A stretch of DNA of 58,789 bases from Siminovitchia terrae. GTDB taxonomy: Bacteria > Bacillota > Bacilli > Bacillales > Bacillaceae_C. Location: positions 1,144 through 59,932 of the forward strand of contig NZ_QYTW02000006.1 in assembly GCF_003605405.2 (NCBI RefSeq), given 5' to 3'. Shown here in pieces: positions 1 through 58,789 of this stretch (positions are counted from its first letter, which is position 1; each line of letters opens with the position of its first letter). The position numbers and the translations under genes are program-made. The notes beneath the pieces are model-generated. The model ran no database searches. It saw only the letters and a program-made list of their open reading frames with translations, and had not been told where the DNA came from.

Positions 1-201
1 TCCATTCGAATACCGAACTCAATCCAGCCCACCAGCTGCATAATAAAAACTCTAACTTTTAGGGGTAACCACCAAATCAAAGTTTTTTACATTGATTTCA
101 TGCGGTTTATTTATTTTTATATGGTTTTGTCTCATCCCCGAGCTTGGAAGAATAGATGTTTTGTCTCTACAAGCTGAACAGATGATCCTACTCTTTTTTG
201 A

Positions 202-1164
202 TCAAACCACTCTATTTTCTGGTTCTTTCCCTGATAGTGCAGCCACCATGTTTGTAGCTGCCTTCATCGCCATCGCATCAGTGGTTTTTCTGCTAGCTGA
301 CCCAATATGCGGAGTTGTCACTACATTTGGCATCTTTAAAAGCGGATTATCCTTGTTTACTGGCTCTTGCTCAAACACATCCAGAGCAGCCGCATGAATT
401 TCTTTATTTTCAAGCGCAGCAATGAGAGCCTGTTCGTCAATTGTCTGGCCGCGCGATACATTAATAAAAATAGCTGACTTTTTCATGAGCTTGAATTCTT
501 TTTCACCGATCATTCTTTCAGTTTCAGGAGTTAGCGGTGTCATCAATAACACAAAATCCGACTGTTTTAAAAGCGACTCCAGATCGCTGTATTTGACTCC
601 AAGCTCCTCTTCTGTGTCGGACTTGCGATTCCGGTTATAGTAAAGAACATCCATATTAAACCCTAGTCTCGCTCTTCTGGCAATCGCCTCACCAATTCTG
701 CCCATGCCGATAATGCCCAGCGTTGCACCATAGACATCCACTCCAACGAAGCGATCATCGCCCGAGGTCGGCTCCCATTTTCCCGCTTTTACAAGTTGGT
801 CCATTTCCACTATCCGTCTCGCCGAAGCTAGCATCAAACCAAAAGCAAGATCTGCTACCGTTTCATCCAATACACCTGGTGTATTGGTCCCAATCACATT
901 CCGACTTTTCATCGCTTCTAGATCAAAGTTATTGTATCCGACAGATAAATTGCTGACTACTTTCAAATTAGGTGCATGATTTAGCAAGTTCTCCGTAATT
1001 CTTCTTCCAGATGTGATCAAACCATCTACATCTGCAATTTCCTTTAAAAGGTCCTCCCTTTTGATTGGCACCTTCTGATCCCATATCTTAAAATCGCAAT
1101 ATTGCGCTAAATAATCTTTTATTTCCTGTGAAATTGGCTGGGATACAAACACTTTCGGTTTCAC
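202..1164 (-). CDS. D-isomer 2-hydroxyacid dehydrogenase (glyoxylate/hydroxypyruvate reductase type)
   Basis: A 320-residue cytosolic NAD(P)H-dependent 2-hydroxyacid dehydrogenase. The nucleotide-binding loop GMGRIG is at residues 153-158. The catalytic triad of the family is visible: Arg238 in NVSRG, Glu267 in FEQEP and His286 in TPHIGSAS. Length and motifs fit the glyoxylate/2-ketogluconate reductase branch (B. subtilis YvcT is a likely relative); the exact substrate cannot be read from the sequence. The start is a GTG preceded by GAGGGGG at 8 bases. It lies 63 bp after the germination gene gerB on the same strand and may be co-transcribed, but an extended -10 promoter in the gap suggests independent expression as well. 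Confidence 0.9.
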   Translation of the reverse strand: MKPKVFVSQPISQEIKDYLAQYCDFKIWDQKVPIKREDLLKEIADVDGLITSGRRITENLLNHAPNLKVVSNLSVGYNNFDLEAMKSRNVIGTNTPGVLDETVADLAFGLMLASARRIVEMDQLVKAGKWEPTSGDDRFVGVDVYGATLGIIGMGRIGEAIARRARLGFNMDVLYYNRNRKSDTEEELGVKYSDLESLLKQSDFVLLMTPLTPETERMIGEKEFKLMKKSAIFINVSRGQTIDEQALIAALENKEIHAAALDVFEQEPVNKDNPLLKMPNVVTTPHIGSASRKTTDAMAMKAATNMVAALSGKEPENRVV

Positions 1165-1198
1165 TGAGATTCCCCCTCTGTTCCTTTATATAGAGAAT

Positions 1199-1207
1199 AT
1201 TATAACA
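1199..1207 (-). promoter_or_regulatory. Putative extended -10 promoter of the 2-hydroxyacid dehydrogenase
   Basis: On the minus strand the gap between gerB and the dehydrogenase contains TGTTATAAT, an extended -10 (TGn-TATAAT). No good -35 is visible, so this is a tentative call. Confidence 0.35.
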
Positions 1208-1227
1208 GAAAAACCTCTGAGAAACGC

Positions 1228-2334
1228 TTACACGCCTTTTTGTGCCGTCTTGTTCCGCCCCTTTATCAGCCCAATCAATAATGTCGTGACAGGAAGCAAG
1301 ATTGCAAATATGGAGCCATAAAAAGGCCAAACATCGAAAATAACATTCCAATAGCCAATATTCGGCATGATCGTTATAGAAAGAGGCAATAGCAGTAAAC
1401 ATAATGGTAAGGTAAGCAGGCGATAATCTTTCAAATTGAATATTTCTCCAAGACCAATCGCAATTAACAAAATAACCAAGCATATTTTAATATAGATCGA
1501 TATAAACCAAATTCCCCCAATAACGACTTCAATCCTTTGAATGACATCGCCAAAATTGATTTCAGTTCCTAGTATATACGGGGCATAGAGTTTGCTTGAT
1601 GAATACTCAACACCAAGGACAGCCAATGAATATAAAGTCGCGACAGCCACCATCATCCCCCCCAAGAAAACGCCTCCGACAAAAGGCTTAGCTGACTTTT
1701 GCTGGGGATAAACAAGTGCCAGAAGTATAGTAAAGATGAAAACTTCAAAAAAAGGAAAGCCTACATTCGGAACCATACCACCAACAATAGGTTTCCAACC
1801 ATTCTCTCCGATCGGAAGTAAGTGAGCGAAATCCATTTTAGTAGGTAACAAAATAATAGTAATCAGATACAGACCGATAGAAAAAGGAAATAAGATTTCG
1901 GCTGTCCTCGCAATGACTTCCAATCCATGCTTGACCGAATAGGCGATCACTATTAAAAATACAAAATGAATAATTAATTGTGGTGTTTCAGGCATCACTT
2001 CAATGACCATAAGATCTCCCAAATCTCTTAATGCCATAATAGCTATCAAATAAAAGAAACCAACAATTGTAAACAAGCCCACTATTTTGCCTGCCCATGT
2101 CCCAAATGTGGATTCGAGTATTTGGATCAAAGTTAAACCGGGATAAAGCCTATGGATAGATATGTATAGAAAGGAAAGGAGCAATCCTGCCGCCACCGCA
2201 AGAAATGAAGAGATCCAGGCGTCGTGCTTAGCCATTACAATGACCGTATGCGGGATATAAATAATCGCGCTTCCAACTGTATAGAGACAGGAGCAAACAA
2301 ACAATTGTTTTCCGCTTATTCGTTCTGGAACCAT
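1228..2334 (-). CDS. Spore germinant receptor subunit B (GerAB/GerKB family permease)
   Basis: A 368-residue, almost entirely hydrophobic protein with about ten membrane helices, of the endospore germination permease family (APC superfamily fold). In known receptors the B subunit sits in the spore inner membrane and binds the germinant. It starts 4 bp after the stop of the small membrane gene; its RBS (GGAAGGGTGAG) lies inside the last codons of that gene, so the two are translationally coupled. It is the last ger gene in the order A, C, small subunit, B. The germinant cannot be predicted from sequence alone. Confidence 0.93.
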   Translation of the reverse strand: MVPERISGKQLFVCSCLYTVGSAIIYIPHTVIVMAKHDAWISSFLAVAAGLLLSFLYISIHRLYPGLTLIQILESTFGTWAGKIVGLFTIVGFFYLIAIMALRDLGDLMVIEVMPETPQLIIHFVFLIVIAYSVKHGLEVIARTAEILFPFSIGLYLITIILLPTKMDFAHLLPIGENGWKPIVGGMVPNVGFPFFEVFIFTILLALVYPQQKSAKPFVGGVFLGGMMVAVATLYSLAVLGVEYSSSKLYAPYILGTEINFGDVIQRIEVVIGGIWFISIYIKICLVILLIAIGLGEIFNLKDYRLLTLPLCLLLLPLSITIMPNIGYWNVIFDVWPFYGSIFAILLPVTTLLIGLIKGRNKTAQKGV

Positions 2335-2338
2335 AAAC

Positions 2339-2572
2339 TCACCCTTCCACTTCTAAAAACTGATAAAAACGCTTAATGATTGACAAATTGTCCAATATCC
2401 ATTGAAAAGGAAATCCGATTTCAATACCCAATAATTTTAGCAAGCAGATAGCAATAAATATCCCTAGAATAGAACAATAAATCCCTTTTTCCAGCTTACT
2501 CCCGTTTTTTAGCGCCTTATAATCAATGAAAAGAAGCAAAATAGCCAGAACGAATGGAAAGAAATAGTCCAC
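2339..2572 (-). CDS. Small two-helix membrane protein, probable D subunit of the germinant receptor
   Basis: A 77-residue protein with two hydrophobic segments (about residues 3-15 and 31-50) and a charged, amphipathic tail. Its GTG start overlaps the TAG stop of the C-subunit gene by one base. Small two-helix D subunits are known in some Bacillus ger operons, where they modulate receptor activity; position and topology fit that role. No sequence motif proves it, so the function is inferred from context. Confidence 0.75.
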   Translation of the reverse strand: MDYFFPFVLAILLLFIDYKALKNGSKLEKGIYCSILGIFIAICLLKLLGIEIGFPFQWILDNLSIIKRFYQFLEVEG

Positions 2573-3771
2573 TATTCATCCATCCCCCGTATTTTCTCCT
2601 TGAGCGGATTCTTGATTGTCCCAGCATGCTCTAGGTCTACAGTAACGCGGATATTCACTGGCAATTCTCTAAAGATTTCATCCCAGTCTTCTTCTATCTT
2701 CTTCCAAGCATTAGGCTTTTTCCGATAAAACTCCTGTCCGAACCCCAAAATATCAATACCTACGTTTTGTTGAATACTTTTTGTATAGGTAGTAAAAAAG
2801 CGTTGTAAATATTTTTCAATCTGCCTTTCCATTTTTAAAAAATCATCACTGGTTGTAATGTCTTGACCACAGTCCAACTCGGAAATCTCACCTTTAAAAG
2901 CGACCTCTACATTCATCGTAGGTTTATTTTTTGAAAAATCCGGTGCCAGCTTCGCCTTCACATTACGCGATTCCATCACACCATGTCCCCCATTTGAACA
3001 TGGGAAGGTTGTTACAGAGTTTTTAACATTATTTGTAATCGTATTGAACGTTCGTGCTTCCTCATCCTCTAGCCAATCCTTCAACTGGTCATGATAAAAG
3101 ACCGCCAGTTTTCCGCTTGGCAGTGGCGGCTGTGGCGTTTTCATATTTGTTTCCGACTGTCCTCCGCTTGGCTTGCCAGGCAAAATACTTGGGACAACGG
3201 GATGGATGCCTTTAAGGGGGATTTTTGAAATCAATTCTCTTAATGTTGTAGCCTTTGAAGGATCCCAGATTTTACTTGAAAGCTCCAATTGCTCAAATAT
3301 TTCCAGTGTCGGGGCCACCAAAAAAGGAGTAATCATAGATAAAATTTCCTTTGCTGTATGGTCTTTGGCAATGACTACATAGAAGTCACTTCGCAATTCT
3401 GGATCCCTGTTAAAAAAATCCAATATATCGGTTAGTCCTTCTTTCGCAACTTCCTCACTAACAATAAGTGTATATAGATGCCCTCCGTACAATCTTCTTG
3501 GAGAGACTATAGAAATTTTCCTAATCGCATTTAGTACGCTCTTGTCCCTTCCTTCATATATAACAACCGGCGAACCTGTTCCAGCCGTTTTCTTACTAGC
3601 AACTTGCTCAGGGTTTATGACCTGTGCCGTAACACTGTACTCCCCATCTATTTTATCTATGCCAAAACCATATGTGAATGCCAGCTCATCCAATTCTCGG
3701 CTGCCCCAGCAGCCGGTAAGCATGAATAATGAAGCAATCATAACAAGCTGCACTATTTTTTTCGACCGCAT
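2572..3771 (-). CDS. Spore germinant receptor subunit C (GerAC family lipoprotein)
   Basis: A lipoprotein of about 399 residues of the Ger(x)C family. The N-terminus has basic residues, a hydrophobic stretch and the lipobox LTGC, followed by the typical WGSRELDELAFTYGFGID segment. In known receptors the C subunit is a diacylglycerol-anchored outer-face component. A GTG lies one codon upstream of the chosen ATG; the ATG at 3771 is preferred because AAGGAGG is spaced 7 bases from it but only 4 from the GTG. The RBS starts right after the stop of the A-subunit gene, giving tight coupling. Confidence 0.93.
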   Translation of the reverse strand: MRSKKIVQLVMIASLFMLTGCWGSRELDELAFTYGFGIDKIDGEYSVTAQVINPEQVASKKTAGTGSPVVIYEGRDKSVLNAIRKISIVSPRRLYGGHLYTLIVSEEVAKEGLTDILDFFNRDPELRSDFYVVIAKDHTAKEILSMITPFLVAPTLEIFEQLELSSKIWDPSKATTLRELISKIPLKGIHPVVPSILPGKPSGGQSETNMKTPQPPLPSGKLAVFYHDQLKDWLEDEEARTFNTITNNVKNSVTTFPCSNGGHGVMESRNVKAKLAPDFSKNKPTMNVEVAFKGEISELDCGQDITTSDDFLKMERQIEKYLQRFFTTYTKSIQQNVGIDILGFGQEFYRKKPNAWKKIEEDWDEIFRELPVNIRVTVDLEHAGTIKNPLKEKIRGMDE

Positions 3772-3783
3772 CACGGAACCTCC

Positions 3784-5310
3784 TTATTGACGAGTTTGTT
3801 TCCGTAAGATTTCACCCTTTGAACTGAATGTAGTACGCGGCATCCTGACAAAGGTATCTTTCTGATCCTTGAGGTTAAACGGAGCCATCGGTGCCATATA
3901 AGGAACGCCGAAAGAGCGCAAGCTGCAAAGATGTACAATGATCGAAAATAGGCCAAGCATGATGCCGAAAAATCCGAAGCTAGCAGCGCAAATCATAATA
4001 AAGAAACGAAGCATACGAACAGAGTTTCCGAGATTATAGCTAGGCATCACAAAGCTGGCAATCGCTGTAATAGAAACGACGATCACCATTGCCGCAGAAA
4101 CGAAGTCCGCCTCTACGGCCGCCTGCCCAATGACAATTGCCCCAACAACCGAAACAGCCTGGCCTACGGATTTGGGCATGCGAATACCAGCCTCTCTAAG
4201 AATTTCGAATGTAAGTTCCATAAATAGCGCCTCTACAAAAGCTGGAAAGGGCACCCCTTCCCTTTGTGCCGCCAAACCGGTCAATAATTTAGGAGGGATC
4301 ATTTCTTGGTGAAATGTTGTCAAAGCGATGTAGATGGATGGAACCAATAAAGTAATTAGCAATGAAGCATGGCGCATTATACGAAGGAAGCTTGCCTCCA
4401 CAGCCCGTGAGGAATAATCCTCAGGGGTTTGAAAAAATTGCATAAATACTACAGGCACCATTAAAGCAAATGGAGTCCCATCAACTAATATGGCCACTCT
4501 GCCTTCGAGCAGCGCAGCAGCGACAACGTCGGGCCGTTCCGAGTTCGCTACTGTTGGAAAAGGCGTGAACGCCTGATCCTGGATCAACTCCTCAATATTG
4601 TTGCTTTCTAAAACACCATCAATATGAATGTCATTGATTCTTTTTTTAACCTCGTTTATAATGCTCTCTTCAGCAATTCCCTCAATAAAAGCGATACTTA
4701 CATTTGTTTGAGTAATTTCTCCGACCCTAGACGTTTCAATCCGAAATTGATGACTTTGGATTCTCTTCCTTAACAAGGCCTTATTTTTGCTTAATGATTC
4801 AGTAAAACCCTCTCTTGGACCCCTAACCACTGTTTGGGATGTCGGTTCTTCCACCGAACGGCTCTCCCAATCACTCACAGATATAGCCAGTGCAGATGTT
4901 TCATCCCCTAAAAACAATATAGCTTTTCCGGACAACAGTTCATCAAAAGCTTTAACCAAGTTATCAACAACAACAATATCCCCGGTTGTCAGCACTCGCT
5001 CCTTGATGCTGGTCATCACTCCTTTTCCGGGATATTCCTGTTTATACTCTACTTCGCTTAAAGGCTTGGTAATTTGTTGAGAAATCCAGTCTTGATTCGT
5101 AATATCTTTCATGAATACGAGCATTGCTTTACGGTCATCCATATTTTGAATGATGAAATTCCTATATATGACGTCATTTTGATGACCGAAATGATCATCA
5201 AAAGCGGTTTTCACCTCTTCCAGTGAAGGACTAATAGAGGAATCATCAGTATGAAAATCTTGCTCCTTATGTATGACGAACTTGGCCTTTCCCTTTTTAT
5301 AGAATCTCAT
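3784..5310 (-). CDS. Spore germinant receptor subunit A (GerAA/SpoVAF family)
   Basis: About 508 residues: a soluble N-terminal half with the family's LPGKAILFLG-like segment (here LLSGKAILFLGDE), followed by a C-terminal half with membrane helices and the conserved PPKLLTGLAAQREGVPFPAF stretch, diagnostic of GerA/SpoVAF proteins. It is the first gene of the ger operon. A TTG two codons upstream (5316) is possible, but the GGGGG of the RBS is only 2 bases from it and 8 bases from the ATG at 5310, which is therefore chosen. A sigma-G-like promoter lies just upstream, which fits forespore expression. Confidence 0.94.
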   Translation of the reverse strand: MRFYKKGKAKFVIHKEQDFHTDDSSISPSLEEVKTAFDDHFGHQNDVIYRNFIIQNMDDRKAMLVFMKDITNQDWISQQITKPLSEVEYKQEYPGKGVMTSIKERVLTTGDIVVVDNLVKAFDELLSGKAILFLGDETSALAISVSDWESRSVEEPTSQTVVRGPREGFTESLSKNKALLRKRIQSHQFRIETSRVGEITQTNVSIAFIEGIAEESIINEVKKRINDIHIDGVLESNNIEELIQDQAFTPFPTVANSERPDVVAAALLEGRVAILVDGTPFALMVPVVFMQFFQTPEDYSSRAVEASFLRIMRHASLLITLLVPSIYIALTTFHQEMIPPKLLTGLAAQREGVPFPAFVEALFMELTFEILREAGIRMPKSVGQAVSVVGAIVIGQAAVEADFVSAAMVIVVSITAIASFVMPSYNLGNSVRMLRFFIMICAASFGFFGIMLGLFSIIVHLCSLRSFGVPYMAPMAPFNLKDQKDTFVRMPRTTFSSKGEILRKQTRQ

Positions 5311-5342
5311 AATCAAAGCCCCCGGTAATAAAACGCTCTTTG

Positions 5343-5372
5343 TATTATGTTCATTTGATTACATCTTATTCA
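5343..5372 (-). promoter_or_regulatory. Sigma-G-type promoter of the germination operon
   Basis: Read on the minus strand, TGAATA is followed after exactly 17 bases by CATAATA, ending 33 bases before the gerA-type ATG. This matches the forespore sigma-G consensus (TGAATA / CATACTA) nearly perfectly and is the known control of ger operons. Confidence 0.8.
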
Positions 5373-5396
5373 CCGCGAACGTGCAAGCTACCAAGA

Positions 5397-5443
5397 AGAA
5401 AAGAACAGTTCGAACAATTGCTAATAAATTGTTCGAACTGTTC
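5397..5443 (-). terminator. Rho-independent terminator downstream of the cupin gene
   Basis: A perfect 17-bp inverted repeat (arms 5403-5419 and 5427-5443, 7-base loop) followed on the minus strand by TTTTCTTCTT. It separates the cupin gene from the germination operon, so the two are separate units. Confidence 0.8.
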
Positions 5444-5488
5444 TATTTACATTTTGCATTTCTTCTTCATCCAACTCTATTACATAAA

Positions 5489-6028
5489 TTAATCATTTTT
5501 TTCCTGCAAGTCCGTAGTACCAAATGTATAATCAACGACTGTCGTATAATCAATGGCGTTGTTTTCCTTTGCCATATAATAATGCAAACGTGCATCAGCC
5601 ATCACAACAAGATTGCCGTCGTCATCATAGCCACCGATTGGACCATGGGATACAGCAAGCATTGTACAACCTTCTGGTGTAGTGAATGGCTCATGGACAT
5701 TCCCAGCAGCTTCACATGTATAGTAGTTTTTATATCCCTTATCATCCCCCTCTTCCTCATAATAGAAACCGCCTTCCAGGATAAAAGCTTCCGTATTATG
5801 AAGATGCCAGTGAACAGCGGCTTTGATTCCAGGATCAACTTTTAAAAGCAACGTAAAGTTGCCTGATACGAGATCACACATGAAAAGCTTAAAGTAAGTA
5901 CCCGGCATGAGCCAATCCGTCCAAGGAATCCAATCCGGATTGATAAAATCCCTGCGTTCTCCTTTAGGACTGTTACCTGGGCTTTTCATCCAAAAATCTG
6001 GTGTGAATCTTTTAATTTGGTTTGTCAT
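5489..6028 (-). CDS. ChrR-like cupin, 2,4'-dihydroxyacetophenone / diketone dioxygenase-like
   Basis: A 179-residue single-domain cupin. The metal site is visible as HWHLHNTE (His73, His75, His77, Glu80) and a second-motif histidine (His112 in NVHEPF). Size and motif order resemble the small ChrR-type cupin dioxygenases that cleave acetophenones or beta-diketones; a sugar- or drug-binding cupin is the alternative. It is cytosolic with no signal peptide. The start has AAAGGAGG 7 bases upstream. It is transcribed divergently from the MalT/BTAD-type regulator, whose target it may be. Substrate is unknown. Confidence 0.7.
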   Translation of the reverse strand: MTNQIKRFTPDFWMKSPGNSPKGERRDFINPDWIPWTDWLMPGTYFKLFMCDLVSGNFTLLLKVDPGIKAAVHWHLHNTEAFILEGGFYYEEEGDDKGYKNYYTCEAAGNVHEPFTTPEGCTMLAVSHGPIGGYDDDGNLVVMADARLHYYMAKENNAIDYTTVVDYTFGTTDLQEKND

Positions 6029-6157
6029 ATCGTTTCCTCCTTTTTACTAAATCCACATTTATCATAAAATATTAACCTTACTCTCACCTTACAGAATTGA
6101 GGGAACAGAATTAATATGATATTATATTTGAAAATTCAAAATAATGAGGTGGGGATA

Positions 6158-8857
6158 TTGGACCAAATTTCCGCTAAGCTTTACCCGGATGAACACTTGA
6201 TTCCAAGAAAACGATTGTTCTCGCTGCTTTTATCACGCCCTTCCAAGCAGATTGTTATGCTTACAGCTGGTGCCGGCTATGGAAAGACGTCCTTGCTTAA
6301 ATCTTTTTTTCATCAGTATCCTGACCTCTTATGCAATTGGATCACTCTTACGGAACCCGTGTCTACCCTTGATCAGCTGATGAATTTGCTGCCTTCCCAT
6401 CCAGATAAGAAACCTGCTTGGTTCGTCATTGATCAGACTGAACTAATTCAACTAGATTTAAATGAAACTATAAAGCTGGTCTCTTGGATTGAGAAACTTC
6501 CCCATACGATGACACTTGTATTATCCGGCAGGAAAAATCCAGAAGGCTTTCCTGCCAGCCGATGGAAAGTACAAGGCACCGGGATAATAATCAATAAAGA
6601 AATGCTTGCTTTTACTCGGATGGAGGCCGAGGAGATGTTAAAGGAATCTCTTCATACCAAAATACCAAATAATTTTACTCATTATATTTTTGCTTCATTT
6701 GATGGATGGCCCGCTGGCCTGGCATTATTCTGTAATGAAGCCCTTCACGTGGACTCCTACTATCATTTTAAATGTTACGTAGATTCGTTTTATAAAAATA
6801 AGGATCTCGTCCAGTATCTGTCTACTGAAATTGTCAGTAAACTCCCGGAACATCTTTTAGCTTTCATGTTAAACACTTCCCTCTTTTACAAACTGGATAA
6901 AGAGCTGTTACAAGAATATTTAAGAGACACACCCGTTTCCGACTATTTAAATGACGTTGCACATATACAAATGTTTTTTTCGGAGAATGATGGCCAATTG
7001 AGGATTCCTAGGCTTTTTAGAAAATTTTTTTATGACTTGGCGCAAAAAAAGCTGGGTGCAAAGAAAATTGGGGCCTTCCACCGTGAAATAGCACTTTTTT
7101 ATAGAAAGAAATTTAGATATATCGAAGCTTTATCTCATGCCTTGGCTGCTAACGAGGATCAACTGGTAATAGAGTTTATCGAGGATATGGCGGAACGCTA
7201 TGAGCCGAAAGAATTTCTTTTAATATTGGATGGATGGCTGGAACAATTTTCTCCAGCACTTCATTTATACAGGTTAAGCTTATTTTTATTCAGATGTTTG
7301 CCAGTAAGCTTGACCGCTTCGCTTTTAGAGCATTTGGAGGACATTGCCTTCTATTATAAAGATAAAGATTTATTTGCTTATACAGATGTATGCCATAGAT
7401 TGGCGACTATAAATTTTTACCAAGGGGATTTAAATAAAGCAATACATTATTATAAGACAAGTCTTGAAATAGCAGTTAGTACCGATAACGAGCCGATGCT
7501 TGCACTTAACACAACCCTGCTCGCCCAAATGTACCGCTTTATCAGAGAAAACGATACATCCTTAAGGCTGTCACGCCAGGCCCTTGCAATCGCTGAAACG
7601 CGAGGCTTCAAACAAGTTCAGATGCATGCGCTCTGGAATATGGCTGAACTTCTGCTTGATAAAGGCAATCTAGAAACGGCCAAAAGGCTGACTGAACAAT
7701 CATTGGAAGTATCAAGAGAATACGATGAGGCATCAATCATATATCCCATGTGTACGATGAGTCGATATTTCAGAAAACGCGGGGACGTAAAGAAGGCGCT
7801 CGATTGGGCTGGCCAGGCCCTTAAGAATGCCCGTCTTTTTAATATTGCCGGAGATATGGGGTGGGCTAAAGCCGAGATAGCCGTGTGCTTAAGAGCGGCG
7901 GGGCAATTAAAGGAAGCTCAACGGATGTTAGAAAAGTCCAAGCAATGTTTTAACGGATTTCAATATATGTCCTGTCTTGTCCAAAAGAGACTGATCACTA
8001 TTTTGTGCGACCAGCAAAAGTATGATGATGCACAACATCTCGACAATAAATTAAGAGATATTATCCGGAAGTCAGGATATACATGGATAAAAGGATATGA
8101 AATTTTAGAAATTAGAAGGTGTTCATCATTAAAGATTCAACTTTTAGGTCCCCTATCAATTTTTATCAATGGAGAAAAGACTCATATTAAACGAAAATCA
8201 AGTCTAAGATTATTACTGCTTCTTGCCTCCAGCGGCCAAAGAAGATGGTCCTCGGATGAACTGATTGGACTATTATTTCCTGATGAAACTGAAGAGGCTG
8301 CAGCAAACCAACTATACGTAGCCCTCTCGGTTTTAAGAAAATTTTTAGAACCTGATTTAGTTAAAGGCCGAAGTTCAACATTCATCCCCTACGATGGATC
8401 TCATTATTATTTCGGGTTTGATAAAGCGGATATAGATCTTGAAAGGCTTCAATACCTATTAAATAAACCATACAGCCCTCAAGTTTTTTCGGAAACCCTC
8501 TCTATTTATAAAGGGGATCTGCTAAAAGAATACTTATATGAAGAATGGCTTATAGATAAACGAGAAGATACTCGAAGCCAATATCTCTCAACACTTTTAA
8601 AGTGGCTTGCAGAGTGTGAAAGAAGTAATGACCCACGGGATGCCGCTAGAATTCTGGAAACTATGATTAAGCTGGATTCGTATGAAGAAAAATACTATCT
8701 GAGGTATATTAAATTATTAAAAGACATCGGCGAAGTGCGAAAAGCAAGAAGGGTAGCCGATAAAGCCATTGAAATTTTGAAAAATGAAGTGGGGATTGAT
8801 ATCAGCCATAAAGTTGATAAACTCCTAAACAATGTTTATGTAGTAAGGCCACAGTAA
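6158..8857 (+). CDS. MalT-like/BTAD transcriptional activator (NTPase + TPR + winged helix + BTAD)
   Basis: A large signal-sensing regulator of about 899 residues. The N-terminal NTPase module starts with the MalT-type LIPRKRL and a Walker A GAGYGKT (residues 38-44). A middle helical region holds TPR-like repeats (about 320-640). The C-terminus carries an OmpR/SARP-type winged helix (from LLGPLSIFINGEKTHIKRK, about residue 660) and a bacterial transcriptional activation (BTAD) domain (about 745-895). An ATG at 6116 gives 14 extra residues, but TTG at 6158 has the strong GAGGTGGGG just upstream and leaves the usual MalT-like N-terminus, so it is preferred. It sits between the divergent cupin and the downstream SDR, which are probable targets. 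The inducer is unknown. Confidence 0.85.
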   Translation: MDQISAKLYPDEHLIPRKRLFSLLLSRPSKQIVMLTAGAGYGKTSLLKSFFHQYPDLLCNWITLTEPVSTLDQLMNLLPSHPDKKPAWFVIDQTELIQLDLNETIKLVSWIEKLPHTMTLVLSGRKNPEGFPASRWKVQGTGIIINKEMLAFTRMEAEEMLKESLHTKIPNNFTHYIFASFDGWPAGLALFCNEALHVDSYYHFKCYVDSFYKNKDLVQYLSTEIVSKLPEHLLAFMLNTSLFYKLDKELLQEYLRDTPVSDYLNDVAHIQMFFSENDGQLRIPRLFRKFFYDLAQKKLGAKKIGAFHREIALFYRKKFRYIEALSHALAANEDQLVIEFIEDMAERYEPKEFLLILDGWLEQFSPALHLYRLSLFLFRCLPVSLTASLLEHLEDIAFYYKDKDLFAYTDVCHRLATINFYQGDLNKAIHYYKTSLEIAVSTDNEPMLALNTTLLAQMYRFIRENDTSLRLSRQALAIAETRGFKQVQMHALWNMAELLLDKGNLETAKRLTEQSLEVSREYDEASIIYPMCTMSRYFRKRGDVKKALDWAGQALKNARLFNIAGDMGWAKAEIAVCLRAAGQLKEAQRMLEKSKQCFNGFQYMSCLVQKRLITILCDQQKYDDAQHLDNKLRDIIRKSGYTWIKGYEILEIRRCSSLKIQLLGPLSIFINGEKTHIKRKSSLRLLLLLASSGQRRWSSDELIGLLFPDETEEAAANQLYVALSVLRKFLEPDLVKGRSSTFIPYDGSHYYFGFDKADIDLERLQYLLNKPYSPQVFSETLSIYKGDLLKEYLYEEWLIDKREDTRSQYLSTLLKWLAECERSNDPRDAARILETMIKLDSYEEKYYLRYIKLLKDIGEVRKARRVADKAIEILKNEVGIDISHKVDKLLNNVYVVRPQ

Positions 8858-8910
8858 GACTCTCAATCTATAATGCAGGTGTTAACGTATTATAGGAAGG
8901 AGAGGTACGA

Positions 8911-9705
8911 ATGAAGAAGTTGGATGGGCAAACAGCGATTGTAACAGGTGCAGCAAGAGGGATTGGTAAAGCTATTTGTGAAAAGTTAAGTGGTGAGGGA
9001 GCCTTTGTGTGGGTAACAGATATCCAGAAAGACGAGGGTGAAAAAACTGTTCAAGAAATTCATGAATCCGGTGGTAAAGCCGATTTTCTCCAATTGGATG
9101 TTCGGGATGCAGACCAAGTTATTTCCACAGTGGACCTTATTTATAAAAGCTCCGGGCGAATTGATATTCTAGTTAATAACGCAGGCATATCCGGAAATCC
9201 CGCCCCGGTGGATTTGATGAGTAATGAAGAGTGGAAGGATTTGCTCGATATCCATGTCAATGGATCATTTTATTGTTTAAAAGCCGCAGCAAAGTATATG
9301 AAAATGCAAAACTATGGGCGAATCATCAATATGTCATCGTTAGCTTCTGAAACATCCCTGCAAGGATTTGCCCACTACGCCGCTGCTAAATACGCCATCC
9401 TGGGTCTTACGGAGACAAGTGCAAAGGATCTCGCTTCTTATAATATTACTGTTAATGCTTTAAAACCTGGAATTATTCGCTCGACATTGACAGACAGCAT
9501 TTTAGCAGTGGCTGAAGAACGGATTTCAGCCTCAACGCCTCTTGGAAAAATAGGCTCCCCGGAAGATGTTGCGAATGCTGCCTGTTTTCTCGCTTCACCT
9601 GACAGCCGCTTTCTTACAGGAATATCGATTATCGTCGATGGTGGGTTCAGATTGGTAAACGAGATGGATAAAGTAATGAACGAAATGATACCCTCTTCAA
9701 TCTAA
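8911..9705 (+). CDS. SDR-family NAD(P)-dependent oxidoreductase (FabG-like)
   Basis: A 264-residue classical short-chain dehydrogenase. TGAARGIG (12-19) binds the cofactor, NNAG is at 89-92, and the catalytic residues are Ser142/143, Tyr156 and Lys160 (YAAAK). Asp37 at the end of beta-2 favours NAD over NADP. The RBS GGAAGGAGAGG lies directly before the ATG. It follows the regulator by 53 bp on the same strand, so co-transcription is likely. Together with the cupin it may form a small regulated catabolic module for a ketone or alcohol; that is inference. Confidence 0.88.
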   Translation: MKKLDGQTAIVTGAARGIGKAICEKLSGEGAFVWVTDIQKDEGEKTVQEIHESGGKADFLQLDVRDADQVISTVDLIYKSSGRIDILVNNAGISGNPAPVDLMSNEEWKDLLDIHVNGSFYCLKAAAKYMKMQNYGRIINMSSLASETSLQGFAHYAAAKYAILGLTETSAKDLASYNITVNALKPGIIRSTLTDSILAVAEERISASTPLGKIGSPEDVANAACFLASPDSRFLTGISIIVDGGFRLVNEMDKVMNEMIPSSI

Positions 9706-9737
9706 ATATATACTGGGAAATCACTCACACACGAACC

Positions 9738-9790
9738 GCACCCCAATTATCAGACACAAATCTAATAGTTGAGGTGCAGTTTTTATGGCT
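9738..9790 (+). terminator. Terminator after the SDR gene
   Basis: ACCGCACCCCAATTATC pairs imperfectly with AATAGTTGAGGTGCAGT, followed by TTTTTAT. The arms resemble IS3-family terminal inverted repeats (GCACCCCAA...), so it may be a relic of such an end now working as a terminator. Confidence 0.55.
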
Positions 9791-9901
9791 CTATAGACGA
9801 CCTTAGGACCTAAGTGTACTACCTCTGTTGATTTAGTGAGCCATAGAACCGGCTAGGTACAGACCAGAAATCACCGAAAAAGCATTAAAATTTTTTCGCA
9901 A

Positions 9902-9935
9902 AATTAAAAGAGCCAAAAGTCTGGCTCTCCCATAA
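9902..9935 (-). terminator. Terminator downstream of the EamA transporter
   Basis: On the minus strand AGAGCC-AGACTTTT-GGCTCT is followed by TTTAATTTT, 3 bases after the transporter stop codon. Confidence 0.75.
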
Positions 9936-9937
9936 AA

Positions 9938-10855
9938 TTACGAACACTTATTTTCTTTCAAATCAACTTTTTCAGTCAGTGGCTGCCGGACTGGACGGGT
10001 TGTAAAAATGACACCGCATATAACGACAAACGCCCCTACCATCTGTATCACTGAAATGGATTCCCCAAGTAAAAGATAAGCGCCAGCCATCGTGGCGATG
10101 GGAAGAAAATTCAAAAATACAGAAGCTCTGGACGGGCCAAGTAGCTCCACTCCCCGATTATATAATACCAATGCAATAACTGAAGGAAAGACCCCCAAAT
10201 ATAATAGTCCCACGATATTTAGCCCGTTTAACGACGGAACTCCAATAAAATACCATTCTATTAATACCGCAGGGAACAAGACGATCACCGAGATTCCCGT
10301 CATCACCAATACGGCTCCATATTGGGGAAAGAGATGCATATATTGTTTAACGAAAATAGAGTAGACTGCCCACATTAAAATAGCGCCTACCATAATGCCG
10401 TCACCCAGATTCCAACCGCTGCCCGCCAATTGTAGAACCTTCCCATCCATGATGACCCAAACAGCTCCAGCCAAGGATAGAAATATACCTGCCCATTGGA
10501 TGCCGCCAAGCCTTTCTTTTAATAAAAATGCACTCAGCAAAACTGTTGCCACTGGAATGACCGCTTCTAGAACTGAAACTTTGGCAGTCGTCGTAAATTG
10601 CAGGGCTCCATATAAAAACACATTGAAAAAGCAAATACCTGTAAAAGTCATAACTAAAAAAGGCTTTTTATATTCTAAAAAAATGGAACGCTGAGTCCAA
10701 GCACTACGAAATCCGATCGGCAGCAAAAGCAAGAATGCAATTAATAGCCGGAAGAATGACATCGTCAACGGCGGCAGTTCATTTATAGCCTTACCGACAA
10801 GAATATTTCCTGCATAAAAAATTACTACGAAAATCATTATTATGTATGCATACAT
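9938..10855 (-). CDS. EamA/DMT-superfamily transporter
   Basis: A 305-residue membrane protein with ten predicted helices arranged as two EamA repeats (about residues 3-135 and 150-285). Such proteins export or import metabolites; the substrate is not predictable. The ATG is preceded by AGGAGAG at 8 bases. It is monocistronic: a terminator follows its stop codon. Confidence 0.88.
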   Translation of the reverse strand: MYAYIIMIFVVIFYAGNILVGKAINELPPLTMSFFRLLIAFLLLLPIGFRSAWTQRSIFLEYKKPFLVMTFTGICFFNVFLYGALQFTTTAKVSVLEAVIPVATVLLSAFLLKERLGGIQWAGIFLSLAGAVWVIMDGKVLQLAGSGWNLGDGIMVGAILMWAVYSIFVKQYMHLFPQYGAVLVMTGISVIVLFPAVLIEWYFIGVPSLNGLNIVGLLYLGVFPSVIALVLYNRGVELLGPSRASVFLNFLPIATMAGAYLLLGESISVIQMVGAFVVICGVIFTTRPVRQPLTEKVDLKENKCS

Positions 10856-10895
10856 AATGAAGCTCTCCTTTTAGACCGTCTCCCTCCTTACTTTA

Positions 10896-10932
10896 TCATA
10901 GAAAAAAAGAGCCTCCTAATGAAGAAGCCCTT
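10896..10932 (-). terminator. Terminator of the DUF2935 gene
   Basis: GGGCTTC and GAGGCTC form a 7-bp stem with two wobble pairs, followed on the minus strand by seven T. The stem begins right at the stop codon. Confidence 0.65.
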
Positions 10933-11389
10933 AGTTTTGCTGTTGATGCCCCGCCATACTCTCAAAGCTTTGGGACAGAAGTGCTCTGGCGATTCCGATA
11001 AAATATTCAGATTCACGTATGATATGAACAATGACTACCCTCGCTGTTTGGTTTTTACTGACAACCTGGCTTTCATCTTTAATCTGTCTGCACAGCTCGA
11101 TAAAGCGTTCACTCTCCTCAAGGCAAAAGGAGATAAGCTGCATTACTTGCTGATAAAGATAGTAAGGAAGATAGTGATTGGATCGAATCACGGTTTCAAT
11201 GAAACTAACCACCTGTTGGTGAGTCTTTGACAAGGCTTTTTCCCACTCATGTAAGGCATCAACATATTCTTTTTCCAGTCCAGTGACCAATTCCCTAATG
11301 ACAACTGTATGTTCCTCTTCTTGATGTTTCCAGAACTCGGCCTCATCCAAAATACGCAATGGCATTTGATGACCGTAATAAAATTGCAT
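10931..11389 (-). CDS. DUF2935 family protein
   Basis: About 152 residues, helical, with the motif ILDEAEFWKHQEEEHTVVIREL near the N-terminus, typical of DUF2935 proteins of Bacillus. Conserved His/Glu residues (HQEEEH) suggest a helical metal-binding bundle, but function is unknown. The frame opens 7 codons upstream, but GGGGAGG lies 6 bases before the ATG at 11389, so MQFYYGHQ is the better start. Soluble, no signal peptide. Confidence 0.75.
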   Translation of the reverse strand: MQFYYGHQMPLRILDEAEFWKHQEEEHTVVIRELVTGLEKEYVDALHEWEKALSKTHQQVVSFIETVIRSNHYLPYYLYQQVMQLISFCLEESERFIELCRQIKDESQVVSKNQTARVVIVHIIRESEYFIGIARALLSQSFESMAGHQQQN

Positions 11390-11475
11390 GCCCACCCTCC
11401 CCATTTTCAATCTATTCCAATATATGGGGAGGGGGACATGTTTATTCTAAAGAGATTTCAGAACTGTTGCTGAAC

Positions 11476-11655
11476 ATCAAATGCGCCTTGGCGTATTTGC
11501 TCCCAGATTTATCGAGCTCCGCTCGATAAATCTCCTCTGAAAATCTGTGGCATCCGCCGGTGGCTTTAACTTTATTCAGCCGGGGTTTAAACCCCCACTG
11601 AATGGAATCATTCATCTCACAACTTACTGAAGTGGGAGACTTCTGCTGAATGAAG
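11476..11655 (-). repeat. Dispersed structured element, copy 1 (180 bp)
   Basis: First of ten related copies. On the plus strand it runs from ATCAAATGCGCC to GCTGAATGAAG and is followed by TTAA. Read on the minus strand it is 5'-TTAA|CTTCATTCAGC...CATTTGAT-3'. Internal stems include TTTATCGAGC/GCTCGATAAA, CCACTT/AAGTGG and a closing stem TTAACTTTATTCAGC/GCTGAATGAAGTTAA. This copy lacks about 9 bases in the middle. The TTAA overlaps the TAA stop of the amine oxidase gene, which is intact. Confidence 0.9.
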
Positions 11656-12978
11656 TTAATATGAAGACTGCTTATGATCATCTAAATATTGATGAACATT
11701 TCGGCTTGTTACAATAGCATTTTCAATGGCGCCGTCAATGAAACCACCCCACCCGTTTGCATAAGTTGTTCCAGCCAAAAACACACCTTGCTCCGGACGT
11801 TTCATTTCTTCAATATAGTTCGTGAATTGATGAGGTTTTAACATCGGCCACGTTTCCTGCGCCAGCTCATCCGCAGCCCAATCATGGCCAGTACTTTCAA
11901 TGACTTCCAAATCAGTACGCCAATGCCGCAACGCTTCTTCCACTAATTTCGAATCGTTTGGATTAAAATGGCTGGCATCAGAACCAAATCCGACAATAAT
12001 ACTGTCTTCTTCCACATAATTATCTAAATGGACGGAGTTCAATGGATATCCTGTTGGGGCATACGAAACAAAAGGATCTATCCTTCCTTTAACGCGTGCC
12101 CATACTTTAACACCTTTCGCCACCTGTTTTTCTTTTATAAAGGCCTGCTTGGTAGATGACAATGCCGGTTGAAATTCAATTTTATCCAATGTTGACATAG
12201 GCACTGTAACGATCGCCGCCTTTGCCTTGAAAGTTTCTCCATCACGGGTTCTTACGTGAACGAAGTCTCCTTTGCTTTGAACGGACTCCACAACAGAATT
12301 CAATTCTATTTCTGCCTGGACATCAGCAGCTATTGCATCAATCAACGACTTTGTCCCTGTTTTGATTTTATACCTTGCCACCGTATCGGCAAAAACATAG
12401 CGGCTGCCGCCGGAAAAAGCCCACCAGCGGAACATCTGCGTGATAGCGCCTTCTTTTGGATCCCCATTAAAGTCAATGGCCAGCAAACTGTTTAAAAAAT
12501 CCTTCTGTTCTTCAGTTAATGAAAAGCCTTCCAAGAAATCATAAACTGATTTCTCGTCCATCTCTGCAAAAGAAGAATTTTGTAGTGGATTAAACGGTTG
12601 AGGAAGATATTCATAGGCTTTATTAAGTAACTGTTCAAAGCTGTTCTTTACAATTGAATTCAGTTCTGCAGGAGTGCCTCTATGTAATTGTCCGCCTGTG
12701 ATCCAATAAGCCTCCTTTGCCCTTGGAGCCTCACAAATTTCCAGACCGTAACGAGTCATTTCCGCCCACGTATGCGGATGATACCAATGGACATAGGTAC
12801 CGCCCAATTCAAGGTCAGAACCCAGCCTGTGATCCGTCCATGTCCGTCCGCCCAGCCTGTCCCTGCCCTCAAGCAACAAAACATTGCGTCCCAGCATACT
12901 AAGCTCCCGTGCAGCTGTCAATCCTGCAAAACCTCCGCCTATAACGATAACATCATACAATTGATTTTGTTCATTCAT
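11656..12978 (-). CDS. FAD-dependent amine oxidase (monoamine/putrescine oxidase family)
   Basis: About 440 residues. The N-terminus has the Rossmann motif VIGGGFAGLTAARELS plus LEGRDRLGGRTWT, and the C-terminus has the FAD-binding LAGTTYANGWGGFIDGAIENA, together typical of flavin monoamine oxidases. It oxidises a primary amine or polyamine to an aldehyde with release of H2O2 and ammonia; the exact amine is unknown. The frame opens 19 codons earlier, but GGGGGG lies 8 bases before the ATG at 12978 and the family N-terminus starts there. Dispersed-element copy 1 abuts its stop codon. A succinate-semialdehyde dehydrogenase nearby would fit amine/GABA catabolism, but it is on the other strand. 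Confidence 0.88.
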   Translation of the reverse strand: MNEQNQLYDVIVIGGGFAGLTAARELSMLGRNVLLLEGRDRLGGRTWTDHRLGSDLELGGTYVHWYHPHTWAEMTRYGLEICEAPRAKEAYWITGGQLHRGTPAELNSIVKNSFEQLLNKAYEYLPQPFNPLQNSSFAEMDEKSVYDFLEGFSLTEEQKDFLNSLLAIDFNGDPKEGAITQMFRWWAFSGGSRYVFADTVARYKIKTGTKSLIDAIAADVQAEIELNSVVESVQSKGDFVHVRTRDGETFKAKAAIVTVPMSTLDKIEFQPALSSTKQAFIKEKQVAKGVKVWARVKGRIDPFVSYAPTGYPLNSVHLDNYVEEDSIIVGFGSDASHFNPNDSKLVEEALRHWRTDLEVIESTGHDWAADELAQETWPMLKPHQFTNYIEEMKRPEQGVFLAGTTYANGWGGFIDGAIENAIVTSRNVHQYLDDHKQSSY

Positions 12979-13101
12979 CCATAAAACCCCCCATGCCGAT
13001 AAAGAAAGCCTTTTTAAATCTTGTAGCCTGAACATCTACTTGTAGAAAAATGTCAAGCATTATCATTAGTTTAATATATAATTCAAATTTTGTAAGTATT
13101 A

Positions 13102-13134
13102 AAAACCAAGCCCTCCTATGGGCTTGGCTCTCAA
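13102..13134 (-). terminator. Rho-independent terminator
   Basis: CCAAGCCC-(6)-GGGCTTGG is a perfect stem followed on the minus strand by TTTTTAAT. It would stop transcription coming from the M23 gene through the 13141-13558 gap. The rest of the gap 12979-13558 holds only this hairpin and element copy 2. Confidence 0.7.
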
Positions 13135-13214
13135 TAGTGTCTGCGTACTAACTGGAGTCTTTCATTTTTACATCTTTATAGGGAAATTGAAACAGCTCTT
13201 CAAAGTGCTCCATT

Positions 13215-13380
13215 ATCAAATGCGCCTTGGCGTATTTGCGCCCAGATTTTATCGAACTCCGCTCGATAAATTTCCTCTGAAAATCTGTGGCATCCGCCGG
13301 AAGCTTTAACTTTATTCAGCCGGGATTTGAATCCATTCATCTCACCACTTACAGAAGTGGGAGACTTCTGCTGAATGAAG
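13215..13380 (-). repeat. Dispersed structured element, copy 2 (166 bp, internally deleted)
   Basis: Same ends as the other copies (ATCAAATG...GAATGAAG|TTAA on the plus strand). It lacks about 22 bases around the usual CCCCCACTGAATGGAATACC stretch. The small hairpin usually GGGTTTGAACCC is here GGATTTGAATCC, a compensated double change. Confidence 0.9.
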
Positions 13381-13558
13381 TTAAATGACGATGCCCATAG
13401 CCAAGGATACCCACTCTAGTTCTCCTCATTTCTTCTGCAAGACTTCGGCAGGATTTTCTTCCAAACCTCTAATAACAAGCTCTTTTTATCCCCTCCCCAA
13501 TGCACGACAACAATGGGTGAAAAACGTCTGCTTCATCATTCCATTAGCAGGTTGAATT

Positions 13559-14248
13559 TTATTTAATTTTTGCTCCGGTCCCGGAAGATGCATAAATATT
13601 TACCTTCCCAAAATGAGCAGTTTGAATAGTGTAAACGTCTTTTTGGGGCTCACCAATAATTTCATATTCCAGTCCACCGAACTTTTTCGGATTCAAGAAC
13701 CCGATTTCATTTCCTTTCACTGGCCTTTTGTTTGTTGGGTATACCCGCCATGAGGAAGAAGTTTTAGGCAGAATCAATTTCTGTAATACTCTGGTCTTGC
13801 TTTGATGATAGGATTGCAAATAATGGATCGGCGGCAAAGTAGATTGCTCGTGATTAGCGCTCCAACCGTAACTTGGAGTTGTCTTTTTTCGGATTTCATA
13901 ATGTAAATGGGAACCCGTCACCCTCCCTGTCGCTCCCTGATAACCGATAATCTGGTCCTTGTTTATAAATGTGCCTTTTATTGCTTTTGTTCTGGCGAGA
14001 TGGGCATAGAGATGAGCACAGCCATTCCTGTCTTTGACCACTACCACATTTCCGTACCCTCCTAATCCAGTGCCTGACCGTCCCATACCTGCAAACAGAA
14101 CGGTTCCATCAGTAAAAGCAAAAATAGGTTCACGATCTGCCTTCACAAGATCAATCCCTGAATGAAATTCCCTTCCTCCCCGGATTGGATCTAACCTCCA
14201 TCCATACGAGGAAGATATTCGATAGCCTTTAAAAACCATTTTTTTCAA
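13559..14248 (-). CDS. M23 family metallopeptidase with C-terminal wall-binding-like domain (endolysin-like)
   Basis: A 229-residue protein. Residues 10-125 form a LytM/M23 domain with zinc ligands His29 and Asp33 (HSGID) and His116, and catalytic histidines His83 (YAHL) and His114 (HLH). The last ~75 residues (WRVYPTNKRPVKGNEIGFLNP onward) resemble wall-binding tails of Bacillus phage or prophage amidases. There is no signal peptide or membrane helix, unlike secreted housekeeping endopeptidases, so it may need a holin or act in mother-cell lysis. No phage genes surround it. Confidence 0.82.
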   Translation of the reverse strand: MKKMVFKGYRISSSYGWRLDPIRGGREFHSGIDLVKADREPIFAFTDGTVLFAGMGRSGTGLGGYGNVVVVKDRNGCAHLYAHLARTKAIKGTFINKDQIIGYQGATGRVTGSHLHYEIRKKTTPSYGWSANHEQSTLPPIHYLQSYHQSKTRVLQKLILPKTSSSWRVYPTNKRPVKGNEIGFLNPKKFGGLEYEIIGEPQKDVYTIQTAHFGKVNIYASSGTGAKIK

Positions 14249-14458
14249 CTCCTTTCTTTATGATAGAACTTGCTTATTTACCTTATATATTTTTATTTTG
14301 TTAAAAGTTACCCTTTCAAAATTTTGTGAGTGGTAGTTTCGAGACTTTGTGTTAAAATAATAGAAGGTTTACCTACTTCTCATTTTCAGCATTTGTCAAT
14401 GGGAGCTTCCTATTACAAAATGTATGGAAATAATTTTTTACATAAAGGAGTTTTGATC

Positions 14459-15850
14459 ATGGCAGAAACATTTCAGGTAAAAAACCCGGCTACTGGTGAA
14501 ATCATCCAGGAAGTTAAAGTCGATACAGCCGAGGAAGTAAATAAAAAGCTCGAAAAAGGCCACGAAGCTTTTAAAAAGTGGTCTCAAGTAAATGCTCACA
14601 AAAGATCTGAATTGCTTTTTAAATGGGCAGATAAAATCAAGGAAAATAAAGAAAGTATTGCGGAAGTCATGACGAAAGAGAACGGAAAACCTCTTCGTGA
14701 ATCTTTGGGTGAAGTGGACTACGCAGTAAGCTATGTTCTTTGGTATGCAGAAGAAGCAAAACGTATTTATGGACGTACAGTCCCTGCTTCAGCCGAATCA
14801 AAAAGAATCATGGTTACTAGACAGCCAATTGGTCTTGTTGCGGCGATTACTCCATGGAACTTCCCTGCGGCAATGATGACAAGAAAAGCGGCTCCTGCGC
14901 TTGCAGCCGGCTGTACTTTTATTGTAAAGCCTGCAGTTGAAACACCACTTACAACAATCCGCCTAATCGAACTTGCACACGAAGCAGGTATTCCTGAAGA
15001 CGCAGTTCAAGTCGTTAACGGAAGCGGACGCATGATGGGTGAACTTTTCACAAGCAGCAAGCACGTTAGAAAAATCACTTTCACTGGATCTACTCCAGTA
15101 GGAAAAGCTCTAATCAGAGACTCTGCGAACAATGTACAGCACGTAACAATGGAACTTGGCGGACACGCTCCATTGATCATTGCAGAAGATGCAGACCTAG
15201 ATTTAGCCGTTGAGCAAACAATGTTGACTAAATTCAGAAATGCTGGCCAAACTTGCGTATGTGCGAACCGCCTGCTTGTTCATGAAAGCATCGCTGACCA
15301 ATTCGCTGAGAAATTTGCTGAGAAAGCAAAACAGCTTAAAGTTGGAAACGGCTTGGATGCAGACACTGATGTAGGTCCAGTCATCAACAAAAAAGGATAC
15401 GAAAAAATTGCTTTCCAAATCAACGATGCGGTTGAAAAAGGCGCAGAGGTATTAGCTGGAAACCAATTTAATGTGGACGAAGAAAAGGGATCCTATTTCG
15501 TATACCCGACTGTCCTTAAAAATGTGACACACGACATGGACATCATGCAGGAAGAGACATTTGGCCCTGTAGCTCCAATCGTTCCATTCAAAACATTGGA
15601 AGAAGCAGTAGAGATTGCAAACAACACTCCATACGGACTGGCAGCTTACTTCTTCACAAACGACTACAAAACTGGGACCTACCTTCATGAAAACCTCAAC
15701 TTCGGTATCATTGGCTGGAATGATGGTGCACCATCTGCAGCTCACGTACCATTCGGCGGCATGAAGGAGAGCGGACTCGGACGCGAAGGCGGCATTGAAG
15801 GTATCGAGCCATATTTGGAAACAAAATATGTTTCCATTGGCGGACTATAA
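14459..15850 (+). CDS. gabD: NAD-dependent succinate-semialdehyde dehydrogenase
   Basis: 463 residues, aldehyde dehydrogenase superfamily. The N-binding segment TPWNFPAAM (131-139), FTGSTPVGK, catalytic Glu232 (MELGG) and the nucleophile Cys266 (GQTCVC) are all present. Length and motifs best match the Sad/GabD group, which oxidises succinate semialdehyde to succinate at the end of GABA or polyamine breakdown; another aldehyde is possible. The ATG has AAAGGAG 8 bases upstream; the longer open frame has no RBS. Monocistronic, with a strong terminator behind it. Confidence 0.88.
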
Positions 15851-15887
15851 GAAAAAGCGGAAATGGAAGAATCGCTTTTATTCACAG

Positions 15888-15947
15888 AAGAAAGGGTGTC
15901 TGGAAAATCAGTGAAAACTGATTTTCTATGACACCCTCTTCTTTTTC
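15888..15947 (+). terminator. Strong terminator after gabD
   Basis: AGGGTGTC...GACACCCT encloses a second stem GAAAATCAGT/ACTGATTTTC with a GAAA loop, followed by CTTCTTTTT. Confidence 0.85.
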
Positions 15948-16042
15948 GCTATTATTGCTCTTCACAATATCAGGTACTGGCTCAGGAAGTATCTGTGCTA
16001 TCCCTGTTGCACTTCCGCTTAGAAGACTCTCTGAAAAGGCCC

Positions 16043-16232
16043 CACTGTCCAACTTAACGGGGATACTGTCCGAAAAAGTGGAATACTAGCCAGTTTGACC
16101 AAGATACTAGCTGAAAAAAAGATATACTAGCCAGTTTGACCGAGATACTAGCCGAAAATAAGATATACTATCCACGTAAAAAAAATACTGTCCAATCAAG
16201 AGGATGCTATCCAAAAAAGCGTAATACTTTCT
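16043..16232. repeat. Array of ~20-21 bp units with ATACT(A/G)(G/T)CC heads
   Basis: Between gabD and element copy 3 a motif close to ATACTAGCC recurs at 16063, 16083, 16104, 16124, 16145, 16165, 16185, 16204 and 16224, with a likely extra unit at 16043. Spacing is 19-21 bp. Two adjacent 41-bp double units (16083-16123, 16124-16164) are nearly identical, a sign of recent tandem duplication. The rest of the 15948-16409 gap is A/T-rich with no gene. Confidence 0.75.
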
Positions 16233-16409
16233 TTTATCTTTGAGGTTAGTCCGCTATTAGTGACTGTTTTTTGCGGAAATCATATAAGATGGGTATTTAT
16301 TCCTGCTATTAGTAACCATTTTTAATGGAAGTCGAGGAGGATGGACATCTTTTCTCCACTAATTGTCCCGTTTTAACTGGGAACCACATAAGATGAGCAT
16401 CTATCTTCA

Positions 16410-16598
16410 ATCAAATGCGCCTTGGCGTATTTGCGCCCAGATTTTATCGAGCTCTGCTCGATAAATTTCCTCTGAAAATCTGTGGCATCCGCCGAGGCTT
16501 TAACTTTATTCAGCCGGGGTTTGAACCCCCACTGAATGGAATACCAATATGCTTTCATCTCACCACTTATTGAAGTGGGAGACTTCTGCTGAATGAAG
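16410..16598 (-). repeat. Dispersed structured element, copy 3 (189 bp)
   Basis: Full-length copy with ATCAAATG...GAATGAAG|TTAA on the plus strand. The loop of the TTTATCGAGC hairpin is TCT instead of TCC. Confidence 0.9.
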
Positions 16599-16658
16599 TT
16601 AATCATGCACATTTTTAATGGAAACAGCAAAGGACGGGCACTAAGCCCGTCCCAACAC

Positions 16659-17111
16659 TTATGCTTTTACCCAACTTCCTTCTACTGTCACGCCAGCATC
16701 TGCCAAAAGGTTTAAAACCGGGCATCTTCTTTCCACTTCGTTCTTTAATGCTTCTATTCTTTCTTCACTTTCTTCTGTGTGGATGACAACATTAAATTGT
16801 ACAGATTGGAAATGAGGAGAAACTCCTTCTACTCCTTGAAGACCACGCAAATCCAATGTTCCTTCGTTCTTAAATTCAACACCTGAATAAGAAAAGTTCA
16901 ATTCCTTAGAAATAAATGCAATCATAACGGAAGCGCAACTTGAAAGGCTAGCTAAAACCAGTTCAACCGGATTCGGCCCTTCATCTGTTCCCCCAAGTGT
17001 TTTCGGTTCATCAACGATGATTGGTTCAAAATCCCTAACCTTGATAGAAGTTTGTAATCCCTGTTGCCATTTTCCGCTTGTTTCTACCTTCATTAATTGA
17101 GCTGTTGCCAT
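16659..17111 (-). CDS. OsmC family peroxiredoxin-like protein
   Basis: A 150-residue OsmC/Ohr-fold protein. The two redox cysteines are Cys59 in LASLSSCAS and Cys130 in RRCPVLNLL, with the usual helix spacing. Such proteins reduce organic hydroperoxides, and some OsmC-like proteins handle sulfur species or thioesters. It is the last gene of the minus-strand operon, 43 bp after the CoA-transferase-like B subunit, so it may protect against a reactive product of that pathway. The RBS is GGATGGAGTGG. Confidence 0.88.
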   Translation of the reverse strand: MATAQLMKVETSGKWQQGLQTSIKVRDFEPIIVDEPKTLGGTDEGPNPVELVLASLSSCASVMIAFISKELNFSYSGVEFKNEGTLDLRGLQGVEGVSPHFQSVQFNVVIHTEESEERIEALKNEVERRCPVLNLLADAGVTVEGSWVKA

Positions 17112-17154
17112 CTTTAATCCACTCCATCCTTTTTATTGAGCCCCTGATAAATAT

Positions 17155-17886
17155 TTACTTAAATTCGCTGTAGCGAGTACCTTTTTGATCAACCAACTCC
17201 AACAATTGCAATTCTTCTTCTGTGATTGGAGAGAACTCTTCAAACTCCTCATGCTTTTCAACCACAAACCCTGTGTTTTCCGTAATCTCCTCAACTGAGC
17301 TGTTTGGAAACACAGAATAAAGGCGTAGACGTTGATCTTCTTCAGAACGTTTAAAAATCCCAAGCGGAGTTATGACATATTCTGTATTTCCCGCTGCCGT
17401 GATTACATCCAGCTTTTCTACAAAACTTCGCTTGTCATGGTTCGTTTTCCACAAAATTCCTCTTTTTACGGTAGGAAGCAACGCAGCACTTCCAGCACCG
17501 CCCGGCAACCGGACCTTCGGTTTATCAAAAGGACCAATCGCACTTAAATTCAAACGGCCGTAACCGTCAATTTGTGCTCCACTCAAAAAAGCAACATCAA
17601 GCGTACCACGTGCAGATAAATCGAAAATGTCGGATAGAGGGAAGTCTGAAACAGATCCTTCCCTTAAAACTGGATCTGCGCTGGAATAACTGGAAAAAGA
17701 ACTTGGTTCCGCATCAACGCCGCCTGGTATACTTAAATAGACCGCCTTTTTTGCATGAAGCTTTTTCGCCAATTGAACAGCTACAGCTGGCATAGGAGAA
17801 GCAACTCCATGAAAAACCCGTTCTCCATCCTGAACGAGGCGAGCCATTGAGACAGTGATATAATCAGCTGCTTGTAAGTTAGACAT
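17155..17886 (-). CDS. CoA-transferase family I, subunit B, second pair (IpdB-like, lacks catalytic Glu)
   Basis: A 243-residue family I CoA-transferase B subunit with the conserved LSGAQIDGYGRLN and RLPGGAGSA segments. Where the first pair has the catalytic glutamate in VYEGGG, this protein reads YLSIPGGV, so the transfer glutamate is missing. The same loss is known in IpdB, where the enzyme became a hydrolase that opens a ring of a steroid CoA-ester. It overlaps the upstream A subunit by 8 bases, so they form one heteromer. It probably acts on a CoA thioester by hydrolysis or C-C cleavage rather than CoA transfer; substrate unknown. Confidence 0.82.
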   Translation of the reverse strand: MSNLQAADYITVSMARLVQDGERVFHGVASPMPAVAVQLAKKLHAKKAVYLSIPGGVDAEPSSFSSYSSADPVLREGSVSDFPLSDIFDLSARGTLDVAFLSGAQIDGYGRLNLSAIGPFDKPKVRLPGGAGSAALLPTVKRGILWKTNHDKRSFVEKLDVITAAGNTEYVITPLGIFKRSEEDQRLRLYSVFPNSSVEEITENTGFVVEKHEEFEEFSPITEEELQLLELVDQKGTRYSEFK

Positions 17887-18664
17887 GAATCTCAGCCTCC
17901 TTTAATTTTTCCAAATAGCTGTTCGGATCCTTCAAGTAGTCAATTACTGCTTCTTTATCAATGGAATAGGATGGTGCACAACTACCCGGTGCAGCCCCTT
18001 GTTCAGCCAGCACAACACTTTCTACAAGGAATCCCGGCACTTGTGGCCTGACAGTCCAGCTGTCCGAAGAAATGATTTTTTCAGCAGTAACGATCACCTT
18101 TTCCGCTGCTCTTACCATAATCAAATCTTCAAATACTGCCCCCTCAATGTAGGCATTTCCCTGTTCATCAGCAATGTTGACATGGATCACACTGTAATCC
18201 GGCCGAAGTGCAGGAACAACGGCAGTCTTTTTCCCTGTAAAAGGGCAATCAACATATTTAATCTGTCCGGTCAATTCAGGCAGTTCACTCCCCTGAAACC
18301 CGTTAATAGGCTGGAAAGGTACGCCGTAAATACTGGCACGCAATCCGGCAATAACACTCGCACATGCATGTTCATGAGCGACAATTTCTTGGTTCTGAAC
18401 GCCTTTCCTATAGCTTTGAGCCAGACCAAACATTTCAAAACCAATATAACCACCATAAACAGACTTAAGGGATTTTTCTGTTGCCAGTAGGTCAACATCC
18501 AATGCACCAGCTGTTTTAATAACAGATAAATTTTTCTTTCCTTGACGAATCAGTTCTGTTACAAAAGCTACAGGTGAACGATGAAGCGCATTTCCGCCAA
18601 GTGCGAGCAACGCTCCGTCTGAAACGACGGAAGCTGCTTCTGACAAACTTATTTGTTTTGACAT
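17879..18664 (-). CDS. CoA-transferase family I, subunit A, second pair (IpdA-like)
   Basis: A 261-residue A subunit with GGNALHRSPVAF near the N-terminus and VIHVNIADEQGNAYIEG, the typical family segment. The region HEHACASVIAGLRASIYGVPF holds a glutamate in the area where IpdA carries its catalytic Glu. It lies 17 bp after the first B subunit and overlaps the second B subunit, so it is translated with it. Paired with a B subunit lacking the usual glutamate, it is more likely part of a hydrolase than of a true CoA-transferase. Confidence 0.82.
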   Translation of the reverse strand: MSKQISLSEAASVVSDGALLALGGNALHRSPVAFVTELIRQGKKNLSVIKTAGALDVDLLATEKSLKSVYGGYIGFEMFGLAQSYRKGVQNQEIVAHEHACASVIAGLRASIYGVPFQPINGFQGSELPELTGQIKYVDCPFTGKKTAVVPALRPDYSVIHVNIADEQGNAYIEGAVFEDLIMVRAAEKVIVTAEKIISSDSWTVRPQVPGFLVESVVLAEQGAAPGSCAPSYSIDKEAVIDYLKDPNSYLEKLKEAEIHV

Positions 18665-18681
18665 GAGCTATTCCTCCTTCT

Positions 18682-19440
18682 TTATGCGATAACAACACCA
18701 TCTGGATCAAGTGAATGCAAGGTTTTCAATTCTTCCTCCGTGGGTTCCTCAATATATGACCAATCTTCGGCAATCCCAATAGGGAAGCTGCTATTCGCTT
18801 GAACATCTTCCAATGTGTAGCCTTTAAACAGGTGTAATAATGTCAATTTCCGTGTTTCATCGTCAAAGCCATACACTCCGATTTGGGTAATGACACGATA
18901 TGGCCCTGTATTTGCAGGTAGTCCCGCTTCCGCCCGGCCATTAGGCCCATCCAAATAACCAGGGCTTGTTAAAAAGTCGAGCTTCTCAACAAATTTCCTC
19001 TTGTCCTGCCCCATGATGATAATTGTCCGTTCGCATAAGGAAGCGATGTCCGCTCCTCCGCCTGAACCCGGGAGCCTTACCTTCGGTTTCTCCCAGTCGC
19101 CAATAACAGTCGTATTTAAGTTCCCGTATTGATCAATCTGGGCTCCTCCTAGAAACCCGTATTGAATCCATCCTGCCTGTGCCAGGCTCATAACATAATC
19201 CATTGAGCCGACCGTCACACCATTCTCATACGTTAATGATTCACTTACCTGAATCGGAAGCCTGCCTGTCGGCCTACCTCCAACACCACCGCCCTCATAA
19301 ACGAGCAATAAACCCGGTGCATGTGTGTTCAATGCGAGAACAGAAGCCAAGAGCGGCATTCCCGTACCAACATAAACTGCTGCATCCTTAGGCAAAAGTC
19401 GGGATGCTGCGATAATCATTTTCTCTGTATCGTTTGCCAT
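18682..19440 (-). CDS. CoA-transferase family I, subunit B, first pair (GctB-like)
   Basis: A 252-residue B subunit. It keeps the catalytic glutamate, Glu49, in VYEGGGVGG, which forms the glutamyl-CoA intermediate in glutaconate-type transferases. GFLGGAQIDQYGNLN and RLPGSGGGADIAS are the expected family segments. It starts 2 bp after its A subunit. A true CoA-transferase activating a carboxylic acid with CoA from a donor thioester is likely; the acid is unknown. Confidence 0.87.
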   Translation of the reverse strand: MANDTEKMIIAASRLLPKDAAVYVGTGMPLLASVLALNTHAPGLLLVYEGGGVGGRPTGRLPIQVSESLTYENGVTVGSMDYVMSLAQAGWIQYGFLGGAQIDQYGNLNTTVIGDWEKPKVRLPGSGGGADIASLCERTIIIMGQDKRKFVEKLDFLTSPGYLDGPNGRAEAGLPANTGPYRVITQIGVYGFDDETRKLTLLHLFKGYTLEDVQANSSFPIGIAEDWSYIEEPTEEELKTLHSLDPDGVVIA

Positions 19441-19442
19441 GC

Positions 19443-20468
19443 TTATCCTCTCCTTTTTGCTACTTTCGGATATGGGGCCAATTTTTTTTCAATTCTTTCC
19501 AATTGTCTTAATACGCGAACCCCGCCGATTTTTTCTAAGTATTCATATTGATCCTTACTCTCGTGCACATACTCCTCCAAATATTCCTCTACCCCCTCTT
19601 CGCTTATAGAAGCGTCGAGCCAGATTTGCCAATGATCCTCATCAAAGGAATAAAGGCTTGGCACTTGGTTTGGATGAGAACCATACGGCACCTCCACAAC
19701 TGCATCAACCACAAAATAAGGAATTTTTGTCAAATCAGGACGATTTGAAAATACTTCATCATGAACAATTTCTTCAGCAGTTATCAATACAAACTTAGCT
19801 GCATGGGCCAGTTCTATATCTTCTGCGATGTTTCCGTCAATTTGGCAGTTCCCGTATTTATCTACGCGATGGACATGAATGATGGCCACGTCCGGATAGC
19901 AGGCAGGAAGCAGTTCGACCGGTTCGTTTGTAAAAGGATCAATAATTGTTTTTGATCCGCTGTAATGCAGCGTATCCGTTCCTAGCGAAGACCTGGTCGG
20001 GTAAAAAGATAGCCCCTTCATGGCCGCTGTAAAACGCCATTGGAATCCTGCATTGGTTGTTTCCGACAGTACTTTTAGACGTCCAGATTCAACCGCTCTT
20101 CTAGTCGGAAGAGATAGTCCCCGAACTTCATCGGCAAACCCATACGAGACTTCCGCTTTCGTGATATTGCCTGCGGCAGCAAGCAACTGCCAATCATGTT
20201 GTGAACCTTTTGTTCCAATAGTTAGATTTCCAATTTTTTGACGGATGATTTCATGAACTGCTGCAATTGGGTTACGCACAGATCCCATTCCGCCAAAAAC
20301 TATATAATCTCCTTCTTTTACACCGCGAGAAACCGCCTCTTGTAATGTAGTTCTCTTATCTTTTTTTGCAAAAGTTTTGTTATTCTTCCGATATTCTCTG
20401 ATTTTATCAGGGTGCTCCCATCCGTAAAGCTTGGATGAGACTCCTTCTTTTACAATCGTTTGAGCCAT
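19443..20468 (-). CDS. CoA-transferase family I, subunit A, first pair (GctA-like)
   Basis: A 341-residue A subunit with a family core from about residue 50 (GDYIVFGGMGSVRNP) through VAIIHVHRVDKYGNCQIDG. It has extra N- and C-terminal helices compared with the 261-residue second A subunit, as in glutaconate CoA-transferase A. It begins 26 bp after the permease gene of the importer and is followed by its B subunit at 2 bp. The import genes upstream suggest that the acid it activates is brought in by that transporter. Confidence 0.87.
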   Translation of the reverse strand: MAQTIVKEGVSSKLYGWEHPDKIREYRKNNKTFAKKDKRTTLQEAVSRGVKEGDYIVFGGMGSVRNPIAAVHEIIRQKIGNLTIGTKGSQHDWQLLAAAGNITKAEVSYGFADEVRGLSLPTRRAVESGRLKVLSETTNAGFQWRFTAAMKGLSFYPTRSSLGTDTLHYSGSKTIIDPFTNEPVELLPACYPDVAIIHVHRVDKYGNCQIDGNIAEDIELAHAAKFVLITAEEIVHDEVFSNRPDLTKIPYFVVDAVVEVPYGSHPNQVPSLYSFDEDHWQIWLDASISEEGVEEYLEEYVHESKDQYEYLEKIGGVRVLRQLERIEKKLAPYPKVAKRRG

Positions 20469-20494
20469 TTACTTTCCTCCTCAATAAGTAAGTC

Positions 20495-21148
20495 CTATCT
20501 TTTATCCACAGCTCTTGCCGCGCGATCACCGATAAATTGAATTAACTGTACAAGCACAACCAGGATAATAACTGTTGCAATCATAACGTCATTTTGGAAT
20601 CGATAGTATCCGAAGCGGATCGCCAAGTCTCCAATTCCTCCGCCTCCAACAATCCCAGCCATCGCTGAGTAGCTTAAAAGACTAATGACCGTTACCGTCA
20701 ATCCTGCAATCATCCCGGACCTTGCTTCTGGCAACAGAACCTCTTTAATGATCAGCCAAGGGGAAGCACCGCATGATTCAGCCGCTTCAATTACGCCCTT
20801 GTCAATCTCCCGCAAAGACGTCTCAACGAGCCTAGCGTAAAAAGGAATAGCTGCTACAGTTAGTGATACACTCGCTGCTGCCGGTCCCATTGTTGTTCCC
20901 AAAATTAATTTCGTGAATGGGATCAGAACAACAAGCAAAATAATGAAAGGAATGGAACGGATAATATTGATAATGGTTCCTGCCACATTTTGCATGAAGC
21001 GGTTTTGCCAAAACATCCCTTCACTGGTTACAAAGAGGGCTATACCTAAAGGAACGCCGATGATAATGGCAAAGGCGACCGCAATGCCCATCATCCAAGA
21101 AGTTTCCACAAAAGCTTTTCCAAACTCATTGACCATCTCAGGCAACAT
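20495..21148 (-). CDS. metI: MetI-type ABC transporter permease
   Basis: A 217-residue permease with five membrane helices and the EAA motif EAAESCGASPWLII, characteristic of the methionine (MUT) uptake family. The frame opens 25 codons earlier, but GGAGGT is 8 bases before the ATG at 21148; this start overlaps the last codons of metN. It forms an importer with MetN and MetQ. Because CoA-transferase genes follow in the same operon, the natural substrate may be an organic acid or sulfur compound rather than methionine. Confidence 0.9.
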   Translation of the reverse strand: MLPEMVNEFGKAFVETSWMMGIAVAFAIIIGVPLGIALFVTSEGMFWQNRFMQNVAGTIINIIRSIPFIILLVVLIPFTKLILGTTMGPAAASVSLTVAAIPFYARLVETSLREIDKGVIEAAESCGASPWLIIKEVLLPEARSGMIAGLTVTVISLLSYSAMAGIVGGGGIGDLAIRFGYYRFQNDVMIATVIILVVLVQLIQFIGDRAARAVDKR

Positions 21149-22139
21149 CAGCGAGCACCTCCAATCGACTTGTTTGCTTCGTGATATAATCAATCGCCTT
21201 TTGGACATCTCGACGTGAGCCAATCAATTCAATAATGAGTGTTCCTAACGCACGATCCTGAATATAGGAAATCTGTCCGTGAAGAATATTGGCATTCACA
21301 TTGAATTGTTTCAGTGTTTCGGAAATTACTGCCTCTTCAGCCGAATCTCCCTGGAAAACGACTTGTACAATCGGGCCTTTTCTTCCCTCAAGAAGTCTTT
21401 CAGGCAGCTCCAAAGAGTGAACCGTTTGGACGAATTGTTTGGATAGATCGGTCTTTGGGTTAGCAAAAATATCATATATGTCGCCAAGTTCAACCACTTT
21501 CCCATCTTCCATGACAGCCACCCGATGGCAAATATCCTGCACGACTTCCATTTCATGAGTAATCAGGACGATTGTAATGCCTAATGTCTCATTGATTTTC
21601 TTCAACAACTGTAAAATCGATTTTGTTGTCGTTGGATCCAGAGCCGAAGTCGCTTCATCACAAAGGAGAACCTTCGGGTCATTGGCCAAGGCTCTTGCGA
21701 TACCGACCCGTTGTTTCTGTCCCCCAGAGAGCTGAGCTGGGTAATGCCCACTCCGGTCTGACAGCCCAACCATTTCTAACAACTTAGGAACCTTCTTTTT
21801 AATTTCTTCTTTCGTTTTCCCTGCGGCTTTCAAAGAGAAGGCCACGTTATCAAAAACCGTTTTGGAGCTGATCAAATGAAAGTGTTGGAAAATCATACCG
21901 ATCTTCTGGCGCTCTTTCCTGACTTCATTGTCTGAAAGTGCCGTCAGATCTTTTCCATCAATCAAGACCTTGCCCTCCGTCGGCCTTTCTAATAAGTTTA
22001 AGCACCTTAGCAGAGTACTTTTACCAGCGCCACTGTAGCCAATGATGCCAAAGACTTCTCCCTGCCGGATGGTCAAACTTACTTCATCCACAGCTGCTAC
22101 ATTTTTGTAGCGCTTGGTGACCTGTTGAATATCGATCAT
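21138..22139 (-). CDS. metN: MetN-type ABC transporter ATP-binding protein
   Basis: A 333-residue ATPase. Walker A is GYSGAGKS (34-41), signature LSGGQKQR, Walker B LLCDEATSALD and the H-loop THEM. The C-terminal ~90 residues form the NIL regulatory domain that in MetN binds methionine to shut down transport. The ATG overlaps the stop of metQ as ATGA. The NIL domain supports a sulfur-amino-acid-type ligand. Confidence 0.92.
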   Translation of the reverse strand: MIDIQQVTKRYKNVAAVDEVSLTIRQGEVFGIIGYSGAGKSTLLRCLNLLERPTEGKVLIDGKDLTALSDNEVRKERQKIGMIFQHFHLISSKTVFDNVAFSLKAAGKTKEEIKKKVPKLLEMVGLSDRSGHYPAQLSGGQKQRVGIARALANDPKVLLCDEATSALDPTTTKSILQLLKKINETLGITIVLITHEMEVVQDICHRVAVMEDGKVVELGDIYDIFANPKTDLSKQFVQTVHSLELPERLLEGRKGPIVQVVFQGDSAEEAVISETLKQFNVNANILHGQISYIQDRALGTLIIELIGSRRDVQKAIDYITKQTSRLEVLADVA

Positions 22140-22969
22140 TTATTGCCCTCCTTTTCTACTTGATACGGAGGTTTCACATATCCTTTTGCATTTTTATTTG
22201 TGTACTCTAAAAATTCATCAGACTTATAAGCTTTTTCCAGAGCTTTCGCAAAAGGTTTATCCTCATCCTCTTTTCTTACAGTCACATAGATCAAATAACC
22301 TTCTGGCGTCTTCTCAATTTCTACCGCTTCATCCAATTTCAATCCGGAAGCCAGTGCATAGTTCCCGTTAATGAAAGCAAAATCTGTATCTCCCAAGGAA
22401 CGAGGTGTTTGTGCAGGGTCAATCGGCTTTATTTTTAAATTGAGCTTGTTTTTCACAATATCCTTTTCTGAAACAATAGTAGGATCCGCATCTTCGTCTA
22501 CTTCAATCAACCCAAAGGACACAAGCATGTTCAGAGATCTTGCGAGATTGGTCGGGTCATTCGGCATTGTGATAGTTGATCCCTCTTTTATATCATCCAA
22601 AGACTTATGTTTTTCGGAATAAAGTGCGATTGGAGCGGTTGGAACTGCATATGACGCTACCAAATCCATATTATGGTCTTTATTGAATTGCTTTAGGTAG
22701 ATGCTGTTTTGGTACAGGTTGGCGTCGATTTCCCCTTCATTCAGGGATATATTTGGCTGGATATAATCATTGAATTCAACAATTCTCACTTCATACCCAT
22801 CCTTTTCAAGTATTGGGATGATTCCGTCTTTTAATTGGTCACTATATGGTCCTGCAGTAGCACCGATTACGATTTCTTTCTTTTCCTCGCTAGTAGCTGA
22901 ATCGCTGCCGCAAGCTCCTAAAACGAATAAGCTAAAAAGTAAAGTGATATAAAGCAAAGTTTTTTTCAT
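22136..22969 (-). CDS. metQ: MetQ/NlpA-family substrate-binding lipoprotein
   Basis: 277 residues, with signal MKKTLLYITLLFSLFVLG and lipobox LGAC. The mature part starts KKEIVIGATAGPYSDQLK, typical of the NlpA/MetQ family. AGAGGAG is 8 bases from the ATG at 22969; longer starts lack an RBS. First gene of the importer, 392 bp after yezD with no terminator visible between, so the SAM riboswitch further upstream can control it. The 22970-23361 gap contains no clear promoter, riboswitch or gene. Confidence 0.92.
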   Translation of the reverse strand: MKKTLLYITLLFSLFVLGACGSDSATSEEKKEIVIGATAGPYSDQLKDGIIPILEKDGYEVRIVEFNDYIQPNISLNEGEIDANLYQNSIYLKQFNKDHNMDLVASYAVPTAPIALYSEKHKSLDDIKEGSTITMPNDPTNLARSLNMLVSFGLIEVDEDADPTIVSEKDIVKNKLNLKIKPIDPAQTPRSLGDTDFAFINGNYALASGLKLDEAVEIEKTPEGYLIYVTVRKEDEDKPFAKALEKAYKSDEFLEYTNKNAKGYVKPPYQVEKEGNK

Positions 22970-23361
22970 TTTCATTCTCCTCTGGTTCACTATGTGTCTT
23001 TTCAATACCTCAGATGATAGACTCTTTTTCTTTAAAACCGTGATATGATTTTTCTTCATTCCCCGAGTGATGTCATATCTATTGATTTGCTAGCTCTCTG
23101 CTTTCCGGATTGCCCGAAATGCATCAAGATAACAGCAGGAACAATCATTGTTAATTTTTCATATATGAATACTCAGAAATAAAGCGATTTGAGCCATGCA
23201 ACCAAATTTGCTGCCCGCAAATATGGCAAATTCTACTTTTATCTGTTCCCACTCTCCTTTAATTTTTTTACCTTGTTCACAAATACGCATGTAAACAATC
23301 CAGTGAAATCAAAAAGCCTCCGGTTGTCCAGTCAGCCTACTGATTTATTGTTCGATATGCA

Positions 23362-23511
23362 TCATGCCGGAAACCGCTTCTTTTCAATTCGGTTGATCTG
23401 GACGATTTTCCCTTCATGAACTGTAATCTGCAATTCACCAAAACGTAAATTGTTAAGTAATTCCTCAATCACTTTTAGCTTCTCATTGTCCACTTTTTCC
23501 TTGAGGCTCAT
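23362..23511 (-). CDS. yezD: YezD family protein (DUF2292)
   Basis: A 49-residue protein, MSLKEKVDNEKLKVIEELL followed by GELQITVHEGKIVQINRIEKKRF, the complete DUF2292 domain. DUF2292 genes commonly lie next to sulfur assimilation genes; the molecular role is unknown. The ATG at 23511 has AAAGGAG 9 bases upstream; the longer frame upstream runs into an intergenic repeat and is spurious. It is the first gene after the SAM-I riboswitch, which supports a role in sulfur or methionine metabolism. Confidence 0.85.
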   Translation of the reverse strand: MSLKEKVDNEKLKVIEELLNNLRFGELQITVHEGKIVQINRIEKKRFPA

Positions 23512-23547
23512 TCCCCTCATCTCCTTTAAATGTTTTCCGATATAGAA

Positions 23548-23758
23548 CAAAAGCGCAAGCGCCTGTTCAACGACGTACAGACTGAGCTGAAATGTGAAGA
23601 CGGCGTTTAAGGGCGACAAGCGCTGGCCGCCGAATGTCGCCACGTCCTGTCGCCTCGCTTGCACTAGTACTTCCTGTACGTCGGAGCCGATGTTGACTTA
23701 TCGTAGGAGGAAGCGCGAAGTCTGCTAGTCGATAGGCGCTGGAGTTGGACGCAGTACA
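23548..23758. repeat. Bacillus-type GC-rich intergenic repeat
   Basis: About 210 bp starting AAAAGCGCAAGCGCC and ending GGCGCTGGAGTTGGACGCAG, clearly GC-richer than its surroundings. Short inverted ends (GCGCC/GGCGC) and internal palindromes are visible. It resembles MITE-like repeats seen between genes in many Bacillus genomes. It lies inside the leader between the SAM riboswitch terminator and yezD. Confidence 0.65.
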
Positions 23759-23817
23759 ATCTGATAAACAAGTTATACACAAGCATAGATTTTATAATTT
23801 CCTATATCACAAGAAAA

Positions 23818-23842
23818 AGACCCCTTAATAATAAGAGGTCTC
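23818..23842 (-). terminator. S-box intrinsic terminator (expression platform)
   Basis: On the minus strand AGACCTCTT-(ATTATT)-AAGGGGTCT is followed by TTTTCTT. Its 5' half ACCTCTTAT is complementary to the 3' side of the aptamer P1 stem (ATAAGAGG), the classical mutually exclusive antiterminator of S-box leaders. Confidence 0.9.
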
Positions 23843-23871
23843 CGCTTTTTAATAGTAGAAATCAAGCTTTG

Positions 23872-23991
23872 CCTCTTATCTATCAGATTTGTAAAAAAAT
23901 CTGCTGGAATTGGCACCGTTTGAATAAAAAATATATCCAATGGTTGCCGAGGCTTCACAGGGCCAGTCCCTCCACCTCTCTGCATAAGAGC
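23872..23991 (-). ncRNA. SAM-I (S-box) riboswitch aptamer
   Basis: On the minus strand: P1 5' strand CTCTTAT, then GAGGTGGAGGGACTGGCCC, GTGAAGCC, GGCAACC, a variable P3 arm, GGTGCCAATTCCAGCAG, and P1 3' strand ATAAGAGG. These are the conserved S-box blocks in the right order. High SAM would stabilise P1 and permit the terminator at 23818-23842, switching off yezD and, by read-through, the importer and CoA-transferase genes. Confidence 0.95.
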
Positions 23992-24023
23992 TATAAAAAT
24001 ATGAATTTTTGAATGTAAAACCT

Positions 24024-24052
24024 ATTTTATTCGGTATGGAATGAATTGTCAA
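24024..24052 (-). promoter_or_regulatory. Sigma-A promoter of the S-box operon
   Basis: On the minus strand TTGACA is followed after 17 bases by TAAAAT, about 33 bases before P1 of the riboswitch. Confidence 0.85.
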
Positions 24053-24098
24053 CCATATTTTCGCGATTCTTCAAATTAGAAGATGAACTATGATGTCA

Positions 24099-24479
24099 TC
24101 AGGATTTATCATCAAAATTTCCCATTAGACTTTCAGCAATATCCCCTACAATTGGAACCTTGATACGTTCTTTTTGGTAGGCTTTAATCAACAGCACAAT
24201 CCATAACACGAAGGTCGTCAAAGAAATCAGTGCCTTCAATAACCAGCCGACAAACGGAACATAGCCGACCCCCATCCCAATAATCGACAGCGACAGAAAG
24301 AGAACAACTGACTGCGTGGCATGGAATTTTACAAAAGTACTTTTCTTTTCTATTACAAAAAAGATGATGCCAGTGACAAACGTTCCAAGATAGCATAACA
24401 ACCCAGCAATATTTTCATCCAGACCAGTAGATGACTTTACTTCATTTCCACTTGATTCAATATCATGTTTATCGTCCAT
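24099..24479 (-). CDS. DUF4870 domain membrane protein
   Basis: A 126-residue protein with a polar N-terminus and about three membrane helices between residues 25 and 105 (GLLCYLGTFVTGIIFFVIE, then two more). This is the DUF4870/Tic20-like small membrane family; function unknown. The ATG at 24479 has AAAGGAGGGA just upstream; the frame runs 13 codons further back without an RBS. Not part of the efe operon, from which a terminator separates it. Confidence 0.8.
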   Translation of the reverse strand: MDDKHDIESSGNEVKSSTGLDENIAGLLCYLGTFVTGIIFFVIEKKSTFVKFHATQSVVLFLSLSIIGMGVGYVPFVGWLLKALISLTTFVLWIVLLIKAYQKERIKVPIVGDIAESLMGNFDDKS

Positions 24480-24578
24480 TTCTTCCCTCCTTTCATAGCT
24501 TTTAGTGTAACAAATCAAACATTACATAAGGAAGGAATAAACTTAATTTTCTTATTTTTATTATTTTAAAGAAGCAGT

Positions 24579-24609
24579 CAAAAGGCACACCACAGTTGGT
24601 GTACCTTTA
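24579..24609 (-). terminator. Terminator of the efe operon
   Basis: On the minus strand GGTACACCAACTGTGGTGTGCC forms a hairpin followed by TTTTGAC, 6 bases after the efeU stop codon. Confidence 0.75.
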
Positions 24610-24614
24610 ACGAC

Positions 24615-26351
24615 TTAGGAAGCTTGAACCTGCTTGCCTGTCTTATGAATTTTCATGGAAGCGATGATGATAATGAACAAAAGGACAACCTGTGGGATGA
24701 TCACTTCCAAAGAAGGATAAAATCCGATCAAATTTATCGCCGGCAACGAATTGACCTGTGTTGCACTTATATGATCAGTTAGTTGAAGAGCATGTATGCT
24801 CACTCCCAGTATTTTAAAGGCCAAAAAGTAAATCAAAATGGTTGCTGCCTTAAAAAATGGACCAAGTGCAATTTTAGCGCTGTATTTAATCAATAAAAAC
24901 GCGAAAACTGTAAGTATAGCAGCTGCTATGCCAATACCAGCAGCTAATTCCCCTGTTCCTATAGAAGGAGCCATCCCCATATAGAAAATGATTGTTTCCG
25001 CCCCTTCACGAAAAATGGCCAGGAAGCTGATAAAGGACATTGAGATAATGCTGCCAGTTGAAAGTGCTGTACCCATTTGCTTTTCAATGAAGTGATTCCA
25101 GGCCTGGATGTTGGACTTTTGATGAAGCCAAATGCCGACACCGATCATCATGATGACTGCGATGATTCCAGTAATTCCTTCGATGACTTCCCTATTTGCA
25201 CCTTGCGCTGCGGCTGTAAACATGACATTGATCAAAAGGGCAGCACACGCACTCAAAGCAATCCCAAGCAGGGCACCTATCCAAATCCACTTTTGGTATT
25301 GGCGTGCATTGGCTTTTCTTAAAAAGGAAATCAAAGCAGTGACAATCAAAAGGGCTTCCAATCCTTCTCGAAGCAGAATTAATGCTGCGTCCCAGATTGT
25401 GTAATGGCTCTTTTCCTGAAGCTGAAGAATCGCCTGCTTGTAGGAGTCGATTTTACTTTGTTGTTCTTTCAAATCGACTTTTGAGGAAGAAAGTTTACCT
25501 GCAATAACTGGAATATCACTTTCCAGCTTAGTGTAAAGCCCACCGTTCCTTGTGCGGACTTCTCCTTCAACAGACGGCCAAACGCTCAAAAATTCCTGTA
25601 AGGATGACACGGCCTGTCCAACTTGTTTCTTTTCTATCGCCTTATCAGCTTTTTCAAGCAAATCAATCAATGTCTGCAAAGAATACCCTTCGTCCTTTGC
25701 CTTCATTTCCTTACCTGCGGCAAATTCAGTAAATGCATCTGAGATCGTGCTTACCATCTCCCGCATTTGTCCAAAATCCTTCTCTTCCTGTGTTAACGCA
25801 ATTCGCAATAGTCCCATCTGCGTTTCAATTTTTCCATAATAAGCAATGCTCTGCTCACGGATGATGCTCTCCTTTTTATTCCACTTTGATAAAAGCTTTT
25901 TATATTCGGCATCAGCCTTTACAGCATCTTCGTTTTTGACTGCATTTTTCAAGTCAGTCATTATTGGGGAAAATATAGTTTTGATTTCTTCCCGCTGTGC
26001 TTCCACATCGACAGGATTTTGTTCTTTTTCCAATGCAACAAGAGCATGTGACAAATCAGATAAAGCTGTCAGCGTCGCTTCCTTATCCTCTTTCTCTACA
26101 GCAACATTCATATTTTTTATCGCTTTATCCACTTCTTTTACTGTTTTGCTGGCTGAAGGGGCCGCTTGCTCCCATTCTGCATTCATCTGGCTAGTAAGCT
26201 CCTTTGTATGATCCCATTCGTCAGCCTTTGTTTTCATCATGGTATCCCCGATTAAAATAAATAACTGACTGTAGCTTTCCTTGGCAGAAACAAGCTGGAT
26301 AGGAGAAAGAATTAAGATGATAAAACTAAAAAACACAATTACCTTTTTCAT
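24615..26351 (-). CDS. efeU: EfeU/FTR1-family iron permease
   Basis: 578 residues: a signal peptide (residues 1-23, ending VSA), a helical extracellular domain to about residue 310, then about seven membrane helices. The two FTR1 motifs REGLE (LLREGLEALL) and REGAE (FREGAETIIF) carry the iron path. Long N-terminal extracellular domains are known in Bacillus EfeU. It is the last gene of efeO-efeB-efeU, 14 bp after efeB, and moves iron across the membrane. Confidence 0.93.
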   Translation of the reverse strand: MKKVIVFFSFIILILSPIQLVSAKESYSQLFILIGDTMMKTKADEWDHTKELTSQMNAEWEQAAPSASKTVKEVDKAIKNMNVAVEKEDKEATLTALSDLSHALVALEKEQNPVDVEAQREEIKTIFSPIMTDLKNAVKNEDAVKADAEYKKLLSKWNKKESIIREQSIAYYGKIETQMGLLRIALTQEEKDFGQMREMVSTISDAFTEFAAGKEMKAKDEGYSLQTLIDLLEKADKAIEKKQVGQAVSSLQEFLSVWPSVEGEVRTRNGGLYTKLESDIPVIAGKLSSSKVDLKEQQSKIDSYKQAILQLQEKSHYTIWDAALILLREGLEALLIVTALISFLRKANARQYQKWIWIGALLGIALSACAALLINVMFTAAAQGANREVIEGITGIIAVIMMIGVGIWLHQKSNIQAWNHFIEKQMGTALSTGSIISMSFISFLAIFREGAETIIFYMGMAPSIGTGELAAGIGIAAAILTVFAFLLIKYSAKIALGPFFKAATILIYFLAFKILGVSIHALQLTDHISATQVNSLPAINLIGFYPSLEVIIPQVVLLFIIIIASMKIHKTGKQVQAS

Positions 26352-26365
26352 ACATTAACCTCCCA

Positions 26366-27643
26366 CTATCCGAACAATTCCGCTCCAAGATAGCTTCCTT
26401 TTTTTACGCCGGGGAAACAAGCAAACAGCGCACTTCCTCGGTGCGTGATGTATTCGTTTAATTTATCAATCCTGCCGAAGCTGTTTTGTATATTAATGAA
26501 CTGTCGCGGGTCCTTTTGAAAAGAAATAAACAGTAATCCAGCATCAAAAGTACCTGTTTTACGGTCAATCCCATCAGAATAGGAAAAAGAACGCCTTAAT
26601 ATGCGATCCTTTACCTGCCTTGCCAAATAAACATGGGAATTAGCAGGTATCACGGGTTTTCCGTTTTCCACCCTTTCCAGCTCCAAATCTTCCATTTCAT
26701 CCGTTTTTCCTAACGGAGCTCCACTGTCGCGGTGACGGCCAAAAGTTTCCTCCTGGGCACTCAAAGCAGTGCGGTCCCATGTTTCCAAATGCATTTGAAT
26801 CCTTCTTACTGCCATATAAGTGCCGCCGGATAGCCATTTTGATTCACCTGGCTGTACCCAGACATACTGATTCATCTCTTTAACATCATCCACATTCGGG
26901 TTGCCCGTGCCGTCCTTAAAGGCAAATAGATTTCGAGGCGTCTGGCTCTTCTTGCCTCTCATTTCATATGAGTTGAAACCAGTTTGCGACCAGTGCATCG
27001 TCACTTTGCCGCGCGCCGTACGAACAAGGTTTCTGACAGCATGGAAAGCGACCTGCGGATCATCCGCGCAGGCTTGAATGCATATATCTCCTCCGACATA
27101 TGCGGGATCCAACTGATCCTTCGGAAAATGCGGCAAATCTTTGAGCGTATCTGGTTTCATGTGCTGCAGTCTAAGCTCTTTTTTCTCAAAAAGACTTGGC
27201 CCCACCCCAAAGGTCAATGTAAGATGAGAAGCATCAAGGCCGGTTGCCTCACCAGTATCAGACGGCGGCATGAGTGTGTTTGAACTATACGGCTCAACAA
27301 GCCGTCCATTCATCAACTCTACACTTTGATCCGTCCAAACCTTGAATAGCTCTTTCAATTCAGCTTTCGATTTCGCCGTACAATGAAGAGCTACAAAATA
27401 TACATGTTTAGGGTCTTTAGTCAAAATGCCAGATTGGTGTTTTCCATAGAAATTGACCTTTTTTGCGGCTCTCGCATCATCATCAACGAATGAACTCTCG
27501 CCCAAGGCCGTCAAAACCTGCGGAAGACCAGATGCACTGATCATGACACCTGCTCCGCCGATTCCCGCGATTTTCAGCATATCGCGGCGAGAGATTTCTT
27601 TCTGAAAAAAGGATTTCTCTTCCTGCTTGCTCATTTTTCTCAC
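26366..27643 (-). CDS. efeB: EfeB, Dyp-type heme peroxidase of the iron uptake system
   Basis: 425 residues with a Tat signal (SRRDMLKIAGIGGAGVMI, near residue 19) and the Dyp peroxidase fold. The catalytic GxxDG is FKDGTGNPN. In EfeUOB systems it is exported folded with heme and oxidises ferrous iron. Its ATG overlaps the efeO stop (ATGA), so the two are coupled. The start codon choice is not critical; the Tat motif is well inside. Confidence 0.93.
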   Translation of the reverse strand: MRKMSKQEEKSFFQKEISRRDMLKIAGIGGAGVMISASGLPQVLTALGESSFVDDDARAAKKVNFYGKHQSGILTKDPKHVYFVALHCTAKSKAELKELFKVWTDQSVELMNGRLVEPYSSNTLMPPSDTGEATGLDASHLTLTFGVGPSLFEKKELRLQHMKPDTLKDLPHFPKDQLDPAYVGGDICIQACADDPQVAFHAVRNLVRTARGKVTMHWSQTGFNSYEMRGKKSQTPRNLFAFKDGTGNPNVDDVKEMNQYVWVQPGESKWLSGGTYMAVRRIQMHLETWDRTALSAQEETFGRHRDSGAPLGKTDEMEDLELERVENGKPVIPANSHVYLARQVKDRILRRSFSYSDGIDRKTGTFDAGLLFISFQKDPRQFINIQNSFGRIDKLNEYITHRGSALFACFPGVKKGSYLGAELFG

Positions 27644-28494
27644 TCCACAACAATTGCCATTTGGCTTAAAGGTTCCCCAAGATGATCGACTGCTTCTGAC
27701 AGTTCTTTTGTATCCTCTGCAGACAATTTTTCAAAAGACACAAAACCATTTTTGTCTTTATATTGATCAAGCAAGCTATTCAATGTCGAGAAATTACCTT
27801 GCAATGATTTTGCAAGATCTGTATCTTTTTCTTGCAGCTTCGCTTTGAAAATATCAAAAATCTTTTCCGCGCCTTCCACATTCGCTTTAAAATCATACAA
27901 ATCTGTATGGGAATAAATTTCTTCTTCACCACTAATTTTTGATGTAGAAACTTCATTTAAAAGATCGACCGCTCCAGTGATCATCAAATCGGGGGTGACT
28001 TCAACCGTTTCCACTTTTGCACGAAGTTCTTTGACGTCATTCAACAATTGATCAGCTGTTTCCTCGTATCCTTTTGTTGTTCCTTCCACCCAAAGACCAT
28101 ATTCGATTTTGTGATAGCCAGACCACTCTTCTTTGCCTTGCCCTTCTTCCTCAATGTCTGCAAGACGGGCATCGATTCGTGGATCTAGGTCTCCGAAGCT
28201 TTCAGCAATCGGTTCAGAGCGTTCAAAGTACATCCTGGCAGGCGCGTACAATTCCTTAGCCTTTTCAACATCTCCAGCTTTCACCGCATCAACAAACTTT
28301 TCCGTTTCAATGACGAACTGATCAAGCTGGTCCAGTGCAAATTGCTTATAGCTTTCCGTTTCCTTACTAAGAGAGTTTTCTGCCACTGCCTCTTCCCCTG
28401 CATTAGCATCTTCCTTTTCTTTTGCCGTCCCACATCCTGCCATCAAGCTTGCAGAACAAAACATAAAAAGAGCAGACTTCAATATTTTTTTCAT
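27640..28494 (-). CDS. efeO: EfeO, iron-binding M75-domain lipoprotein
   Basis: 284 residues with lipobox MAGC and an imelysin/M75 domain. The metal motif HxxE is visible in WSGYHKIEYGLW, and GAVDLLNEVSTSKISGEEE is typical of EfeO. It lacks the N-terminal cupredoxin domain of E. coli EfeO, as usual for Bacillus (B. subtilis YwbM type). It is the first gene behind the Fur-box-like promoter and delivers iron to the permease. Confidence 0.92.
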   Translation of the reverse strand: MKKILKSALFMFCSASLMAGCGTAKEKEDANAGEEAVAENSLSKETESYKQFALDQLDQFVIETEKFVDAVKAGDVEKAKELYAPARMYFERSEPIAESFGDLDPRIDARLADIEEEGQGKEEWSGYHKIEYGLWVEGTTKGYEETADQLLNDVKELRAKVETVEVTPDLMITGAVDLLNEVSTSKISGEEEIYSHTDLYDFKANVEGAEKIFDIFKAKLQEKDTDLAKSLQGNFSTLNSLLDQYKDKNGFVSFEKLSAEDTKELSEAVDHLGEPLSQMAIVVE

Positions 28495-28667
28495 TTAGGA
28501 ACGCCTCACACTAATAGATTTATAGATGATGTTCGAAAAATCATCAAATGGCGGCAAGCCTCTTTTTTGGCTCGTTTCTGCCCTGTTAAAAATAAGCAGT
28601 CCAGCCCTTCTTGCTTCTGATTTGACAACTTTTTGAGCACACACATATATGTTTTTTTACTTTTATA

Positions 28668-28696
28668 ATGATAATCACTCTCATTTATGTTGTCAA
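28668..28696 (-). promoter_or_regulatory. efe promoter overlapping a Fur-box-like operator
   Basis: On the minus strand TTGACA, 17 bases, TATCAT. The plus strand across -10 and spacer reads TGATAATCACTCTCA (28669-28683), 13 of 15 matches to the 7-1-7 Fur box. Repression by Fur in iron-rich cells is the expected control. The gap 28495-28845 holds only this site and the promoter at 28798. Confidence 0.8.
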
Positions 28697-28797
28697 TTAC
28701 AATTTTTTCTATTGGTTAAATTTTTGAATAGCTTTCATGATTAGGGGAAAAATATCTCAACCATTTATTGTGAACAAGGACGGAAAACGCTTAATCA

Positions 28798-28806
28798 TGT
28801 TATAAT
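28798..28806 (+). promoter_or_regulatory. Extended -10 promoter of the molybdopterin oxidoreductase
   Basis: TGTTATAAT, an extended -10, lies 40 bases before the ATG; no clear -35. Confidence 0.5.
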
Positions 28807-28845
28807 TCTATGAATTACTTTTATTAAAGGAGGGCTCTGGGGAAA

Positions 28846-30915
28846 ATGAATTCATGGATCAATATAAAAGACGGTGTGGTTCCTTCCGTATGTTCTTTGG
28901 ACTGCCCTGATCAATGCGGACTGCTTATCCATAAAAAAGACGGAAAAATTGTAAAAGTCGCTGGAGATCCCAATCACCCTGTGACAAAGGGTAGCATTTG
29001 CAATAAGGTGCGTAATATGGCGGAACGTCTGTATGATTCAAACCGTTTGAAAACGCCTTTAAAACGAGTAGGTCCTAAAGGTGCAGCCAAATTCAAACCA
29101 ATTACTTGGGATGAAGCAATCCAAACGATTGTGGATCACTGGAAACAGTTGATTTCTGAAAAAGGGGCAGAGTCCATCCTGCCATACAGCTTTTACGGAA
29201 ACATGGGTAAGATCCACTCTGAAGGAATGGATCGGCGTTTCTTCAACCGCCTTGGCGCCAGCCAGCTTGAACAGACCATCTGTTCTTCAGCCGGGAGCGT
29301 TGGTTATAGCTATACAATGGGTGGGGGATTTGGAACCGATCCTGAGGATATGCCTGAAACCAAGCTGTTCATATTTTGGGGAATCAATGCTGCCAGCACA
29401 AACATGCACCAGGTGATGATTACACAAAAGGCACGGAAAAATGGCGCAAAGCTCGTTGTCATCGACGTTCATAAAAATCAGACCGGACGTATGGCGGATT
29501 GGTTCATTCCTATCCTTCCAGGAACAGACAGTGCTCTTGCACTCGGAATCATGCATATTTTATTTGAAGAAAAAATGGTGGACCGTGAGTTTTTAAAGGA
29601 ATATACAGTCGGTTATGAAGAACTTGAAAATCATGTAAAGTCTTATGATCCCCAAATAGTGTCGGAGATTACCGGAGTACCCGTTGATGATATTTATAAA
29701 CTCGCACGCATGTATGGCAGAATTTCACCTTCCATGATTCGTATAGGCAACGGCTTGCAGCATCATGACAATGGTGGAATGATTGTCCGCACCATCTCCT
29801 GCCTCCCTGCCCTCACAGGCCAATGGCAATTAAAAGGCGGCGGGGCTATTAAATCGAACAGCGGATACTTGGCCTTTAATACAAGGGCTTTGCAACGGCC
29901 AGAGCTTCGAAAAAAACAGGACAGAACAATTAATATGATTCAATTGGCCGACGCTCTTCACGAATCGGAGCAGCCGATCCGTTCACTTTTCGTATATTGC
30001 AGCAATCCTGCCGTTGTTGCTCCAAATGCGGGGAAAGTCCGCGAGGGTTTGGAGAGAGATGACCTTTTTACAGTGGTGCATGATCTTTTCCTTACAGAAA
30101 CAGCCAAATATGCAGATATTGTCTTACCTGCAACCTCATCCTATGAAAATACTGATTTTTATACTTCCTATTGGCATCAATATCTCCACTTGCAGGAGCC
30201 AGTCATTCCACCTTATGGAGAGAGCAAGTCAAATACCGATGTTTTCAGATTGCTTTCGAAAGCAATGGGTTTTGATGAGCCTGAGCTGAAAGATAGCGAT
30301 GAAGAACTGATCGAGCAGGCCATGAGGAACGTAAAGAATCCTTACTTCCCTGATATCAATCTTGATCAGCTGAAGAAGGAGCGATTTGTTAAAGCAAAAA
30401 ATACAGACGAGTACTGGAAAAATTTAAACACACCAAGCGGCAAAATTGAACTATATTCAAAACAAATGGAGCTTGCCGGATACCCTGCTCTTCCAACGCA
30501 CATACCGCTTGTGGAGGACAATGATTACCCATTCCTGTTTGTCCCTGGGCCAAATCACAACTTTTTAAACTCCACATTTTCAAATAATGAAAAGCATGTA
30601 AAGCTTGAAAAAGCTCCCCAATTATTTATGAATAGCTTGGATGCTGAAAGACTTGGAATTGAAGATGGCTCGTTGGTCCGCATATGGAATGAGCGAGGGG
30701 AATGTGAAATGACCGTCTCTGTCGGAGAGCAGGTCCTGCCTAATGTTGTCGTCAGCCAAGGGCTCTGGTCCGATCAATTCGGGAACAAACATCTCGTCAA
30801 TGCCCTTACTCCTGACAGGGTAGCTGATATGGGAGGCGGTGCGGTATTTTTCTCAGGAAAAGTAAACGTGGAGTTCGTAAAGAAAACTTCTCCAGAAGCT
30901 GATACAACCAATTAA
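28846..30915 (+). CDS. Molybdopterin-dependent oxidoreductase (DMSO reductase family, formate-dehydrogenase-like)
   Basis: 689 residues. The N-terminus binds a 4Fe-4S cluster through Cys16, Cys20, Cys24 and Cys52 (CX3CX3CX27C). The molybdopterin domains follow, with the bis-MGD segments GIGNGLQHHDNGGM-like and the C-terminal domain ending VEFVKK. Cytosolic, no Tat signal, no electron-transfer partner nearby. It resembles the soluble YoaE/YyaE group of Bacillus, whose substrate is unknown. RBS AAAGGAGGG. Monocistronic. Confidence 0.85.
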   Translation: MNSWINIKDGVVPSVCSLDCPDQCGLLIHKKDGKIVKVAGDPNHPVTKGSICNKVRNMAERLYDSNRLKTPLKRVGPKGAAKFKPITWDEAIQTIVDHWKQLISEKGAESILPYSFYGNMGKIHSEGMDRRFFNRLGASQLEQTICSSAGSVGYSYTMGGGFGTDPEDMPETKLFIFWGINAASTNMHQVMITQKARKNGAKLVVIDVHKNQTGRMADWFIPILPGTDSALALGIMHILFEEKMVDREFLKEYTVGYEELENHVKSYDPQIVSEITGVPVDDIYKLARMYGRISPSMIRIGNGLQHHDNGGMIVRTISCLPALTGQWQLKGGGAIKSNSGYLAFNTRALQRPELRKKQDRTINMIQLADALHESEQPIRSLFVYCSNPAVVAPNAGKVREGLERDDLFTVVHDLFLTETAKYADIVLPATSSYENTDFYTSYWHQYLHLQEPVIPPYGESKSNTDVFRLLSKAMGFDEPELKDSDEELIEQAMRNVKNPYFPDINLDQLKKERFVKAKNTDEYWKNLNTPSGKIELYSKQMELAGYPALPTHIPLVEDNDYPFLFVPGPNHNFLNSTFSNNEKHVKLEKAPQLFMNSLDAERLGIEDGSLVRIWNERGECEMTVSVGEQVLPNVVVSQGLWSDQFGNKHLVNALTPDRVADMGGGAVFFSGKVNVEFVKKTSPEADTTN

Positions 30916-30922
30916 AAAGGTT

Positions 30923-30963
30923 AAGCGGAGACTTATGATGTTCAAGGGTCTCCGCTTTTTTTC
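30923..30963 (+). terminator. Terminator after the molybdopterin oxidoreductase
   Basis: AGCGGAGAC-(15)-GTCTCCGCT perfect stem followed by seven T. Confidence 0.9.
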
Positions 30964-30967
30964 TCAT

Positions 30968-31381
30968 TTATTCTTCGTGGCTGAGTTGCCAGCCAATGCC
31001 GAACTTATCCGTCACTTTACCATAGCATTTGCTAAAGAACGTTTCCTGAAGCTCCATTTCGACTGTACCGCCTTCACTTAATTTATGAAAAACGGACTTT
31101 ACATCATCCATATTCTTACTGACAAAAGCAAGTGTGATATTGTTCCCATTTTCTACTTCATTCCCCGGGAAAGTATCCGAGAACATCACATTGCTTCCTT
31201 CAATATTCAACCTTGCATGAATAACTCTGTCTTTGGCTTCTTCAGGAACTGGGTGCTCGGGATTCGATGGAGCATCTCCGAATGTCATAATATGCGGTGT
31301 TTCGGTTTGAAATGCCTCAGCATAAAATTCCACCGCTTCCCTGCAATTTCCATTAAACATAAGATAAACATCAACAGCCAC
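30968..31381 (-). CDS. VOC family protein (PhnB/YjdN-like glyoxalase fold)
   Basis: About 137 residues, PhnB-like: DVYLMFNGNCREAVEFY at the N-terminus and the C-terminal KVTDKFGIGWQLSHEE, both family hallmarks. These are small VOC-fold proteins of unclear function, not methyltransferases despite old names. GTG at 31381 has AAGGAG 8 bases upstream; a GTG three codons earlier overlaps the RBS and is unlikely. Confidence 0.85.
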   Translation of the reverse strand: MAVDVYLMFNGNCREAVEFYAEAFQTETPHIMTFGDAPSNPEHPVPEEAKDRVIHARLNIEGSNVMFSDTFPGNEVENGNNITLAFVSKNMDDVKSVFHKLSEGGTVEMELQETFFSKCYGKVTDKFGIGWQLSHEE

Positions 31382-31445
31382 ATGAACCACTCCTTTTCAT
31401 TTGTTAGTCAAATTATATACCATTCATTTTCTCTGCACAAAAAAG

Positions 31446-31564
31446 AACCTGTCCAAATTGAAAATATAATATGGCCCTTACATTCGGCTGGATGCCAAGG
31501 CCTTCATATTAATTTGGATAGCTTTGACTTCCGATCATTCAGCTATGCATCAATGGACAGGTTA
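31446..31564 (-). promoter_or_regulatory. Candidate attenuator or terminator with alternative stems
   Basis: AACCTGTCCAAATTG (31446-31460) can pair with CAATGGACAGGTT (31551-31563) or, within its 3' part, with AATTTGGA (31511-31518). On the minus strand the outer helix ends directly in CTTTTTT, like an intrinsic terminator. It lies between a 52-codon open frame and the VOC gene. Function not proven. Confidence 0.4.
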
Positions 31565-31596
31565 CCAAGAGCACTTGGTATTTCCATTAGACTTTC

Positions 31597-31755
31597 TTAG
31601 GTAAGAACGCTGTCTTTCTCCCTGCTTATCCGCTCCTTTTGTTCGACAATGCCTACAGCTGAAAAACCTTTGCATTGTTGAGTAAACTCATCAAACATTC
31701 CCAGCCTTATCTGAAGCTCATTTTCGTGCACCTTAGAATTGCTGTCTGCTTTCAA
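31597..31755 (-). CDS. Possible 52-residue hypothetical protein, start codon altered by an element insertion
   Basis: An open frame of 52 codons rich in charged residues, with no recognisable domain. It now begins with TTG formed at the border of element copy 4. Removing the element restores ATG AAA at the same place (TTAAATGAAA). It may be a real small gene, a leader peptide for the VOC gene, or a remnant. No good RBS was found on the restored site. Confidence 0.3.
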
Positions 31756-31941
31756 TCAAATGCGCCTTGGCGTATTTGCGCCCAGATTTTATCGAGCTCC
31801 GCTCGATAAATTCCCTCTAAAAATGTGGCATCCGCCGGAGGCTTTAACTTTATTCAGCCGGGGTTTGAACCCCACTGAATGGAATACCAATAGGCATTCA
31901 TCTCACCACTTACTGAAGTGGGAGACTTCTGCTGAATGAAG
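31755..31941 (-). repeat. Dispersed structured element, copy 4 (187 bp)
   Basis: ATCAAATG...GAATGAAG on the plus strand, followed by TTTAA instead of TTAA. The inner hairpin region reads TTCCCTCTAAAAATG, a small deletion in the AAAATCTG arm. The remainder of the 31382-32063 gap holds the features listed separately. Confidence 0.9.
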
Positions 31942-32010
31942 TTTAATAACTGTGTCTTCCGAGAATCCTAGCTTCACGATTCAGAGTTCACACCCTACAC
32001 TGCCGGGGTA

Positions 32011-32051
32011 CACAAAAAGGCGAAAGAAAACAAACTGTTTCCTTTCGCCTA
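32011..32051 (-). terminator. Terminator of the LTA synthase gene
   Basis: AGGCGAAAGGAAAC/GTTTTCTTTCGCCT stem (one mismatch) followed on the minus strand by TTTTTGTG. Confidence 0.85.
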
Positions 32052-32063
32052 GTTTACACTGAT

Positions 32064-34010
32064 TTATTTCTCTTCAGCAGATGAAGCTTTTCCTGTTCCA
32101 GGTTTTCCGTAAGTATATTGGCTCGGGTCTACTGGAGTCCAGTCCTTGTTAGGTGTATAGAATCTCAATAAATCACCGTACATTACTTTATCTGACAGTT
32201 GAAGATCACGGATGACAGATTCATTGATTTCCAGCATTTCTTTCGTTGGTTCTTCAATCTTTTCTTTCGTCTTAGTATCGTAATATACACCATCGACTTT
32301 GCTGAATTTCTCAGTCATAAAGTCACCATTCCTAAATGGTACATATGCTTTATGGTCTTTTGAAAATAAATCGGTTCCCATTTGAATATAATCTTGGGCT
32401 TTGTTACCTTGCAAGTGAAGCAATGTCGGCACGACATCGATTTGGCCAGCGTATTCATGGTTCACACCTTGACCTTTTACACCAGGCACTCTGATCATTA
32501 ATGGTACACGCTGCAATTCAGCATGTTTCAACGGAGTGATTTCTTCTCCAATCAGTTCCTCCATTGCACGGTTATGGTTATCGGAAATACCGTAGTGGTC
32601 CCCATAAAAGAGGATGACAGAATCATCGTATAAACCTTCTGCCTTCAAATCGTTTACGAACTGCTCCAAAGCTTCATCCAAATAACGGGCTGTTTGGAAA
32701 TATCTATCCACTGAAGCATCTCCCGTTTCAGCAGGTGCAATCGTTGCATCCTTTTCATCAAGCAAGTAAGGATGGTGATGCGTCACCGAAATGAGGTGCG
32801 CATAAAACGGCTGCTTCAACGATTTTAGCATCGGAATGGATTCTTCGAAAAACGGCTTATCTTTTAAACCGTAGCCAATGACATTCTCATCGGACATATC
32901 ATAATAGCTTGCATCAAAGAATTCGTCTACACCGAACTCTTTATATATTTCATCACGGTTCCAGAAAGATTTATAGTCACCATGCAGTACTGCAGTTGTA
33001 TATCCCTGTTGGTGTAAAATCGCAGGTAATGCCTGGTACGTATTATTCCCTTTCATCACAAACGCAGATCCTTGCGGCAATCCATATAATGAATTGTCCA
33101 TAATTAACTCTGCATCAGCTGTTTTCCCCTGCTCAGTTTGGTGGAAAAAGTTATCAAAATACGTAAAGTCAGAGTCACGCACCAATGAATTCAGAAAAGG
33201 AGTGACCTCTTCCCCATGCAGCTTGTAATCTATCAAAAAGGTTTGGAAAGATTCCAAATGGATTTTAATAATATTTTTCCCTTTGGCTTTGCCGAAGTAT
33301 TCGGGATTTGGCTGGGCATACTTGGCCTTCGTATAGTTCTCGACTTCCGTCATATCGTCGCTCGATGCCATTACCCGCTGCTTGGAAGATTTAATACTCT
33401 GAACAGCATCATAAATGGTAAAGTTATAGGCTCCAAGATATTTAACAATATAATTTCGATCAAAAGTTCGCTGCAATAACTGTGGACGGTCAATCTCAGC
33501 AAGTCCTAGATTCACAACGAATAAAACAACACCTGAAGTCAAAACGATCAAAGGCTTGCGAATCTTGATACGATCCGTAGACCAATTTCCCTTTGCCTTA
33601 ATAAAAAAGACGACCATGATGATGATATCCAGCGCATAAAAAATATCATGCCAAGCCACCAGATTGGCGATGCTTCCCCCAAGGCTCCCAAAATTGCTTG
33701 TTTGGGTCAAAGTTGGGATTGTTATAAAATCGCTGTTAAAGCGATAAAAAACAACATTGGCATACAGTAAGAAGCTTAGCGCAGAATATATGGAAATCAG
33801 CCATACACCAATGCGCTTACCTTTCGCAAATAAGGCTAGGCCTAGAAAAATCAGCGCGGAGTTCAGCGGGTTAAAGAACAGCAGGAACTGCTGCATTACA
33901 TTTTTTACTCCCAGGTTAAATTCAGTTTGATAGATAATATACGTTTTAATCCAGAAGAAAAGCACCATTACTGTAAAAAAGCCCGTTTTTGTACTCAAGA
34001 ATTTCTTCAT
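32064..34010 (-). CDS. ltaS: Lipoteichoic acid synthase (LtaS family)
   Basis: 648 residues. Five N-terminal membrane helices (to about residue 175), a linker, then an extracellular sulfatase-fold domain. The catalytic threonine is Thr297 in EQGKTADAEL, and Glu253 (IHLES), the FYGDHYG and THHHPY segments supply metal and substrate ligands. It polymerises glycerol phosphate from phosphatidylglycerol onto a glycolipid anchor. Bacilli often have several paralogs, so it may be LtaS or a YfnI/YqgS-type paralog. ATG at 34010 has GAGGTG 6 bases upstream; the GTG three codons earlier overlaps that RBS. Confidence 0.92.
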   Translation of the reverse strand: MKKFLSTKTGFFTVMVLFFWIKTYIIYQTEFNLGVKNVMQQFLLFFNPLNSALIFLGLALFAKGKRIGVWLISIYSALSFLLYANVVFYRFNSDFITIPTLTQTSNFGSLGGSIANLVAWHDIFYALDIIIMVVFFIKAKGNWSTDRIKIRKPLIVLTSGVVLFVVNLGLAEIDRPQLLQRTFDRNYIVKYLGAYNFTIYDAVQSIKSSKQRVMASSDDMTEVENYTKAKYAQPNPEYFGKAKGKNIIKIHLESFQTFLIDYKLHGEEVTPFLNSLVRDSDFTYFDNFFHQTEQGKTADAELIMDNSLYGLPQGSAFVMKGNNTYQALPAILHQQGYTTAVLHGDYKSFWNRDEIYKEFGVDEFFDASYYDMSDENVIGYGLKDKPFFEESIPMLKSLKQPFYAHLISVTHHHPYLLDEKDATIAPAETGDASVDRYFQTARYLDEALEQFVNDLKAEGLYDDSVILFYGDHYGISDNHNRAMEELIGEEITPLKHAELQRVPLMIRVPGVKGQGVNHEYAGQIDVVPTLLHLQGNKAQDYIQMGTDLFSKDHKAYVPFRNGDFMTEKFSKVDGVYYDTKTKEKIEEPTKEMLEINESVIRDLQLSDKVMYGDLLRFYTPNKDWTPVDPSQYTYGKPGTGKASSAEEK

Positions 34011-34149
34011 TGATCTCACCTCAAATATTTTAGGGCTGTCAAATTACAAAAAATAACCCAAAACAGAGAATCAAACATCCTGCCTTGGAGTTTTAACTGG
34101 TTCATTTCACTTTATATGAAACTCATCATTGAAAATTGATACTTAACTA

Positions 34150-34380
34150 TTAAACCACATGTTGGCCAATCAGTAAACCCAAAAGATAAAGTGCAAGCGC
34201 TGTTATATAAAATAAATTTGTGAAATTGTGGGGAAAGAACGGGAAAACTGCTGTAAGCCAGCAAAGAAAAAGCCGACTCATCGCTGTATGTACCATATGA
34301 GAGAATGTCGAACTTTTCTTGTTAATAAATCTCCACTTTTTTGGATCATAACGACCGTGAGTAAAAACATCTTCAATCAA
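34150..34380 (-). CDS. Possible small membrane protein next to element copy 5
   Basis: 76 codons with hydrophobic segments in the C-terminal half (FLCWLTAVFPFF and NLFYITALALYLLGLLIG). The TTG start lies at the edge of element copy 5 and no convincing RBS is visible, so the N-terminus may have been cut off or the frame may be chance. No family recognised. Confidence 0.3.
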   Translation of the reverse strand: MIEDVFTHGRYDPKKWRFINKKSSTFSHMVHTAMSRLFLCWLTAVFPFFPHNFTNLFYITALALYLLGLLIGQHVV

Positions 34381-34565
34381 ATGCGCCTTGGCGTATTTGC
34401 GCCCAGATTTTATCGAGCTCCGCTCGAAAAATTCCCTCTGAAAATCTGTGGCATCCGCCGGAGGCTTTAACTTTATTCAGCCGGGGTTTGAACCCCCCTT
34501 GAATGGAATACCAACATGCATTCATCTCTCCACTTTCAGAAGTGGGAGACTTCTGCTGAATGAAG
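34376..34565 (-). repeat. Dispersed structured element, copy 5 (190 bp)
   Basis: ATCAAATG...GAATGAAG|TTAA on the plus strand. One arm of the TTTATCGAGC hairpin has decayed (GCTCGAAAAA). The 3' hairpin loop is TCAG. Confidence 0.9.
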
Positions 34566-34647
34566 TTAAAAGTACCCGTGACGTTCCTAGTCACAGTTCT
34601 AAGGTGGAGTGAGCCGTTTCTCCCTTTTCATGAGAAAAAAACTGAAT

Positions 34648-34688
34648 AACAAAAGGCATGTTCAAAGCTTACGTACTTTGACCATGCC
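34648..34688 (-). terminator. Terminator of the tsuA-tusA unit
   Basis: GGCATGGTCAAAG/CTTTGAACATGCC stem with one mismatch, followed on the minus strand by TTTTGTTATT. Confidence 0.85.
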
Positions 34689-34706
34689 CCCGGTTCAATG
34701 TGTATA

Positions 34707-34931
34707 TCATTTCTTTTTTATAGTAATTGTCCACGCAGCCTCACTAAGCAGTTCAAAATTGGTGACTTCATACCCAGATTCAGCCGCCCAGCGCGGAATG
34801 CTTTCTGTCGCTTGTGTACAGTCAAAATTGATGACCAACTCATCTCCTGCTGAAATTTTCTCGATTGCCTCTTTTGCTTCCACTAACGGAAATGGGCAAA
34901 CCTGGCCCATTACATCCAAAGTTGTTGTCAT
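34707..34931 (-). CDS. tusA: TusA-family sulfurtransferase carrier
   Basis: 74 residues with the active CPxP motif, Cys12 in GQVCPFPLVEAK. Members carry persulfide sulfur between enzymes. It follows the YeeE/YedE transporter by 11 bp, a pairing known for thiosulfate uptake (TsuA-TsuB/TusA-like). ATG at 34931 with GGAGG 7 bases upstream; the longer open frame overlaps the transporter gene and is spurious. Confidence 0.92.
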   Translation of the reverse strand: MTTTLDVMGQVCPFPLVEAKEAIEKISAGDELVINFDCTQATESIPRWAAESGYEVTNFELLSEAAWTITIKKK

Positions 34932-34942
34932 TTGAAACCCTC

Positions 34943-36010
34943 CTATGCGGTTACAGTTGTATCGGATACAACTGTATTCTTTTTGTTTTTTGGGCGGACA
35001 AAGACAAAATACGATGCCGTCCACGTTCCTAAAATGATAAATAATAAAGAAACCCAGCCTTGCCATGTCATCATAGCAGTCATGACCAAACCATTTCCGA
35101 TGGAGCATCCGCCAGCAAGGCTTGCACCGAATCCCATCAAGTTACCGCCGATGAAACTGGATATTCCTGTTTTTACATCAGGCATTCTGAAACGGAATTC
35201 CCTGCTTCCTTTGGCTGCAGTAAAAGAGCCCAAAAATATCCCTAGAACAAGAAACACGCCCCAGTTAATATATTCCTGATTACCACTCACAAGAAATTGA
35301 AGAATATTAGCGGAGGGAGTTGTAATTCCCAAACCAGCCATTCTTCCAGTCGCTTCACTAAGCGGCCATGCCAAAATGGCAATTCCTCCGACAAGAAGAG
35401 CTGTAAAAAATGGATGCCAACGTTTTTCAAAAAGCAAATGGCTCAACCCTGTTCGTTTAGACTTCATTGTCGGAATGGAAATTTTAGGTTTCTTCAATTC
35501 CCTTACAATGAGCCAAAGGACAATCGCAATAAATACAACGATATAGACCCAAACAGAAATTCCAGTCGATTCTGCAATGGAATTGGTGGATATTTTTACA
35601 GACTTCATCGATTGATCAACCGGAACCAAGACTCCTGACTTCATCACAGCGCTCATAAACATATACCCGAACAAAGCAATCCAACTACCGAGTAGCCCCT
35701 CTCCTGCACGGTACCATGTTCCTGTCGCACAACCTCCGGCAAACACAATTCCAATTCCAAAAATAAAAGATCCAATGATGGTGGCCACCCAGGAAAATTC
35801 CCCTGCCACAAATTCAATAGCTCCGAATTGGATTAATGTATAAACACCGATGCTTTGAACAGCAATGGCGATCAATAACGCATAAAACATGCGGTAATCT
35901 TTAGCGATATACATATCACGGAATCCGCCTGTTAAACAAAAACGACCCCTCTGCATGACAAAACCGAGCAGCGCTCCGCACAAAAGACCCGTGACAATCA
36001 TTTGAAACAT
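34943..36010 (-). CDS. tsuA: YeeE/YedE family (TsuA-like) thiosulfate transporter
   Basis: 355 residues, about nine to ten membrane helices in two inverted halves. The first half has GFVMQRGRFCLTGGFRD and GGCATGTWYRAGEG, the second GFGASLAGGCSIGNGL; these carry the conserved cysteines of TsuA that relay thiosulfate. Followed directly by TusA, so imported sulfane sulfur is probably passed to TusA. ATG with GGAGAGG upstream and a sigma-A promoter 54 bp before it. Confidence 0.9.
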   Translation of the reverse strand: MFQMIVTGLLCGALLGFVMQRGRFCLTGGFRDMYIAKDYRMFYALLIAIAVQSIGVYTLIQFGAIEFVAGEFSWVATIIGSFIFGIGIVFAGGCATGTWYRAGEGLLGSWIALFGYMFMSAVMKSGVLVPVDQSMKSVKISTNSIAESTGISVWVYIVVFIAIVLWLIVRELKKPKISIPTMKSKRTGLSHLLFEKRWHPFFTALLVGGIAILAWPLSEATGRMAGLGITTPSANILQFLVSGNQEYINWGVFLVLGIFLGSFTAAKGSREFRFRMPDVKTGISSFIGGNLMGFGASLAGGCSIGNGLVMTAMMTWQGWVSLLFIILGTWTASYFVFVRPKNKKNTVVSDTTVTA

Positions 36011-36063
36011 CCCTTTATCCTCTCCTTTTTAAAACACAGTAATCACATTGGTTTTATAATATA

Positions 36064-36092
36064 ATTGTAAATGTTTCATATACCATCGTCAA
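36064..36092 (-). promoter_or_regulatory. Sigma-A promoter of the thiosulfate uptake unit
   Basis: On the minus strand TTGACG, 17 bases, TACAAT. No S-box or T-box follows. The rest of 36093-36550 contains only element copy 6. Confidence 0.75.
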
Positions 36093-36271
36093 GAGAGTAA
36101 TTTTCTTGTAAATATAAATGGTAAAATGTATTAGACAATTTGGTGTTATTCAAACTTGGCGGTGCTTACGTTTAACCGTGGAATCCGGTTGCGTCCAAAC
36201 TATCGGGTACAATCGAAAATGGGCTGTTATACTTATTGTTGCAGTCAGTTCGGGCATAAAGAGAATCAGAA

Positions 36272-36461
36272 ATCAAATTCGCCTTGGCGTATTTGCGCCC
36301 AGATTTTATCGAGCTCCGCTCGATAAATTTCCTTTGAAAATCTTTGGCATCCGCCGGAGGCTTTAACTTTATTCAGCCGGGGTTTGAACCTCTATTGAAT
36401 GGAATAGCAATATGCATTCATCTCACCACTTACAGAAGTGGGAGACTTCTGATGAATGAAG
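36272..36461 (-). repeat. Dispersed structured element, copy 6 (190 bp)
   Basis: ATCAAATTCGCC (G to T in the palindrome) to GATGAATGAAG|TTAA. The GGGGTTTGAACC hairpin continues as TCTATTG, so this copy is somewhat decayed. Confidence 0.9.
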
Positions 36462-36550
36462 TTAACAGTGTCCCAAGACTTTTACAATTATTGGAATACC
36501 ATCAGAAATCCTTCCCACTTTTACAAACTCGTCAAATGATGGAGGTACAT

Positions 36551-37264
36551 ATGAAATACGAAGTGATACTGTTCGACATGGATGATACCCTGTTTGACTT
36601 CAGACTTTCAGAAGAAGAGGCACTGCAAAAAACATTTTTGGAATTTGGTATGCCGAAAGGTGTGTCGGATTATCGTACAAGTTATAGGGAAATCAGCTCC
36701 ATATTATGGGGGGAGCTAGAACAAGGAATGATCATGTTGTCCGAACTGAAGGTAGAAAGATTTAGGAGGCTTTTTTTGAAGCATGGGCTCGAAGTAGATG
36801 CCAAAGAATTCGGAAACAGATACTTAGAAAACTTAGGTAAAGGGTTCCATCTTAAGCCGGGTGCAGAGAAACTATGCAAAAATCTTTCGGATTACCGCCT
36901 AGCTGTTTTATCAAATGGATTTCACACTGTCCAAGAGTCCCGAATCAAAAAATCGGCTCTTAACAATACATTCGTGGATTTAATTACGTCCGAAAGAGCC
37001 GGCTACCAAAAACCTGACTCAAGGATTTTTGATTATGCATTTTCCAAACTCCAAATTGAAGACAAGGACCGAGTGTTAATTGTTGGTGATTCTTTGACTT
37101 CTGATATTAAAGGAGGAGTAAACTACGGAATTGACACATGCTGGTTCAATCCCGATCACCGAAAAAATTGTACTGATGTTCTGCCGACCTATGAAATTCA
37201 GGAATTGACAGATCTTCAAAAAATATTGTCTAAAAGTAAGTGTAAAGAAAATTTTATTGATTGA
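36551..37264 (+). CDS. HAD-family hydrolase, YjjG/YfnB-type noncanonical nucleotidase
   Basis: 237 residues. HAD motif I is FDMDDTLFD (nucleophile Asp9, acid Asp11), motif II VLSNG, Lys in KPDSRIF, motif IV VGDSLTSDIKGG. The cap insert and the ending match the YjjG/YfnB pyrimidine nucleotidase group, which removes phosphate from noncanonical nucleotides. ATG at 36551 with GGAGG 5 bases upstream; the longer frame reads through element copy 6 and is not real. Confidence 0.88.
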   Translation: MKYEVILFDMDDTLFDFRLSEEEALQKTFLEFGMPKGVSDYRTSYREISSILWGELEQGMIMLSELKVERFRRLFLKHGLEVDAKEFGNRYLENLGKGFHLKPGAEKLCKNLSDYRLAVLSNGFHTVQESRIKKSALNNTFVDLITSERAGYQKPDSRIFDYAFSKLQIEDKDRVLIVGDSLTSDIKGGVNYGIDTCWFNPDHRKNCTDVLPTYEIQELTDLQKILSKSKCKENFID

Positions 37265-37318
37265 AGAACGAAAAAAGGAAAAGGTGAAAAACGGCATTAA
37301 AAATGAGTATCTCCTTCA

Positions 37319-37506
37319 ATCAAATGCGCCTTGGCGTATTTGCGCCCAGAATTTATCGAGCTCCGCTCGATAAATTCCTCTGAAAATCTGTGGCATCCGC
37401 CTGAGGCTTTAACTTTATTCAGTTGGGGTTTGCCTCCCACTGAGTCGAATACCAATAGGCATTCATCTCACCACTTACAGAAGTGGGAGACTTCTGCTGA
37501 ATGAAG
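37319..37506 (-). repeat. Dispersed structured element, copy 7 (188 bp)
   Basis: ATCAAATG...GAATGAAG|TTAA. The middle is decayed (CAGTTGGGGTTTGCCTCCC, TGAGTCGAATACC), while the outer hairpins are intact. Rest of the 37265-37662 gap: a terminator only. Confidence 0.9.
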
Positions 37507-37587
37507 TTAAAGCAAAAGAAGCAGTTGAACGGGATGCCGCACCATATACCTCTTGATGCTTTTAAAAAAACTAAACAAAATAATCAA

Positions 37588-37628
37588 TAAAAATGAGTGC
37601 AGAGAAAGCTCTCTACACTCATTTTTTA
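37588..37628 (-). terminator. Terminator downstream of the small oxidase-like gene
   Basis: ATGAGTGTAGAG/CTCTGCACTCAT stem (one wobble), followed on the minus strand by TTTTTATTG; A/T runs on both sides could work in both directions. Confidence 0.75.
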
Positions 37629-37662
37629 TTCCATTTTTTGTGAAGGTAGGTAAACTCGAACA

Positions 37663-38037
37663 CTATGCGTTCGTCTTTAAATTCTTTAAAACATTATATC
37701 CAAAACAGAAAACCCCCAGCACAGTAATGGCTCCGCCCAGCGTTGCAACCGGAAAGAAGACCGGACTGACTCCTAAAATGGCAAGTGCAATGCTGATCAT
37801 CATGACAGGCAGCCCGATATTATGAAGCCAAAAATGGGCTTTGGCGGAGGATGTCAATGTTAAATGTGGAAATAACAAATATAAAATTCCGGCAATTGCA
37901 AACGACATCCAGCCAAGCAGATTCATATGCACATGGACCGTGGACAAGGCGAACACATGAGTAAATGACATGTAAAGCCCCAAGGAAATGGCTATGAGGA
38001 AATACACAACAGCAATCTTGATCAGTCTGACCCCCAT
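37663..38037 (-). CDS. Small heme-copper-oxidase-like membrane protein (4 TM)
   Basis: 124 residues, four membrane helices. The segment STVHVHMNLLGWMSFAIAGILYLLFP, split by the helix border, resembles the histidine-bearing helices of cytochrome c oxidase subunit I / cbb3-type and NnrS-like proteins (HVHMNLLGW). Too short for a full oxidase; function unknown, perhaps heme or NO related. Start with GGGGGGG 4-5 bases before ATG at 38037; the 47 extra upstream codons overlap the next gene and are unlikely. Confidence 0.7.
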   Translation of the reverse strand: MGVRLIKIAVVYFLIAISLGLYMSFTHVFALSTVHVHMNLLGWMSFAIAGILYLLFPHLTLTSSAKAHFWLHNIGLPVMMISIALAILGVSPVFFPVATLGGAITVLGVFCFGYNVLKNLKTNA

Positions 38038-38125
38038 AAAACCCCCCCTAATCTCTTTATCATTAATAAATATATGAGGAGGGCATATCGAATATGCGTT
38101 GGCTGAATAATAAATTTCTCTTAAG

Positions 38126-39988
38126 CTAACCTCCAAGTCTTCGAACCCCGTCCCTGATTTTCGCTTTATACTTTTCAAGAAAAAAATAAATATTGAGTGG
38201 CTTTTTTTTCTTTGGTTGGTACACTTTCACAAAAACTCGCTGTCTCTTTCTGCATAATTTCAGGTCTGTATTTCGCCCTCCAATCTTAGCATTTATGAGC
38301 ATCGGCTTTACAAACTGATGGAAATTCAAACAAGAAACGCTTAAATTTATATCCCAGCAGCCTTTAAACAGCTTTTGAAGATCAGAGAACTTCCCCTTAA
38401 ATATCAAGGTGTTTGGATTCTCCCAACTGACCGATAGCGGAGCATACAAATCTTCCATTTCTTTTCGTCTCCGAAACTGCAAAAAAAGGATGATCTTATC
38501 GTGGAAAAGCGGCTCAATTTCTTTAAAGTGGACCCGGCCTTCGACTTTAATACCTGTTTCTTCATCAAATACAACATTAGTCATTTCCGCTCTGAGGCCT
38601 TCAAGATAAATCCTTTGTTTGCTTTGTTTTCTTGCCTCCTCAAAAATGACCTTCCATCTCTCTTCCAGCTTTTTATTCCCAAACCTTTTGGTTATCTTTT
38701 TTGCTTCTCTGCTTAAAGCACTCCTTTTCTCTTTATTTAAGAAAAGATCAATCATAGCATCAGCTAAACCTTTTATATCCCCAGGATCAATTAGCAGGCC
38801 ATTTTTTTCATGTGTGATGATATCAGTCGGTCCATATTTGCAGGCATAACAAATGACGGGCGTTCCAACACTCATGCTTTCAACAATGGACATGCCGAAT
38901 GCTTCGGATTTGGATGTCATTAATGAAAAAGCTGCCCTTTGGAAAGTAGTATCTACATCATAGGTAAAACCTTTTATAAAAACATGATTTTCCAGCCTTA
39001 ACCTGCTAATCAGCCTTCTGTACCTATCTTCTTCCCTTCCAAATCCCCAAATCTCAAGCTTCGCCTTTGCCACTTTTTTGACCACTCTTTTAAATGCTTT
39101 AATTGCATGAGGAATTTGCTTGATTCCTTCATAGCGAACAAGCATGACCGCGGTGTACGGGTCATGCTCTTCCGTATTTTTGCTCGGCATTAAAGCTGGG
39201 TGACCGGCCGTATGTATCGTGGATCTCCGACCAAAGCGGCTGGCAATATCTTCCGCTTGGCTATCCGTTAAAGTTACAACTGCATCAAGCTGATTCAAGC
39301 GATTAAATAATAATTCATTTCTTTTTACAAGGGGACTCCCATATTGATACGGTGACTGCAGATGATTACTGTGTAAAACTGCTACTTTAACCGCCTTAGT
39401 ATCCTCGATTCCCATGAGTATTCTGTCCGTAAAGCGGCTATCGGACAACAAAATCGTTTCCCTGTTCTTAAAAATCGATTCAACAAAATGCCGACGATAG
39501 CCTTTTACCGTTTTAAACGACTTGATTTCGCTGCCATTCTGATCCAAAAGAGTATATCTCCCATACAGAAAACACCTTTCAAAAAAACGCCGTCCATCTT
39601 TGGTAAGCAATAATTCCTTTATTACTTTCCCATTCTTTTTATCAAACTGCGTCACTTTCCTTGGTCGCCCCTCAAAGTCAAACAGCACACGTTGGTAAAT
39701 CGAATCATCTTGAAAAACTGTCTGTGTCAATTCACCCGTCTTCTCGATTTCCGACTGATTCATCAGAAATTCGTACACATTGTAATGCTTGATTTTATCA
39801 TTCCAAAGTCTGATATCTTTATAATGTTTTATCACTTGATCATAATCTGGATTAAAATCAAAAGTGATCAATCCAATATCATCATAGAGTCGGCTTAACT
39901 TGTTAGCTCGCTGGATGGCTGCCCTCGTCAGCCCACCCCTTACTTTTTCAATCGAATGCAGCATAAAATACACGGCACAATCATTCAA
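38126..39988 (-). CDS. TagE/TarM-like family 4 glycosyltransferase (wall teichoic acid type)
   Basis: 620 residues. N-terminal domain (1-200) of the TagE type, then a GT-B/GT4 core: GFTYDVDTTFQRAAFSLMTSKSEAFGMSIVESMSVG, again split by domain border, gives the EX7E motif (Glu in SEAFGMSIVE). The C-terminal 120 residues are basic, a likely membrane or polymer contact. TagE-type enzymes add glucose or GlcNAc to polyglycerol phosphate. The TTG start has AAGGGTG 7 bases upstream; no ATG is in frame nearby. Monocistronic. Confidence 0.82.
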   Translation of the reverse strand: MNDCAVYFMLHSIEKVRGGLTRAAIQRANKLSRLYDDIGLITFDFNPDYDQVIKHYKDIRLWNDKIKHYNVYEFLMNQSEIEKTGELTQTVFQDDSIYQRVLFDFEGRPRKVTQFDKKNGKVIKELLLTKDGRRFFERCFLYGRYTLLDQNGSEIKSFKTVKGYRRHFVESIFKNRETILLSDSRFTDRILMGIEDTKAVKVAVLHSNHLQSPYQYGSPLVKRNELLFNRLNQLDAVVTLTDSQAEDIASRFGRRSTIHTAGHPALMPSKNTEEHDPYTAVMLVRYEGIKQIPHAIKAFKRVVKKVAKAKLEIWGFGREEDRYRRLISRLRLENHVFIKGFTYDVDTTFQRAAFSLMTSKSEAFGMSIVESMSVGTPVICYACKYGPTDIITHEKNGLLIDPGDIKGLADAMIDLFLNKEKRSALSREAKKITKRFGNKKLEERWKVIFEEARKQSKQRIYLEGLRAEMTNVVFDEETGIKVEGRVHFKEIEPLFHDKIILFLQFRRRKEMEDLYAPLSVSWENPNTLIFKGKFSDLQKLFKGCWDINLSVSCLNFHQFVKPMLINAKIGGRNTDLKLCRKRQRVFVKVYQPKKKKPLNIYFFLEKYKAKIRDGVRRLGG

Positions 39989-40141
39989 AGCACTTCACCC
40001 TTCTATTTTCTTTTTATAGGCATGGACAAATAAAGACATGATTAAACAATTTGGAGCGAAATCACATCGAAAACGTGGCTGCTCTTATATTTAGTCCTCA
40101 TGTGCTATCATAAAGTCATCTAAATTAAAGGAGTGACTAGA

Positions 40142-41086
40142 TTGTTAGAAGTACTCCCTGTCATCGTTCCAGTCAAATCTTCTTTAAAAAGTATTAATTT
40201 TTATTTACTTAAAGCTGATCAGTCCCTGTTATTGATTGATGCTGGTTTAAATAATGACGATTGCTGGGACGCTTTGAACAATACATTAAGTAACAATGGA
40301 TTTGACATAAGTGACATCACCCATATTTTCCTGACGCATCATCATATCGACCACGTTGGACTCGTAAACAGAGTAGTTTCGGCTAACCCAATTCCAGTAT
40401 TCGCCCACCCCCTCTCTTTTCCTCGATTAAAAAGAGAGCCAGAATTTATACAAATGAGGATTGAGTTCTTTGACCAACTATACAGAGAAATGGGATGCGG
40501 AGAGGCTGGCAAGAAACAGGTGGAACATCTAAGGAGAGCGGCGGAAGTAAACCAGTCGCAAAAAATCGAATGTGGGCTGTATGAATTAACCGCTGGAGCC
40601 TTTGAAAATTTCAAAGTGATTGAAGTACCTGGTCATGCGCCTGATCAAATGGCGCTCTATAATCCGGATACACAGCAGCTTTTTGCTGGCGATCTCCTGA
40701 TCAACCATATTTCTAGCAATGCCCTCGTTGAGCCTGACGAAAATGGAAATAGAATCCAGTCACTCTCCCTTCATTTGGAATCAATGAAGAAATGCTTGGG
40801 ACTCCATATCGACACCGTTTTCTCAGGGCATGGCACGGTGATTGAAAATCATCGTGAACTGATTGAAAGAAGAATCGTAGGGGCTGACAGAAAGGCGGAT
40901 AAATTCCTTTCACTGATTGATGCAGGTTGTTCAACTGCAAACGAAGTTGCAAAAAGGTATTATGGGGATACATATGAGCGGCAATTTTCACTCGTTATGT
41001 CAGAGGTGATTGGACACCTGGACTATTTGGAGGGGATGGGTAAAATTGGGAGATCACTTAAAAATGGGGTTTGGACATACGAATGA
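40142..41086 (+). CDS. MBL-fold metallo-hydrolase
   Basis: 314 residues. Metal motif THHHIDH (His66, His68, Asp70, His71), then GHAPDQMALY and FAGDLL, and a C-terminal winged helix (from about residue 235). This is the glyoxalase-II-like/YflN group; substrate unknown. TTG at 40142 with AAAGGAG 8 bases upstream; a GTG 3 codons earlier overlaps the RBS. The 3' part (40831-41031) is repeated almost exactly at 42071-42271. Confidence 0.87.
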   Translation: MLEVLPVIVPVKSSLKSINFYLLKADQSLLLIDAGLNNDDCWDALNNTLSNNGFDISDITHIFLTHHHIDHVGLVNRVVSANPIPVFAHPLSFPRLKREPEFIQMRIEFFDQLYREMGCGEAGKKQVEHLRRAAEVNQSQKIECGLYELTAGAFENFKVIEVPGHAPDQMALYNPDTQQLFAGDLLINHISSNALVEPDENGNRIQSLSLHLESMKKCLGLHIDTVFSGHGTVIENHRELIERRIVGADRKADKFLSLIDAGCSTANEVAKRYYGDTYERQFSLVMSEVIGHLDYLEGMGKIGRSLKNGVWTYE

Positions 41087-41100
41087 CATTTGATAGATAT

Positions 41101-41214
41101 CACAAAGTAGTTTTTTATGAATACTTGGCGACATATCAAGTCTAAAAACAATATTTAGAGGAACTCAATAAATTCCATGATTTTTCTAAAGGTAGTAATA
41201 AAAAAATATTTTAG
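41101..41214 (+). pseudogene. Short decayed coding remnant with in-frame stop
   Basis: One frame reads HKVVFYEYLATYQV, stop, KQYLEELNKFHDFSKGSNKK, stop: protein-like composition interrupted by TAA at 41143. No start or RBS and no family recognised. The surrounding 41087-41432 gap shows nothing else. Confidence 0.3.
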
Positions 41215-41432
41215 ACTAAACAGCATTTTAATCCCATGATTCAGATTTTTATTGATGTTGGCTCTCTTGTCCACCAGAGTAGTATATATGGTTCATCGAA
41301 TAGGCTTGCATGACTTGTACTGCAACCAGGTGGATAGAGAATAGGCGAAAACCCTCGTTCAAAAAAACATATACAAAGAACTAGACTAACAATCCTCATT
41401 TTTTGTGTAAAACTGATTGAGGTGATGTTTAC

Positions 41433-41756
41433 TTGCAACTTATTATGATGATCATTTTTGGTGTTATTATAATATTTATTGGCTATCTAATCTCCCGAAA
41501 AAATTTACTCAATTTCATTATTGGCTATACTAACCTAAATGGTTTTAGAAATGAAAGATCCTATGCAATTTCTATGGGGATACTGACCATAGTAACTGGA
41601 ACCATAATAATATTATTTTCTTTAGGAAGGTACATTTATGGAGAGAACGCTGACAAAGTGTTTATACCAGTAGCGATTGTTCTTCTGATTCTTTTCTTTG
41701 TGATTGATAATTTATGGCGTTTCAAATTCATAAAGCTCCACAAAAGAAATAGATAA
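41433..41756 (+). CDS. DUF3784 family small membrane protein
   Basis: 107 residues with three hydrophobic segments (1-20, 46-66, 78-95) and the motif NFIIGYTNLNG after the first helix, as in DUF3784 proteins. Function unknown. The TTG start has GAGGTGA about 8 bases upstream. It is the only intact gene in the decayed zone between the MBL gene and the eps locus. Confidence 0.75.
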   Translation: MQLIMMIIFGVIIIFIGYLISRKNLLNFIIGYTNLNGFRNERSYAISMGILTIVTGTIIILFSLGRYIYGENADKVFIPVAIVLLILFFVIDNLWRFKFIKLHKRNR

Positions 41757-42060
41757 AATGGTTCAATTGCATACTATCACCTAAATTATAGATAGGGGAT
41801 GACCTTATTATTTCGGCCCAAGAGGAGCTACAAGAAGTATTTGGCAATAAACCTGTTTGTTTTTCATGGTTAAAAACTCAAGATTTAGGTGTGTAAGCAC
41901 ACTTTATCAAGTATCTTAAAACCCTATCTTTCAACTCATCATGAATGAGCAACTAGTTTCTGACATGACCAGTTGTCAGACATCGCTTTGTTTCCAGAAT
42001 ACGCAAATATAATGCTTTTAACAGGGCATTCCCATAAGGGTATGCTCCTTTTTTGGTCAC

Positions 42061-42341
42061 TTTCCTGGCATGGCATGGTGATCGAAAATCATCGTGAACT
42101 GATTGAAAGAAGAATCGTAGGGGCTGACAGAAAGGCGGATAAATTCCTTTCACTGATTGATGCAGGTTGTTCAACTGCAAACGAAGTTGCAAAAAGGTAT
42201 TATGGGGATACATATGAGCGGCAATTTTCACTCGTTATGTCAGAGGTGATTGGACACCTGGACTATTTGGAAGAGAGGGGGAGGGTTGATAAAATTCACG
42301 TAAATAACACTTGGTGTTACATGGAAAGCAAGAGAAGGTGA
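42061..42341 (+). pseudogene. MBL-fold hydrolase 3' fragment (duplicated winged-helix domain)
   Basis: Bases 42071-42271 match 40831-41031 of the intact MBL gene with only two differences, both in the first 30 bases. The metal-binding part is absent. The last 23 residues differ from the intact gene (here RVDKIHVNNTWCYMESKRR), so the fragment is the end of a paralog that shares or received the domain. Upstream 41757-42060 holds only another short frame (GDDLIISAQEELQEVFGNKP..., stop) that looks like a remnant. Confidence 0.8.
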
Positions 42342-42360
42342 CAAACCTTCTCTTCCATAA

Positions 42361-42521
42361 AAGTGCGTGTTCAAAAAAGTTGCCAAATTAGAAGCAAGAA
42401 GGTCGAGGCGGCGCAGGTTCGAGCAGCGGAATGTATGCTTTTAAATACATGAGCAGCACAGAAACAAGCCAACGAAGAGATTCGCCGCTTTTCATTTGGT
42501 AACTTTTTGAACATCCTCTAA
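42361..42521. repeat. MITE-like repeat B, copy 1
   Basis: About 160 bp with inverted ends: TGTTCAAAAAAGTTGCCAAAT and ATTTGGTAACTTTTTGAACA. GC-rich interior with a TGTAT/ATACA hairpin. It follows the stop of the ATP-grasp gene 42525. Nearly identical to the copy at 48042 (about ten differences), same orientation. Confidence 0.85.
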
Positions 42522-42524
42522 AAA

Positions 42525-43598
42525 TCAAATTTTGTTTTCAACTATTTTACTGATAGCTTCTTCGGTTGTTAATATAGCTTCCCTATCAATATCCCTGGTC
42601 CACAGCAATCCATCCGGTAATGGATTCATTTTATTTTCAAGGCTAGGAAATGTATTATACAAGATTATATCTTTATATATTTGGGGCATGTTCAATCCGG
42701 CTTGAGTAAAAAAGTAAGATGTTGTAAAAAAACGCATATTGATTTCGGTTGGATTAGGAAAATCATTTTGATCATAGGTCATGTCTACGCCATATACACC
42801 ATGTGGATTTTCATCAATAGCTAGTACAGTATCTAGTGCAACCTTATCCACTATATGATCTGAATACGTCTCTCCTACTCCTGTTATTCCGGTTACACCT
42901 GATATCGTCCGGTTTCCAAATCCCCATGATTTTCTCCGTCTCGTTTGGGCTACTACTAGGTCCCCTTCAAACCAAATAGATAACCATGTCACTGTTTTGG
43001 ATGATTGAAGCAGTTCTGATGCGGTAAAATTCCCCCAACCATTGTAAATATCTATCCAATGTTGGGCAAATTCAAAGTCATTAGTAGGCAAAGCCCCCTT
43101 ACCTCCGGCACCAACTGTATGTCTCAACCATATTTTACCGTTATTATCTCCCAACAACTCAAAGGAACGCTTTAGATCATCACGATCTTTAATGATCATT
43201 GTCTTCGGTACTTTGATTCCGTTTGCCTTCCACATTTTATATGACAAATATTTATTCGTACAAATTTCAATTACACGATGTCTCGGCATAAATAATTTCG
43301 TTCCTCTTGCCAGAATTTCATCCCTAAATAATGATGCCTGAAGAATTTCTCTATCATTCATGAAAACTGCAAGATCAGGCTTCTCCTCATCGATAACCTG
43401 CAGCAGAGAATTTTTATATTTCTTCCCTAATGCATACTCATAAGGGATATATTGTTTCGAGTCGGCTTGTGAGCTGATCAGGTCAAATGGATTTCTTGAA
43501 ACCCCGATGATCTCTTCATGTCCATTTAAGTATTTCCAAGATTTAATGACATTTTCAGCGGGGGCTACACCAACATCTGTTATTAATATTTTTTTCAT
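42525..43598 (-). CDS. ATP-grasp ligase 1 (carbamoyl-phosphate synthase-like)
   Basis: 357 residues. N-terminal Rossmann-like domain (ILITDVGVAPAENVIKSW), then ATP-grasp domains; the Mg-ATP site near the end reads GVDMTYDQND...TEINMRFF. Members ligate a carboxylate to an amine or thiol via acyl phosphate. In an exopolysaccharide locus it may attach an amino acid or make an amide on a sugar. It is the last gene of the eps-like unit. RBS GAGGTG; substrate unknown. About 40 residues longer than ATP-grasp 2 and clearly different from it. Confidence 0.8.
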   Translation of the reverse strand: MKKILITDVGVAPAENVIKSWKYLNGHEEIIGVSRNPFDLISSQADSKQYIPYEYALGKKYKNSLLQVIDEEKPDLAVFMNDREILQASLFRDEILARGTKLFMPRHRVIEICTNKYLSYKMWKANGIKVPKTMIIKDRDDLKRSFELLGDNNGKIWLRHTVGAGGKGALPTNDFEFAQHWIDIYNGWGNFTASELLQSSKTVTWLSIWFEGDLVVAQTRRRKSWGFGNRTISGVTGITGVGETYSDHIVDKVALDTVLAIDENPHGVYGVDMTYDQNDFPNPTEINMRFFTTSYFFTQAGLNMPQIYKDIILYNTFPSLENKMNPLPDGLLWTRDIDREAILTTEEAISKIVENKI

Positions 43599-43656
43599 TA
43601 GAGGAACACCTCATTAATTTATGGAATTGTTTTGATTTCAGTTGACTCTTCTCAAG

Positions 43657-44241
43657 TTATCCTTTATACCTTTCCATACTATAATGACCCTGGGCATGAA
43701 TACCTTCCTTTTTAAATACTTTTTTCGTAGTTAAAAGTAATATTTTTATATCCAACCAAAAAGATTGATGATCCACATACCAAATATCTAAATGAAACTT
43801 TTCATCCCAGCTAATGGCATTCCTGCCATTCACCTGTGCCCAACCTGTTATTCCTGGTTTAACATCATGTCTCCGCGCCTGATCCGGGGTATATTTATCA
43901 AGGTATTCCATTAGTAATGGGCGCGGCCCAACTAAACTAAGGTCACCCTTGATTACATTAACCAACTGGGGCAATTCATCTAAACTGTACCTTCTTAGAA
44001 ATTTTCCCGTTTTTGTCAATCGAAATTTTCCCGGAAGCATCTGCCCATTCTCATCTCTTATATCATTCATCGTCCGAAATTTGTAAATAATGAACGGCTT
44101 TCCATGCAGTCCCGGACGTGTTTGCTTAAAATGAATTGGAGCTCCATCGCTTACAAAAATGGCAATGGCAATGATTAGGAGAATTGGAGAGAACAGAATG
44201 ACCAAAAAAGTGGCTCCCAAAACATCGACTACTCTTTTCAC
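43657..44241 (-). CDS. Sugar-1-phosphate transferase 2 (EpsL/WcaJ-type)
   Basis: 194 residues: one N-terminal membrane helix, then the family core [36 protein letters not shown] and [18 protein letters not shown]. It links the first sugar phosphate to undecaprenyl phosphate. It is a paralog of the EpsL-like gene at 52079 (same order of motifs), so the locus may start two different repeat units or use two sugars. GTG start with GAAGGG upstream. Confidence 0.88.
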   Translation of the reverse strand: MKRVVDVLGATFLVILFSPILLIIAIAIFVSDGAPIHFKQTRPGLHGKPFIIYKFRTMNDIRDENGQMLPGKFRLTKTGKFLRRYSLDELPQLVNVIKGDLSLVGPRPLLMEYLDKYTPDQARRHDVKPGITGWAQVNGRNAISWDEKFHLDIWYVDHQSFWLDIKILLLTTKKVFKKEGIHAQGHYSMERYKG

Positions 44242-44287
44242 AATTATCCCTTCCTCGTAAACACGCTGATACTTGCTATTTTCTCTT

Positions 44288-45100
44288 TCAAATCTGATTT
44301 AATGGATGATTATATAAAAAGAAATATTGTCTTTTTTTACTGATTTTCTTCGGATTTTTTACCTTTATATCAGTTCCTTCTAAAGCATGGATAGCATTAT
44401 TTTTAAAATATTCACATAAATCTAGCGAGTATTTGTCTTTAATATATTCATATGCATTCATTAACTCAAATTTTCTCCGAACAAAGTGATGTGCATCCGA
44501 TGCTATAAAATGAACGAGGTGATGGTCTAGCAAATGCAGTGCAAAGTTTTTTAATCGCCTTCCATGAATACCTAGAATACTGGCTGCCGTGACTTGGATC
44601 AATATTCCGTTTTCGACTAGATGATAAAGATTCTTGGGGTTTTTTCTTAATTCCCTATTCCTTTCCGGATGGGCAAGAATGGGAATGAGCCCTATTTCCT
44701 TTAGTTTGAGTAACGCCTTATCAATATAGTCCGGATAAAACCTGCTGGGAGGCTCCAGTAATATGTACTTCCCATTATTATTTAGCGTTAGAAAGTCATC
44801 CAAACTATTGTCTATTTCTTTTAGAATATTTTCGTGTAAATGAAATTCTACCCCGGGATGAACAGACAAAGGAATACCCATTTTTTTTAATCGTTGATTT
44901 ACCTTCTCTGTCATTAATAAAATGACAGAAGGATCATTTTCATAAAAATGCTCCTTATGACGATGTTTATGATGAGGAGTTGCAATGACATGGGTAATAC
45001 CAGCTTGCGCAGCTTGTTTTGCCAGCAGGGTCATTTCTTCCCAATTTTGCGGTCCATCATCGAGATTAGGCAAAATATGGTTATGAATATCTACAATCAT
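44288..45100 (-). CDS. PHP-type tyrosine-protein phosphatase (CpsB/YwqE family)
   Basis: 270 residues. Metal-binding PHP motifs are DIHNHILP (His6, His8), ATPHHKHR, HPGVEFH, AHPERN and SDAHH. In other species the enzyme dephosphorylates the BY-kinase that controls polymer export and chain length. The kinase is not in the window; it may lie upstream beyond the right edge. RBS GGGAGG. The last ~30 residues are basic (KKISKKRQYFFLYNHP). Confidence 0.9.
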   Translation of the reverse strand: MIVDIHNHILPNLDDGPQNWEEMTLLAKQAAQAGITHVIATPHHKHRHKEHFYENDPSVILLMTEKVNQRLKKMGIPLSVHPGVEFHLHENILKEIDNSLDDFLTLNNNGKYILLEPPSRFYPDYIDKALLKLKEIGLIPILAHPERNRELRKNPKNLYHLVENGILIQVTAASILGIHGRRLKNFALHLLDHHLVHFIASDAHHFVRRKFELMNAYEYIKDKYSLDLCEYFKNNAIHALEGTDIKVKNPKKISKKRQYFFLYNHPLNQI

Positions 45101-45156
45101 TCTTTTCCTCCCTGGAACCTTTCGTTTGCTCTTAAATTAAGAACAAGGATTGACCA

Positions 45157-46194
45157 CTAATCAATAAGCCCTCTGTATGCTGGAAAGTAGTTTTTTTTCA
45201 CTTTGAATCGTCCTGTGATATCGTCTAATATTTTATTATATTTTTTGGGGTTATATACTTTCTTCCCAATGTAGTAATCAAAATTTTTATTATTGGTAAA
45301 GGATGTCTTAAATTTAAACAACCCATCATCATCTGTATATCCTCCCCCCAAATGGAGAAGCTCTGATCCCTTTGATTTACAAAATTCAATCATATAATCA
45401 AACAGAGCATTATTTGGTTTAACAAAAAAATATTTCGTTTTTGACGCACCAAGATGATAATGGGAGTATTTAGGCCCGATAATGACCATAACAGCTGCAA
45501 CAATTTCACCATTATATTGAGCGAAAATTAAATATGTTTTACTTATACTTGTATTTTTCATCTGTTCAAAAAAGTAGTTGTCATCAAAATAATAATAGCT
45601 ATCTGCTTGATTACGATCCATGGTCTCCTTATATAATTCAATAAATATTCTAATGTTTTCTGGGGTGTTTTCAGCTAAATAACAGAAAACGCCTTCCCTT
45701 TTAGCTTTTATAATGTTTCGTTTATTCATTGATGTATATGTTTTTCGGATTTCCTCCATGGGCAAAGTTAAATCCACAGCAGTAGTCTGCCTGATATATT
45801 CAATATCCATGACTTTTTTACAAATAAAATAGTTTTTATTGATGGGATGGAACCTGATTGTTTCAGTTATAATGTTATTTTCTTTACAATAATCCTCAAA
45901 ATGACGATAAAACTGACCCATCGACTCCTTGTTTCCCTCGAGTAGAGGTCCACCGTATCCGTAAGGTGTGACAATATCATAAACAACTTCCTTATTCCAC
46001 TCGAACTTTCTTCTAATAAATGGATAGATTATTTTTGTACCCTTATCTTCAAAATACATAGCAAATAACTTACCATTTTCTTTCGCAGCAAATAAGCGGC
46101 CATATTCAAATGTATAATAAATATCCACATCTTTAAATTTCATTAATACCTCATTCCACTGTGCAAGTGTTTCTATTATTTGAATCAGTATCAT
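45157..46194 (-). CDS. FemAB/GNAT-like acyltransferase (peptidoglycan-bridge type family)
   Basis: 345 residues with two GNAT-like lobes; MNKRNIIKAKREG and LHLGGGYTDDDGLFKFKTSF are typical of the FemAB-related group. Close relatives use aminoacyl-tRNA to add amino acids to lipid-linked substrates; others in capsule loci add amino acids to sugars. No signal peptide. It is in the eps-like unit between SinR-like and the phosphatase, which supports polymer modification. The acyl donor is not predictable. Confidence 0.75.
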   Translation of the reverse strand: MILIQIIETLAQWNEVLMKFKDVDIYYTFEYGRLFAAKENGKLFAMYFEDKGTKIIYPFIRRKFEWNKEVVYDIVTPYGYGGPLLEGNKESMGQFYRHFEDYCKENNIITETIRFHPINKNYFICKKVMDIEYIRQTTAVDLTLPMEEIRKTYTSMNKRNIIKAKREGVFCYLAENTPENIRIFIELYKETMDRNQADSYYYFDDNYFFEQMKNTSISKTYLIFAQYNGEIVAAVMVIIGPKYSHYHLGASKTKYFFVKPNNALFDYMIEFCKSKGSELLHLGGGYTDDDGLFKFKTSFTNNKNFDYYIGKKVYNPKKYNKILDDITGRFKVKKNYFPAYRGLID

Positions 46195-46229
46195 TCCATT
46201 TCCACCACTCTCTTAACAACTGCCTAAAA

Positions 46230-46577
46230 TTACATCTCATCATTGCTTGTATTCTCTTTTCTCCATTTAATAAATTCAATCACTGCTTTATATTCGTGGA
46301 TCTGTTTCTTATCAATCCCTGTTTTCTTTAATTCACTGACAAATTCAATCCACTCATTTTCAATATATTGTTTTTGTTCTTTATCCGTTCCTATGATTGT
46401 TTTGATGTCTACATCTAAACCAGCCGCTATTTTATGAATCACTTGAATAGAGGGATTTTCATTTATACTTCTTTCAATTACGCTTAGATAGGACTTTGAT
46501 ATATTAGACCGCTTGGCTAATTCTGATAACGTCATTCCTTTTTTTCTTCGAATATTGTAGATTTTTTTTCCTATCAT
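46230..46577 (-). CDS. sinR: SinR-like HTH transcriptional regulator
   Basis: 115 residues. N-terminal XRE HTH (MIGKKIYNIRRKKGMTLSEL to about 65), where LSELAKRSNISKSYLSVIER is close to B. subtilis SinR. The C-terminal half (IENEWIEFVSEL, KKTGIDKKQIHEYKAV) is a SinI/SinR-type dimerisation domain. In B. subtilis SinR represses eps and tapA; here the gene sits inside an eps-like locus, so local autoregulation is likely. RBS GAGGT, 8 bases. A SinI partner was not found in the window. Confidence 0.87.
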   Translation of the reverse strand: MIGKKIYNIRRKKGMTLSELAKRSNISKSYLSVIERSINENPSIQVIHKIAAGLDVDIKTIIGTDKEQKQYIENEWIEFVSELKKTGIDKKQIHEYKAVIEFIKWRKENTSNDEM

Positions 46578-46678
46578 TGGTTAATACCTCATTTTTCTCC
46601 TATAGTTTTTGAGTATTGTATTTGAATGTTTTCTTGTGAACGAGGTTACTTAATACCCCATGGGTATACGTATATATC

Positions 46679-46866
46679 ATCAAATGCGCCTTGGCGTATT
46701 TGCACCCGGATTTTATCGAGCTCTGTTCGATAAATTTCCTCTGAAAATCTGTGGCATCCGCCGGAGGCTTTAACGTTATTCGCCGGGGTTTGAACCCCAC
46801 TGAATGGAATACCAATATGCTTTCATCTCACCACTTATAGAAGTGGGAGGTTTCTGCTGAATGAAG
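46679..46866 (-). repeat. Dispersed structured element, copy 8 (188 bp, outer member of nested pair)
   Basis: ATCAAATG...GAATGAAG on the plus strand, immediately followed by copy 9 without TTAA. The hairpin arm is GTTCGAT instead of GCTCGAT, a G-U-compatible change. The 46578-47055 gap has no gene; only copies 8 and 9. Confidence 0.92.
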
Positions 46867-47055
46867 ATCAGATGCGCCTTGGCGTATTTGCGCCCAGATT
46901 TTATCGAGCTCCGCTCGATAAATTTCCTCTGAAAATCTGAGGCATCCGCCGGAGGCTTAACTTTATTCAGCCGGGGTTTGAACCCACACTGAATGGAATA
47001 CCAATATGCTTTCATCTCACCACTTATAGAAGTGGGAGGTTTCTGCTGAATGAAG
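46867..47055 (-). repeat. Dispersed structured element, copy 9 (189 bp, inserted at the TTAA of copy 8)
   Basis: Starts ATCAGATGCGCC directly after GAATGAAG of copy 8 and ends GAATGAAG|TTAA. The TTAA overlaps the TAA stop of ATP-grasp 2. The exact junction defines the ends of the element family. Confidence 0.92.
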
Positions 47056-48015
47056 TTAAACAACTAGAAAATGATCGTATTTTATCATAGTGGTTCCTAC
47101 TTTATAATCATTCTGCTGTATAGCATTCTCTTTCCCTTTTATATTCTCTATGATATTTTTTATAAAATTTTGTCCAGATTCATGAGCATGTAAGTATCCT
47201 CCCCCAAATCTCGGATTAATTTCAGACACTACATAGCCAGATTCAGTCTTAAAACAATCAATATCTATTGGCCCAACCGGCTGAAGAATTCTTATAAGGT
47301 TTTCAATTATTTGCTTTAATTCCGGATCTTTTACAGCTATGGATTTATCTGTTTCTCCGGCCCGCATGGTTATTTTTCTTTTTAAAAATATATTTATAGT
47401 TTTTTTATTTAGTAAGTCTATATAACAATCAGCACCAAACTCCTCGCCCGTTATAAAAGGCTGGATAATAAACTCCCGATGTCTATTCTGGGCCTCCTCA
47501 AGCTCTTTAATAGAAGTAACTTTATGAATACCGATACTGGCACTGCCTTTTCTCGGTTTCAGTATTAAAGGAAAATCAATTGTATTATTATTTAGATCTT
47601 TAATTACCTCGCTGATGTCAATATAAGTTGGAACAGACGGAATATGATGTTTTTGCAAAAATTTGTATGTTAAATATTTGTCATAGCATATATCCACCAC
47701 ATCTTTCTCCGACAAAAGGGTCACAATGCCATCCTTTTTAAGTTCATCTTTAACACGTGCTAACAATGTTAGCTCAGGATCAATTAGTGACAATACGCCT
47801 TTGATTTTATATTTATTACATAGACTTTTAATATGCGAAATGTATTCAGGGTGGTCTATCCGTGGAACAACTTCATATAGATCGGCGTGGTACAAGGCTG
47901 CAGCTGTCCTGTCACAGTCTACTGCAATTACTTTTCCCCCAACTTTATGAAGCTCTTCTTTAAAGAATTGAATGAGCTTAACTCTGCGTCCAGCACTGCA
48001 AATTAGTATGTTCAT
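47056..48015 (-). CDS. ATP-grasp ligase 2 (carbamoyl-phosphate synthase L-like)
   Basis: 319 residues. N-terminal MNILICSAGRRVKLIQFF, ATP-grasp body with LILKPRKGSASIGIHKV (the ATP-binding loop) and the catalytic end DIDCFKTESGYVVSEINPRFGGG. This is the PylC/CarB-like single-chain ligase type, often found in capsule or antibiotic loci. Its stop codon is part of the TTAA at which copy 9 sits. A repeat-B copy lies just upstream. Substrate unknown. Confidence 0.83.
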   Translation of the reverse strand: MNILICSAGRRVKLIQFFKEELHKVGGKVIAVDCDRTAAALYHADLYEVVPRIDHPEYISHIKSLCNKYKIKGVLSLIDPELTLLARVKDELKKDGIVTLLSEKDVVDICYDKYLTYKFLQKHHIPSVPTYIDISEVIKDLNNNTIDFPLILKPRKGSASIGIHKVTSIKELEEAQNRHREFIIQPFITGEEFGADCYIDLLNKKTINIFLKRKITMRAGETDKSIAVKDPELKQIIENLIRILQPVGPIDIDCFKTESGYVVSEINPRFGGGYLHAHESGQNFIKNIIENIKGKENAIQQNDYKVGTTMIKYDHFLVV

Positions 48016-48041
48016 AAAAAAACCCTTTCTAAAGTGACTTA

Positions 48042-48199
48042 AAGTGCGTGTTCAAAAAGTTGCCAAATTAGAAGCAAGAAGGTCGAGGCGGCGCAGTTTC
48101 GAGCAGCGCAATGTATGCTTTTAGATACATGAGCAGCACGGAAACAAGCCAACGAAGAGATTCGCCGGTTATCATTTGGTGACTTTTTAAATATCCTCT
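48042..48199. repeat. MITE-like repeat B, copy 2
   Basis: Second copy of the 160-bp repeat (GTGCGTGTTCAAAAAGTTGCC ... GACTTTTTAAATATCC). It is between the PLP decarboxylase stop and the start of ATP-grasp 2, same orientation as 42361. The inverted ends have decayed a little. Confidence 0.85.
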
Positions 48200-49488
48200 T
48201 AAAATATGTAAATCTCTTCATTAAAAAACTGTTTTATAGTCTCCTTCCTTCGAACTGTAGTAAATTCCGTATGATTCATAGCTACAATACCAGGACGTTC
48301 CTTAATAAACGGAGGGTTAAAAACGATTGTATACGCACCGACATTTTCGAAAAAAATATAATCATCCTTCATGGGAAGTCTATCTTTTATTTCAAAAGCC
48401 AAGTAATCCTTTTCCATGCATGTATATCCTACGATGTTAAAAGATTGTTTCACCGTGTCAATATCAGGATTTTTTCTTACTATCCTCATTGGCAGATTGT
48501 TCTTATGCATGGTTGGTTTTACATTATGAACACTGCCATCAACCAGTACAAAATATTCATCCCTTATTTTTTTACTTTCTATAACTTCTGCTATAAATAA
48601 AAAAACATTGGCAACCATCGCTACTCCTGGCTCCAATATTAATAGCGGTTTTTTCTCCAAACCGTCAAATTCTTTATTCATTATTCCGCATATCGTTTCC
48701 GCATAATCATCAAATGTCGGCACGTTCGTATTATAAGATTCCGGCAATTCCCCATATATTCCGCCTCCGACATCAATATACTCCAAACTATCCAAAATAT
48801 TTTCTTTTGCCAACATACAAAGATTTTGCGTAATGATCTTATAGGATTCCAAACTCCTATTTTTAGTTGAAAAATGACCATGCAATCCAACAATACGAAT
48901 ATTCTTTATTGTTCTTAATTCAGTTAAGGCATGTTTCAAGTTTCCATTATTAACACAGATTCCAAATCTGCTGAGTTTATAACCTTCCTGGAGAGCACTT
49001 ACCCCATTTTGAGAAATATCAAAGTTGACTCTTAAGCCAATGGAAACTTCTATATCTGGATTGCTTAAGGCGAATTCTTTTACAAAGTCTATTTCATATA
49101 AAGAATCTATATTAATGATGCTTTTATTGTTCAAAGCGTAAGTTATATCGTCCATAGTTTTAAGTGGCCCATTAAAAATAATTCTCATCGGGTCTTCGCC
49201 TATTCTTATCGCCAAATCATACTCTAAACGTGAAACGACCTCTGCATAGGCCCCTAAATTTGATAATTCTTTACACAAATAAGGAAGATAATTTGTTTTG
49301 TAGGAATAACCAATGATAAAGTTTTCATACCTGCTTTTAAAAGCTGTATCTATTTTTCTGTAATTTTCCCTTAATTTATTAACATTTAATACATAAAAAG
49401 AGGAACCATGCTCATTCGCAAGTTGATGAATCCCATCATGATCCAAACCTAGATCGTTTTTTCCAGTTGCTTCAATTATACTTTCCAC
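48199..49488 (-). CDS. PLP-dependent decarboxylase, diaminopimelate-decarboxylase-like (alanine-racemase fold)
   Basis: 429 residues, fold III PLP enzyme. Lys64 in GYSYKTNYLP is the PLP lysine, HGHFSTK and VGGGIYG bind the phosphate, LEPG and GYTCMEKDYLA are the other active-site segments (the Cys-x-Glu of LysA-type enzymes). It is not a housekeeping LysA context: neighbours are ATP-grasp ligases and glycosyltransferases. A role in making a special amino acid or amine for the polymer, as the BtrK/BtrJ pair does in butirosin synthesis, is inference; no acyl carrier protein is present. GTG start with GGAGGG. Confidence 0.85.
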   Translation of the reverse strand: MESIIEATGKNDLGLDHDGIHQLANEHGSSFYVLNVNKLRENYRKIDTAFKSRYENFIIGYSYKTNYLPYLCKELSNLGAYAEVVSRLEYDLAIRIGEDPMRIIFNGPLKTMDDITYALNNKSIINIDSLYEIDFVKEFALSNPDIEVSIGLRVNFDISQNGVSALQEGYKLSRFGICVNNGNLKHALTELRTIKNIRIVGLHGHFSTKNRSLESYKIITQNLCMLAKENILDSLEYIDVGGGIYGELPESYNTNVPTFDDYAETICGIMNKEFDGLEKKPLLILEPGVAMVANVFLFIAEVIESKKIRDEYFVLVDGSVHNVKPTMHKNNLPMRIVRKNPDIDTVKQSFNIVGYTCMEKDYLAFEIKDRLPMKDDYIFFENVGAYTIVFNPPFIKERPGIVAMNHTEFTTVRRKETIKQFFNEEIYIF

Positions 49489-49641
49489 TGGCTTCCCTCC
49501 AATTATTAACCGCCTGCTTTATACACTCTTCATAACCGCATAATGCACCAAATGATTTTTTATATTGATTGACACTTTTACCGTTCTTATCGTCCTCTTC
49601 AAATATCTTTCGACCAAACCTCTTCTTGAAGCACTGTAAGC

Positions 49642-50583
49642 CTAGCTTGAATTACTTGTTGCTGTCTCTTTCTTAGCAATGCGGCTTTTTCCAAAGCAAT
49701 ATCTTTCCACAAAATAATCGATAACTAATTGGTCCACACCTTCATCAAATTTTCTTGCAAAAAAAGAACTCGATTCCTCAATTGCTTTGATATCCTTCTC
49801 TTTCAAATCCAGAGGTGAATTACGCGTTTCAATCGTTTCACCCCAGTTTACATACATAAAATTGTCATTCACTACGTCAACTTTATAATGAGAATTCATG
49901 ATGATTGTATGAAAAAACCATTCATCCGGACATAATGTATTTTCAAAGTATTGGTAATACCATGGATTAGAATCTATAAAATCTATCATATATTCAGCAA
50001 CTTCCAGTGGTATAGAAAACCACTGTGCCCCATTAAACAGGGAATAACCTTTGTGCCATTCATTTTGATTAGGAAACAGATTTATTCCTTTTCGATATAA
50101 ACTATGAACCATGCTCCTATACACCCTGACAGGATGAAATGAAGTGTACCTTTTGCGTGCGATCTTGGGCCAGTTAATTTCCATTAGTCCGGAATTTCTC
50201 TTATCTACTCCCCGTAAAGTCATATATATGTTTCTATGATTATTTATTAAGACATCCTTAAACCCGTTTTTAACCAACAGGTCCTGACCGCTCCTTAAAC
50301 AGACAAAATCATAATCTTTTTGAGAGGCTAATACCTCTCTTAACAATAGAATGGTCGTATCGACCTGACTGATATCTCCCCACTCGCAGATAACTGCTTG
50401 ATCTAATACTTTAACATGTTCGTTTTTCAGTATTTTATTGCGCATTTGCTCATAACTTCTTTTGTCAATATGAACGTATACGTCTGCCTGGTCATCTGAA
50501 ATGAGTTGATGAATAAACTTATTAACTTGTTCAGGGTTTTTGTGGATTTGCAAGATATATGCGGTTCGTAAAGTGGAACTCAC
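49642..50583 (-). CDS. GT14 beta-1,6-N-acetylglucosaminyltransferase-like (core-2/I-branching family)
   Basis: About 313 residues. YILQIHKNPEQVNKFI, VHIDKRS, LRSGQDLLVKN (the family's SGQD), NGAQWFSI and CPDEWFFHTI are the branching-enzyme motifs. It transfers GlcNAc or xylose onto a polymer or lipid-linked sugar. ATG two codons upstream (50589) is possible, but AAGGGG is 8 bases from the GTG at 50583 and 2 from the ATG. 49489-49641 between it and the decarboxylase shows nothing. Confidence 0.82.
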   Translation of the reverse strand: MSSTLRTAYILQIHKNPEQVNKFIHQLISDDQADVYVHIDKRSYEQMRNKILKNEHVKVLDQAVICEWGDISQVDTTILLLREVLASQKDYDFVCLRSGQDLLVKNGFKDVLINNHRNIYMTLRGVDKRNSGLMEINWPKIARKRYTSFHPVRVYRSMVHSLYRKGINLFPNQNEWHKGYSLFNGAQWFSIPLEVAEYMIDFIDSNPWYYQYFENTLCPDEWFFHTIIMNSHYKVDVVNDNFMYVNWGETIETRNSPLDLKEKDIKAIEESSSFFARKFDEGVDQLVIDYFVERYCFGKSRIAKKETATSNSS

Positions 50584-50648
50584 TCTCATTTCCCCTTTTA
50601 AACTTTATATTGGATCTCACAGGGAGCATATTGCACTTAACTCTTTTT

Positions 50649-50870
50649 TTAAGTATAATTCCTTTGTTCTATTTTGCCAGAAAGCCAGCTTGGATCATCA
50701 CATGTAGATTCAATATGGTGAATCATTTCATCGATTATGTCATGCAGCGCCAATTCTTCTGATTTCCTGACTTTTGTATACGTAAAAAGTAACAGTTGAT
50801 AAAACTCCCTCTGAGTCATCATGGAAATATTCATAAATTTACGCCAGTGTGATGATCTTTTTTTATACAA
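50649..50870 (-). CDS. Small hypothetical protein overlapping epsN
   Basis: 73 codons (TTG start inside the end of epsN) or 56 from the ATG of MTQREFYQLLLFTYTK. Helical, acidic C-terminal half (ELALHDIIDEMIHHIEST). It is not an acyl carrier protein (no DSL motif). No family recognised and no strong RBS for any start, so the real start and even its reality are uncertain; operon position is the best support. Confidence 0.5.
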   Translation of the reverse strand: MYKKRSSHWRKFMNISMMTQREFYQLLLFTYTKVRKSEELALHDIIDEMIHHIESTCDDPSWLSGKIEQRNYT

Positions 50871-52009
50871 AAGTTCAAAATGGTGTTAATGATTCTCCCT
50901 TGCTGGCCTCTTGTCATTCCCGAGCCAGACGGAAGGCAAATGCCCTTGCTAAATAATTCTTCCGCAACATTTTCTTCTTCATTATGAGAATAATAGGGGG
51001 CACCATTAAAAAGAGGCTGCAGATGGAGCGGCTTCCAAACATGTCTGGCTTCTATATTCTCAGCTGACAAGAACTCTAACAAAGCCTGACTAGAAAACCC
51101 TGCCTCCTTTTCATCTATTAATAAGGCTGTCAACCAGCGATTGGATTTCGTATTTTCCAACTCTTCCATAAATTTAACCCCTGGGAAACCTGATAAATAA
51201 AACTTATATTGATTGAAAACCAACCTTCTAGCCCGCACTCTATCTTCTAATACCTCTAATTGAGCTCTTCCAATCCCAGCAAGGATATTACTCATCCGAT
51301 AATTAAACCCGATTTCACTATGCTGATAATGAGGAGCGTTATCCTTTGCCTGCGCTGCCAGAAAGCGAGCTTTACTTATTGCAACCCGATTATTGGAAAC
51401 CAGCATCCCCCCTCCAGATGTCGTTATGATTTTGTTTCCATTAAATGAATAGATGCCAAAAGCACCCATGGTTCCACTTGCTTTTCCTTTATAAGAGGAG
51501 CCTAGAGATTCCGCTGCATCCTCTATCACAGGTACACAGTATTTATTACATATAGCTAATATCTCATCCATTTTCGCACTTTGCCCATATAAATGAACAA
51601 CAATGACGGCTTTCGGGAGTGCCCCTTCAGCCTTTGCATCCTTTAATGCCCTCTCTAATGCTTGTGGTGACATGTTCCATGTGTCCGGTTCAGAGTCGAT
51701 AAATACAGGATTTGCCCCCAGATACAAGATAGGATTAGCGCTGGCAATAAAAGTAAGTGTTGAGCAGAATACAGTATCTCCGGGACCCACGTCCAGAAGC
51801 CGTAGAGCCAAATGTATCGCCGCTGTTCCAGAGCTGACTGCAACGGCATCACTCACCCCGACAAAAGATGCCACTTCCTTTTCGAATTGGTCTACGTTCC
51901 GTCCCAGTGGCGCAATCCAGTTTGTGTCAAATGCGTCCTGTATATATTTTTGTTCATTTCCGCTCATATGCGGAGGAGAAAGATATATTTTTTCTTTTAT
52001 TTTACTCAC
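50831..52009 (-). CDS. epsN: EpsN-like DegT/DnrJ aminotransferase
   Basis: 392 residues, very like B. subtilis EpsN: KIYLSPPHMSGNEQKYI, WIAPLG, SSGTAAIHLALRLL, DSEPDTWNMSP and YSFNGNKIITTSGGGM with PLP lysine Lys193. It aminates a UDP-4-keto-6-deoxy sugar, a bacillosamine-type step. The start is the GTG at 52009, preceded by GGGGG at 7 bases; the frame runs further back without an RBS. The acetyltransferase EpsM, which lies between epsL and epsN in B. subtilis, is missing here. Confidence 0.93.
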   Translation of the reverse strand: MSKIKEKIYLSPPHMSGNEQKYIQDAFDTNWIAPLGRNVDQFEKEVASFVGVSDAVAVSSGTAAIHLALRLLDVGPGDTVFCSTLTFIASANPILYLGANPVFIDSEPDTWNMSPQALERALKDAKAEGALPKAVIVVHLYGQSAKMDEILAICNKYCVPVIEDAAESLGSSYKGKASGTMGAFGIYSFNGNKIITTSGGGMLVSNNRVAISKARFLAAQAKDNAPHYQHSEIGFNYRMSNILAGIGRAQLEVLEDRVRARRLVFNQYKFYLSGFPGVKFMEELENTKSNRWLTALLIDEKEAGFSSQALLEFLSAENIEARHVWKPLHLQPLFNGAPYYSHNEEENVAEELFSKGICLPSGSGMTRGQQGRIINTILNFCIKKDHHTGVNL

Positions 52010-52078
52010 TTTTCTACCCCCAAGGTTCTGCTTGAAATAAAAAAACGACCGGATGTTTCCGATCACTCCGATAGTCCT

Positions 52079-52702
52079 CTAATGGTCATAGGATGCAGGC
52101 TTTTTACTTTGAGTCTCTCCCTCAAAGTCCGGCATAGTGACATGATTCATATTACTAACCCCATCAGACACTAATACTTTTTTGACTGTTAAAAATAATA
52201 TCTTCATATCTAAGAAAAAGTTTCTATTATCTACATACCAGACATCCATTTTAAACTTTTCTTCCCATGTAATGGCATTTCTGCCGTTTACCTGAGCCCA
52301 GCCAGTAATTCCAGGTTTAACTAAATGACGCCTGGCCTGTTCTGTTGTATATAAAGGAAGGTATTCCATCATCAGCGGCCTCGGGCCGACTAAACTCATC
52401 TCACCTTTTATCACGTTTAAAAGCTGCGGTAGTTCATCCAAACTTAATTGCCTCAGAAGCTTTCCAAACTGGGTCAATCGTATATGATCTGGCAGTAAGT
52501 CTCCGTTTTCATCTCTTTCATCAGTCATGGAACGAAATTTATAAAGGACAAAAGGTTTGTCATTTAACCCTGGACGCTGTTGTTTAAAAATAACGGGGCT
52601 TCCCAGTTTAATTTTGATTAATATGGTTGTTATAATAATAAGTGGCAGAAATAAGGTAAAACAGGTAATTGATACAATCAGGTCAAAAGCTCTTTTCATC
52701 AT
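52079..52702 (-). CDS. epsL: EpsL-like undecaprenyl-phosphate sugar-1-P transferase
   Basis: 207 residues, one N-terminal membrane helix (about 9-30), then [20 protein letters not shown], split by the turn, [23 protein letters not shown] and [18 protein letters not shown]. Highly similar in motif order to B. subtilis EpsL including the C-terminal [14 protein letters not shown]. It starts the repeat unit on undecaprenyl phosphate. 69 bp before epsN, 8 bp after galE. ATGATG start; the second ATG has the better RBS spacing. Confidence 0.92.
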
Positions 52703-52710
52703 TCACTCCG

Positions 52711-53751
52711 TTACACCATTTTAGAAAATGCATTTGCTTTTGTGTCGTAACCATCAGGGTTCTTTAACTGCCATCTCCATGTATCTTCACACATTTCCCT
52801 GATTCCTTTTGCAGCAGTCCATCCAAGTTCCTTTTTTGCTTTCAGCGGGTTGGCATAACAAATATCGATATCGCCTGGACGCCTCTCCATAACAGAATAT
52901 GGGATCTTCCTGCCGGATGCTTTCTCAAATGCATCAATCATTTCCAACACACTATATCCCCTGCCGGTGCCTAAATTATATGCCGCTACTCCTTTGGATT
53001 TTAAAACCTTTTCAAGTGCTCTTACATGCCCGACAACTAGGTCGACTACATGAATATAATCCCTGACACCCGTTCCGTCTTTTGTTGGGTAATCATTTCC
53101 AAACACTTTCAGTTCATTCAGTTTTCGGACAGCTACCTGTGAAATGTAGGGCATGAGGTTGTTAGGTATTCCATTTGGGTCTTCACCGATAAGCCCGCTC
53201 TTATGCGCCCCAATGGGATTGAAATAGCGCAAAAGGGCGACACTCCATTCTGGATCAGACACAGTCAGATCACTTAAGATTTCCTCAATCATCTTTTTTG
53301 TACGTCCGTATGGATTCGTTGCCCCAAGTGGATCATCCTCAGATACAGGTACGGATTTTGGGTTTCCATAAACTGTTGCCGAAGAGCTGAATACAATCCT
53401 TTTGACGCTATGTTCTTTCATTACTTCACACAATCGCAAAGTTCCGGAAATATTATTGTGATAATACGAAAGCGGAAAATTCACCGACTCCCCAACTGCT
53501 TTTAACCCAGCAAAATGAATCACTGCACGAATCCTATTTTCTGTAAAAATGCTATCTAAAGCTTCTTTATTTAATAAATCAGCCTGATAAAATGCAAAAT
53601 CTTTTCCAGTAATCCGGCGAACACGATTTAAGGCTTCCGATTTACTGTTTGCTAAGTTATCCACTACAATGATTTCATAACCAGCATTCAACAGTTCCAC
53701 GCAAGTATGACTGCCAATGTAACCGGCTCCGCCTGTAATGAGTATTTTCAT
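52711..53751 (-). CDS. galE: UDP-glucose 4-epimerase
   Basis: 346 residues, extended SDR. NAD loop GGAGYIGS (7-14), catalytic Ser124 region (SSSATVYG), Tyr148 and Lys152 (YGRTK). It interconverts UDP-glucose and UDP-galactose (or the GlcNAc forms) to supply a sugar for the polymer. A 13-bp hairpin lies just upstream (53784-53821). RBS AAGGATG. Confidence 0.93.
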
Positions 53752-53783
53752 GGGTCACATCCTTATTTTTAAGAAGTAACTTT

Positions 53784-53821
53784 AAAAGCACTTCAATCAG
53801 CAAACTGTTTGAAGTGCTTTT
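53784..53821 (-). terminator. Hairpin between the beta-helix gene and galE
   Basis: AAAAGCACTTCAA pairs perfectly with TTGAAGTGCTTTT. The T-run on the minus strand is short (CTTTTAAAG), so it may only partly terminate, or may stabilise the upstream mRNA. Confidence 0.55.
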
Positions 53822-53823
53822 AA

Positions 53824-55791
53824 TTAATTTATCCTATTATCTTTGACCGATTTTAGTAATGAGTCGGGTATTAAGATCTCGTTAACCGCATTGTTCCTTA
53901 ACATATTTTCTTTAATGGAAACATTTTTATGCGGATTTGAATGAATATCGAACTCGATTGCTGCCCCCCTTGCCCCCTCAGCTTTTTCCCCTGTTGTATT
54001 TGAAATACGATTCCCTGAGATCGTTAGGCCATCAAGAGATCCTTTTCCAGATTGACTTTGATATATCCCTCTTTTTCCACCTGTGATTTTATTATTAGTA
54101 ATCGAAATATCAGACATAGACATGGCCTGTTCAAGCAATAAAAATACACCTGAAGTATTTGTAATAACATTGCTGTCCATTTTTACATGGTGGCTCTCCC
54201 CCTGCACAGTCATTGCGTATCCATCGTTATCAGAAAAGTCATTATGAGTTACTGTTAGACGATCTATATAAGTTTTTCTAATGCTGGAGGCTTTAACACC
54301 ATCAAAATAATTTTTGAAAGTATTATTGGAAACAATAGTATTCACGATATCATCTGAAGCAAATAAATGTACTCCTGCTCCATCTTTCAAACCACTAAAC
54401 TTATTATCGGAAATTGTGGTATTTTTTGCTCCTGCAGTAATATTTATTCCGTCCACGGCAGAACGAATCGTGTTTTCGTAAATAACAGTCCGATTTGAAA
54501 CCAGCTGCCCGTTTTCTCCTCCCTCCATCCGAATGCCATTGGTACCTCTTATCTCATTGTTATAAACAGAGAGGTCCTCATTCTTTCTCCAAACAAATAC
54601 ATCTGAAACATACAGTGTATTCTTATACACTTTTGCTCCAGCTGTATCCATAATCAGTAAGGAACAAAACGGGCCTTCTATGCTGTTTTGGGAAAATTCT
54701 ATTCCGTGAAAAAAATAGCCGGAACTGCTTTTTCCCGCCATCCCGGAGTCCGAGCCTGCCAATAAGACACAATATTCATTTGAATTGGTTACAATCGTAT
54801 TTTTAGTAATAACAGCATTATAAAATTGCATTTTCTCCCACGGTTCAAAATGTATACCAGGACGTCCTGTTTTTGATGATATTGCGTTATTAGATATCAA
54901 CAGATGATTTGCCTGTTCAATAACTATTTGCGACCGCTGATTCTCAAGAATGGTGTTATTGGAAATAACGATATAATTACTGTTCTTTTTAGATCCCGAA
55001 ATTGAAATTCCATCCCCAACCGCATTCATTAAAGTGTTGTCCTCGATGATAAGATTATTTTTATCAGATGCAAAAATACAATGCATGTGTTCTGTTCCAT
55101 TCGGATGGTTTTGGTAATTCCCATCACAAGTAATGGACTGAATCTTCGTATTGTTATCCATCGTAATCAAGCGGGTATAATCATCCGGTGCGTCATTTGA
55201 TAACTTTAATATAACAGTATCGCTGTTTTCCCCAATCAGATTAATATTAGGCTTTAGAAAAATAGGCTGCAAAATATAGGTTCCCGCAGGAACGAAGACA
55301 TCTCCCCCGCCATTTGCGGCCAGATCATCAATGGCCTGTTGAAAAGATTTAGTATCATCATGACGTCCATCCCCATAAGCCCCATAATCTTTCACATTTA
55401 TGTTAAAAGATTCATCAGAAACAGTTATAGAAACAGTTTCAGCAAACTCTTTGTACTTGACTGTAATGTTTGCCGAGCCAACACCAACTCCTATAATTGT
55501 TCCTGAGTTGTCCACTGCAACTACACTTGCGTTAGAGGTTGAGTAGTTGCTTTCCTTCATTATATTTTTTTGTGAGTCATCAGAATATACAGCCGTAGCA
55601 AATATGGGTTGGCTTTCATTAATCTTCAGTTTAAAACTTGTTTTATTTAATTTTATAGATGTAAGAAACACCTCCATGTCTACTTTCTCACTTCTATCAG
55701 AAGAATAAATAATGATTAAAAATACAACAGCAAGTAACAGTACACTGAGCCTTTTTGCTTTAATAATAAAATCACGACCTCTTACTTCCAC
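53824..55791 (-). CDS. Membrane-anchored right-handed beta-helix protein with Ig-like (BIG2) domain
   Basis: 655 residues. N-terminal membrane anchor (about 15-30), a BIG2-like domain (about 42-125: NKTSFKLKINESQPIFATAV), then a pectate-lyase-3-type start NVKDYGAYGDGRHDDTKSF and parallel beta-helix repeats to the end (many ISNNTI-type turns). Such proteins bind or cut polysaccharides; here it may be a depolymerase, epimerase or scaffold for the polymer. The GTG start has only a weak GGAA upstream. No clear catalytic residues were identified. Confidence 0.78.
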   Translation of the reverse strand: MEVRGRDFIIKAKRLSVLLLAVVFLIIIYSSDRSEKVDMEVFLTSIKLNKTSFKLKINESQPIFATAVYSDDSQKNIMKESNYSTSNASVVAVDNSGTIIGVGVGSANITVKYKEFAETVSITVSDESFNINVKDYGAYGDGRHDDTKSFQQAIDDLAANGGGDVFVPAGTYILQPIFLKPNINLIGENSDTVILKLSNDAPDDYTRLITMDNNTKIQSITCDGNYQNHPNGTEHMHCIFASDKNNLIIEDNTLMNAVGDGISISGSKKNSNYIVISNNTILENQRSQIVIEQANHLLISNNAISSKTGRPGIHFEPWEKMQFYNAVITKNTIVTNSNEYCVLLAGSDSGMAGKSSSGYFFHGIEFSQNSIEGPFCSLLIMDTAGAKVYKNTLYVSDVFVWRKNEDLSVYNNEIRGTNGIRMEGGENGQLVSNRTVIYENTIRSAVDGINITAGAKNTTISDNKFSGLKDGAGVHLFASDDIVNTIVSNNTFKNYFDGVKASSIRKTYIDRLTVTHNDFSDNDGYAMTVQGESHHVKMDSNVITNTSGVFLLLEQAMSMSDISITNNKITGGKRGIYQSQSGKGSLDGLTISGNRISNTTGEKAEGARGAAIEFDIHSNPHKNVSIKENMLRNNAVNEILIPDSLLKSVKDNRIN

Positions 55792-55809
55792 TATTTTTCC
55801 AATAAAAAA

Positions 55810-57378
55810 TCAAATTTTAAAATTTTTCACTTGCGCAAGTTTCTTCTTTAAAAACAGTTTCTGTATGACATCTATGACTAAATCTTTAAAATACAAATAT
55901 TCCTCCGTTTTCCTAAAAATCAGATAGTATAAAGTGTTCGTGACTGTAATTGTAATCAATATTTTTGATACAAAAATGAGTAACGTTGTACCAATGAGCA
56001 TATTACAAGCACCGTAACTAATTAGGCCGGCAAGTACTGTTGCTGAAGTATATTTAATATATGTGATGAAATAAGATTTTGATGATAAATTAAATCCATA
56101 CTTATAAAGTACATACGGTTCAACCCAAAAACATGTAGTTATTAGACTAAATATAGTTCCAAGAAAAATACCGCTAATCCCCATCATCTTAAGTAAGATT
56201 ATTGATACAACTAAATTAATGATTGATTCTGCAATAGGCTTGTAGCGATCATACCAATACAGGCCCAGAGCATCCCTAAATGTTAATGGAGCCTGTCTCA
56301 TCCCGCCAAGGAAAAAATGGATGACAATCAGTAATACGATATCCATTGAAAAAATGAATTTTTTTCCCAGCCAAATTTCAATTAATGGATTCATGGTACA
56401 CAATAGTCCAACAGCGGCAAAGCCGTATAACCAAAAATTCATAAAAAATATTTTCCGAAAAACTTTCTCAGTTTTTTTCTGACTCTCTGTGACACCAAAG
56501 TTTCCAACACTTGATTTTAAAGCCTCAAAAAATTGTATAAGAACGATGTTCAATGCTGCTAGTATTAATCGATAATTTGAATATAGCCCAACGGCAACCA
56601 ATCCAACATAGCTTGAAATTAATATGTTATCTGTTGAAAGTACAATTACAGTTCCTATTCGATGCATGGCCATAGCCTTCACATTTTTATAAATACCTTT
56701 TAAAACAAATCTATTCAGCTTTGCTACATTTTTATGTTTTAGAAATGGATATAGTTTGTTCGCAGCTCTTGAAACTAAAATATTTTCTATTAAAGTGAAT
56801 ATTAACTGGCATATGACAAATAGAATGAAGTTCTTCCACATAATAAGTACAATACATTGAAAGATATTAAGTAGAATGAAGCTGCTATAACGATAAGTAG
56901 AATCTATATACTTTCTTTGATCTGCAATAATTAAAGATCTTTTGTAAGAATAAAAATAAGTAATAGCTGCATTACAGACAAATAACAAAAATATAAAATG
57001 GAGATATGGAATATCTGGTATATCTTTTATAAAGAACTGTATAAATGGTGTAACAGTTATTCCAAACAATAGTATTAAGGAACCAATGATTAAATAAGCC
57101 TTTTGATATAGTTTCATGAGAGATTTTATTAATTCTATATCTTTTTCAGCAATTGGCTTATACAGGCTATAAACTAACGCTGGTCCGATTCCCAGTTCCA
57201 CTAATGATAAAATTGATATTACATTTGTGAATAGTCCATCTAAACCCAAGTATTCTGTGGACAAAGTTCTAACGAAAACAATCCGGGCAATGACACTGAT
57301 AATGATGCTTAGAAATTGCCCAACCAGGGCAAAACTTAGATTTTTAAGTGACAAGTGAGTCCGCGCTTGGGTATTCAT
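55810..57378 (-). CDS. Lipopolysaccharide/EPS flippase-like polysaccharide transporter (Wzx/MATE type)
   Basis: 522 residues with about fourteen membrane helices. N-terminal LVGQFLSIIISVIARIVFVRTLS (split by helix end) and YLGLDGLFTNV are typical of the polysaccharide flippase family. It would move the lipid-linked repeat unit across the membrane. RBS AAGGAG. 15 bp after the GT2 gene. B. subtilis EpsK has the same role. Confidence 0.87.
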   Translation of the reverse strand: MNTQARTHLSLKNLSFALVGQFLSIIISVIARIVFVRTLSTEYLGLDGLFTNVISILSLVELGIGPALVYSLYKPIAEKDIELIKSLMKLYQKAYLIIGSLILLFGITVTPFIQFFIKDIPDIPYLHFIFLLFVCNAAITYFYSYKRSLIIADQRKYIDSTYRYSSFILLNIFQCIVLIMWKNFILFVICQLIFTLIENILVSRAANKLYPFLKHKNVAKLNRFVLKGIYKNVKAMAMHRIGTVIVLSTDNILISSYVGLVAVGLYSNYRLILAALNIVLIQFFEALKSSVGNFGVTESQKKTEKVFRKIFFMNFWLYGFAAVGLLCTMNPLIEIWLGKKFIFSMDIVLLIVIHFFLGGMRQAPLTFRDALGLYWYDRYKPIAESIINLVVSIILLKMMGISGIFLGTIFSLITTCFWVEPYVLYKYGFNLSSKSYFITYIKYTSATVLAGLISYGACNMLIGTTLLIFVSKILITITVTNTLYYLIFRKTEEYLYFKDLVIDVIQKLFLKKKLAQVKNFKI

Positions 57379-57393
57379 AATACTCCTTCGTAT

Positions 57394-58398
57394 TTACAAT
57401 AATTTCACTGACTTGTTCATCACAATATTCTTAACCATAGGCGTTTTAAACAAAAGCCTCATAAAAGAATAATTACTCAGAGACAAGATGGCGAGCAGCC
57501 TGAAGGTAAGAGGAATATTTGATCCCACAGTGTAAAAATAAATGTTTTTTCGAACCGCTTTTATAAGTTTTGAGCCTTCCACATGAAATTGACAATTATC
57601 AAACACTGCTTCTGATTTAAGCATATCCAATAACGAGTTGATGACTGATAAATTTGCCCTCCATAATATTTGATCACTTAGGCTAGGGTATTGAATATCT
57701 ACATAAGCCTTGAATTCGTGAAAAGCTTGAATACTATCCAGCTTTCTTATATTAAATTTTGATCTTAAAATGCTTCCTTGTCTTTGCATATAGTAGTATC
57801 CGATTTTATTAGAATATGTCAGTTTATTGGCTTGCGAAAACAGTTTATAGGTGGTAAATATATCTTCATACAATTTACCTTCAGGGTACCTGATATTTAA
57901 AAACAGTGATGATTTATATAGTTTATTCCAAGCATAGTGCTTCACATATTCCTCTTCAATCAAAGCTTTTATTGCTTCTTCCCTATTCAGAACTTTTGAT
58001 TGTTCAATCATACAGTCCGATTCTGTATGATTCTTAAATACCCTTGATATTGCACACATGGCAATATCACAGTTATTTTTAACCATTTCCTCCAAGAGCG
58101 TTTCATACATATCCTCAGCAATATAATCATCTCCATCGATAAAACCAATGAAATCACCGGTAGCCTCTCCTAACCCTGCATTTCGAGCAGAACTCAGTCC
58201 TCCATTGATTTTATCGATAATGGTAACTCTTTCATCTTTTCTAGAAATACTTTCAACAACACCAAGCGTGTTATCTGTTGATCCATCATTCACAACGATG
58301 ATCTCCAAATTTTTATATGTTTGCGTAGTAATTGATTCCAGACACTTCTCAATATAGTCTTCAACGTTATATGCAGCTACGATAATACTAATTTTCAT
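57394..58398 (-). CDS. Family 2 glycosyltransferase (EpsJ-like)
   Basis: 334 residues. GT-A fold with SIIVAAYNVEDYIEKCL, VVNDGSTD, NGGLSSARNAG and DGDDYI; the C-terminal third is helical. It adds one sugar to the lipid-linked repeat unit, facing the cytosol. ATG at 58398 has AAGGG 8 bases upstream; an ATG two codons earlier is too close to the RBS. Resembles B. subtilis EpsJ in the catalytic part only. Confidence 0.88.
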   Translation of the reverse strand: MKISIIVAAYNVEDYIEKCLESITTQTYKNLEIIVVNDGSTDNTLGVVESISRKDERVTIIDKINGGLSSARNAGLGEATGDFIGFIDGDDYIAEDMYETLLEEMVKNNCDIAMCAISRVFKNHTESDCMIEQSKVLNREEAIKALIEEEYVKHYAWNKLYKSSLFLNIRYPEGKLYEDIFTTYKLFSQANKLTYSNKIGYYYMQRQGSILRSKFNIRKLDSIQAFHEFKAYVDIQYPSLSDQILWRANLSVINSLLDMLKSEAVFDNCQFHVEGSKLIKAVRKNIYFYTVGSNIPLTFRLLAILSLSNYSFMRLLFKTPMVKNIVMNKSVKLL

Positions 58399-58500
58399 TA
58401 TCATTTCCCTTATAAAGTATTCTCAGCCCGAATCGACTTTCTCAAAGTCTTTTAGAATAAATAAAAGCTCGCATACTTTAGCGGGCCTGTATGATATTAA

Positions 58501-58688
58501 ATCAAATGCGCCTTGGCGTGTTTGCGCCCAGATTTTATCGAGCTCCGCTCGATAAATTCCTCTGAAAATCTGTGGCACCCTAAGGAGGTTTTAATTTTAT
58601 TCAGCCGGGGTTTGAACCCCCACTAAATGGAAACCTATATGCATTCATCTCACCACTTACAGAAGTGGGAGGCTTCTGCTGAATGAAG
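58501..58688 (-). repeat. Dispersed structured element, copy 10 (188 bp)
   Basis: ATCAAATG...GAATGAAG|TTAA on the plus strand, with CACCCTAAGGAGG in place of CATCCGCCGGAGG. It lies between the GT2 gene and the end of the next upstream gene. Confidence 0.9.
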
Positions 58689-58694
58689 TTAAAT

Positions 58695-58787
58695 TTAATT
58701 AATACTACTTCGTAAAACAGCCAACGCTTTTTCAGCTTGTAGCTGGTCAATACTGCTATTCCTTCGCCTATTTGCAACTTTAGTAAA
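58695..58787 (-). CDS. C-terminal end of an upstream eps-locus gene (partial)
   Basis: A minus-strand frame open to the window edge reads FTKVANRRRNSSIDQLQAEK and ALAVLRSSIN, then TAA at 58695-58697. Protein-like composition, right strand and position for the next gene of the eps unit. Too short to identify. Confidence 0.45.
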   Translation of the reverse strand, partial: FTKVANRRRNSSIDQLQAEKALAVLRSSIN

Positions 58788-58789
58788 AC

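Follow-up and report, generated by a model that had tools for sequence, protein, structure and literature searches.

The SAM riboswitch and the gctAB gene pair are the conserved core of an operon of Bacilli which, with moderate confidence and on the strength of sequence comparison, we read as a SAM-repressed sulfur-scavenging unit: a thioether carboxylate without an alpha-amino group would be imported and activated with CoA, and its thiol would pass to methionine synthesis. The DNA analysed is a stretch of 58,789 nucleotides of contig NZ_QYTW02000006.1 from Siminovitchia terrae (RefSeq GCF_003605405.2), hereafter the window, in which the operon occupies positions 16,659-24,052 of the minus strand in the order SAM riboswitch-yezD-metQNI-gctAB-second pair-osmC.

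The riboswitch leader and operon layout

The S-box leader that an earlier, sequence-only reading had placed before yezD, metQNI, two pairs and osmC was recovered with all its parts (promoter, aptamer, antiterminator and terminator). A sigma-70-like promoter (TTGACA-17-TAAAAT, 24,024-24,052, 11 of 12 positions) precedes a SAM-I aptamer (RF00162, 23,873-23,990), which scores 93.2 bits (E 4.4e-21; gathering score 44.4) and 112 bits with model R1, whose training set includes the window. The antiterminator 5' strand AUAAGAGG (23,872-23,879) overlaps the 3' strand of P1 plus one base and is the exact complement of 23,838-23,831; since the latter segment belongs to the 5' arm of the leader intrinsic terminator (23,816-23,843), the two structures exclude each other. 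Two-sided changes were observed in 16 of the 26 predicted pairs (27 sequences), and a chance match can be discarded given that the S-boxes preceding the core loci reach 88.8-99.4 bits with the Rfam model, against the same gathering score. This anatomy suggests that the operon would be switched on when SAM is low. In correction of the earlier reading, a dispersed repeat (23,525-23,775, no strand assigned; 93 matching pieces across the genome, counting this one) has inserted into the strain's leader, between its terminator and yezD; in the related locus L055 only 98 bp separate the S-box from yezD.

The first gene, yezD (23,362-23,511), encodes an OscA-like small protein of 49 aa (DUF2292) that matches PF10055 at 54.5 bits (cut-off 22) and the NCBIfam OscA equivalog at 40.3 bits, below the cut-off of 85. 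The last one, osmC (16,659-17,111), encodes an OsmC-family protein according to its profile matches and is followed by a strong intrinsic terminator at 16,631-16,653 (9 pairs, 7 of them G-C). From metQ onward the intergenic gaps measure -4, -11, 26, 2, 17, -8 and 43 bp, within the range of -11 to 43 bp reported before. Between yezD and metQ the gap is 389 bp, or 302 bp if an upstream ATG at 23,059 is used, with two weak promoter-like sites (9 of 12 positions, chance level); in L068 this gap holds two weak terminator-like matches. Past the leader terminator, the minus strand shows a weak 5-pair match at 23,564-23,551, in the inserted repeat before yezD, three matches inside genes and the strong one after osmC (16,653-16,631), in a setting where terminator-like matches occur near chance (10 found versus 7.2 expected, both strands). 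The terminator finder used on the relatives gave one match upstream of yezD for L057 and likewise for the window, and is insensitive, as it missed the terminator that L060 has. Transcription of yezD and metQ as one unit across the 389-bp gap is putative. The claim of a single S-box unit is supported by four relatives in which the S-box stands directly before metQ, followed by gctAB: in L060 it lies immediately upstream with its own terminator, and in L062, L063 and L215 158-186 bp upstream.

Conservation of the S-box and gctAB across Bacilli

Within the genome samples searched, which are parts of larger groups (the scan of relatives took in 80 of 175), this gctA lineage (at least 68% identity) was found in 19 loci from at least two orders of Bacilli. 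An S-box lies upstream in 17 of the 17 testable loci, in five gene arrangements, with an Rfam match in all 17 or their copies; the count leaves out L059 and L069 (the latter from the same genome as L052 and L053), whose contigs start inside the operon and in which no S-box was found. The sequence-only reading hinged on such co-conservation of riboswitch and CoA-transferases, which holds in every testable locus. Near more distant CoA-transferases an S-box was found in 0 of 90 control loci at E<0.05 (L101, 22 bits, E 0.073), in a set of originally 92 loci of which 65 belong mostly to Desulfobacterota and other phyla that may have few S-boxes, and 26 have flanks of only ~1.5 kb. The original set also contained L150 and L151, which are core loci (G533 and G563) with an S-box each and were removed. 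Nineteen controls came from a gctB search of a phylum sample, where 61 of 397 other genomes matched, at most 50% identical among the matches listed. For one control, G1148 (L209), a longer stretch revealed an S-box that has the orientation of the gctB homologue but lies downstream of it.

The importer varies among the core loci, being either MetQ-type or SsuABC-like, and on the gctA tree (18 of the 19 core loci plus 5 distant ones; G256/L069, split over two contigs, left out) its type switched at least twice while S-box and gctAB remained unchanged. Importer genes of these two unrelated types cluster with gctAB in 17 of 17 testable loci (metQ only in L215), which points to a substrate from outside. 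This clustering speaks against the salvage of an acid made in the cell (3-methylthiopropionate, say, or the keto acid of the methionine salvage pathway) while the importer takes up another compound, for instance a derivative of methionine. Such a salvage agrees with the S-box logic, and the nickel form of acireductone dioxygenase does yield 3-methylthiopropionate (PMC6302742); we nevertheless regard it as unlikely.

The importer and its ligand pocket

The importer genes encode a MetQ-like lipoprotein (22,136-22,972), a MetN-like ATPase with a NIL domain (21,138-22,139) and a MetI-like permease (20,495-21,148), the same components as those of the MetNIQ methionine importer. The domains NIL (PF09383), permease (PF00528) and Lipoprotein_9 (PF03180) score above cut-off, and the NCBIfam scores fall below it for MetN (413.2 vs 499.7 bits), MetI (204.8 vs 212) and MetQ (158 vs 374). 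In Neisseria MetQ, L-methionine is contacted by R156, N213, N238, Y81, F98, H100 and Y103, with N238 holding its amino and carboxyl groups and Y81 and Y103 packing round the thioether (PMC6739813). Using these positions we compared MetQ-family matches from 30 loci together with the own-genome and gctAB-linked proteins, after removal of L183, L197 and L206, duplicates of own-genome MetQs. In contrast to the methionine importer, the MetQ of the operon and the other linked ones carry Ile for N238 (12 of 12, versus Asn in each of the 32 further family members sampled) and, in place of H100, Asn (12 of 12), the latter not being a clean marker, since the unlinked C12 MetQ has Asn too and 9 of the 32 further proteins have Thr. 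The remaining five contacts are kept (R156, N213, Y81 and Y103, 12 of 12) or exchanged between Phe and Tyr (F98, Tyr in 6 of 12), and none of the seven pocket columns compared gained a charged residue. Given that the linked MetQs are related to each other, the 12 changes at N238 may represent a single event. The AlphaFold model of this MetQ has a mean pLDDT of 69.

With the N238 contact lost, the Met-type importer of the sequence-only reading is not supported as a methionine importer in the strict sense, and the pocket suggests that a methionine-like carboxylate without the alpha-amino group would be taken up instead. MetQNI under S-boxes is well known, and the operon could be an ordinary methionine importer unit to which CoA-transferases for an unrelated carbon acid were joined downstream by chance. 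The NIL-domain MetN and the Lipoprotein_9 MetQ are clear enough for that, but the altered pocket, the presence in this genome of another metQ under an S-box and the six loci that have gctAB under an S-box but lack a MetQ gene there (L064-L067, L210 and L211) leave such a chance association with a low probability.

A similarly low probability applies to a sulfonated or sulfinated carboxylate, from which, after CoA activation, a second enzyme would release sulfite. In L210 and L211 gctAB adjoins SsuD-like and SsuABC-like (alkanesulfonate-type) genes, and in L211 a yezD-like gene separates gctB from the gene that follows; SsuA-family-like binding proteins occur in L048 and L210, although these matches of the importer beside gctAB and the SsuD-like ones fall below the NCBIfam cut-offs. 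The acyl-CoA-dehydrogenase-like protein of L211 also matches 3-sulfinopropanoyl-CoA desulfinase weakly (88.9 bits, cut-off 600). Against a sulfonate stand the two retained thioether-packing tyrosines of the MetQ-type protein and its pocket columns, which gained no charge.

The two pairs of transferase fold

The best solved match of both GctAB subunits is the glutaconate CoA-transferase of Acidaminococcus fermentans (PDB 1poi): alpha, encoded by gctA (19,443-20,468), matches 1poi_A with E 2.9e-39 and beta, encoded by gctB (18,682-19,440), matches 1poi_B with E 4.9e-40. Both subunits contain a CoA_trans domain, and the catalytic Glu of the beta subunit, here in the motif VYEGG, is kept in 19 of 19 sequences as in the solved enzyme. 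Two subunits and the beta Glu assign GctAB to the type I, glutaconate-type CoA-transferases, whose activity it would be expected to share. It differs from that enzyme in its setting, with an S-box upstream, a neighbouring importer and, in two loci, adjacent SsuD-like genes; the three other CoA-transferase-type matches in the genome are near none of its 9 S-boxes. Since glutaconate CoA-transferases act on dicarboxylates, a sulfur-free diacid is a conceivable substrate. We consider it improbable, however, that the operon serves the metabolism of dicarboxylates or of biotin-related acids, with a fortuitous link to the SAM level: beyond the glutaconate precedent, L062 and L063 each have a bioY-like gene after gctAB, and L062 also a bioB-like one (named by eye), but visual inspection of the genes beside gctAB revealed none of this kind in the window, L048, L051, L060, L061, L210, L211 or L215, and gctAB is co-located with SsuD-like genes.

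The second pair has the same glutaconate CoA-transferase fold. Its ipdA-like alpha subunit (17,879-18,664) matches 5mzw_A with E 2.3e-33 and 6con_A with 2.9e-21; its ipdB-like beta subunit (17,155-17,886; AlphaFold mean pLDDT 49) matches 5n03_D with E 9.5e-30 and 6con_B with 1.5e-12. We take 5mzw, annotated in the structure search as glutaconate CoA-transferase family, to be AibAB of Myxococcus, a decarboxylase, and 6co6 and 6con to be IpdAB of steroid ring catabolism. Both subunits are clearly closer to 5mzw than to 6con and 6co6, and the IpdAB-like assignment made before is therefore not supported. The catalytic Glu is absent from the beta subunit in 10 of 10 sequences, its column being occupied by Ile. 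AibAB also lacks the Glu, but at this position its beta subunit has a Cys with a role in the decarboxylase, to which the Ile is aligned. IpdAB shares the fold and is without the catalytic Glu as well (PMC5380842). The lost Glu and the closer likeness to 5mzw led us to reject the pair as a second CoA-transferase, an activity that it probably does not have; the earlier claim of two CoA-transferase pairs is supported for GctAB only.

Proposed route and downstream enzymes

In the scavenging reading, low SAM would allow the antiterminator to form and the operon to be transcribed, and the MetQNI-type importer would bring in a methionine-like carboxylate without alpha-amino group, candidates being 3-methylthiopropionate and 2-hydroxy-4-methylthiobutanoate. 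GctAB would then transfer CoA onto the acid, a second enzyme acting on the CoA thioester, here the Glu-less pair, may split the acyl-CoA, and the freed thiol, most simply methanethiol, could reach the O-acetylhomoserine sulfhydrylases found above cut-off in two S-box loci of the same genome. Two more S-box clusters in this genome pair MetQ proteins with FMN-dependent monooxygenases. A sulfur-containing acid, as proposed from the sequence earlier, is favoured by the pocket change and by gctAB beside SsuD- and SsuABC-like genes in two genomes; the substrate itself and its breakdown are still conjectural.

The logic resembles DMSP demethylation by DmdB, DmdC and DmdD, where the methylthio acid is activated with CoA and a crotonase frees methanethiol (PMC5395565; PMC6302742). 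A transferase would replace the ligase here: no DmdB ligase, DmdC or DmdD, and no other ligase or dehydrogenase, is among the nine operon proteins, nor is an evident C-S lyase among the operon genes. In other loci the gctAB-linked second enzyme is a crotonase, with best matches to 2vx2 and NCBIfam PRK08139, or an acyl-CoA-dehydrogenase-like protein; next to gctAB in L062, L063 and L215 none of these and no Glu-less pair was seen. That this type of crotonase acts from elsewhere in Siminovitchia is unsupported, as 6 of 6 genomes gave no match at E<=1e-45, whereas all 5 genomes tested of other lineages did, in G513 and G563 solely at sites distant from gctAB.

The S-box regulon of Bacillales, whose methionine and sulfur genes are governed by SAM riboswitches (PMC3766115), has the kind of control predicted for this operon; the main text of that paper does not contain the term "CoA-transferase". 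Our literature searches found no work joining an S-box or riboswitch to a CoA-transferase or yezD and, in the titles and abstract openings of the matches listed for methylthiopropionate, CoA transferase and methanethiol, no such enzyme. To our knowledge, the described bacterial organosulfur routes under sulfur limitation mostly rely on flavin monooxygenases, and it is chiefly from the DMSP pathways of marine bacteria that the breakdown of 3-methylthiopropionate is known. It is a tentative and rather doubtful proposal that the operon encodes an undescribed CoA-dependent route, combining a MetQ whose role has shifted from amino-acid receptor to receptor of desamino thioether acids, a type I CoA-transferase dedicated to such acids and a Glu-less lyase of transferase fold in place of the crotonase. 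The residue change in MetQ makes the binding of methylthio acids checkable on one protein. If the scavenging reading is true, Bacilli would have another route of organic sulfur use, a CoA-based uptake of its reduced forms under SAM riboswitch control, and the Glu-less branch of the CoA-transferase fold would gain a function.

Organization of the riboswitch-linked operon

The leader and nine genes of the minus-strand operon yezD-metQNI-gctAB-second pair-osmC were confirmed at the positions assigned by the sequence-only reading. The leader carries an S-box (SAM-I riboswitch, RF00162) whose aptamer scores 93.2 bits, with promoter, antiterminator strand and terminator present in the correct order. 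The genes match DUF2292/YezD, MetQ, MetN with a NIL domain, MetI and OsmC, and two pairs match the CoA_trans domain: GctAB and a second, ipdAB-like pair (alpha subunit 17879-18664, beta subunit 17155-17886). From metQ through osmC we measured the same intergenic gaps (-11 to 43 bp) as that reading had given, and yezD and metQ are 389 bp apart. On the operon strand, no terminator-like match was found outside genes from yezD to osmC; a weak one lies upstream of yezD, inside repeat sequence, and a strong one directly after osmC. A dispersed repeat occupies 23525-23775, inside the riboswitch leader between its terminator and yezD, and has 93 matching pieces genome-wide, its own copy counted. Two similar intergenic stretches, 13118-13340 and 16373-16630, whose predicted ORFs encode peptides that resemble each other, are perhaps another repeat element.

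Conservation and arrangements of the locus

Conservation of the gene order had been proposed as a check, and each of the five further genomes searched in the genus indeed retains S-box, metQNI, gctAB, second pair and osmC in this order; yezD was found in four of them. In L047/L058 the osmC match spans two reading frames, which overlap in L058 (12451-12898, Siminovitchia thermophila), reflecting either a disrupted gene or an error in the sequence. Among the other genomes sampled, 5 of 396 at order level (E≤1e-60) and 3 of 397 at class level (E≤1e-80) carry the gctA lineage. Among named genomes, where 80 of 175 relatives were covered, at least 15 loci show ≥68% identity, and the remaining 65 loci reach at most 36%. 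All searches combined give at least 19 distinct loci. A lack of co-conservation between S-box and CoA-transferases had been set as grounds for refutation; in 17 of 17 loci with upstream sequence we found that a SAM riboswitch precedes the genes on their own strand, the contigs of the other two of the 19 starting within the operon.

The loci fall into several arrangements. Arrangement A, S-box-(yezD)-metQNI-gctAB-second pair, with osmC added in Siminovitchia, comprises the window, L055-L058, L068, L060 and L061, and, truncated, L059 and L069/L053. In arrangement B (L062, L063) S-box-metQNI-gctAB is followed by a bioY-like gene, and in B2 (L215) the order is S-box-metQ-gctAB, without metNI. Arrangement C (L064-L067) consists of S-box-crotonase-gctAB and, in divergent orientation, another S-box that precedes an SsuABC-like importer. 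In arrangement D, S-box-gctAB is accompanied in L210 by an SsuABC-like importer, a crotonase, an SsuD-like gene and a second SsuBCA-like set, and in L211 by acyl-CoA-dehydrogenase-like, SsuD-like and SsuBCA-like genes. In L211, gctB and the acyl-CoA-dehydrogenase-like gene are separated by a yezD-like gene, and a weaker one occurs further upstream in L210. Against NCBIfam cut-offs, the SsuD-like protein of L210 falls under (379 vs 510 bits), its second SsuA-like protein over (300 vs 163.5 bits) and the first one under; its crotonase and that of L048 (arrangement C) share the same best NCBIfam family. Since importer type changed at least twice on the gctA tree, the two types would seem to carry the same kind of acid.

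Several further features were noted at these loci. The bioY-like genes after gctAB, accompanied in L062 by a bioB-like gene (L062 10889-12524, L063 6551-7195; all named by eye), possibly belong to the same unit as gctAB. L060 (5454-6474, Sporosarcina sp. HYO08) carries tandem S-boxes in the order S-box-msrA-S-box-metQNI-gctAB-second pair. In L064-L067 (Schinkia azotoformans, Calidifontibacillus and two MAGs) the divergent S-boxes upstream of the crotonase-gctAB unit and the SsuABC-like importer are 180-191 bp apart. L210 holds three S-boxes in 6.4 kb, at 386-490 (upstream of genes for a sulfate-type importer, by eye), 5716-5823 and 6599-6699 (before gctAB). In genome G1148, an S-box (L209 2810-2927, minus strand) lies downstream of a 50% GctB homologue.

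The MetQ ligand pocket

In Neisseria MetQ, R156, N213 and N238 are reported to grip methionine by its amino and carboxyl groups, Y81, F98, H100 and Y103 to surround its thioether, and N238A to weaken binding more than 10^5-fold (PMC6739813). These residues were transferred via alignment and MAFFT to 12 MetQs encoded with gctAB, from at least two orders. In all 12, position 238 is Ile and position 100 is Asn, with R156, N213, Y81 and Y103 retained; position 98 is Phe in six and Tyr in six. Asn occupies 238 in each of the 32 further distinct members of the MetQ family in the sample, and position 100 there is His (22), Thr (9) or Asn (1). The unlinked protein with Asn at 100, 55% identical and with Asn at 238, belongs to another S-box cluster of the window genome. 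The tree needs at most two changes for the linked MetQs, whose pocket change may have a single origin. The simplest reading of these residues is that the ligand would be a carboxylate with a thioether-like side chain, without an alpha-amino group.

GctAB and the second pair

Among solved structures, GctA and GctB each match best the corresponding subunit of glutaconate CoA-transferase, in which the anhydride-forming residue is reported as Glu54 of the beta subunit (PMC5380842). The corresponding Glu is kept in 19 of 19 GctB. The second pair best matches 5mzw, which we take to be AibAB, ahead of 1poi and 6con/6co6, the latter presumably IpdAB. Its beta subunit has Ile at the catalytic Glu position (10/10), a likeness to IpdAB, which also misses this Glu and for which transferase activity with short acyl-CoAs is reported as absent (PMC5380842). 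The alpha subunit occurs at ≥71% identity in 10 of 19 core genomes (gctA lineage at ≥68% identity), every time within the operon; eight others have matches of 32-35% only, and G049 has a 43% relative outside the operon. The crotonase type of arrangements C and D is absent in 6 of 6 Siminovitchia genomes (E≤1e-45) and present in all five tested genomes of other lineages; this comparison, made on genomes other than those of L059-L063, is compatible with second pair and crotonase replacing one another.

Proteins 48-49% identical to the second beta subunit also have Ile at the Glu column; their genes come after a CoA-disulfide-reductase-like gene, and the operons, which contain microcompartment-type genes (all named by eye), have no S-box. 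In L207 (8811-11759) and L208 (6854-9751) the second-pair relatives directly follow the reductase-like gene (by eye).

The S-box regulon and a proposed role of the operon

The window genome has nine S-boxes. Besides the one in the operon leader, S-boxes stand upstream of two loci for O-acetylhomoserine sulfhydrylases, one of which has two, and of a PLP enzyme of methionine biosynthesis, of metK (by eye) and of a further metQ. Two more S-box clusters combine MetQ proteins with FMN-dependent monooxygenases (L141 10580-14292, C12; L142 8721-16170, C24). Monooxygenases of this kind are used on organosulfur compounds, so MetQ proteins in this genome already adjoin enzymes of that kind. The L141 cluster additionally has an acyl-CoA-dehydrogenase-like protein. 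O-acetylhomoserine sulfhydrylases could consume methanethiol or sulfide.

A description of S-boxes joined with CoA-transferases was not found among the papers listed by the literature searches, whose coverage takes in few subscription papers, nor in the main text of PMC3766115. Taken jointly, the S-box, the swapped importers, the neighbouring genes and the MetQ pocket fit a SAM-repressed system that would take up a desamino thioether acid as a sulfur source and activate it with CoA. 3-Methylthiopropionate is a candidate, one among the acids that the data would allow, put forward because a CoA pathway leading from it to methanethiol is reported as established in DMSP degraders (PMC5395565) and because it is reported to arise in methionine salvage (PMC6302742). 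Anatomy, co-conservation and residues are observed directly; we infer the regulation, substrate, reaction order and product of the operon as follows: SAM would repress it, and the desamino thioether acid would be imported and then activated with CoA, serving as a sulfur source.
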